Source: an uncultured Oscillospiraceae bacterium (GTDB lineage Bacteria; Bacillota; Clostridia; Oscillospirales; Oscillospiraceae). From it: 32,250 nt of DNA. Location: NCBI GenBank assembly GCA_947628805.1, contig CANRBG010000016.1:1-32250 (forward strand). The letters run 5' to 3'. The notes under the pieces were generated by a model that worked only from the letters and a program-made list of their open reading frames with translations, was not told where the DNA came from and made no database searches. The translations under genes and the position numbers were made by a program. This document shows, piece by piece, positions 1-32,250 of this stretch; within the stretch, counting starts at the first letter, position 1; each line of letters starts with the position of its first letter.

Positions 1-27
1 TCTGGCTATTTCCCGCCTTTATGCAAA

Positions 28-62
28 AACGAGCCGTTCTTGTTCCTTGAAAACGGCTCGTT
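28..62 (-). terminator. Stem-loop, terminator-like
   Basis: AACGAGCCGTT at 28-38 pairs perfectly with AACGGCTCGTT at 52-62 around a 13-nt loop. Read on the minus strand the stem is followed by a run of five T, so it could end minus-strand transcripts. It lies beyond the last gene of the dha operon, with only decayed sequence between. Confidence 0.45.
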
Positions 63-75
63 CTTTGACAGACTG

Positions 76-107
76 ACAGCAGAGAGGCAATTTTGCCTCT
101 CTGCTGT
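76..107. repeat. 15-bp perfect inverted repeat
   Basis: Positions 76-90 and 93-107 are reverse complements (arm ACAGCAGAGAGGCAA) separated by only two bases. No T-run follows on either strand. It could be a stem-loop inside the mobile-element leader or an element end; nothing else is visible in the first 140 bases. Confidence 0.5.
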
Positions 108-142
108 TCTATGAAGTCTTTGATCCACACATTGGACAAGAT

Positions 143-181
143 AAATCCTCCTTTGTAGAATGGTCGTACAAAGGAGGATTT
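143..181 (+). promoter_or_regulatory. Hairpin sequestering the tnpV ribosome binding site
   Basis: AAATCCTCCTTTGTA (143-157) is the exact reverse complement of TACAAAGGAGGATTT (167-181), with a 9-nt loop. The 3' arm contains the AAAGGAGG Shine-Dalgarno of the tnpV remnant whose ATG is at 186. In an mRNA started upstream of 143 the ribosome site would be fully paired, which would keep translation low. That role is inferred from the pairing alone. Confidence 0.6.
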
Positions 182-185
182 GATT

Positions 186-327
186 ATGGATTAGCGCAAA
201 GAGATCAACGGCATAGGCTGCACACTGATGGGAGATTATTATCATCCTGATCTGCTCCCGCCCCCGTCAGAGGACAGGCCCGTAGGCGTCCGGGGACGGC
301 GGCAGATGGAGCACCTGAAGAACCACC
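186..327 (+). pseudogene. tnpV remnant (transposon-encoded protein TnpV, 5' part)
   Basis: A good Shine-Dalgarno (AAAGGAGG, 170-177) precedes ATG at 186, but the third codon is TAG. Beyond it the frame reads KEINGIGCTL, GDYYHPDL, EDRPVGVRGRRQMEHLK, which matches the start of the TnpV family found in Tn4451-type and related Firmicute elements. The similarity stops near 325 and the sequence passes directly into an unrelated nitroreductase-like fragment in another frame. The gene is dead: nonsense codon, missing C-terminal half and fused junction. Identification rests on recalled family pattern; no alignment was run. Confidence 0.65.
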
Positions 328-545
328 ACAACACATCCGCCGGTTTGAGGCCCGACAGGTGGACAAAGATACGCTCCAGAAGATACTGGAGGCAGAGCTG
401 TATGCCACCCGGCGCGGGCGGACGGTAGAAGGTGCTGTTCGCGGTATGCCAGGACCGGGGAGTAAACCAGCGGCGCATCAGGCGGGCAAATCCCAGCCAC
501 AAAATGGCTGCGGCCGCGCCCCATGCGGATGTCGTAGCCCCCCGG
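328..545 (+). pseudogene. Nitroreductase-family fragment, frameshifted
   Basis: Starting near 335 one frame reads IRRFEARQVDKDTLQKILEA followed by ELYA, the N-terminal FMN-binding pattern of nitroreductases (RRSIRxF, then VxxxxLxxILEAGLYAP). Just after this the similarity moves to another frame: GAGGR, a TAG at 426-428 where Gln is expected, then KVLFAVCQDRGVNQR, which resembles the second strand region of the same family. So one frameshift and one CAG-to-TAG nonsense change are visible. Nothing recognisable remains after about 545. The fragment is joined to the tnpV remnant on its left and abuts the 3' end of dhaL (stop at 559). It has no start codon of its own. Confidence 0.6.
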
Positions 546-558
546 CAGACGTCCGGCC

Positions 559-1203
559 TCAGCTTAAGCTGGCAAGGGCCGCCTCTCCCAGCAGATCCAG
601 CAAATAATACATCGTAACGGCACCCGGGTCCAGATGGCCAACGCCTTTGTTCGCCTGATAGCACGCGCGGCCGCGCACAGCCTCCATATCCCTGGTCGCC
701 TCCATACCCTCTTTGGCGCCCTGACGCATGGCGGCAACGGCCGCCTCATCTCCCTGCGGCAAGGCGGCACGCATGAGCGTCACGGACTGATAGAGTGGGT
801 CGATCATGGTCTTATACCCAGGTTTTCCGTTTCCCCGGGTCATGATCGCCTCCAATTCCGCCTGCAGCACATCTGCCAAAAGCGCCGCGTCCATGTGCTT
901 CGCCTGACCGACCGCTTTTGCGGCGCTGAGATAGGCACTTCCATACAGAACGCCGGAGGAGCCTCCCACGCCGGACATGACAGTCATGGCACATTTGGAA
1001 AACAGCTCTCTGAAGCTCATTGCCGCCAGCTTGTCCTTTTCTTCCGCCAGACGGGAAAAACCGGCATTCATATTCGCCCAGTGATCTCCGTCGCCGGTCG
1101 CTGCGTCCAGAGCGGTTATGTACTCCTGCTCCAACGCGATCTTCTCCGATACGGCCGCCAGGTATTCGGCATACCCCGCAGGCGTCAGACAGACCTTTTT
1201 CAT
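559..1203 (-). CDS. dhaL: Dihydroxyacetone kinase, ADP-binding subunit DhaL
   Basis: DhaL carries the nucleotide in two-subunit dihydroxyacetone kinases and passes phosphate to the ketose bound on DhaK. The 214-residue protein has the family length. The Mg-ADP motif D-x4-D-x-D is present as D33, D38, D40 (DAATGDGDHWANM), followed by the lid sequence GVGGSSGVLYGSAYL and the C-terminal RDMEAVRGRACY and GHLDPGA segments. Its ATG overlaps the TGA of dhaK by four bases (ATGA), indicating translational coupling. It is the last gene of the minus-strand operon. No dhaM (the PTS phosphoryl donor subunit) follows; only degenerate sequence does. The subunit may therefore use a DhaM encoded elsewhere, or phosphorylate a different short ketose. 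Confidence 0.9.
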   Translation of the reverse strand: MKKVCLTPAGYAEYLAAVSEKIALEQEYITALDAATGDGDHWANMNAGFSRLAEEKDKLAAMSFRELFSKCAMTVMSGVGGSSGVLYGSAYLSAAKAVGQAKHMDAALLADVLQAELEAIMTRGNGKPGYKTMIDPLYQSVTLMRAALPQGDEAAVAAMRQGAKEGMEATRDMEAVRGRACYQANKGVGHLDPGAVTMYYLLDLLGEAALASLS

Positions 1204-2195
1204 AGACCAAACTCCTTCCAGGCCGGTGTATCAGCCGGCGCATCCAGAAGCCGCTTCATTTCGTCGTCCAGGCGCAGGACGGACACGGAGCAGCCAGCCA
1301 TTTCCAGAGACGTCATAAAATTGCCCACGTAATACCGCTGTGGGTCGACGCCCCTCTCCCGCAGGACTCTGTCCACCTCGCCGGCTACGATATACAACTC
1401 CATCAAAGGCGTACCGCCCAGGCCGTTGATAAGGACTGCGGCCTCCCGGCCGGCATAGTCCAAATCCTCCAATATCCGGCCACAGAGCGTTTCTGCCACC
1501 TCCCCGGCTTTTTTGAGACTGGTTTTTTCTATGCCCGGTTCGCCGTGGATACCCATACCGATCTCTATCTCGTCCGCGCCCAAAGTGAAGCCGGGCTTCC
1601 CTACGGCCGGCAGGACGCAGGGCGTCATCGCCATGCCCATGGACCGGGTGTTGTCAGCCACCCGCTGCGCTATGGTCCGGACCGCCTCCAATGCCTGTCC
1701 TTCCTCGGCCGCGGCGCCGGCAATCTTGTGGACGAACACTGTCCCGGCAATGCCCCGCCGTCCGGTGGAAAACGTGCTGTCCGGCACAGCTACATCATCC
1801 TTCACGATCACAGAAGCTGTCTTGAAACCCTCCATCGCCGCAAGCTCCATGGCCATCTCAAAATTCATGACATCGCCGGAGTAGTTTTTTATGACGAGCA
1901 ACGCGCCGGACTCGCCAGCCGTTTCCCGTATCGCAGCCAGCACCCTGTCCGGGGACGGGGAGGCAAAGACATTTCCGGCCACCGCCGCGGACAGCATGCC
2001 CCGCCCCACATATCCGGCGTGAGCCGGTTCATGACCGCTGCCGCCGCCCGAGATCAGCGCAACCTTGCGTCGGTCAGGATCTTTTCTCGTGATCACCTCA
2101 TATCCCCGGAGATACCGCAGCCCCGGATGGACTGCCTCGATCCCGGCCAGCATTTCCTTTACTACGTTTTCGGGTTCGTTGATGATCTTTTTCAT
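1200..2195 (-). CDS. dhaK: Dihydroxyacetone kinase, substrate-binding subunit DhaK
   Basis: DhaK binds dihydroxyacetone or a related short ketose as a covalent hemiaminal on histidine. With the ATG at 2195 (AGGTGGT nine bases upstream) the protein has 331 residues, normal for the family. GGGSGHEP contains H55, GDVMNF contains D108 and GMGIHGEPG contains H217, corresponding to the E. coli residues His56, Asp109 and His218. A GTG four codons upstream overlaps the ribosome site and is not preferred. It sits 16 bp after the TRAP large permease gene and overlaps dhaL, so it belongs to the operon. The actual ketose is uncertain: DhaK-like proteins also act on erythrulose-type sugars, and the operon around it deals with a sugar acid. 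Confidence 0.9.
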   Translation of the reverse strand: MKKIINEPENVVKEMLAGIEAVHPGLRYLRGYEVITRKDPDRRKVALISGGGSGHEPAHAGYVGRGMLSAAVAGNVFASPSPDRVLAAIRETAGESGALLVIKNYSGDVMNFEMAMELAAMEGFKTASVIVKDDVAVPDSTFSTGRRGIAGTVFVHKIAGAAAEEGQALEAVRTIAQRVADNTRSMGMAMTPCVLPAVGKPGFTLGADEIEIGMGIHGEPGIEKTSLKKAGEVAETLCGRILEDLDYAGREAAVLINGLGGTPLMELYIVAGEVDRVLRERGVDPQRYYVGNFMTSLEMAGCSVSVLRLDDEMKRLLDAPADTPAWKEFGL

Positions 2196-2211
2196 AAATC
2201 GCACCACCTGT

Positions 2212-3495
2212 TTACAACATCGTATTCGGCAAAAACAGCGACAGCTGCGGAATATATGTCAGCAGGATCAACACGATGATCAGCAGCAGGCACATGGGCA
2301 GCACCTCAGCAAACACTTTTTTGAGCGGCGCTTTTCCGATATTGGAAGATATGAAGCAAAGGATCCCATAAGGAGGCGAGCACATGCCTACCATCGTGTT
2401 TACCGTGAATATGATCCCAAAATGGATAAGATTGATGTCATACGCCTTGATACTGGTGAGCATAAGAGGAAGCACGATATAGAGGATAGGACTGGTATCC
2501 ATGATCATGCCCAGAAGCAGGAGCACCACATTGACGATGGCCAGGAATACATATTTGTTGGTCGTCACAGACAGCAGAAAATCCGCGATCAGCTGATTGA
2601 GACCGGACAATGCTATCACATAGGCAAAGCACTGGGCGGCGCAGATCAAAAGGATGATGCTGGCCGACTGAATGGCGCTGGTCTTGACGGCCTCCCAGAG
2701 CTTCTTGAGATTCAGTGTCCTGTACAGCAGCATGGAGATAAGGATACAATACAGCGACGCGATAGCGCCGCCCTCTGTCGCAGTGCAGACGCCGGTATAC
2801 AGAGACACCAGCAGGATCACCGTTGTCATCAGCGCCGGAAGCGCCTTGGCAGTTATAACAAGAAACTGCTTGGGCGTAAACCGCTGTCCAGGCGGATAGT
2901 CTCTCTTTTTTGAGATATATGCCACATAGAGCATGAGCGCGCCAGTCATCATAATGGCCGGCACCACACCCGCCAGCAGCAGACTCCCCACAGAAGCGCC
3001 GGAGATCATGGCAAATACCACGAGATTGATGGATGGCGGGAACACCGGTCCCACGGTAGCCGTTGCCGCCGTAATGGCACAGGAGAATTCGTCATCGTAG
3101 CCGTCTTTCTTCATGGCGTTGATCTCGATAGTCCCGATGCCTGAAGCGTCGGCCACAGCCGAGCCGCTCATACCCGCGAATATCAGGCTCAGCAGCACGT
3201 TGACATACGCCAGCGCGCCCCGTTTTTTACCGATGCACGCTTTGGAAAAATCAAACATGATATCCGTCACCTGACCGGCATTCATGACATTGGCCATAAA
3301 AATGAACAGCGGGACGGCAATTATGACATAGCTGATATAGGTGTTGTACATCATCTTGTGGACAATGATCCCTATATCTCCGCCGGAAACCACAAAATAA
3401 CTCAGGCAGGCAAACATCATGCTGAGGGAGATGGGCATGCTCAATGCCATCAGCACGACAAGAACGATAATCGGTATCAAAAAAATAGGATCCAT
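2212..3495 (-). CDS. TRAP transporter large permease (DctM family)
   Basis: This is the 12-TM-type membrane subunit of a tripartite ATP-independent periplasmic transporter, which couples substrate uptake to sodium flow. Its 427 residues match the usual length. The sequence is almost wholly hydrophobic, with the family's GMSGSAVADASGIGTIEI and ATVGPVFPPSIN regions and a C-terminal VGMCSPPYG segment. The start is ATG at 3495 behind GGAGGT. It follows the small permease gene by 27 bp and precedes dhaK by 16 bp. Substrate cannot be read from this subunit; the neighbouring KDG-type kinase and aldolase suggest a sugar acid. Confidence 0.93.
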   Translation of the reverse strand: MDPIFLIPIIVLVVLMALSMPISLSMMFACLSYFVVSGGDIGIIVHKMMYNTYISYVIIAVPLFIFMANVMNAGQVTDIMFDFSKACIGKKRGALAYVNVLLSLIFAGMSGSAVADASGIGTIEINAMKKDGYDDEFSCAITAATATVGPVFPPSINLVVFAMISGASVGSLLLAGVVPAIMMTGALMLYVAYISKKRDYPPGQRFTPKQFLVITAKALPALMTTVILLVSLYTGVCTATEGGAIASLYCILISMLLYRTLNLKKLWEAVKTSAIQSASIILLICAAQCFAYVIALSGLNQLIADFLLSVTTNKYVFLAIVNVVLLLLGMIMDTSPILYIVLPLMLTSIKAYDINLIHFGIIFTVNTMVGMCSPPYGILCFISSNIGKAPLKKVFAEVLPMCLLLIIVLILLTYIPQLSLFLPNTML

Positions 3496-3522
3496 ATCAT
3501 ACCTCCGTGATCATCCAGAGCG

Positions 3523-4065
3523 TCAGTTGTCTGTCTTGCCCGCAGGCTGCTCCTCTGTCTGCTCACCCTTGCCGAATATCATCCGCAGGTTATTCCATAT
3601 TGCGGCGATCTCATGAATGGCCGTGAACAGCATAAACAGTATGAACGGAAAATAGATGACAGAAAACGGCACATGGAGGATCGTTGTCTTGGAAATGCTA
3701 TAGGCTGCGATCGTTCTGCCTGCCGGCACCGCCATAATCGCGAATGCAGCCAGTATAACAGCGCTCAAAAACACTTCCAGCCAGAGCCTGGCCTTTCCCT
3801 TGAGCATATCGGACAAGATAGAGAACCGCACATGTCCGTCTCCGTATTCCCGCAGTCTGCGGGAACTGTATGACGCACCCGCGATAGATGTCCAGCCGAA
3901 GCAGATGATCGAGGCTTCATAAACGTAGAAGGTATCCCCGTTCAGCACATAGCGGATGAATATCTGTGCACAGAAAAGCGCTACGACACCGATCAGTAAA
4001 ATGGAGGAGAAATACACCTCATACAGATCACAAAGCCAGTCCAGAGCCTTTTTGGCCTTTTTCAT
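3523..4065 (-). CDS. TRAP transporter small permease (DctQ family)
   Basis: The protein has 180 residues with four predicted membrane segments, as usual for DctQ subunits, which bridge the binding protein and the large permease. The family's IFIRYVLNGDTFYVYEASI region follows the first segment (R-x-V-L-N), and the second pair of helices lies near residues 95-120 and 130-155. The start is ATG at 4065 (MKKAKKALDWL) because AAAGGAG lies nine bases upstream. The same frame is open farther upstream, but that stretch holds a stem-loop and no ribosome site. The C-terminus is a short hydrophilic tail. Confidence 0.88.
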   Translation of the reverse strand: MKKAKKALDWLCDLYEVYFSSILLIGVVALFCAQIFIRYVLNGDTFYVYEASIICFGWTSIAGASYSSRRLREYGDGHVRFSILSDMLKGKARLWLEVFLSAVILAAFAIMAVPAGRTIAAYSISKTTILHVPFSVIYFPFILFMLFTAIHEIAAIWNNLRMIFGKGEQTEEQPAGKTDN

Positions 4066-4094
4066 TTCACCGCTCCTTTCACAAAATGCACAGA

Positions 4095-4132
4095 CGCGGA
4101 GGACGCGCTGTCCGCAGATAGCTCCCTCCGCG
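4095..4132 (-). terminator. Intercistronic hairpin after the TRAP binding-protein gene
   Basis: CGCGGAGG (4095-4102) and CCTCCGCG (4125-4132) are perfect complements in the 86-bp gap between the binding protein and the small permease. There is no T-run. Stem-loops at this place commonly protect the upstream mRNA or give partial termination, so that more binding protein than permease is made. Confidence 0.5.
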
Positions 4133-4151
4133 CCCGTGCTGTTAAGAAAAC

Positions 4152-5210
4152 TCACTCATTGAAATGGATGATCTGATCCAAGACGTCCAGATCCCAGCCC
4201 TCCATGCTGTCGGGATTATCATAATACCAGGCGATGACCGCCTCACGCATGGCTGTGATGTCCGGCTCATAGATAGACAGGCCGTATTCACGAAGCTCGT
4301 CCACGCACTCAGCCTCCTGCTCAGTCACGATGTCGGTGATCTCATCGCACATCAGCTTGATGCCGGCGTCAAACACCTGGCGCTCCTCCTCGGTCAGGCT
4401 CTGATAGAACTCATCTGCCACAAACACGGAATTCTCACTGATAATATGTTTTGTGAGCGTAATGCTCTTGGTGACCTCATAGTAGGCGTTGGAAAGGATC
4501 GTAGGCAGCGGATTGTCCTGGCCGTCTACAGTGCCGTTCTGAAGAGCGGTATAGACCTCGGAGAGATCCATGGCGACAGGGCTGCAGCCCATGGCCCGTC
4601 CCAGATTTACGAACGCCTCGGAATTGGGCATGCGCAGCTGAATGCCCTTCAGGTCATCGGGGGTCTTGACCTCCACATCGCTCGTCAGGTTGACAGTTCG
4701 CGCGCCGTTATAGTACATACCGGCCCAGCGCACGCCGATGGCGTCGACCAGCTGCTGCGAGAAATTCTTGCCGATCTCGCTGTCAAAGACAGCCAGGAGG
4801 TGTTCGGGGCTTTCAAAAAGATAACCCATGGACAGGCAGTTGATCGCCGGGACATACACGCCAGCCTTGTCGCTGCCGGCAACGCCCATCTCACAGTTGC
4901 CCTGGCTCATGGCCATCAGCATATCTGTGTCTGTATACAGCGTGGAGTTATAGTAGATCTCGACCTGCAAACTTCCGCCGCTCTCTTCTTCCACATAGTT
5001 CTCGAAATCCTTAAATCCCTCGCACATTACCTCCGCTTCCGATTTGTTTGTAGCGAAGCGGATCGTTTTCACTTCGTCGGATGACGTCTTCGCCTCTGCC
5101 TTTGCGGCATCCTCCGCTTTGGCGAACGCGGGCTCCGGTGCACTCATGCCTGGGACTGCAAACCCCATCACCATAATGAGTGCCAGCAGCATCGTAATGA
5201 TCCTTTTCAT
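4152..5210 (-). CDS. TRAP transporter substrate-binding protein (DctP family)
   Basis: This is the extracytoplasmic receptor of the TRAP system. Its 352 residues begin with a signal peptide (KR then a hydrophobic core, residues 3-22; cleavage probably around 24-32). No lipobox cysteine is present, so anchoring is unclear for a single-membrane cell. The mature part shows the DctP core: LKGIQLRMPNSEAF with R193, the arginine position that in this family binds the ligand carboxylate, then VYTALQNGTVDGQDNPL and SNAYYEVTKSITLTKH. R171 (NGARTV) is another candidate ligand residue. The start is ATG at 5210 behind GGAGGAAG. The conserved arginine argues that the imported compound is a carboxylate; which one cannot be told. 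Confidence 0.93.
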   Translation of the reverse strand: MKRIITMLLALIMVMGFAVPGMSAPEPAFAKAEDAAKAEAKTSSDEVKTIRFATNKSEAEVMCEGFKDFENYVEEESGGSLQVEIYYNSTLYTDTDMLMAMSQGNCEMGVAGSDKAGVYVPAINCLSMGYLFESPEHLLAVFDSEIGKNFSQQLVDAIGVRWAGMYYNGARTVNLTSDVEVKTPDDLKGIQLRMPNSEAFVNLGRAMGCSPVAMDLSEVYTALQNGTVDGQDNPLPTILSNAYYEVTKSITLTKHIISENSVFVADEFYQSLTEEERQVFDAGIKLMCDEITDIVTEQEAECVDELREYGLSIYEPDITAMREAVIAWYYDNPDSMEGWDLDVLDQIIHFNE

Positions 5211-5266
5211 AGCTTCCTCCTTATAAATCTAATATTTTTTCCGCTGCGCGGGTAAGTGCCGTTAAG

Positions 5267-6139
5267 TTATGTCAGCAGACCGCGGATATCATTCTCGTCG
5301 GCAATTCCCAATATTTTCTCGTAGTCCCGGATATTCATGCACTTATCGACATAATTCGCCGCCGAACCAGTCTTGTAATAGTCCTCTGCCAGCTCTTTGA
5401 GGAATTTGGTCACGGCCAGGATCGTGTACATCCCGCGGCATACGATTTTAAAGCCCATTTCCTCGCATTCCTTGTTCGTCCAGGATATCTGATCGTCATC
5501 GATCAGGTCGATCAGCGCAGGGATCCCGCAGCGGCGCATCTCGGCACCCAACTTGGCCCACTCCGCCTTGCTCTTGATGTTCTCCGGCATGACCACATCC
5601 GCTCCAGCCTCATAGAACATCTTGCAGCGGCGGATGGCCTCGTCCAGTCCCATCGAGTTATAGCAGTCAGTCCGTGCGATGATGATGAAATTGGGATCGC
5701 GGCGGCTTTTTACGGCGACCTTGATCTTCTCCACGGCAAGCTCCGCAGAAATCACGGTCACGCCGGCCATCGCCCCGCACTTTTTGGGCATAGTCTGATC
5801 CTCCAGGTGTATGCCGCTGGCCCCGGCCGCCTCATAGTCCAGCACCGTCCGGCGCACGCTGGGAAGATCGCCATACCCCGTATCTGCGTCACAGTACATG
5901 GGAACGCTGGTGCGCATCGCGATCTGCCGCGCCCGGCCAGTCATCTCTGTCTCCGTTGCAATGCCCAGGTCGGGATAGCCTATCAGAGAGGCCATCGTGC
6001 TGTTGCCGCCCATGGCCAAAAGCTCAAAGCCAGCCTGCTCCAAGATTCTCGCGCTCAGCACGTCATACGCGACGCCCGCCACCACGATCCCCGGCTGCTT
6101 CAGCAGCTCGCGAAACCGTGCATTTTTCTTTACATCCAT
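5267..6139 (-). CDS. Isocitrate lyase / PEP mutase family enzyme
   Basis: Members are TIM-barrel enzymes that cleave or form C-C or P-C bonds next to a 2-oxo or 2-hydroxy acid (2-methylisocitrate lyase, 2,3-dimethylmalate lyase, oxaloacetate decarboxylase, PEP mutase). The 290 residues match this superfamily. Visible are MGGNSTMAS near residue 45, the metal-binding DADTGYGD (D84, D86), HLEDQ (E113, D114) and the gating loop MPKKCGAMAG with C121. The lyase loop normally reads K-K/R-C-G-H; here the histidine is alanine, so the exact reaction is uncertain. The start is ATG at 6139 behind a strong GGGAGGT, 23 bp after the kinase gene. In this operon it probably processes a pyruvate-like or hydroxy-diacid intermediate. 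Confidence 0.85.
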   Translation of the reverse strand: MDVKKNARFRELLKQPGIVVAGVAYDVLSARILEQAGFELLAMGGNSTMASLIGYPDLGIATETEMTGRARQIAMRTSVPMYCDADTGYGDLPSVRRTVLDYEAAGASGIHLEDQTMPKKCGAMAGVTVISAELAVEKIKVAVKSRRDPNFIIIARTDCYNSMGLDEAIRRCKMFYEAGADVVMPENIKSKAEWAKLGAEMRRCGIPALIDLIDDDQISWTNKECEEMGFKIVCRGMYTILAVTKFLKELAEDYYKTGSAANYVDKCMNIRDYEKILGIADENDIRGLLT

Positions 6140-6162
6140 ATCGTTACCTCCCTAGCCGATCT

Positions 6163-7185
6163 TTATCTTTGAATCCGGCCGCTCCCGCCATTTTTCAAAA
6201 GGCTGTTCACGTCCGCCAGACTCACCCTGTTATAATCCCCTGGTATGCTGTGCTTCAAGCAGCTTGCCGCTGTGGCAAATTCCAGCGCTGCCCTGTGATC
6301 GGGCAGGTTCAAAAGCCCGTATATGAGCCCAGAGGCAAATGCATCTCCACCGCCAACCCGGTCCACGATGTTGTTGATATTGTACTTGTCGCTCACCAAA
6401 AATTCGTTCCGGTCGTTCAGACACGCCGACCAGCCATTGCTGGACGCGCTGCGGCTTTCCCGGAGCGTGATGGCGATGAGCTTCATTCGCGGATATCGCC
6501 GCAGGACCTCTTCGGTAAGACGCCGGTACTTTTCTGTCTCCAGGCATCCGCTCTCCACGGATACCTCGGCTTTCACACCCAGAGATCTCTGGCAGTCCTC
6601 CTCATTTCCGATAGCCACATCCACATATTCTGCGATCTCCGACATGACCTGCCGGGCGTCCTGCCCATATTTCCACAGATTCTTCCGGTAATTCAGATCG
6701 CAGGAAACAGTGGCTCCCATAGCGGAGGCACACCGTACCGCCTCAAGCGTGCTGTCCCTCGCCTTGGCGGACAGCGCCGGCGTTATGCCGGTGACATGGA
6801 ACCAGGACACGCCCCCAAGCGCCCGCTTCCAATCGATCTGCTCCGGTCCCGATCCCGCTATCGCAGAACCAGCGCGATCATATACAACCCGGCTGGGAAG
6901 CTGATTTGAGCCGCCCTCCAGATAATATATCCCCATTCTGCCGGGCGCGCGGACGATCTCATTGGTATCCACGCCAAAGCCTCGCAGCTCCCGCACGCAG
7001 GCGTCGGCGATGGCGTTGTCCGGCAGGACGGTTATAAACCGCACCTGCTGCCCGTAATTTGCCAGGGAGACGGCCACATTCGCTTCGCCGCCGCCAAAGG
7101 TCGCCTCCAAGTGGGGACTTTGGAAAAAACGTTCCTGTCCTGGGGCTTTTAGCCGCAGCATGACCTCGCCAAAGGTCGCAATCAT
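6163..7185 (-). CDS. kdgK: PfkB-family sugar kinase, 2-dehydro-3-deoxygluconokinase-like
   Basis: This is a ribokinase-fold kinase of 340 residues. The N-terminal GEVMLRLK, the glycine-rich [16 protein letters not shown] (residues 30-45), the substrate region [11 protein letters not shown] and the catalytic [13 protein letters not shown] (base D281) are all intact; GGGD in place of GAGD is common in Firmicute KDG kinases. It would phosphorylate 2-keto-3-deoxygluconate to KDPG, the substrate of the aldolase encoded just upstream. The start is ATG at 7185, 13 bp after the aldolase stop, with its ribosome site (AGGGGTG) overlapping that stop codon. A related aldonate or 5-keto sugar kinase is possible, but the pairing with a KDPG-type aldolase favours KdgK. 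Confidence 0.85.
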
Positions 7186-7198
7186 TATTTCATCACCC

Positions 7199-8161
7199 CT
7201 ATCTCTGCAACAGGTGCAGGCCGAATCCGCACGCCTGTGTTTTTAAGTACACTGTGTTCAGTGTCCCGTTTTTGTAGCGGAAGCTATCCATGTCTGCCGC
7301 GATTCCTCGTTTCGCCAGATGACTTACGGCGACAGGGATGCTGTTCGTCCAGATGGCGATATGCCCATACTCGCCATGCTTTTTTTCCCGGCAGATCTCA
7401 ATGCCGCTTCCCGCAAACACAGAGGAGCTTCCGGACCTGATCGGAAAGCCGAAAGCAGAGGAAAAGACCTCCGCCGCCTCTTCGGCGTTGCCGCCCTCTC
7501 CGCAGTAGACGCCCACATGGGCCAGGTCAAAGCCCAGCATCGCATCTATCGCAACCCTGGCCGAGGCGGTGATAGCCCTGAAATCGCCCGCGTCCGCCTG
7601 CTTCCTGTCGCAGATCCAGCTGCCGCCGACAGCGTGTACGAATGGCCGGCGAATATACTCAGCCACGTTGCTGTTTCCGATCCCTCCGGTGGGAATGAAC
7701 TTGATCCCCGCCGATCTGTACGGTGCGTACAGCGCCGCACAGCCTTCCACGCCGCCGTAGACGTTGGCAGGAAAGAATTTCAGGATCTTCAAGCCGTAAG
7801 AGAGCGCCTTTTCGATCTCGGACGGCGAAACGACGCCAGGGACCACCGGCACATCGTGGGAACAGCACCAATCCACCACATGCTCGTTGAAGCCGGGAGA
7901 AACGATGAATCTTGCCCCCGCTTCCACCGCGCTGCGGCACGCTTCCAGCGACAGCACAGTACCCGCGCCCACGAGAATATCTTGGCACTCAGCCGCCGTC
8001 CTGCGGATGCTTTCCAACGCGCTGTCGGTACGCATGGTGATCTCCGCTACATCGATCCCACCCTGCAAAAGGGCATCGGCAACGCCCGGCGCGTTCGCCG
8101 CGTTGTTCATCACGATCACAGGGACCAGTCCGCAATTTCCAATTCTGTCAAGAGCTGTCAT
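7199..8161 (-). CDS. KDPG/KHG-type aldolase fused to a C-terminal VOC (glyoxalase-like) domain
   Basis: The protein has 320 residues, about 110 more than a plain KDPG aldolase. Residues 1-205 form the class I aldolase barrel: E40 in [19 protein letters not shown], and the Schiff-base lysine K128 in KFFPAN, positions equivalent to E. coli E45 and K133. Residues 209-320 look like a vicinal-oxygen-chelate domain (AHVGVYCGE, then [10 protein letters not shown] and YGHIAIWT), with H215, E255, H267 and H316 as possible metal ligands. It should split KDPG or a similar 2-keto-3-deoxy acid to pyruvate and an aldehyde. The start is ATG at 8161, with AAAGG about ten bases upstream. Codons farther upstream fall inside the promoter. 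It is the first gene of the operon. Confidence 0.85.
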
Positions 8162-8182
8162 GATTTTTTCGCCTTTATTTAT

Positions 8183-8196
8183 TTCATTATACGGAA
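8183..8196. promoter_or_regulatory. Candidate IclR operator, copy 1
   Basis: TTCATTATACGGAA is an imperfect palindrome (ideal form TTCCGTATACGGAA) of the size IclR-family proteins bind. It lies about 20-30 bases downstream of the predicted start of the operon transcript, where a bound repressor could block elongation. Thirteen bases recur exactly at 8338-8350. Confidence 0.5.
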
Positions 8197-8222
8197 TGCT
8201 AATTTTTTTATCTGGCATAATC

Positions 8223-8251
8223 ATTATAAATGCTGCTTCCCGGCTTGTCAA
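8223..8251 (-). promoter_or_regulatory. Sigma-A promoter of the catabolic operon
   Basis: On the minus strand TTGACA (8251-8246) and TATAAT (8228-8223) are separated by exactly 17 bases: both hexamers are perfect consensus. Transcription should start near 8216, about 55 bases before the aldolase ATG. Such a strong promoter implies control by a repressor, consistent with the divergent IclR gene. Confidence 0.8.
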
Positions 8252-8335
8252 CAATTTCTGCGTAGTCAAACTAAATAAATCAAACCGTATCGATTCTTAC
8301 ACAATAACTATATTTCCATTTTTATGAAGTTATTA

Positions 8336-8350
8336 TCTCATTATACGGAA
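8336..8350. promoter_or_regulatory. Candidate IclR operator, copy 2
   Basis: TCTCATTATACGGAA repeats 13 bases of the site at 8184-8196 in the same orientation, 154 bp apart. It lies about 45 bases upstream of the -35 box of the iclR promoter and about 85 upstream of the operon -35, a position suited to autoregulation or DNA looping. Confidence 0.45.
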
Positions 8351-8393
8351 CAAAATTGACGCAATAATTTCCAGCCGATTGCAAAGACCTTGT

Positions 8394-8422
8394 TTGCTTT
8401 TTGGGAATATATGTATTATAAT
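8394..8422 (+). promoter_or_regulatory. Promoter of the IclR-family gene
   Basis: TTGCTT (8394-8399) and TATAAT (8417-8422) have a 17-base spacer. The transcript would start near 8429, about 30 bases before the ATG at 8459. Confidence 0.65.
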
Positions 8423-8458
8423 TTAATAAATCGTGAAATCAGAATTGGAGGGGTCATC

Positions 8459-9235
8459 ATGGCAGGAAAGCAGGGGACCCATGTCCTCAGCCGCGCTCTA
8501 GCGATTATTGATTTTCTTGCGCTCCATCCCCACGGCGTATCTCTCACAGATATCGCCACTTCGACCAGCCTTCCCAAAAGCACTGCCCATCGGATCCTTG
8601 CGGAGCTGATGGACGCGGGGTATGTGCTCAGGACCGAGGAGAGCATCTATTCTCTCTCTTTTAAGGTCTGTGAGCTTTCTTACCGCGTTCTGTCCGGCCT
8701 GGATATACTGGAGATCGCAACGCCGGTAATCAAGCATCTGTGCAATCGCGTCTGCGAGACTGTACATTTGGTCGCTCCTTCAGGCGTCGATGTAGTCTAT
8801 CTCCGAAAGGACGAACCGATCCAGGCCGCCATCCGCACTATGTCTTACATCGGCATGCGGCGTCCCATGTACTGTACCGCCGCCGGCAAGAGCATGCTCG
8901 CGATCTGCTCGGAGGAACAACGTATGAGCATTTGGAAAAAGAGCCAGATCTACAAGTTCACCGACCACACCATCACCAATTACCGGGAAATGGCCAAGAA
9001 TCTGGATGAAGCCCAGCGTTTGGGGTATGCCATTGATGACGAGGAAAACGAACCAGGCGTCCGCTGCGTGGCCAGCGCCATCAAGGATCATTTCGGCAAT
9101 CCTGTCGGTGCCATCAGCATCACTGCGCCAACCAACCGCATGACCCCCGAAAAGATCCAGGAGCTGGCTGTCTGTGTCAAAGAGGCGGCAAACAGTGTTT
9201 CCCTCGCTATGGGATACGGGATCAGCCACAACTGA
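8459..9235 (+). CDS. IclR-family transcriptional regulator
   Basis: The 258-residue protein has the usual IclR layout. A winged helix-turn-helix occupies roughly residues 8-65 (HVLSRALAIIDFLA, then LTDIATSTSLPKSTAHRIL). It is followed by a GAF-like effector domain, with GMRRPMYCTAAGKSMLA and GYAIDDEENEPGVRCVASAI as the family's effector-pocket signatures. The start is ATG at 8459 behind GGAGGGG. It is transcribed away from the sugar-acid operon and shares a 297-bp divergent region with it, so it is the probable regulator. KdgR-type IclR proteins respond to 2-keto-3-deoxygluconate, which fits the kinase and aldolase encoded opposite. No terminator separates it from the Fic gene 25 bp downstream. 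Confidence 0.92.
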   Translation: MAGKQGTHVLSRALAIIDFLALHPHGVSLTDIATSTSLPKSTAHRILAELMDAGYVLRTEESIYSLSFKVCELSYRVLSGLDILEIATPVIKHLCNRVCETVHLVAPSGVDVVYLRKDEPIQAAIRTMSYIGMRRPMYCTAAGKSMLAICSEEQRMSIWKKSQIYKFTDHTITNYREMAKNLDEAQRLGYAIDDEENEPGVRCVASAIKDHFGNPVGAISITAPTNRMTPEKIQELAVCVKEAANSVSLAMGYGISHN

Positions 9236-9260
9236 AGCGTGAAAAGGAGGAAACGACAGC

Positions 9261-10154
9261 ATGACAAACCAGGAATTGCTGGATCGAATCGACAAAAACG
9301 CCACCTATATCCGGGAACACCGCCCGCTTTCCGAGGCAGAAATCAAGCAGCTGGACGCCTACTATAAGATAGGAACGACGTACAGCTCCAACGCCCTGGA
9401 GGGAAACTCCCTCACTCTCTCGGAGACGAAAGTGCTTCTGGAGGACGGCATTACCGTAGGCGGAAAGCCTCTGCGCGACTGCTGCGAGGCGGCAGGCCAC
9501 GGGAGAGCGTATGATCACATGGTCTCGCTGGCCCGAAGCGAGGATTTTCAGCTTACGGAGGATGTAATAAAGCGGCTTCACTTTCTGTTCTACAGCGGCA
9601 TAGATGCCGAGGAGGCCGGACAGTACCGCAAAGGGCAGGTGTTCATCTCCGGCACGGAGTATGTGCCGCCGGCCGCCGCGGACGTACCGGTCCAAATGGC
9701 TGGGCTGATACGGGATTTGAAGCAGAAACAGGCTGCGCTACATCCCGTAGAATTCGCCGCCTATGCCCATCGGCGGCTCGTTGACATCCACCCATTCCAG
9801 GATGGCAATGGACGGACGGCACGGCTGCTGATGAACCTGCTCCTGATCCGGCAGGGATTTTGTGTAGTTTCCATCCCGCCCATTCTCCGGCATGATTATA
9901 TCGCCGCATTGCAGCTTGCACAAAGAAGCGGGGACCCGTCCGACGAGGCGTTTGTCCGCCTGATCGCGGAGTGCGAGCTGGAAGCGCAAAAGGACTATTG
10001 CCGGATGTTCAAGATCCAGCTGCCCGGCAGAGATGACTGTCTCGCAGATAAAGCCGTCCGTACTCGCTCAACTGAAACAGCTCACGGCGGCCATAGTGAA
10101 CTCCCTGATACAGCGGATAGAGGTCCACGAGAGCGAGAAGTCTCACAAACATAA
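9261..10154 (+). CDS. Fic-domain protein (probable AMP-transferase), 3' end altered
   Basis: The Fic motif is complete: HPFQDGNGRTAR starting at H177, the pattern HxFxDGNGRxxR of active adenylyltransferases. Upstream, SNALEG (S43 to G48) is an N-terminal inhibitory helix of the (S/T)xxxE(G/N) type, so the enzyme is likely self-inhibited (class II). The GTEYVPPAAADVP flap precedes the motif. The start is ATG at 9261 behind AAAAGGAGG. Family-like sequence ends near residue 250 (about base 10012). The last ~45 codons, up to the stop at 10154, are an out-of-frame reading of the recombinase remnant that begins at about 10020. The original C-terminus was therefore probably replaced by a mobile-element junction; the catalytic core is untouched. 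Targets are unknown. Confidence 0.85.
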   Translation: MTNQELLDRIDKNATYIREHRPLSEAEIKQLDAYYKIGTTYSSNALEGNSLTLSETKVLLEDGITVGGKPLRDCCEAAGHGRAYDHMVSLARSEDFQLTEDVIKRLHFLFYSGIDAEEAGQYRKGQVFISGTEYVPPAAADVPVQMAGLIRDLKQKQAALHPVEFAAYAHRRLVDIHPFQDGNGRTARLLMNLLLIRQGFCVVSIPPILRHDYIAALQLAQRSGDPSDEAFVRLIAECELEAQKDYCRMFKIQLPGRDDCLADKAVRTRSTETAHGGHSELPDTADRGPREREVSQT

Positions 10155-10278
10155 TCGTGTCAAGGTGAATATCTGCTTCACCACGGTAGGTCTGATAGAC
10201 CTGTCGACAGAGCAGGAGATCGTACAGATCATGGAGGAAATGCGCTGTAACCCCCAGAATATAAGGCTTCCGGCATGA
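10020..10278 (+). pseudogene. 3' remnant of a DUF4368-type large serine recombinase
   Basis: From ATG 10033 the frame reads LKQLTAAIVNSLIQRIEVH, then VKVNICFTTVGLIDL, STEQEIVQIMEEM and RCNPQNIRL, which is the C-terminal DUF4368 segment of Tn4451/TnpX-like large serine recombinases. About 80 residues remain of a protein that normally exceeds 500. No resolvase or recombinase domain precedes it, since the Fic gene occupies that DNA. The fragment overlaps the Fic reading frame out of phase from 10033 to 10154. It marks the right edge of an old element insertion. Identification is by recalled family pattern. Confidence 0.75.
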
Positions 10279-10284
10279 AAAACG

Positions 10285-10321
10285 GATACGGTGCAGCCCC
10301 TCAATGGGACTACACCGTATC
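10285..10321. repeat. Inverted repeat after the recombinase remnant
   Basis: GATACGGTG (10285-10293) and CACCGTATC (10313-10321) are perfect 9-base complements, with a further CCC/GGG pair inside. It begins six bases after the recombinase stop codon. It may be a terminator-like stem or a piece of the element's end. Confidence 0.5.
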
Positions 10322-10343
10322 ATTTCGAAAATATTTCCTTATC

Positions 10344-10368
10344 CGCCTCCGCCTTTTGGGCGGAGGCG
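10344..10368. terminator. GC-rich stem-loop between recombinase remnant and glgA
   Basis: CGCCTCCGCC (10344-10353) pairs perfectly with GGCGGAGGCG (10359-10368) around TTTTG. Neither strand has a long T-run after it (only CTTTG on plus). It lies 54 bases beyond the glgA stop and probably limits read-through from the glg operon or from the left. Confidence 0.45.
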
Positions 10369-10421
10369 CTTTGTGCTGCAGCGGGCTGCGGCTCATTCCA
10401 TGCTGTGAGTGGCTTTGCTAT

Positions 10422-11887
10422 TTACAGCATGGACAAATAGAGGTTTCCGTAGTCAAAAGCCCAGGACTCGCAGCTGTAATCCACGCTCATGGCGTTCTGG
10501 ATCAGGTGCTCCAGGGCGGGCTTGTTGTTGTAGTACACGTCGATGGCCCGGCGGCAGGCGTCGGACATATCCAGGCTGTCGGCCCACTGGAAGGTGAAGC
10601 CCGTGCCCTCGCCGGTGTACTGGTTGTAGGGCTGGACCGTATCCCGCAGGCCGCCGGTCTCCCGGACGATGGGCAGGGTGCCGTAGGCCATGGAGATCAG
10701 CTGGGAGATGCCGCAGGGCTCGAATTTGGAGGGCATCAGGAAGAAGTCGCACCCGGCGTAGATGTGGTGGCTCAGATCGTCGTCGTAGCCGATCCAGGCG
10801 CAGGCCCGGCCCGGGTGACGGCTTTCCAGTCCCCGGAGCCATTCCTCATACTTCCTGTTGCCGTTGCCCAGCAGCACAAAGGCGCAGTCGGTGTCCCACA
10901 GGATCTGGTCGATGGCCCCCATCACCAGCTCCAGGCCCTTCTGCTCCACCAGGCGGGTCACCATGCCGATCAGGGGCCGGTCCAGATTGACCTCCAGTCC
11001 GGTCTCCTCCATGAGGGCGGCCTTGCACTTGGCCTTGCCCTGCATCTTGGACTTGGTATAGTTGGCGGGGATACGCTTGTCCGTGCCCGGCCGCCAGACC
11101 GCCCGGTCGATGCCGTTGACGATGCCGTCCACGTCCCCCCGCAGGGCCAGCACCGGGTCCAGGCCCTCGCCGTATTCCCAGGTGCAGATCTCCCGGGCGT
11201 AGGAGGGACTGACCGTGTTCACCCGGTCCGCCATCACGCAGCCGGCCTTCAAAAAGTCCGCCATGCCGTACCGCTCCATGAGCCCCAGGCAGCCGTCCGG
11301 GATGCTGAGAAAGTCCTGGACAAAGTCGAATTTGCAAAGGCCCTGATAGGCAATGTTGTGGATGGTCAGCAGGGTCTTGGTGCCGCCCATGGGGGAGTCG
11401 ATGTACTGGGTCTTCAAAAGCAAGGGCAGCATGCCCGTGTGCCAGTCGTTGCAGTGCATCACGTCGGGGATGAAGTCCAGCCGGAACAGGGCCTCCGGCA
11501 CGGCCCGGGTGAAGAAGGCGTACTGCTCGCCCTCCCGGTCGGGCATGTAGATGGGGCCGGAGAAGTATTCCTCGTTCTCGATGAGCCATATGCATACCCC
11601 GTCCAGCTCCAGCTTGTTCACGCCCACGAACTTGGTCCGCCAGCCCAGGGATACGTAAAAGCTGAACAGGTATTCCACCCGGTCCCCGTACCGCTCCTTG
11701 ATGATCCGGTGATAGGGGATCATGACCCGGGCGTCGAAGCCCAGCTTGTTGAGATACTTGGGCAGGGTGCCCACCACGTCGGCCAGACCGCCGGTCTTGG
11801 CCAGGGGCGCGCACTCCGCGGCGGTGAGCAGGATGCGGGCGGGCCGGTCCAGGCCCTTTTCAGCGGCGGCTGCCGCCAGCCGCTCTC

Positions 11888-11906
<19 letters not shown>
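10422..11906 (-). CDS. glgA: Glycogen synthase (ADP-glucose, GT5)
   Basis: GlgA transfers glucose from ADP-glucose to the growing alpha-1,4-glucan. The 494 residues show the GT5 signature ECAPLAKTGGLADVVG with the K-T-G-G ADP-glucose loop at 37-40. The protein also has HCNDWHTGMLPLLL, LLTIHNIAYQG, the C-terminal domain opening with IGMVTRLVEQKG, and the catalytic KFEPCGISQLISMAYGTLPIVRETGGLRDTV. About 22 residues precede the conserved first strand, a slightly longer N-terminus than usual. The start is ATG at 11906 behind GGAGGAG. It overlaps the end of glgB by 19 bases, so the two are co-transcribed and probably coupled. The ADP-glucose pyrophosphorylase genes glgC/glgD are not in this window. 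Confidence 0.95.
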
Positions 11907-13765
<1,859 letters not shown>

Positions 13766-13820
13766 GGCGGTGTTTCTCCCCTCGATAGAATTGGCGCCAG
13801 TTGTGATATTCACCAAAGCT

Positions 13821-13849
13821 ATCATATACCATCCGGGAAGATTTTTCAA
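13821..13849 (-). promoter_or_regulatory. Promoter of glgBA
   Basis: On the minus strand TTGAAA (13849-13844) and TATGAT (13826-13821) are spaced by 17 bases. The predicted start near 13814 gives a leader of about 50 bases before the glgB ATG. Confidence 0.6.
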
Positions 13850-13905
13850 TAATTGACAGAAGAAAGATGTTATATTAAAATAAAAATAATTTTCCTCACA
13901 CCGGC

Positions 13906-14508
13906 TCACACCGGGAAGATGTCCGCGGCGGAGACCTCGAAGGCCTGCCGCTGGAAGCTCTCCCCGTCGATGACCTTGGTATAGGCCCGGCTCTGGAGCC
14001 GGCCCCGGACGGCCAGCTGGGTCCCAACAGGGGACTGGGCCACGTCCCGGGCCTGCTGGCCCCAGGCGATGATGGGGATATAGTCGCTGCGCCGGTACCG
14101 GCGGGGCACCGCCAGGATGATGTCGCAGATCTCCCGGCCCATGGGGGTCACCCGCAGGATGGGAGGCTTGCAGACCGCGCCAGTGAGGGCGATGCGGTTC
14201 TCGTCGGCCTCGCCCGGGCCGATCTCCCTGGCGTAGATGGTGAGCACCAGGCGGTTGCCAACGCCGCTCTTGTTGTTGAACGAACGCAGCTCCCCCGTCA
14301 CCCGCACGGGGCCCGCCTGCAGCAGGTCATCGTCCGGCAGTATCTCCCGGCGGGCCACGATGTTGAGCGTATCCGCCGTGCCGCTGAGCCGGCAGGTCTC
14401 CAGAGGAAAGGTGTAAAACCGGATGCCCCGGCTGTCGTGGGAATAGCGGGGGAGCGCGGCCGCCCGGCCGCACAGCTCCGCCCGGTTGGTGACGAATACC
14501 TCGTCCAT
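13906..14508 (-). CDS. Single-stranded DNA-binding protein with two OB-like domains
   Basis: The 200-residue protein looks like a tandem of two OB folds. The N-terminal half (EVFVTNRAELCGRA, then VRVTGELRSFNN) is divergent. The C-terminal half is clearly SSB-like: ALTGAVCKPPILRVTPMGREICDIILAVPRRYRR, DYIPIIAWGQQARDVAQSPVGTQLAVRGRLQSR. It lacks the acidic DDDIPF-type tail of housekeeping SSB and ends in ADIFPV, so it is probably the accessory clostridial paralogue. The start is ATG at 14508 with GAGGTG five bases before. It is transcribed toward glgB; only about 55 bases separate its stop from the glgB -35 box. Role in repair or competence is not visible from the context. Confidence 0.8.
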   Translation of the reverse strand: MDEVFVTNRAELCGRAAALPRYSHDSRGIRFYTFPLETCRLSGTADTLNIVARREILPDDDLLQAGPVRVTGELRSFNNKSGVGNRLVLTIYAREIGPGEADENRIALTGAVCKPPILRVTPMGREICDIILAVPRRYRRSDYIPIIAWGQQARDVAQSPVGTQLAVRGRLQSRAYTKVIDGESFQRQAFEVSAADIFPV

Positions 14509-14634
14509 GGCGGCACCTCACAAGCGTTGATATCTCAGCTTATGAGCTGTCAGGGGCGGATATGATAAAAGCGTAAGATGGACGGAGACAAGCGAAGCCC
14601 GGTCAGGGCGAGCTGCGCGTCGTTCACGCGCGTC

Positions 14635-14671
14635 AAAGTCAAAAACCGCTGGACGACAGGTTTTTGACTTT
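14635..14671. repeat. 13-bp perfect inverted repeat upstream of deoC
   Basis: AAAGTCAAAAACC (14635-14647) is the exact complement of GGTTTTTGACTTT (14659-14671), loop 11 nt. A second small stem (CGGCGG 14676-14681 / CCGCCG 14691-14696) follows. The 14521-14752 gap between the divergent ssb-like gene and deoC holds no gene, and I see no clear promoter. The repeat could be a leader structure or a dispersed intergenic element. Confidence 0.55.
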
Positions 14672-14752
14672 CTGCCGGCGGGATTCACTTCCGCCGAGCA
14701 GTTTAAGAAACAAAATACGGGCACTTTGGAGCCCATAAGGAGGAATTAAGTT

Positions 14753-15553
14753 ATGGAATTGAGCGAGATTCTGCGCCGGTGCGATCACACCCTGCTGCGG
14801 CAGGACGCCACGGTCCGGGAGATCCGGCAGCTTTGCGACGAGGCCATCCGCTATAACTGCGCCAGCGTCTGCATCCCCCCCTGCCATGTGGCGGGGGCCA
14901 AGCGGTATGTGGGCCCGAAGATGGCCGTGTGCACGGTGATCGGCTTCCCCAACGGCTACAACACCACCGCCGTAAAGGTCCAGGAGGCCCGGGACGCCAT
15001 CGCAAACGGTGCCTCGGAGATCGACATGGTCATCAACCTGGCCATGGTCAAGGACGGCTGCTGGGACGACGTGCTCAAGGAGATCGAGGCGGTCCGGGAT
15101 GCCACCCAGGGCTACATCCTGAAGGTCATCATCGAGACCTGCCTGCTCACCGAGGAGGAGAAGCGAAAGATGTGCGAGGTGGTGTCCTCCTCCGGGGCGG
15201 ACTACATCAAGACATCCACGGGCTTTTCCACTGGCGGGGCCACCCGGGAGGATGTGAAGCTGCTGCGGGACTGCTGCGGCCCCCATGTGAAGGTGAAGGC
15301 ATCCGGCGGCATCAAGACCATGCAGGACGCGGAGGACATGATCAACCTGGGCGCGGAGCGGCTGGGTACCAGCCGGATCGTGAAGCTGGCCATCGAGATG
15401 GAGAAGGCGGCGGTGGCCGCCATGCCCGCCCCGGCCGCCCCGGTGACGGCGCCCGCCCCCGCCCCGGCGGCTCCCGATCCGGAGCCTGAGGCGGAGGCCC
15501 CCGACTGGCCCGCCGCGGAGCAGGCTCCCTCAGAGGGGCCGGTGGAATACTGA
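14753..15553 (+). CDS. deoC: Deoxyribose-phosphate aldolase with a Pro/Ala-rich C-terminal tail
   Basis: DeoC splits 2-deoxyribose 5-phosphate into acetaldehyde and glyceraldehyde 3-phosphate in deoxynucleoside breakdown. The barrel is complete in residues 1-218: IDMVIN with D91, YIKTSTG with the Schiff-base lysine K153, and VKASGGI with K182. The start is ATG at 14753 behind AAGGAGGAA. Residues 219-266 are unusual: a low-complexity tail made almost only of Ala, Pro, Val and acidic residues, beyond the ~220-residue family length. The gene ends inside the 3' end of the convergent membrane-protein gene (24-bp overlap). No other deo genes are beside it. Confidence 0.93.
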   Translation: MELSEILRRCDHTLLRQDATVREIRQLCDEAIRYNCASVCIPPCHVAGAKRYVGPKMAVCTVIGFPNGYNTTAVKVQEARDAIANGASEIDMVINLAMVKDGCWDDVLKEIEAVRDATQGYILKVIIETCLLTEEEKRKMCEVVSSSGADYIKTSTGFSTGGATREDVKLLRDCCGPHVKVKASGGIKTMQDAEDMINLGAERLGTSRIVKLAIEMEKAAVAAMPAPAAPVTAPAPAPAAPDPEPEAEAPDWPAAEQAPSEGPVEY

Positions 15554-15925
15554 GCCGTACAAAAGCCGGGCCAGAGCACACCCGGGCACGCTGAGCAATA
15601 GCCAGTAGAGCGTGTACCGGGCGCACACCTGCCCGTAAAGATTCAAGGGCTGGCGGGAGTAGTCCCACACGCCCCAGCCCAGCGTCACGTTGACCACCGC
15701 GCCGGAGAGGAATTCCAGCGCGGTGATCACCAGCGCGCACCAGACGTACCGTACCGGCTCCGGCAGTCCGGGCCGGAGGGCGATCAGGTACATGAATACG
15801 AAGCAGACCCCGCCGGTCAAAAGCATGGTCCAGTGGGTCCGGCCCCGCCAGGCCAGCTCGATCAGGCCATAGGCCGCGCCGCCCAGCGTGAGGACGGCGG
15901 ATAATTCCAAAGCTCTCATACCCAT
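15530..15925 (-). CDS. Small membrane protein, ABC_trans_CmpB family (putative permease)
   Basis: The 131-residue, strongly hydrophobic protein has four likely membrane segments. The stretch TALEFLSGAVVNVTLGWGVWDYSRQPLNLYGQVCARYTLYW matches the signature of the CmpB-like putative ABC permease family (GxxWDYSxxPxNLxGQVC), whose real function is not established. ATG at 15925 is chosen because GGGGGAA lies six bases before it; an upstream in-frame ATG at 15961 lacks a ribosome site. The stop codon lies inside deoC, giving a tail-to-tail overlap of 24 bp. Transcription starts back to back with the infC operon promoter. Confidence 0.75.
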   Translation of the reverse strand: MGMRALELSAVLTLGGAAYGLIELAWRGRTHWTMLLTGGVCFVFMYLIALRPGLPEPVRYVWCALVITALEFLSGAVVNVTLGWGVWDYSRQPLNLYGQVCARYTLYWLLLSVPGCALARLLYGSVFHRPL

Positions 15926-15954
15926 GTTTTTCCCCCAATCTGGGGAAAATAGAC

Positions 15955-15983
15955 TTGACAAAGCCCACCGGGACTGGTATATT
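15955..15983 (+). promoter_or_regulatory. Promoter of the infC-rpmI-rplT operon
   Basis: TTGACA (15955-15960) and TATATT (15978-15983) are 17 bases apart, with TG one base before the -10 (extended -10). This is a strong sigma-A promoter as expected for ribosomal genes; the start should be near 15990. Confidence 0.8.
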
Positions 15984-15989
15984 ATTCAG

Positions 15990-16129
15990 GCACGAAGCAG
16001 GACGCGGCGGTATCCGTCCTCGCCCGGCCGCCATGTGGAGCGCGCCGCGGCAGCAAGACCCAATGATCGGTCATGCGCGGATACGTCACGTATCCGCGCT
16101 TTTGTTATCAAAAAGGAGGTGCTCTGGCA
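15990..16129 (+). ncRNA. L20/IF3-type autoregulatory leader with attenuator
   Basis: About 140 bases of untranslated leader precede infC. They end in an intrinsic terminator directly in front of the ribosome site. GTATCCG at 16010-16016 can pair with CGGATAC at 16078-16084, the 5' arm of that terminator, giving an alternative antiterminator fold. In Firmicutes free L20 binds such leaders and favours termination. The arrangement and pairing are seen here; the L20 site itself was not verified. Confidence 0.65.
16075..16105 (+). terminator. Attenuator terminator before infC
   Basis: GCGCGGATACG (16075-16085) and CGTATCCGCGC (16089-16099) form an 11-bp perfect stem with a TCA loop, followed by TTTTGTT. 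It lies eight bases before the infC Shine-Dalgarno, the standard position for transcription attenuation. Confidence 0.85.
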
Positions 16130-16693
16130 ATAGCGAACATGACACATCCTCTCAACGAGGATATCCGGGAACCGCAGGTGCGGCTGATCGCCGACGACGG
16201 CGAGCAGCTGGGGATCATGTCCTCGGATGAGGCGCTGAAGATCGCCGAGGAGCGGGACCTTGACCTGGTGATGATCTCCCCCCAGGCGAAGCCGCCTGTG
16301 TGCAAGATCATGGACTACGGCAAGTATCGTTTCGAGCAGTCCAAGCGGGAGAAAGAGGCCCGGAAGAACCAGCACGTCATTGAGGTCAAGGAGATACGCA
16401 TGTCGCCGTCCATCGGCGAGAACGACTTCTTGGTCAAGCTTCGCAACGGCCAGAAATTCCTGGCCGAGGGCAACCGCCTGAAGGTAACGGTGCGGTTCCG
16501 CGGCCGTGAGATGGCGCATACGGACCTGGGCAGGCAGCTTCTGGAGCGGTTTGCCGCGGAGTGCGCCGAGATCGCCAAGTTAGACAAGGGCGCCAAGCTG
16601 GAGGGCCGGCTCATGACCGAGTTCCTCTCGCCCAAAGCCCAGACCCCGCCTAAGAAACAGCCCAAGCAAGAAAAAGCAAAGGAGACGAACTGA
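16130..16693 (+). CDS. infC: Translation initiation factor IF-3
   Basis: IF-3 binds the 30S subunit and checks start codon-anticodon pairing. The 187-residue protein has the N domain (INExIR-like PLNEDIREPQVRLI, LDLVMISPQAKPPVCKIMDYGKYRFE), the lysine-rich linker (QSKREKEARKNQ) and the C domain (VKEIRMSPSIGENDF, VTVRFRGREMAH). A short basic tail follows (PPKKQPKQEKAKE). The Shine-Dalgarno AGGAGGT at 16114-16120 is nine bases before ATA at 16130. The first in-frame ATG is 18 bases away, too far. infC genes typically use a rare start codon such as ATT that IF-3 itself discriminates against, so ATA is the likely start. It is the first gene of the ribosomal operon. Confidence 0.92.
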   Translation: MANMTHPLNEDIREPQVRLIADDGEQLGIMSSDEALKIAEERDLDLVMISPQAKPPVCKIMDYGKYRFEQSKREKEARKNQHVIEVKEIRMSPSIGENDFLVKLRNGQKFLAEGNRLKVTVRFRGREMAHTDLGRQLLERFAAECAEIAKLDKGAKLEGRLMTEFLSPKAQTPPKKQPKQEKAKETN

Positions 16694-16694
16694 T

Positions 16695-16898
16695 ATGCCG
16701 AAACTGAAGACCCACAGCGCTTCCAAAAAGCGTTTTTCCCTGACCAAGAACGGCAAGGTCAAGCGCGCCCACGCCTTCAAGAGCCATCTGCTCAACGGCC
16801 ACGGCAAGACCACCAAGCGTAAGCGCGGCCTGCGCAAGGGCGCCTACGCCGACAGCACCAATGCCGCCACCGTCAAGCGCATGATCCCGTACAAATAA
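16695..16898 (+). CDS. rpmI: 50S ribosomal protein L35
   Basis: The 67-residue, very basic protein starts MPKLKTHSASKKRF and contains the AFKSHLL, RKRGLRKG and VKRMIPYK signatures of L35. Its ATG is one base after the infC stop and its ribosome site (AAAGGAGA) lies in the end of infC. Gene order infC-rpmI-rplT is the conserved bacterial order. Confidence 0.97.
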   Translation: MPKLKTHSASKKRFSLTKNGKVKRAHAFKSHLLNGHGKTTKRKRGLRKGAYADSTNAATVKRMIPYK

Positions 16899-16913
16899 GG
16901 AGGATAACGAAAG

Positions 16914-17267
16914 ATGGCACGTATCAAGGGCGCGATGATGACGCGCAAGCACAGAAATAAAGTCCTTGGCATGGCCAAGGGTTACTGGGGCAGCAAGTCC
17001 CGTCACTATAAGATGGCTAACCAGGCCGTGATGAAGAGCCTGCGTTACGCCTATGTGGGCCGCAAGCAGCGCAAGCGCGATTTCCGCCAGCTTTGGATCG
17101 CCCGCATCAGCGCGGCCTGCAAGCTCAACGGCATCAACTACTCCCGCTTCATGTACGGTCTGAAGCAGGCCGGCGTGCAGATGAACCGGAAGATGCTGTC
17201 CGAGACCGCGATCAACGACCCCGCCGCTTTCACCGCCCTGGTGGAGAAGGCCAAGGCCGCTCTGTGA
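16914..17267 (+). CDS. rplT: 50S ribosomal protein L20
   Basis: The protein has 117 residues, basic, with [59 protein letters not shown] and [15 protein letters not shown]20 is needed early in 50S assembly and in Firmicutes represses this operon through the leader RNA. The start is ATG at 16914 behind AAGGAGG, 15 bases after rpmI. A strong terminator follows 16 bases after the stop. Confidence 0.97.
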
Positions 17268-17282
17268 GATAAAAGCAACGAT

Positions 17283-17311
17283 CCCCCGTCCAACGGACGG
17301 GGGACCTTTTT
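17283..17311 (+). terminator. Rho-independent terminator of infC-rpmI-rplT
   Basis: CCCCCGTCC (17283-17291) and GGACGGGGG (17295-17303) form a perfect 9-bp stem with an AAC loop, followed by ACC and five T. Confidence 0.92.
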
Positions 17312-17323
17312 ATAAAAAAGACG

Positions 17324-17361
17324 CCGCGCCGCTCCATCGGAGCGGCGCGGGATCATTTTTT
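17324..17361. terminator. Bidirectional terminator between rplT and abrB-like gene
   Basis: CCGCGCCGCTCC (17324-17335) pairs with GGAGCGGCGCGG (17339-17350), loop ATC. On plus it is followed by GATCATTTTTT; on minus by GTCTTTTTTATA. It should end the convergent abrB-like transcript and back up the rplT terminator. Confidence 0.88.
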
Positions 17362-17370
17362 GACGGATGG

Positions 17371-17616
17371 TCAGGACCGTTCAGCCAATGTGCTGATACA
17401 GGCGGTGCAGACGTTCTTGCCTTTGTAGGTGATGATATTCTTGGAGCTGTCGCAGAACACGCAGGCGGGCTGATATTTCTTCAGCATGATGGTGTCCTCG
17501 GAGACGAAGATCTCCAGGGCGTCCCGTTCCGCGATGTCCAGTGTCCGCCGCAGCTCGATGGGCAATACGATGCGACCCAATTCGTCCACCTTTCGCACGA
17601 TACCGGTAGACTTCAT
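17371..17616 (-). CDS. AbrB-family transition-state regulator with CxxC/CxxC tail
   Basis: The 81-residue protein has an N-terminal SpoVT/AbrB swapped-hairpin DNA-binding domain, MKSTGIVRKVDELGRIVLPI then ELRRTLDIAERDALEIF, nearly identical in pattern to B. subtilis AbrB. Residues ~52-75 differ from B. subtilis: CVFCDSSKNIITYKGKNVCTAC holds two CxxC pairs and looks like a small zinc ribbon, as in many clostridial homologues. ATG at 17616 follows GGGGGAG; the frame upstream has no ribosome site. It probably represses post-exponential and sporulation genes. The 180-bp gap upstream (17617-17796) holds AT-rich sequence but no promoter I can name with confidence. Confidence 0.9.
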   Translation of the reverse strand: MKSTGIVRKVDELGRIVLPIELRRTLDIAERDALEIFVSEDTIMLKKYQPACVFCDSSKNIITYKGKNVCTACISTLAERS

Positions 17617-17796
17617 ACGATCTCCCCCTATACCAGATATTCCTATGGAGAAACCTACCATACTAAACGGCGAAAGTCAACGGGGCAGAGAGGCCGCCGA
17701 TGCAAGTTTGTTAAATATTGACTATACGTTACCTTTCGGGAAAAACCAGAAAAAGGAAGAGAATCAAAAAATTACCAAAACCGACCGGCGTCCGCC

Positions 17797-19461
17797 TCAC
17801 ATGGACTCCGGCGCGGACACGCCCAGGATGCCCAGGGCGTTGGACAGGATCTGCTTCACGGCGGCGGCCAGGGCCAGCCGGGACCGGGCCAGGTCGGGCT
17901 GTTCGCCCCGGATGCGGCAGGCGTTATAGAACTTATGGAACCGGGAGGCCAGCTCCGTGGCGTAACGGTTGATACGGGAGGGGTCCAGCTCCGCCGCCGC
18001 GCCCCGTATCTCCCCGGGGAAGGCGGCGATGGCCCGGATGAGCTCCCGCTCCTGGACCGTGGTCAGCACCGACGCGTCCGCCTGCTCCGCCGGGGCCAGG
18101 CCGTCGGCGGCCAGGGTGGCCAGCAGGGAGCAGATCCGGGCGTGGGCGTACTGGACATAGTAGACCGGATTCTCGCTGTCCTGGCGCACCGCCAGGTCCA
18201 GGTCGAATTCCAGGTGGCTGCCGGGGCTGGCGTTGAAGAAGTACCGGCAGGGGTCTCGGCCGATCTCGTCCATCAGGTCCGCCAAGGTGAGGGCCTTGCC
18301 CGTGCGCTTGGAAACCTTCACGGTCTCGCCGTTTCTCGTCAGGCGAACCATCTGCATGATGAGAAAGTCCAGGTTTCGTCCGTTCAGGCCCAGCTCCGGG
18401 CACTGCATGGTCCGGCCGAAGCGGATGGCGTGGCCGTGGTGGTCCGCGCCCCACACGTCCACTACCCGGTCGAAGCCACGCTCCACGAATTTGTTGCGGT
18501 GGTAGGCGATGTCCACGGCGTAATAGGTCCAGGTGCCGTCGGCCCGGCGCATGCACTCGTCCTTGTCCGCGCCGAAGTCCGTGTTGCGAAGCCACAGCTG
18601 CCCGTCCTTTTCATAGGTATGGCCGGATCTGGTCAGGATGTCCACGGTCTCGGCCACATAGCCGGACTGGTGCAGCTCCGTCTCCAAAAACCATCGGTCA
18701 AAGGTGATGCCGTACCGCTCCAGGTCCGTCCGCATCCGTTCGATGTTTCGGGGCAGGCCGTAAGATACGAAGGCTGCCTGCCGGTCGGCGGGGGACATGG
18801 CGTCGTACTTGTCCCCGTCTTTTTCGTATATCTCCCGGGCCAGGTCTTTGATGTCGTCCCCGTGATAGCCGTTATCGGGGAACGCCACCGCGTCCTCCCC
18901 GTGGAGAAGCTGCAGATACCGGGCCTCCAGGGACTGGCCGAACAGCTCCACCTGGTGGCCGGCGTTGTTGACGTAGAACTCCCGCCACACGTCCCAGCCG
19001 GCCCAGTCCAGCACGGCGGCCATGGTGTCGCCCAGCACGCCGCCCCGGGCGTTGCCGATGGTCATGGGGCCAGTGGGGTTGGCGGAGACGAATTCCACCA
19101 TCACCCGCTTGCCGTTTCGCTGTTCCGCCCGGCCGTAGGCGTCCCCCTCGGTCTTCACCGCCTCCAGTACGGCGGAATACCAGCCGTCTCCCAGCCGGAA
19201 ATTCAAAAAGCCGGGGCCGGCGGCCTCGGCGGCGGTGAAAAAGGTCCCGTCCAAGGTCAGACCGGCCAGGACCTGGTCCGCGATGGCCCGGGGGCTCATG
19301 TGCAGAGCCTTGGCCCCGGCCATGGCGTGGTTGGCGGCGAAGTCGCCGTTTTCGGTGTTCTTGGGAATGGATACGGACCCGGACACGCCCTCCAGGGCGG
19401 GGACCGCTTTTTTGATCAGCTCGTCAACGCTGGATTTTGCCCGTTCGATCAGGTCAGCCAT
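17797..19461 (-). CDS. argS: Arginyl-tRNA synthetase
   Basis: This class I synthetase charges tRNA-Arg. Its 554 residues match the family. The N-terminal additive domain ends near residue 90. The ANPTGP signature leads into the HIGH box, which here reads TIGN (134-137) in GPMTIGNARGGVLGD. The family normally has H-x-G-H or H-x-G-N, so the first histidine is replaced. The second signature is VSKRTG (383-388), the usual ArgRS variant of KMSKS. WGADHHGH and the C-terminal anticodon-binding DALR domain (YVQYAHARICSLL to the end) are present. The ATG at 19461 overlaps the preceding gene by eight bases, so the two are coupled. No T-box leader is visible. Confidence 0.94.
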   Translation of the reverse strand: MADLIERAKSSVDELIKKAVPALEGVSGSVSIPKNTENGDFAANHAMAGAKALHMSPRAIADQVLAGLTLDGTFFTAAEAAGPGFLNFRLGDGWYSAVLEAVKTEGDAYGRAEQRNGKRVMVEFVSANPTGPMTIGNARGGVLGDTMAAVLDWAGWDVWREFYVNNAGHQVELFGQSLEARYLQLLHGEDAVAFPDNGYHGDDIKDLAREIYEKDGDKYDAMSPADRQAAFVSYGLPRNIERMRTDLERYGITFDRWFLETELHQSGYVAETVDILTRSGHTYEKDGQLWLRNTDFGADKDECMRRADGTWTYYAVDIAYHRNKFVERGFDRVVDVWGADHHGHAIRFGRTMQCPELGLNGRNLDFLIMQMVRLTRNGETVKVSKRTGKALTLADLMDEIGRDPCRYFFNASPGSHLEFDLDLAVRQDSENPVYYVQYAHARICSLLATLAADGLAPAEQADASVLTTVQERELIRAIAAFPGEIRGAAAELDPSRINRYATELASRFHKFYNACRIRGEQPDLARSRLALAAAVKQILSNALGILGVSAPESM

Positions 19462-19900
19462 TTGTCTTCTCTTTCACATTGATCTTGAATTTGTTCCGGC
19501 CCATGGGGGTGTGGTTGAAGTCGATGTCGTAGTCCAGCTCCATGGTGCCCCCGTGCTCGTCCAGCCGGGCGTCGATGCGGCGGGTGTCCACCCCCATGGT
19601 GGCGCTGCCGTAGGGGGTCTCATACAGGAAGAAGTCTTTCTGCCCCTCCCGGAACACCATCTCGGAGTTGAGGCTGCCCTCCCGGCGCAGGACCACGCCC
19701 ATGGGACTGATGGTGAAGGTGGTGCGGGTGCCGTCCAGCCCGGTCAGGTCGCTCTCCTCGTAGGTAAAGCGGCTCTCGCCGTTCTCAAAGCCGTACTGGC
19801 CCGCGGTCACCAGCTCCACCGCGTCCTTCTGGCCGGAGGGGTCCCGCTGGATACCGGTTATGGAAATGATAACGTCACGCATATTCATGTGGTCCATCAT
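19454..19900 (-). CDS. DUF1934 (YwiB-like) beta-barrel protein
   Basis: The protein has 148 residues with the DUF1934 pattern: DVIISITGIQ at the start, VELVTAGQYGFENGESRFTYEESDLTG, then TTFTISPMGVVLRREGSLNSEMVF and a closing IDFNHTPMGRNKFKINV. The family forms a calycin-like barrel of unknown function. In Bacillus ywiB also neighbours argS, so the pairing is conserved. The start is ATG at 19900, chosen because GGGGGAAG lies nine bases upstream; further Met codons follow at short distance. The stop lies inside the argS start region. Confidence 0.85.
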   Translation of the reverse strand: MMDHMNMRDVIISITGIQRDPSGQKDAVELVTAGQYGFENGESRFTYEESDLTGLDGTRTTFTISPMGVVLRREGSLNSEMVFREGQKDFFLYETPYGSATMGVDTRRIDARLDEHGGTMELDYDIDFNHTPMGRNKFKINVKEKTNG

Positions 19901-20040
19901 AATACAAAACTTCCCCCAACACAAGCAAAAAATAACAGTTGGAAGTGATTTTCCATTGACAAATCCGCACTTTTGTGGAACGATAGAGTAGAGGGAGCAG
20001 AGGCGCTGTGTTCCGCCGGAGCGGAGGCGGGATATAGCAC

Positions 20041-20064
20041 ATTATAGCATGAACGCGCTATAAT
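20041..20064 (+). promoter_or_regulatory. Inverted repeat overlapping a TATAAT box
   Basis: ATTATAGC (20041-20048) and GCTATAAT (20057-20064) are perfect complements around eight bases. The right arm ends in TATAAT (20059-20064), about 40 bases before the ribosome site of the next gene. It resembles an operator laid over a -10 box. The -35 region is poor, so activation or a non-consensus promoter is possible. Confidence 0.4.
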
Positions 20065-20121
20065 GCAAATAGGTGAACGGCCCGGCAGGGCTGTTGGACG
20101 CAACAAGAGGAGGTGAGCGGC

Positions 20122-20529
20122 GTGACGATCGATCTTACCGAAAAAGAGTTTCGGCGGCTTTTGGATCTTGTGTACGTGGGAGACTGGATACTCAACTCCG
20201 CAAGGGGCGAGGACCGCTTCGAGGACTATGACATGCTGCAGGAGAAGCTGTTCGCCTTGTGCCCCCAGGTAGGCATGACCGCGCTGGTGGAGCGCTGGCA
20301 GGGCCATGTGTTCCCCTCCCGGGCCTATGAGGAGGGGGGCATCCACGAGGCCATCGCGGACTATGAGGACGCGGTGTTCTTCGACATCCTGGCGGAGGAG
20401 CTTGCCCGCCGCGATATGGAGGGCGAGGGACTGGACGCCGGCAATGAGTCGGAGCTGATGAACCGCATCGAGGAGTATTACAGCGAATTTGAACAGCACG
20501 GCATCGACAACCTGACCGTGGAGCAATAG
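20122..20529 (+). CDS. Conserved protein of unknown function
   Basis: The 135-residue, acidic, soluble protein has no membrane segment and no motif I can name. It opens TIDLTEKEFRRLLDLVYVGDWIL, continues with EDYDMLQEKLFALCPQVGM, and ends in a Glu-rich helix (ESELMNRIEEYYSEFEQHG). I recall similar short proteins in Firmicutes, always uncharacterised. GTG at 20122 is taken as the start because the Shine-Dalgarno AGAGGAGGTG (20106-20114) is seven bases before it; an earlier GTG lies within the Shine-Dalgarno. It stands alone, with its own promoter region and terminator. Confidence 0.8.
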   Translation: MTIDLTEKEFRRLLDLVYVGDWILNSARGEDRFEDYDMLQEKLFALCPQVGMTALVERWQGHVFPSRAYEEGGIHEAIADYEDAVFFDILAEELARRDMEGEGLDAGNESELMNRIEEYYSEFEQHGIDNLTVEQ

Positions 20530-20537
20530 CCAACAGC

Positions 20538-20567
20538 GGCGCCCGGCGTTTTCCCGGGCGCCTTTTT
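20538..20567 (+). terminator. Rho-independent terminator
   Basis: GGCGCCCGG (20538-20546) and CCGGGCGCC (20554-20562) form a 9-bp stem followed by TTTTTAT, nine bases after the preceding stop codon. Confidence 0.9.
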
Positions 20568-20580
20568 ATCCTTGATAAGT

Positions 20581-21387
20581 TTACATAATATTATCCAGAT
20601 CCTCCACAGCACGCTCCAGGGTGAAGCCACGGCCACGGACCTCCTTCACCTGGGTGATGGTGATGAAGGCCGCCGGATCGATCTTCTGGACCAGCTCCTT
20701 GGCGGCGAACAGCTTCCGGTAGGGGATCACGCACAGCACCCCCATCTGGCTCTGGCCCAGCGCGCCGGTCTTGATGGGGACCATGGTGGCCCCGGCCTGC
20801 AGGCCGGTCAGGACGCGCCGGCGGATGGCCTCATACTGGCCGGAGATGATGAAAAGCTGTATCTGGGCCTGGCCCAGGATCATCACCTTGTCCAGCGCCA
20901 GAGACTCCAGCACCAGCACCACCAGCCCGTACAATATGGGCTCCGGCCGGGAGAACAGCGCCTGGCCGCCGATCACCAGCACGTCCATCAGATATACGCA
21001 GATGGACACGGGGATATGGGTCCACTTGTGGAGCATGAGACTGGCGATGTCCATCCCGCCGGTGGAGGACCCCACCCGCATTACGATCCCCAGGGCCACG
21101 CCCATCAGCACCCCGGCGAACAGCGCCGCCAGCAGGGCGTTATCGGTGAGGCGGTCTATGCCGGGGATACGCTGGACCAGCCCCAGGAACATCGGGTACA
21201 GCAGAGAGCTGGCCAGGGTGGTGGTCACCAGCTTCCGACCCAGGACCGCCCCGCCGGCCAGCAGCAGCAGTCCGTTCAGGACCAGCACGATGACGGCCAT
21301 GTCCACCCCCAGCAGCCGGGATAAAACGATGGCGAGACCGGTGGTACCCCCCATGATGATGTCATGGGGCATAATAAAAGCCGCCAC
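20581..21387 (-). CDS. YitT-family membrane protein (DUF161 + DUF2179), start uncertain
   Basis: This is an integral membrane protein with the YitT repeat (IMPHDIIMGGTTGLAIVLSRLLG, VGSSTGGMDIASLML) and a C-terminal cytoplasmic DUF2179 domain (TMVPIKTGALGQSQMGVLCVIPYRKLFAAKELVQKIDPAAF then ITITQVKEVRGRGF). The function of the family is unknown. The first usable start codon is GTG at 21387, but that cuts the first membrane helix in half. The same frame is open for 28 more codons with family-like sequence (IDRIKKDLPGSLWTAFCILA) back to an ATC at 21471, eight bases after AAGGAG, and then hits a stop. With that extension the length is 296, close to the family norm. Either a rare ATC start or a one-base deletion after an ATG at 21479 would explain this. 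Confidence 0.8.
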   Translation of the reverse strand: MAAFIMPHDIIMGGTTGLAIVLSRLLGVDMAVIVLVLNGLLLLAGGAVLGRKLVTTTLASSLLYPMFLGLVQRIPGIDRLTDNALLAALFAGVLMGVALGIVMRVGSSTGGMDIASLMLHKWTHIPVSICVYLMDVLVIGGQALFSRPEPILYGLVVLVLESLALDKVMILGQAQIQLFIISGQYEAIRRRVLTGLQAGATMVPIKTGALGQSQMGVLCVIPYRKLFAAKELVQKIDPAAFITITQVKEVRGRGFTLERAVEDLDNIM

Positions 21388-21549
21388 CGTGAAGGCCAGC
21401 AGACAGTTGCCCGCCAGAATGCAGAACGCGGTCCACAGGGATCCTGGCAGATCCTTTTTGATCCGGTCGATACGATCATCTCCTTGCGCTTGTGTTCACA
21501 GGAGAGTATATGCTAAAATCCTGATTTTGGCAAATATTCCGGGCGGGCC

Positions 21550-21578
21550 GCATAAAACCCGCCTTTTGCCGCACAATA
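21550..21578 (+). promoter_or_regulatory. Sigma-G/F-like promoter of spoVAC
   Basis: GCATA (21550-21554) and CACAATA (21572-21578) with a 17-base spacer fit the forespore consensus (G-x-ATA ... CAxxxTA). The -10 ends 17 bases before the spoVAC ATG, so the leader would be very short. spoVA genes are sigma-G dependent in Bacillus. Confidence 0.45.
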
Positions 21579-21595
21579 GAGGCGGTGATAAAAAT

Positions 21596-22036
21596 ATGAA
21601 CATGACCAACCGGGAATATAACGAATATATCAAGGGCATGGCTCCCAAATCGCCCCTGGCGGGGGATCTGGTCAAGGCCTTTGTGGTAGGCGGGCTCATC
21701 TGCTGCCTTGGCGAGGGGCTGAGCATGCTCTATCAGGACTTCGCGGGCCTGGCCCAGGAGGACGCCGCCACGGCGGTGAGCATGACGCTGGTGTTCCTGT
21801 CCGCGCTGCTGACGGGCCTGAACGTGTACGACAAGCTGGCCCGGTTCGCCGGGGCGGGGACCCTGGTGCCCATCACGGGCTTTGCCAACTCCGTGGTGAG
21901 TCCGGCCCTGGAATTCAAGACCGAGGGGTTCATCCTGGGCACGGCGGCGAAGATGTTCACCATCGCCGGGCCGGTGATCACCTTCGGCATCACCGCCAGC
22001 GTGATCTATGGCCTCATCCTGTGCCTGCTGCAATGA
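21596..22036 (+). CDS. spoVAC: Stage V sporulation protein AC
   Basis: SpoVAC is a forespore membrane channel subunit that takes up dipicolinic acid in sporulation and releases it in germination. The 146 residues show the family pattern: YNEYIKGMAPKSPLAGDLVKAFVVGGLICCLGEG, LVFLSALLTGLNVYDKLARFAGAGTLVPITGFANSVVSPALEFKTEGFILG, and a last hydrophobic helix. The start is ATG at 21596 with AGGCGGTGA upstream. spoVAC usually sits with spoVAD and spoVAE; here neither is adjacent, and the next gene is on the opposite strand. The gene is complete and proves a spore-forming lineage. Confidence 0.93.
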   Translation: MNMTNREYNEYIKGMAPKSPLAGDLVKAFVVGGLICCLGEGLSMLYQDFAGLAQEDAATAVSMTLVFLSALLTGLNVYDKLARFAGAGTLVPITGFANSVVSPALEFKTEGFILGTAAKMFTIAGPVITFGITASVIYGLILCLLQ

Positions 22037-22064
22037 AAAAGGTCCCCGCCCAATGGGCGGGGAC
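22036..22064 (-). terminator. Terminator for the minus-strand binding-protein gene
   Basis: GTCCCCGCCC (22042-22051) and GGGCGGGGAC (22055-22064) form a 10-bp stem. On the minus strand it is followed by CTTTTT, reaching the spoVAC stop codon, so it ends transcription of the 22082-22873 gene. On plus there is no T-run. Confidence 0.75.
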
Positions 22065-22081
22065 GCGGGCGTTCGTTTGAT

Positions 22082-22873
22082 TCATTTCATGTGGTACGCC
22101 GCCACCACGCTGGAGACCAGGATGCCGTCCACCTCTCCCAGCATGAGGGCGTTGAACAGGCCGTCGGTATTGGTCTGATAAATGACGGAGCCCAAGTCCT
22201 CCACAAAGCCCTTGTTCTGGTACAGCACGTCCTGATCCGCCACGGTGACGCCCAGGATCTTGCCCTTGAGATTACCCCGGCGGCGGATGTTGCTGCCGGA
22301 GCGGGATACCAGCACGTACTGGCTGGTCAGGTAGGCGGGGGAGTAGTCGAAGTCTGTGGACAGGTCCGCCTCGGGTACCGCCATGGCGATGTCGATGTTG
22401 CCGGCGTTCAGCTCGATCTCCGCGTCGGTGATGTCGATGGGATAGAAGGTGACGCCCCAGCCAAGGTAGCCGCAGATGTAGGTGATCAGGTCGATGTCGA
22501 AGCCCAGGAAACTGTCGTTCTGGATATAGCTCATGGGCACGTTGCCCAGATCCACTCCCACGGTGACGAAGCGCTGCTCCCGCTCTTCGCCCAGCTCCGC
22601 CAGCGCGTCGGCGTCGCCCTTGACGCTGATCAGGTTCTCCCCGAACCACTTGACGGACAGGGACCGCAGGGTGTTGGTGGCGGCCAGCTCCTTCATGGCC
22701 GCGGACACGAATTGCTGCAGATGGTCGCCCTTGCGGAAGGCGATGTAGTAGCTGCCCTCGCCGCTGTACTCGTCGATGACCCGATAGCCCCCCGCGCCGT
22801 AGCTGCAGCCGGCGGCGGGCAGAAGCATGGCAAGGCACAGGATAAGGCAGATACCGGCCCGCAGCGTCTTCAT
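22082..22873 (-). CDS. SBP_bac_3-like lipoprotein with apparently circularly permuted domain order
   Basis: This is an amino-acid-type binding lipoprotein of 263 residues: signal peptide with lipobox PAAGC (C23). Right after it, residues 41-79 (SYYIAFRKGDHLQQFVSAAM then KELAATNTLRSLSVKWFGE) are the segment that normally closes this family (YxIAFRKGD ... L..dGtl..i..KWFG). The family's usual beginning comes next: RFVTVGVDLGNVPMSYIQND, SFLGFDIDLITYICGYLGW, AGNIDIAMA (102-165). The second lobe follows (NLKGKILGVTVADQ, 201-214) and the chain ends at VDGILVSSVVAAYHMK, exactly where the closing segment would normally follow. The start is ATG at 22873 behind AAGGAGG. It lies downstream of an amino-acid ABC operon, so it may serve that transporter or act as a sensor. 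Confidence 0.85.
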   Translation of the reverse strand: MKTLRAGICLILCLAMLLPAAGCSYGAGGYRVIDEYSGEGSYYIAFRKGDHLQQFVSAAMKELAATNTLRSLSVKWFGENLISVKGDADALAELGEEREQRFVTVGVDLGNVPMSYIQNDSFLGFDIDLITYICGYLGWGVTFYPIDITDAEIELNAGNIDIAMAVPEADLSTDFDYSPAYLTSQYVLVSRSGSNIRRRGNLKGKILGVTVADQDVLYQNKGFVEDLGSVIYQTNTDGLFNALMLGEVDGILVSSVVAAYHMK

Positions 22874-22895
22874 GGCGCATCCTCCTTAAAAAAGT

Positions 22896-22923
22896 AAAAG
22901 CCGCACGCGATCGTGCGGCTTTT
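22896..22923. terminator. Bidirectional terminator-like stem between ABC operon and permuted binding protein
   Basis: AAAAGCCGCACG (22896-22907) and CGTGCGGCTTTT (22912-22923) form a 12-bp stem with a CGAT loop. On minus it is followed by ACTTTTTT. It lies 41 bases after the ATPase stop and only 22 bases before the next gene's ATG, so that gene is reached by read-through or by a promoter overlapping the stem (TATACT at about 22932-22927). Confidence 0.8.
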
Positions 22924-22964
22924 ATAGTATACGAAAACGGATGTAAAATCAAGGGGCTGTCCGG

Positions 22965-23750
22965 TCAATTCTGATTGTAGCTGTCCAAAAACCGCCTTGT
23001 CCGCTCCTGGGTGGGAGCGCCGATCACCTGCTCCGGGTCCCCGGATTCCACCACCACGCCTCCGTCCATGAAGATCACGTGGCTGGACACATCCCGGGCG
23101 AAGGCCATCTCGTGGGTGACGATGATCATGGTGGTCTGCCGCTGGGCCAGCTGCCGGATCACCCGCAGCACCTCCTGGGTCAGCTCCGGGTCCAGGGCGG
23201 AGGTGGGCTCGTCAAAGCACAGGATGTCCGGCCGCAGGGCCAGGGCCCGGGCGATGGCCACCCGCTGCTGCTGGCCGCCGGAGAGCTGGTGGGGGTAGTT
23301 GTCCATCCGGTCGGACAGGCCCATCTGACCCAGAAGCTGCCGGGCCTCCGCCTCGATGCGGCCGAAGAGCTCTTTTTTCCTGGCCTTGTAATCCGGGTCC
23401 TCCCTGGCCAGGAGCTTTCCCGCCAAGGTCACGTTTTCCAGGGCCGTATACTGGGGGAACAGGTTGAACGACTGGAACACCAGCCCGAAATGCAGCCGCT
23501 TGCGGCGTATCTCCGCCTCCCGCTGGGTGGCCGGGTCCGCCGCGTCGAACAGCGTCTCGCCGTTCACCGCGATGGAGCCCCCGTCGGGCCGCTCCAGAAA
23601 ATTCAGGCACCGCAGCAGGGTGGTCTTGCCGGAGCCGGAGGAGCCGATGATGGACACCACCTGCCCCCGCTCCAGGGAGAAGCTGATGTCCCGGAGGACC
23701 TGGGTCTTGCCAAAGCTCTTGCGTATGTCCTTTACTTCCAATATCGCCAT
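22965..23750 (-). CDS. Polar amino-acid ABC transporter, ATP-binding protein
   Basis: The 261-residue GlnQ/HisP-type ATPase has Walker A GSSGSGKTT, Q-loop VFQSFNLFPQ, signature LSGGQQQR, Walker B ILCFDEPTSALDPE and H-loop VTHEM. The short insert between residues ~65 and 85 (FDAADPATQREAEIRRKR) is typical of this subfamily. ATG at 23750 follows AGGAGGA. It is the third gene of the minus-strand operon binding protein-permease-ATPase, 15 bases after the permease. Confidence 0.94.
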   Translation of the reverse strand: MAILEVKDIRKSFGKTQVLRDISFSLERGQVVSIIGSSGSGKTTLLRCLNFLERPDGGSIAVNGETLFDAADPATQREAEIRRKRLHFGLVFQSFNLFPQYTALENVTLAGKLLAREDPDYKARKKELFGRIEAEARQLLGQMGLSDRMDNYPHQLSGGQQQRVAIARALALRPDILCFDEPTSALDPELTQEVLRVIRQLAQRQTTMIIVTHEMAFARDVSSHVIFMDGGVVVESGDPEQVIGAPTQERTRRFLDSYNQN

Positions 23751-23765
23751 GACACGGTCCTCCTT

Positions 23766-24452
23766 TCAGCGGAAATAGTCCAGCCGCTTTTCCAGCCGTC
23801 CCAGCGCCACGGTGACGATACCGTTGAAGATCAGGTAATACACGGCGGTGAAAAACAGCGGCCACAATGCTCCGGCGATGCCGTGGGAGCCTTTCAAAAA
23901 CGACTGGCCCGCCCAGATGATCTCCTGCAGGGCGATGATCCGGGCCAGGGCGGTGTCCTTGACCAGGGTGATGATCTCGTTGGACATGGGGGGCACGATG
24001 CGCTTGATCACCTGCAAAAGAGTCACCTTATAGAAGATCTGCCCTTTGGTCATGCCCAGCACCAGGCCCGCCTCCTGCTGGCCCACAGGTACGGACTGAA
24101 TGCCGCCCCGGTATATCTCGGAAAAGTAGCAGGCATAGTTGAAGATGAAAGCGATGGCCGAGGCCAGAAACCGCCCGGTCTCCCCGCTGCCCCAGACGTT
24201 GTGGCCCAGGACCATGCCGGGGAAGTAGTAGATGATCAGAAGCTGTATCATCAAGGGCGTGCCCCGGACGATCCAGACGACGAGCCGGGTGAACAGGCTC
24301 AGGGGCTTGAAGCGGCTCATGGAGCCGAAAGCGATCACCAGACCCAGGGGGATGGCCCCCAGGCCCGTGACGAGAAACAGCTTCAAAGTCTGCAAAAAGC
24401 CCACGTTCAGGGCGTGGACCACGATGGGGAACTGTTGGAGCATCAATTGCAT
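23766..24452 (-). CDS. Polar amino-acid ABC transporter, permease
   Basis: This membrane subunit of the HisMQ type has 228 residues and about five membrane helices. The EAA loop that contacts the ATPase is clear: YFSEIYRGGIQSVPVGQQEAGLVLGM near residues 105-130. IVRGTPLMIQLLIIYY near residue 62 is the family's conserved region. Only one permease is encoded, so the channel is probably a homodimer. The start is ATG at 24452; the nearest ribosome-site-like sequence is a modest GAGTACC. A hairpin separates it from the binding-protein gene. Confidence 0.93.
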   Translation of the reverse strand: MQLMLQQFPIVVHALNVGFLQTLKLFLVTGLGAIPLGLVIAFGSMSRFKPLSLFTRLVVWIVRGTPLMIQLLIIYYFPGMVLGHNVWGSGETGRFLASAIAFIFNYACYFSEIYRGGIQSVPVGQQEAGLVLGMTKGQIFYKVTLLQVIKRIVPPMSNEIITLVKDTALARIIALQEIIWAGQSFLKGSHGIAGALWPLFFTAVYYLIFNGIVTVALGRLEKRLDYFR

Positions 24453-24483
24453 GAGAGGTACTCCTGTCGGTATGTTTTGGAAA

Positions 24484-24512
24484 GCCGGGGGAGAGACGCG
24501 CTCTCCCCCGGC
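24484..24512 (-). terminator. Intercistronic hairpin after the binding-protein gene
   Basis: GCCGGGGGAGAG (24484-24495) and CTCTCCCCCGGC (24501-24512) form a 12-bp perfect stem with a five-base loop, followed on minus by TTTCC. It would partly stop transcription or protect the upstream mRNA, giving excess binding protein over permease. Confidence 0.65.
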
Positions 24513-24528
24513 CCGGAAAGACGGTATT

Positions 24529-25506
24529 TTACTTCTGCTCGATCAGGGACGCCTGTACGCCGTAGGTCTCGGCGATCTCCTCCATGGAGCCGTCGGCATA
24601 GCTCTCGGCAAAGAAGTCGTTCAGCGCGTCCGCCAGGTCGGAGCCCTTGCGGAAGCCCACGCCGTATTCCTCGCTGTTCAGGTTGACGGTGTTGATCAGA
24701 TCGTCGTAGCTGGTGCCCTCGCCTACCATGGCGGCGGCCATCAGCAGATCGATCACGGCGGCGTCCGCCGTGCCGGCCTTGACCTGCAGCAGGGCGTCGG
24801 CCTGGGTCTGGACCTCGGTGAACTCATAGCCAAGGGCCTCCACCTGCTCCTTGCCGGCGCTGCCCACCTCCACGGCGAAGACCAGATCGGCCATGTCCTC
24901 GGCGGTCTCATAGTCGCCGGCCACGTCCGCGGGCAGGATCACAGTCTGGGCGTTGTTGCAGTAAGCGTTGGAGCACTCCATGGCGGTGGTGACCTCGTCG
25001 GTGAGGGTCATGCCGTTCCACACCACGTCGATGGACTTGTTTTTCAGCTCCAGCTCCTTGTTGTCCCAGTCGATCTCCACGAACTCGGCCTCCACGCCCA
25101 GGCTCTCGGCAAAGGCCTTGGCCATGTCCGCGTCAAAGCCGATCCAGTTGCCGTCCTCGTCCTTGTAGTCCATGGGCTCGAACTCGGTGATGCCCACCAC
25201 CAGCGTGCCCTTGTCCTGGACATAGGCCAGATCGCTGTCCGCGTCGGCGGCGTCATCCGCTGCGGGTTCTTCGGCCTCGGCCGCATCCTCTTCCGCAGGC
25301 TCCTCGGCTTCTTCCTCAGCGGGCTCTTCGGTGGTTTCGGCCTCTTCCGTGGCGGGGGCTTCCGTGGCGTCCTCTTCGGCGGGGGCCTCGGTGGCTTCGG
25401 CTTCCGCTTCGGCGGGCTCCAGAACGTCGTCCTTCTTGGCCGCGCCGCAGGCGGTCACGCTCAGCAGCATCAGCGCTGCCAGGGTCAAGGCAAGTATCTT
25501 CTTCAT
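24529..25506 (-). CDS. Amino-acid ABC transporter substrate-binding lipoprotein (SBP_bac_3) with long acidic linker
   Basis: The 325-residue lipoprotein has signal peptide and lipobox SVTAC (C20). Residues 28-92 are a low-complexity spacer of Glu, Ala, Pro, Thr and Asp (blocks such as EEPAEEDA), probably an extended tether through the wall. The binding domain follows in the usual order: GTLVVGITEFEPMDYKDEDG, WIGFDADMAKAFAESLGVE, KSIDVVWNGMTLTDE, the second lobe, and last EEYGVGFRKGSDLADALNDF with a closing helix. The start is ATG at 25506; GGAGGA lies about seven bases before. It is the first gene of the ABC operon. The ligand is a polar amino acid, identity unknown. Confidence 0.93.
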   Translation of the reverse strand: MKKILALTLAALMLLSVTACGAAKKDDVLEPAEAEAEATEAPAEEDATEAPATEEAETTEEPAEEEAEEPAEEDAAEAEEPAADDAADADSDLAYVQDKGTLVVGITEFEPMDYKDEDGNWIGFDADMAKAFAESLGVEAEFVEIDWDNKELELKNKSIDVVWNGMTLTDEVTTAMECSNAYCNNAQTVILPADVAGDYETAEDMADLVFAVEVGSAGKEQVEALGYEFTEVQTQADALLQVKAGTADAAVIDLLMAAAMVGEGTSYDDLINTVNLNSEEYGVGFRKGSDLADALNDFFAESYADGSMEEIAETYGVQASLIEQK

Positions 25507-25542
25507 GGTCGGATGTCCTCCTGTTATTTTTGACTATTCAGC

Positions 25543-25571
25543 ATGCTACCACATTAGCGAGGTAAAGTAAA
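25543..25571 (-). promoter_or_regulatory. Candidate promoter of the amino-acid ABC operon
   Basis: On minus, TTTACT (25571-25566) and TAGCAT (25548-25543) are spaced by 17 bases, with TG one base before the -10. The hexamers are imperfect but the extended -10 compensates. It lies 37 bases before the binding-protein ATG. Confidence 0.45.
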
Positions 25572-25613
25572 CCCCTTTTTCGCATTTTGGAAAACTTTTT
25601 ACATTTTGTTCAC

Positions 25614-25639
25614 CCATGCCTTGCGCGGCATGGTACAAT
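25614..25639 (+). promoter_or_regulatory. -10 element with adjoining inverted repeat upstream of the response regulator
   Basis: CCATGCC (25614-25620) and GGCATGG (25627-25633) are perfect complements around TTGCGC, directly followed by TACAAT (25634-25639) with an upstream TG (extended -10). The repeat fills the spacer region, so it is a likely operator, perhaps for self-control by the regulator encoded 55 bases downstream. Confidence 0.5.
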
Positions 25640-25693
25640 TGGTTGAGAATAGACAACTCTCTGCCTTTTGAACACGAAGGAGGCATATGCGTC

Positions 25694-26383
25694 ATGGCGA
25701 AAAAGGCGTTGATCGTAGAGGACGACGGCAACATCTCGGAGCTTTTGCGGCTGTATCTGGAGCGGGACGGGTTCGAGGTGATGCAGGCGGCGGACGGCGG
25801 GCGCGGGGTGGACCTGGCCCGGAGCTGGACGCCGGACATCGTGCTGCTGGACATCATGCTGCCGGTGAAGGACGGCTGGCAGGTCTGCCGGGAGGTCCGG
25901 GGCTTTTCCAAGGCGCCCATCGTGATGCTCACCGCCAAGGGGGAGACCCGGGACAAGGTGGCGGGCCTGGAGATGGGGGCCGACGACTATATCACCAAGC
26001 CCTTTGAGATAAAGGAGCTGCTGGCCCGGGTCCACGCGGTGCTGCGCCGGACCGACGGGGCCCCGGAGGAAAAGAGCCGCCGGCTGGAATTCGACAAGCT
26101 GGTGGTGGATCTGGATTCCTATGAGCTGATCGTGAACGGCACGAAGATCGACACGCCCCCCAAGGAGATGGAGCTTTTGTTCCATCTGGCCTCCGCCCCC
26201 AACCGGGTCTACACCCGTAACCAGCTTCTGGACGAGGTATGGGGCTTTGACTACTTCGGGGACTCCCGGACCGTGGACGTGCACATCAAGCGTCTGCGGG
26301 AGAAGCTGGAGGGGGTATCCGATCAGTGGCGGCTGAAGACCGTCTGGGGCGTGGGATATAAATTCGAGGTCGGGGAAGCCTAG
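25694..26383 (+). CDS. OmpR/PhoB-family response regulator
   Basis: The protein has 229 residues. The receiver domain (1-120) has the acidic pair D10/D11, phospho-acceptor D53 in VLLDIMLP, T80 and K102 in ITKPFE. The C-terminal winged helix (about 130-227) shows PPKEMELLFHLA, YTRNQLLDEVWG and SRTVDVHIKRLREKL, then WRLKTVWGVGYKFE. The start is ATG at 25694 with GAAGGAGG ten bases upstream; an ATG at 25687 is in another frame. The kinase gene starts three bases after its stop, so the pair is one unit. Gene order regulator-kinase-HtrA protease resembles the CssRS secretion-stress module, which is an inference. Confidence 0.95.
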   Translation: MAKKALIVEDDGNISELLRLYLERDGFEVMQAADGGRGVDLARSWTPDIVLLDIMLPVKDGWQVCREVRGFSKAPIVMLTAKGETRDKVAGLEMGADDYITKPFEIKELLARVHAVLRRTDGAPEEKSRRLEFDKLVVDLDSYELIVNGTKIDTPPKEMELLFHLASAPNRVYTRNQLLDEVWGFDYFGDSRTVDVHIKRLREKLEGVSDQWRLKTVWGVGYKFEVGEA

Positions 26384-26386
26384 CCC

Positions 26387-27856
26387 ATGAAGCGCAGCGT
26401 CTTTTTTCGGAACTTCATGATCACCACCGCCATGTTCGCGGCCTGCTTCGTGGCCTTCGGCGTGACCATGTTCCTGATGGGCCGGGCGTTTCTGATCCGG
26501 GAAAAGCAGGCGAATCTCTACGCCACGGCGGACGAGGTGCGCCTGTACGCCGAGGCCGTCCACGGGGACGGGGAAGAGGGACTGGACAGCTGGGACCTGC
26601 GGATGAATCTGGCGGCCATCGCCCAGAGCACCGGGGACCACATCTTTCTGTGCGACGCCTCCGGCACGGTGGTGTCCACCTCCGACCGGGAGGACGCCGC
26701 CCCCTACCTGGGCCGGCAGATGCCGGCGGCGGTGATGGAGCAGCTGGCCGAGACGGGCGGTTACCGGGGCGTGACAGACCTTGACGGTTTTTATCCGGGG
26801 ATGTATTATGTTGTGGCCGAGCCCGTGGCCGGCGCGGACGGAGAGACGGCGGGGTACGTGTTCGTCAACTACGCCGGCTCCGGCTTTTTCAAGGTCTGGG
26901 GCGGGTTTTCCATGGCGTTCATCCTGGTGGCCGTAGGGGTGCTGGGGCTGGCGGTGGCCTTTGAGTACGCCAACGACCGGCGGCTGGCCCGGCCTCTGAA
27001 CGAGATGGCAGAGGCGGCCCACCGATTTGCCCGGGGCGATTACAGCGCCCGGGTGAGCCCTTATCCGGACGAGGACGAGATCGGCACCCTGACCCAGGCC
27101 TTCAACACCATGGCCGACAGCCTGGAGCGCAACGAGTCCCGCCGCCGGGAGTTCATCGCCAACGTGTCCCACGAGCTGCGCACGCCCATGACCTCCATCG
27201 CCGGCTTCGCCGACGGGCTGCTGGACGGGACCATCCCCCCGGAAGAAGAGAAAAAATACCTGCAAACCATCTCCTCGGAGACGAAGCGGCTGGGCAGGCT
27301 TGTCCGGAGCATGCTGGATATGAGCCGGCTCCAGGACGGGGACCCGGCCCGGCGGGAGCAGGTGTTCGACCTGGGGGAGACGGTGCTGCAGACCCTGCTG
27401 AACTTCGAGAGCCGGGTGGACGAAAAGCACATGAGCGTGGATCTGGACATGCCGGAGGACGCCCTGCGGGTGAAAGGCGACGTGGACGCCTTGACACGGG
27501 TGGTGTATAATCTTCTGGACAACGCCATCAAATTCGCCGACGAGGGCTCGGAGCTGTCCGTGAGCCTGTGGAAAGAAAACGGCAAGGCCTACACGGCCAT
27601 CCAGGACCGGGGCCAGACCATCCCCCGGGAGGAGCTGCCGCTGATCTTCGATCGGTTCCACAAGGCGGATAAGTCCCGCAGTCAGGACCGGGAGGGCGTG
27701 GGCCTGGGCCTGTACATGGTCCGGCAGATCCTGGCCGCCCACGATCAGGACATCTTCGTCACCAGCGAAAACGGCATGACCGTGTTCACCTTTACCCTGG
27801 CTCTGGCGGAGCCGGGCCGGGTCCCGGTCAGAACGGACGCAAATATGGGCCAGTAG
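26387..27856 (+). CDS. Sensor histidine kinase
   Basis: The 489-residue, two-helix membrane kinase has TM1 at about 10-33 and an external sensor region of ~135 residues with a PAS-like strand pattern (IFLCDASGTVVSTSD). TM2 lies at about 173-194, followed by a HAMP linker (LARPLNEMAEAAHRFARGDYSARV). The H box is FIANVSHELRTPM with phosphorylated H262. The ATPase domain has the N box NLLDNAIKF (about 375-383), G1 box DRGQTI (408-412) and G2 box GVGLGLYMV. The G1 box lacks the second glycine of DxGxGI, a variant I recall in some Firmicute kinases. The start is ATG at 26387 with no strong ribosome site, so translation is probably coupled to the regulator gene. Confidence 0.93.
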   Translation: MKRSVFFRNFMITTAMFAACFVAFGVTMFLMGRAFLIREKQANLYATADEVRLYAEAVHGDGEEGLDSWDLRMNLAAIAQSTGDHIFLCDASGTVVSTSDREDAAPYLGRQMPAAVMEQLAETGGYRGVTDLDGFYPGMYYVVAEPVAGADGETAGYVFVNYAGSGFFKVWGGFSMAFILVAVGVLGLAVAFEYANDRRLARPLNEMAEAAHRFARGDYSARVSPYPDEDEIGTLTQAFNTMADSLERNESRRREFIANVSHELRTPMTSIAGFADGLLDGTIPPEEEKKYLQTISSETKRLGRLVRSMLDMSRLQDGDPARREQVFDLGETVLQTLLNFESRVDEKHMSVDLDMPEDALRVKGDVDALTRVVYNLLDNAIKFADEGSELSVSLWKENGKAYTAIQDRGQTIPREELPLIFDRFHKADKSRSQDREGVGLGLYMVRQILAAHDQDIFVTSENGMTVFTFTLALAEPGRVPVRTDANMGQ

Positions 27857-27906
27857 ATCTGGCTATAATGATAATGACAGAAACACGCAAGTGAGGAGGA
27901 GATCCG

Positions 27907-29295
27907 ATGCCTCAGAACATGGAGCACCAGAGCGGCCTGTATGGCCAGGACCCCGCCGGCGCCAGCGCCTGGTATCAGCCCGCCGCGCCCCGGCCCGAGC
28001 CCGCGGCGTCCCCGCGCCGGGATATGACCGACGGGCAGCGGCGCCGCCATCGCCGGACCAAGGCGGTGACGCTGACCCTGTGCGCGCTGCTGGTCTGCGC
28101 CGCGGCTGCGGTGGTCGTGCTCAACAGCTCTCTTCTCCAGCGCATCCAGGACCTGCAGACAGCCGAGGACCGGCTGTACGGCGGTGCGGGGACGGATTTT
28201 GACTTTTCCTTCGGCTCCGACAGCGATATCTACGGCGCGCTGCCGGGCACGGAGTATGACGATTATAAGGAATATTTTGAAAACTACTATTCCTCCACCA
28301 ACGAGATCGGCCTGCCCGCCGCCCCCACCGGCACCGGCGTGACCCTGAAGCTGAACACCCCCCGTGGAGAGAAGCTGTCCCTGCAGGAGGTCTACGACAA
28401 GGTCAGCCCCGCCGTGGTGGGCATCACCACCTATATCGACAAGCTGGAATACAGCTGGGGCACCGGCGTGGTCTTTGACGCGGACGCGGGCTATATCGTC
28501 ACCAACACCCACATCCTCCAGGGCTGCGACGGCGCCAAGGTCATCCTGACCGATGGCCGGGAGCTGGAGGCCCGGCTGGTGGGCGCGGACGAGGCCAGCG
28601 ATATCGCCGTGCTACAGGTGGAGGATAAGGGCGAGACGCTGACGGCGGCGGAATTCGGCCGGTCTGCCTCCCTGCGGGTGGGAGACGAGGTCTCCGCCAT
28701 CGGCAACCCCCTGAGTCAGGCCTATACCGGAACCATGACCAACGGCATCATCTCCGCCATCGACCGGGACGTGACCTACGGCGGCCACTCCATGACCCTG
28801 CTGCAGACCAACGCCGCCCTGAACGAGGGCAATTCCGGCGGGCCGCTGATCAACGGGGAGGGCCAGGTCATCGGCATCACCAATATGAAGATCATGTCCG
28901 GCTACTTCACCACCGTGGAGGGCATCGGCTTCGCCATCCCCTCGGCGGTGGTCAAGCGGATCGCGGACCAGCTCATCGAAAACGGCATGATCCCCGGCGA
29001 GCCCACCATCGGCATCGTGGCGGGGGCGGTGGGCGCGGAGGCCCGGGCCCTGTACGACCTGCCGGCGGGCGTGTACGTGTCCGAGGTCAGCGAGGGCTCC
29101 GACGCGTTGGAGAAGGGCCTGCAGGTGGGCGACGTGATCACGAAGGTGAACGGCGAGGCCGTCTCCACGGTGGAGCAGGTGAACCTGATGAAGGAGGACA
29201 TGGAGGTGGGCGACGGCCTGACCCTCACCGTCTTCCGGGATGGGGACACCTTCGAGCTGGAGGTGGAGCTGGTGGACAAGGCGGATATAAAATGA
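27907..29295 (+). CDS. Membrane-anchored HtrA-type serine protease with PDZ domain
   Basis: This surface quality-control protease has 462 residues. It begins with a ~45-residue cytoplasmic Pro/Arg-rich stretch, one membrane anchor (about 52-73) and a Tyr/Asp-rich spacer. The trypsin-like domain has the full triad: H202 in TNTHIL, D232 in ASDIAVLQ and S310 in GNSGGPL. A PDZ domain follows from about residue 355 (IGIVAG, PAGVYVSEVSEGSDALEKGLQVGDVITKVNGEAV). The start is ATG at 27907 behind GAGGAGGAG. It lies 50 bases after the kinase and is probably under its control; a TATAAT in the gap (27864-27869) has no matching -35. It degrades or refolds misfolded exported proteins by family analogy. Confidence 0.94.
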   Translation: MPQNMEHQSGLYGQDPAGASAWYQPAAPRPEPAASPRRDMTDGQRRRHRRTKAVTLTLCALLVCAAAAVVVLNSSLLQRIQDLQTAEDRLYGGAGTDFDFSFGSDSDIYGALPGTEYDDYKEYFENYYSSTNEIGLPAAPTGTGVTLKLNTPRGEKLSLQEVYDKVSPAVVGITTYIDKLEYSWGTGVVFDADAGYIVTNTHILQGCDGAKVILTDGRELEARLVGADEASDIAVLQVEDKGETLTAAEFGRSASLRVGDEVSAIGNPLSQAYTGTMTNGIISAIDRDVTYGGHSMTLLQTNAALNEGNSGGPLINGEGQVIGITNMKIMSGYFTTVEGIGFAIPSAVVKRIADQLIENGMIPGEPTIGIVAGAVGAEARALYDLPAGVYVSEVSEGSDALEKGLQVGDVITKVNGEAVSTVEQVNLMKEDMEVGDGLTLTVFRDGDTFELEVELVDKADIK

Positions 29296-29302
29296 ATAGG
29301 GT

Positions 29303-29330
29303 AAAGGCGGGACCTGGCGGTCCCGCCTTT
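29303..29330 (+). terminator. Terminator after htrA-type gene
   Basis: AAAGGCGGGACC (29303-29314) and GGTCCCGCCTTT (29319-29330) form a 12-bp stem with a TGGC loop. The 3' T-run is short (TTTC). The stem is symmetric enough to act on both strands. Confidence 0.7.
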
Positions 29331-29345
29331 CAGCGATGAAATAGT

Positions 29346-29507
29346 TTACATAATGTGTTCCTCCGCGCAGTCGTCCCGGACGCGCATGCCCATGTCCTCC
29401 CGGGTCCCGGTGGGGAATTTGGCGATACTGGTACTGTCGAACTTGGGAGCCAGGCGGCTCTCCGGGTCCAGGCGCGGATTGGCCCCTGTCACGTCAGGGC
29501 CGTGCCT
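29346..29507 (-). pseudogene. In-frame continuation after the TGA of the N/Q/S-rich gene
   Basis: The reading frame of the small gene at 29508-29636 stays open for 53 more sense codons after its TGA, to TAA at 29346-29348. The text is not repetitive and looks protein-like: TGANPRLDPESRLAPKFDS, then IAKFPTGTREDMGMRVRDDC. A GTG at 29492-29490 could start a separate 48-residue protein, but its ribosome site (GAAGG) is weak and badly spaced. Either the TGA is a recent nonsense change that split a 96-residue protein, or this is an independent small gene. I do not recognise the family. Confidence 0.4.
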
Positions 29508-29636
29508 TCAATTCTGGCTGTTGGACTGACTCTTGTTGGACTGGTTCTGGCTGTTGCGGTTTTGGGAATTGCTCTGGTTCTGGTTGTTGGACTGGTTCTT
29601 ATTGGACTGGTTCTGGCTGTTGGATTTATTAGACAT
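29508..29636 (-). CDS. Tiny Asn/Gln/Ser-rich protein, candidate forespore protein
   Basis: The 42-residue protein is built almost only from Asn, Gln, Ser and Lys in imperfect NQSN-type repeats (starts MSNKSNSQNQSNKNQ). ATG at 29636 has an excellent Shine-Dalgarno GAGGTGAT (29650-29643) at six bases. Upstream lies a close match to the sigma-F/G promoter consensus. Small, N/Q-rich, hydrophilic forespore proteins include gamma-type SASPs, so a spore protein is the best guess, but no SASP signature is visible. The frame continues as plausible coding sequence after its TGA. The opposite strand shows a Leu/Val/Gly-rich shadow frame that is not a gene. Confidence 0.6.
   Translation of the reverse strand: MSNKSNSQNQSNKNQSNNQNQSNSQNRNSQNQSNKSQSNSQN
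29536..29622. repeat. 21-bp direct repeat inside the N/Q/S-rich gene
   Basis: The 21 bases at 29536-29556 recur exactly at 29602-29622, 66 bp apart, with further partial copies between. The repeat unit is a multiple of three, so copy number changes would keep the frame. Confidence 0.75.
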
Positions 29637-29655
29637 TGTTATATCACCTCGTTGG

Positions 29656-29684
29656 TAGTATGCCGCGCCGGGCCGCCGTTATGC
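29656..29684 (-). promoter_or_regulatory. Sigma-F/G-type promoter of the N/Q/S-rich gene
   Basis: On minus, GCATA (29684-29680) and CATACTA (29662-29656) are separated by 17 bases; CATACTA is the textbook forespore -10. The start would fall near 29649, at the edge of the Shine-Dalgarno, giving a very short leader, as also predicted for spoVAC in this window. The 29685-29766 stretch beyond it shows nothing recognisable. Confidence 0.55.
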
Positions 29685-29766
29685 ACATGGTGGCTGCCAA
29701 TGGGGCGGGCGTGCTGGGCAAATTGCCAAAAGTGGGGATTTTGAGGCCTATCCTTGGAAAAACGCC

Positions 29767-29795
29767 TTGACTTTTCCAGCGGCTTGCCGTTTAAT
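29767..29795 (+). promoter_or_regulatory. Promoter of ppdK
   Basis: TTGACT (29767-29772) and TTTAAT (29790-29795) with a 17-base spacer. The leader to the ATG at 29894 is about 90 bases and AT-rich near its end. Confidence 0.6.
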
Positions 29796-29893
29796 ATGTA
29801 TTGTATGCAAAATGGCGCAAAAGGGGCTTTTTACCCGGCGCTGTGGACCTGTCTAATAAAATTTTCACAGGATAAAAGGAGGAAAACCGCGCA

Positions 29894-32250
<2,357 letters not shown>

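Follow-up and report, generated by a model that had tools for sequence, protein, structure and literature searches.

A circularly permuted cluster F binding lipoprotein encoded with an ABC importer in Oscillospiraceae

Introduction

ABC-importer binding proteins are treated as proteins of fixed topology, and a sequence profile takes a permuted one for an incomplete one. In Treponema, TpMglB-2 (Tp0684) is a natural circularly permuted ABC-importer binding lipoprotein of "Type Ic / cluster Bc"; its authors describe Gram-positive relatives, many from gut commensals, and suggest a link to membrane tethering (PMC4990184). In cluster F, a FRET sensor was engineered as a permutant of LAO-binding protein, which, according to the accessible part of the paper (PMC5087393, referring to Okada et al. 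2009), binds lysine with a Kd of 107 uM, 36 times weaker than the native protein. Searches of an open-access library returned no natural cluster F permutant, and the accessible parts of PMC6588880, PMC7683729 and PMC2588589 describe none; the initial annotation likewise knew of no case in this family. The precedent, TpMglB-2, belongs to another class.

Here we analyse such a protein from an uncultured Oscillospiraceae bacterium. It shares with the type II, cluster F proteins (GlnH, HisJ, GlnPQ SBD1) the family, the predicted two-lobed fold, the lipobox and the importer operon. Labelling lobe 1 as A, lobe 2 as B and the closing segment as C, canonical cluster F proteins are ordered A-B-C, whereas the present protein is C-A-B, with an anchor that would sit on lobe 2, and its family has lost the ligand-binding Arg and Asp. 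As far as it is described in the accessible text, TpMglB-2 is a type I, cluster B, glucose-binding protein of another fold class with another cut, in contrast to the cluster F chains here, with two cut zones and repeated changes. The LAO permutant belongs to cluster F as well, but it is man-made, cut at the interdomain linker (as is the natural B-C-A order described below) and closed by a synthetic (GGS)4 joint.

Results and discussion

The permuted gene and its operon

The window, by which we mean the whole 32,250-nt stretch analysed, covers positions 1-32,250 of the forward strand of contig CANRBG010000016.1 (GCA_947628805.1). Below, L-numbers label loci, G-numbers label genomes and g36 is one other genus. 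The permuted gene runs on the minus strand from an ATG at 22873 to a stop at 22082, encodes 263 residues and has a ribosome-binding site, AAGGAGGA, at its 5' side. It is encoded together with a permease and an ATPase, the gene order being canonical substrate-binding protein (SBP), permease, ATPase and permuted SBP. The features are as follows.

22082..22873, minus strand: circularly permuted SBP lipoprotein gene, 263 aa plus stop (ORF, Pfam, canonical HMM)
22805..22873, minus strand: signal peptide and lipobox, residues 1-23, with lipid-anchored Cys23 (alignment)
22622..22786, minus strand: segment C, about residues 27-84, listed here as 30-84 (PDB match, AlphaFold2 model, HMM)
22574..22621, minus strand: new internal joint, residues 85-100, from the former C-terminus to the former N-terminus (AlphaFold2 model)
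22304..22573, minus strand: segment A, lobe 1 up to and including the hinge strand, residues 101-190 (frame scoring, AlphaFold2 model)
22088..22294, minus strand: segment B, residues 194-262, lobe 2 (frame scoring, AlphaFold2 model)
24529..25506, minus strand: canonical-order SBP lipoprotein, first operon gene (Pfam, frame scoring)
23766..24452, minus strand: ABC permease (PF00528)
22965..23750, minus strand: ABC ATPase of the importer operon (PF00005)
22895..22924, minus strand: 13-pair hairpin with T-run in the ATPase/permuted-gene interval, resembling a terminator or attenuator
22042..22064, minus strand: terminator-like hairpin 3' of the permuted gene

Segment C comprises the last strand of lobe 2, the hinge and the two closing helices of lobe 1, and its canonical place is the C-terminus. 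The lipobox Cys23 is invariant in all 35 aligned permuted proteins, and the joint has a median of 18 residues (range 15-27) over the C-A-B frames scored, duplicates counted. Terminator-like sites in the region are no more numerous than in shuffles; the stem of the hairpin at 22895-22924 (GCCGCAC..GTGCGGC) recurs in 8 of 27 operon loci, the loop varying between them. In the window, the canonical SBP carries a long acidic, Glu/Ala-rich tether.

Sequence evidence for circular permutation

The permuted protein belongs to SBP_bac_3 (PF00497, E 2e-18, 66.8 bits where the cut-off is 26.4), although the Pfam family models report its main match without the end segment. Its Pfam and PDB matches are SBP_bac_3 proteins of the amino-acid type rather than TpMglB-2-like, cluster B sugar-binding folds. 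In phmmer searches orthologues matched it end to end, whereas the canonical proteins L050, L052, L056 and L017 matched as two stretches in swapped order; in L050, query 84-262 comes first and query 38-85 follows. Against an HMM built from 31 canonical proteins only (229 positions), the chain gave two matches: residues 27-83 at model positions 170-227, scoring 27.9 bits, and residues 104-263 at positions 3-167, scoring 84.3 bits. Just two model positions therefore lie at the cut. The rotated chain gave a single match of 121.8 bits, a gain of 37.5, compared with a best gain of 11.8 in 500 shuffles of the segment. Rotation raised the score of all 45 distinct permuted representatives (median about +40 bits), three of which gained less than 11.8 (L112, 1.4; the contig-end fragment L173, 1.7; L121, 8.6), and lowered that of all 31 canonical proteins by 47 to 91 bits (median -77). 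Furthermore, residues 14-175 of AncQR (4zv1) match residues 105-262 of the permuted protein, and the last 52 AncQR residues match residues 29-79, a match that is weak alone (13.0 bits).

Both parts are therefore homologous to one canonical chain, in rotated order and with nothing duplicated: the chain runs closing segment - lobe 1 - lobe 2, not lobe 1 - lobe 2 - closing segment. The initial annotation had placed the closing segment after the lipobox and ahead of lobe 1, and had noted that the chain stops at AAYHMK where that segment would follow. Both points are borne out by the HMM, in which positions 170-227 precede 3-167 and the lobe match ends at 167, the chain terminating at AAYHMK in the loop past the last lobe-2 helix. 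The neighbour at 24529-25506, named there as an internal control, indeed keeps the normal order by Pfam and frame scoring, and the proposed profile search with the rotated sequence merged the two matches into one. At the level of sequence, these results demonstrate that 22082-22873 encodes a circular permutant of a type II, cluster F (SBP_bac_3) binding protein.

Predicted fold and anchor side

AlphaFold2 gave a confident single-chain model of the permuted protein (pLDDT 89.8, pTM 0.80), with secondary-structure elements in rotated order. The protein is predicted to fold into the usual two-lobed type II flytrap. The initial annotation would have been refuted by a model in which residues 41-80 lie elsewhere than the canonical C-terminal segment. 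The structure alignment tests this only indirectly: it pairs model residues 99-263 with GlnPQ SBD1 residues 26-193, and the canonical C-terminal part has no counterpart in it. The circular permutation is thus supported by sequence, by this confident predicted fold and by the homologues described below.

Both new termini belong to lobe 2 and fall in the loop that joins its last helix to its last strand. Given that the lipid lies six residues ahead of the last lobe-2 strand, the window's permuted protein would be tethered via lobe 2, and the canonical ones via lobe 1. The median distance from the lipidated Cys to the core is 26 residues in canonical representatives (29 of 31 with a lipobox), 8 in other permutants (29 of 32) and 5 in the genus (13 of 13). 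As a general mark of permutants a short tether is weak, since the gap shrinks to 19 versus 8 once the canonical N-terminal helix is allowed for (p 0.034, uncorrected for kinship).

Conservation in the genus and integrity of the product

The permuted gene is carried by 32 of 35 genus genomes, the window's own counted, and G006 has two copies, giving 33 genus loci; the orthologues are 53 to 90 percent identical to the window's protein. In all 11 close pairs tested, dN/dS is 0.06-0.23, indicating purifying selection. These data bear directly on a possibility raised by the initial annotation itself, namely that an upstream copy was deleted except for its tail, which now forms the 5' part and is joined to a second, truncated copy, giving an unstable product. 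The layout would fit a trimmed tandem duplication. Against such a broken remnant stand the 33 loci that keep the layout, the dN/dS values, the invariant lipobox and the confident model. With 33 loci sharing the layout and purifying selection in 11 of 11 pairs, the 5' part is no residue of a lost copy. A pseudogene, or a recent event of decay, is thereby ruled out, and we regard the remnant reading as extremely improbable. A segment-swapped dimer, in which the moved segment of one chain would fill in the lobe of another, is very unlikely as well: the 16-residue joint could in principle reach a partner, but a single chain is predicted with a pTM of 0.80, and the natural joints of 15-27 residues exceed the 12-residue (GGS)4 joint that, in the accessible part of PMC5087393, suffices in the engineered cluster F permutant.

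Other permutants in Clostridia

We scored every frame in the fetched loci, with samples of the order (394 genomes) and the class (391 genomes); matches in a sample of the phylum (398 genomes) were judged by their range. The resulting frame counts are lower bounds and not frequencies, because they cover the fetched loci of listed matches, with at most 6 candidates per genome. The survey of homologues for the same order, also proposed at the outset, yielded C-A-B in at least 82 distinct proteins from 77 genomes after deduplication (32 genomes belong to the genus, a further 22 to the order and 23 to the class), next to at least 61 distinct A-B-C proteins in the fetched loci. A second permutant, B-C-A, cut at the hinge from lobe 1 to lobe 2, comprises at least 7 proteins (L131, L132, L169-L172 and L052:6134-7000), all of which have a lipobox and stand ahead of a permease and an ATPase gene. 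Its predicted fold is confident (pLDDT 86.5, pTM 0.80, 7 sequences), and the last third of the model matches domain 1 of Thermotoga ArgBP. At least five tandem ABCABC proteins and one array each of BCABCA and BCABCABCABCA were present in the fetched loci; five frames with other or partial patterns were excluded from the order counts.

A permease and an ATPase follow on the same strand in 36 of 49 C-A-B proteins outside the genus (a set that counts L049 of the genus among the outsiders) and in 7 of 7 B-C-A proteins; within the same 49, four have only the permease and nine have neither, some loci being short. With the cut-off set at E <= 1e-72, full-length permuted rows numbered at least 17 in the class sample, and the phylum sample gave 21 matches, all canonical by range, a threshold at which divergent permutants would be missed and with a query from the window's order that favours more permutants in the class. 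Both arrays belong to SBP-permease fusions: L051:617-4288 (plus strand) carries BCABCABCABCA and L057:2604-5999 (plus strand) carries BCABCA, both beginning with lobe 2 and the closing segment and ending with lobe 1 directly before the membrane part. As each array opens with B-C and ends with A, its first and last pieces could form one domain. In L139 (G659), the permuted SBP gene has an in-frame TAG within the listed match.

Cut sites and origins

C-A-B chains end at positions 163-172 of the canonical profile (124 in the contig-end fragment L173). Their first matched position is 152-179 in most, with outliers at 113 (L049) and 184 (fragment L120), and is less sharp because signal peptide and linker can enter the match. 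B-C-A chains begin at positions 94-107 and end at 91-97. Two cut zones are thus seen, both of which, judging from the fold, put the amino end at lobe 2.

In a 92-row tree, C-A-B needs 10 changes, 8 of them forced by well-supported branches, and B-C-A needs 3, all forced. C-A-B needs 11 changes both in a quick tree (7 forced) and in a 67-row tree without long branches (8 forced). Each of these changes may be a gain or a reversal; the canonical rows are matches to permuted queries or neighbours only. A single C-A-B clade was rejected on the 67-row tree (AU test, p about 1e-42); since the 25 of 92 rows omitted there include the window's genus, along with L112, L121, L002, the arrays and the tandems, this rejection concerns permutants other than the window's. 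Placement of the window's lineage is unsure, as long branches meet. Well-supported permuted/canonical sister pairs are L048 with L161 and L116 with L053. Permutation was thus found repeatedly within Clostridia.

A permuted gene of this kind may have arisen by duplication, in-frame fusion and trimming of both ends, a route probably taken recurrently in Clostridia. In GlnPQ-type fusions each domain is in canonical order. Such tandem SBD-SBD-permease proteins (6h30) contain fused copies of the same domain and would be a plausible intermediate; a fused ancestor of the window's own lineage was not found.

Ligand pocket and function

In GlnH, an Arg and an Asp presumably hold the alpha-carboxylate and alpha-amino groups of the ligand. 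At these positions the window's family has Arg in none of 33 proteins and Asp in none of 33 (Ser in 32, Thr in 1), the window's own row being counted with its family. Both residues are kept in all 7 B-C-A proteins; of 46 other C-A-B proteins, 34 have Arg and 45 have Asp, with L112 and L121 counted apart (Arg 1 of 2, Asp 2 of 2). Permutation itself does not seem to abolish function, as far as the sequences indicate: many permutants hold the position of the SBP in an importer operon with their pockets kept. The canonical SBP type of the operon has Asp in 28 of 28 and lacks Arg (Val 27, Ala 1), so the importer substrate may not be an ordinary alpha-amino acid. The initial description of an amino-acid-binding permuted lipoprotein accordingly holds for the permutation, but "amino-acid-binding" is doubtful for the window's family, because the gripping Arg and Asp are lost.

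Among the 33 genus loci, 27 have the permuted gene behind a same-strand ATPase at a distance of up to 131 nt; the gap is 864 nt in two, and four have no same-strand importer ATPase upstream. L053 and L059 lie near a different importer type. Partnership with a single importer is thus not strict. The window's protein, encoded by the last gene of the operon, could quite possibly serve that importer as an additional, accessory receptor, with a putative ligand other than a plain alpha-amino acid, given the loss of both residues. More generally, we consider it probable that the gene encodes a permuted cluster F lipoprotein with a two-lobed fold, a lobe-2 tether and, less surely, an accessory-receptor role, derived by duplication, fusion and trimming; the T-run hairpin between ATPase and permuted gene, the three of 45 representatives that gain little on rotation, the loose partnership with the importer and the missing fused ancestor of this lineage count against this explanation.

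The accessory receptor competes chiefly with a sensory or structural role. The protein might fold yet play no part in transport, acting instead as a sensor or an accessory lipoprotein of, for example, the response regulator - histidine kinase - HtrA module at 25616-29295, divergent from the SBP operon, with a cleft that holds no free amino acid. The loss of Arg and Asp in 33 of 33 proteins fits such a role, as does the response regulator, since 27 of the 33 genus loci, as fetched, have a close match to the window's regulator next to the operon; kinase and HtrA protease follow where the locus extends far enough. In g36, moreover, the pocket-poor permutant L121 stands beside HtrA-HK-RR with no importer found in the locus, and a second species, L122, has an HtrA-like gene nearby. 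On the other hand, 27 of 33 genus copies follow the importer ATPase, no HtrA match was found in the L112 and L123 loci, and L121 and L122, although of one genus, differ in layout, and the adjacency may be inherited. We consider a non-transport role rather unlikely. A different objection is that multi-copy SBP genes often go through duplication, fusion and trimming and the product is simply tolerated, which would leave the permutation without adaptive meaning. The repeated order changes on the trees and the fused tandem SBPs found within the same bacterial order speak for this, and pocket residues are kept in most permutants, so function seems to continue unchanged. Yet just two cut zones are used, both with the amino end at lobe 2 as inferred from the fold, and the frequency seems uneven, with at least 17 permuted rows in the class and none among the 21 phylum matches, albeit with a query that favours the class. 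The absence of adaptive meaning is therefore a real possibility, if a somewhat doubtful one.

The opposite and wider proposal, which we put forward tentatively and rate as unlikely to hold as a whole, is that cluster F SBPs of Clostridia were re-circularised many times in two zones with a putative lobe-2 lipid anchor, and that selection on the tethered lobe, and hence on the flytrap facing the importer, rather than chance, keeps the permutants. The window's family would then be a pocket-altered second receptor added to an importer with a canonical one, and A-B-C, C-A-B and B-C-A, three rotations of one fold within a single bacterial class, would amount to a natural permutation experiment. Three natural rotations, repeated changes and canonical sisters make the effects of tether and chain ends on docking, affinity and folding testable, questions on which the open-access literature offered only engineered permutants and one Treponema structure. 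They also provide a case of recurrent circular permutation within a single-domain family with candidate intermediates at hand.

As a minor observation, a SpoVAC gene at 21593-22036 (plus strand) is convergent with the permuted SBP gene in the window; in the other fetched loci of the genus it is adjacent in L004, further off in L005, L006, L008 and L011, and otherwise out of view.
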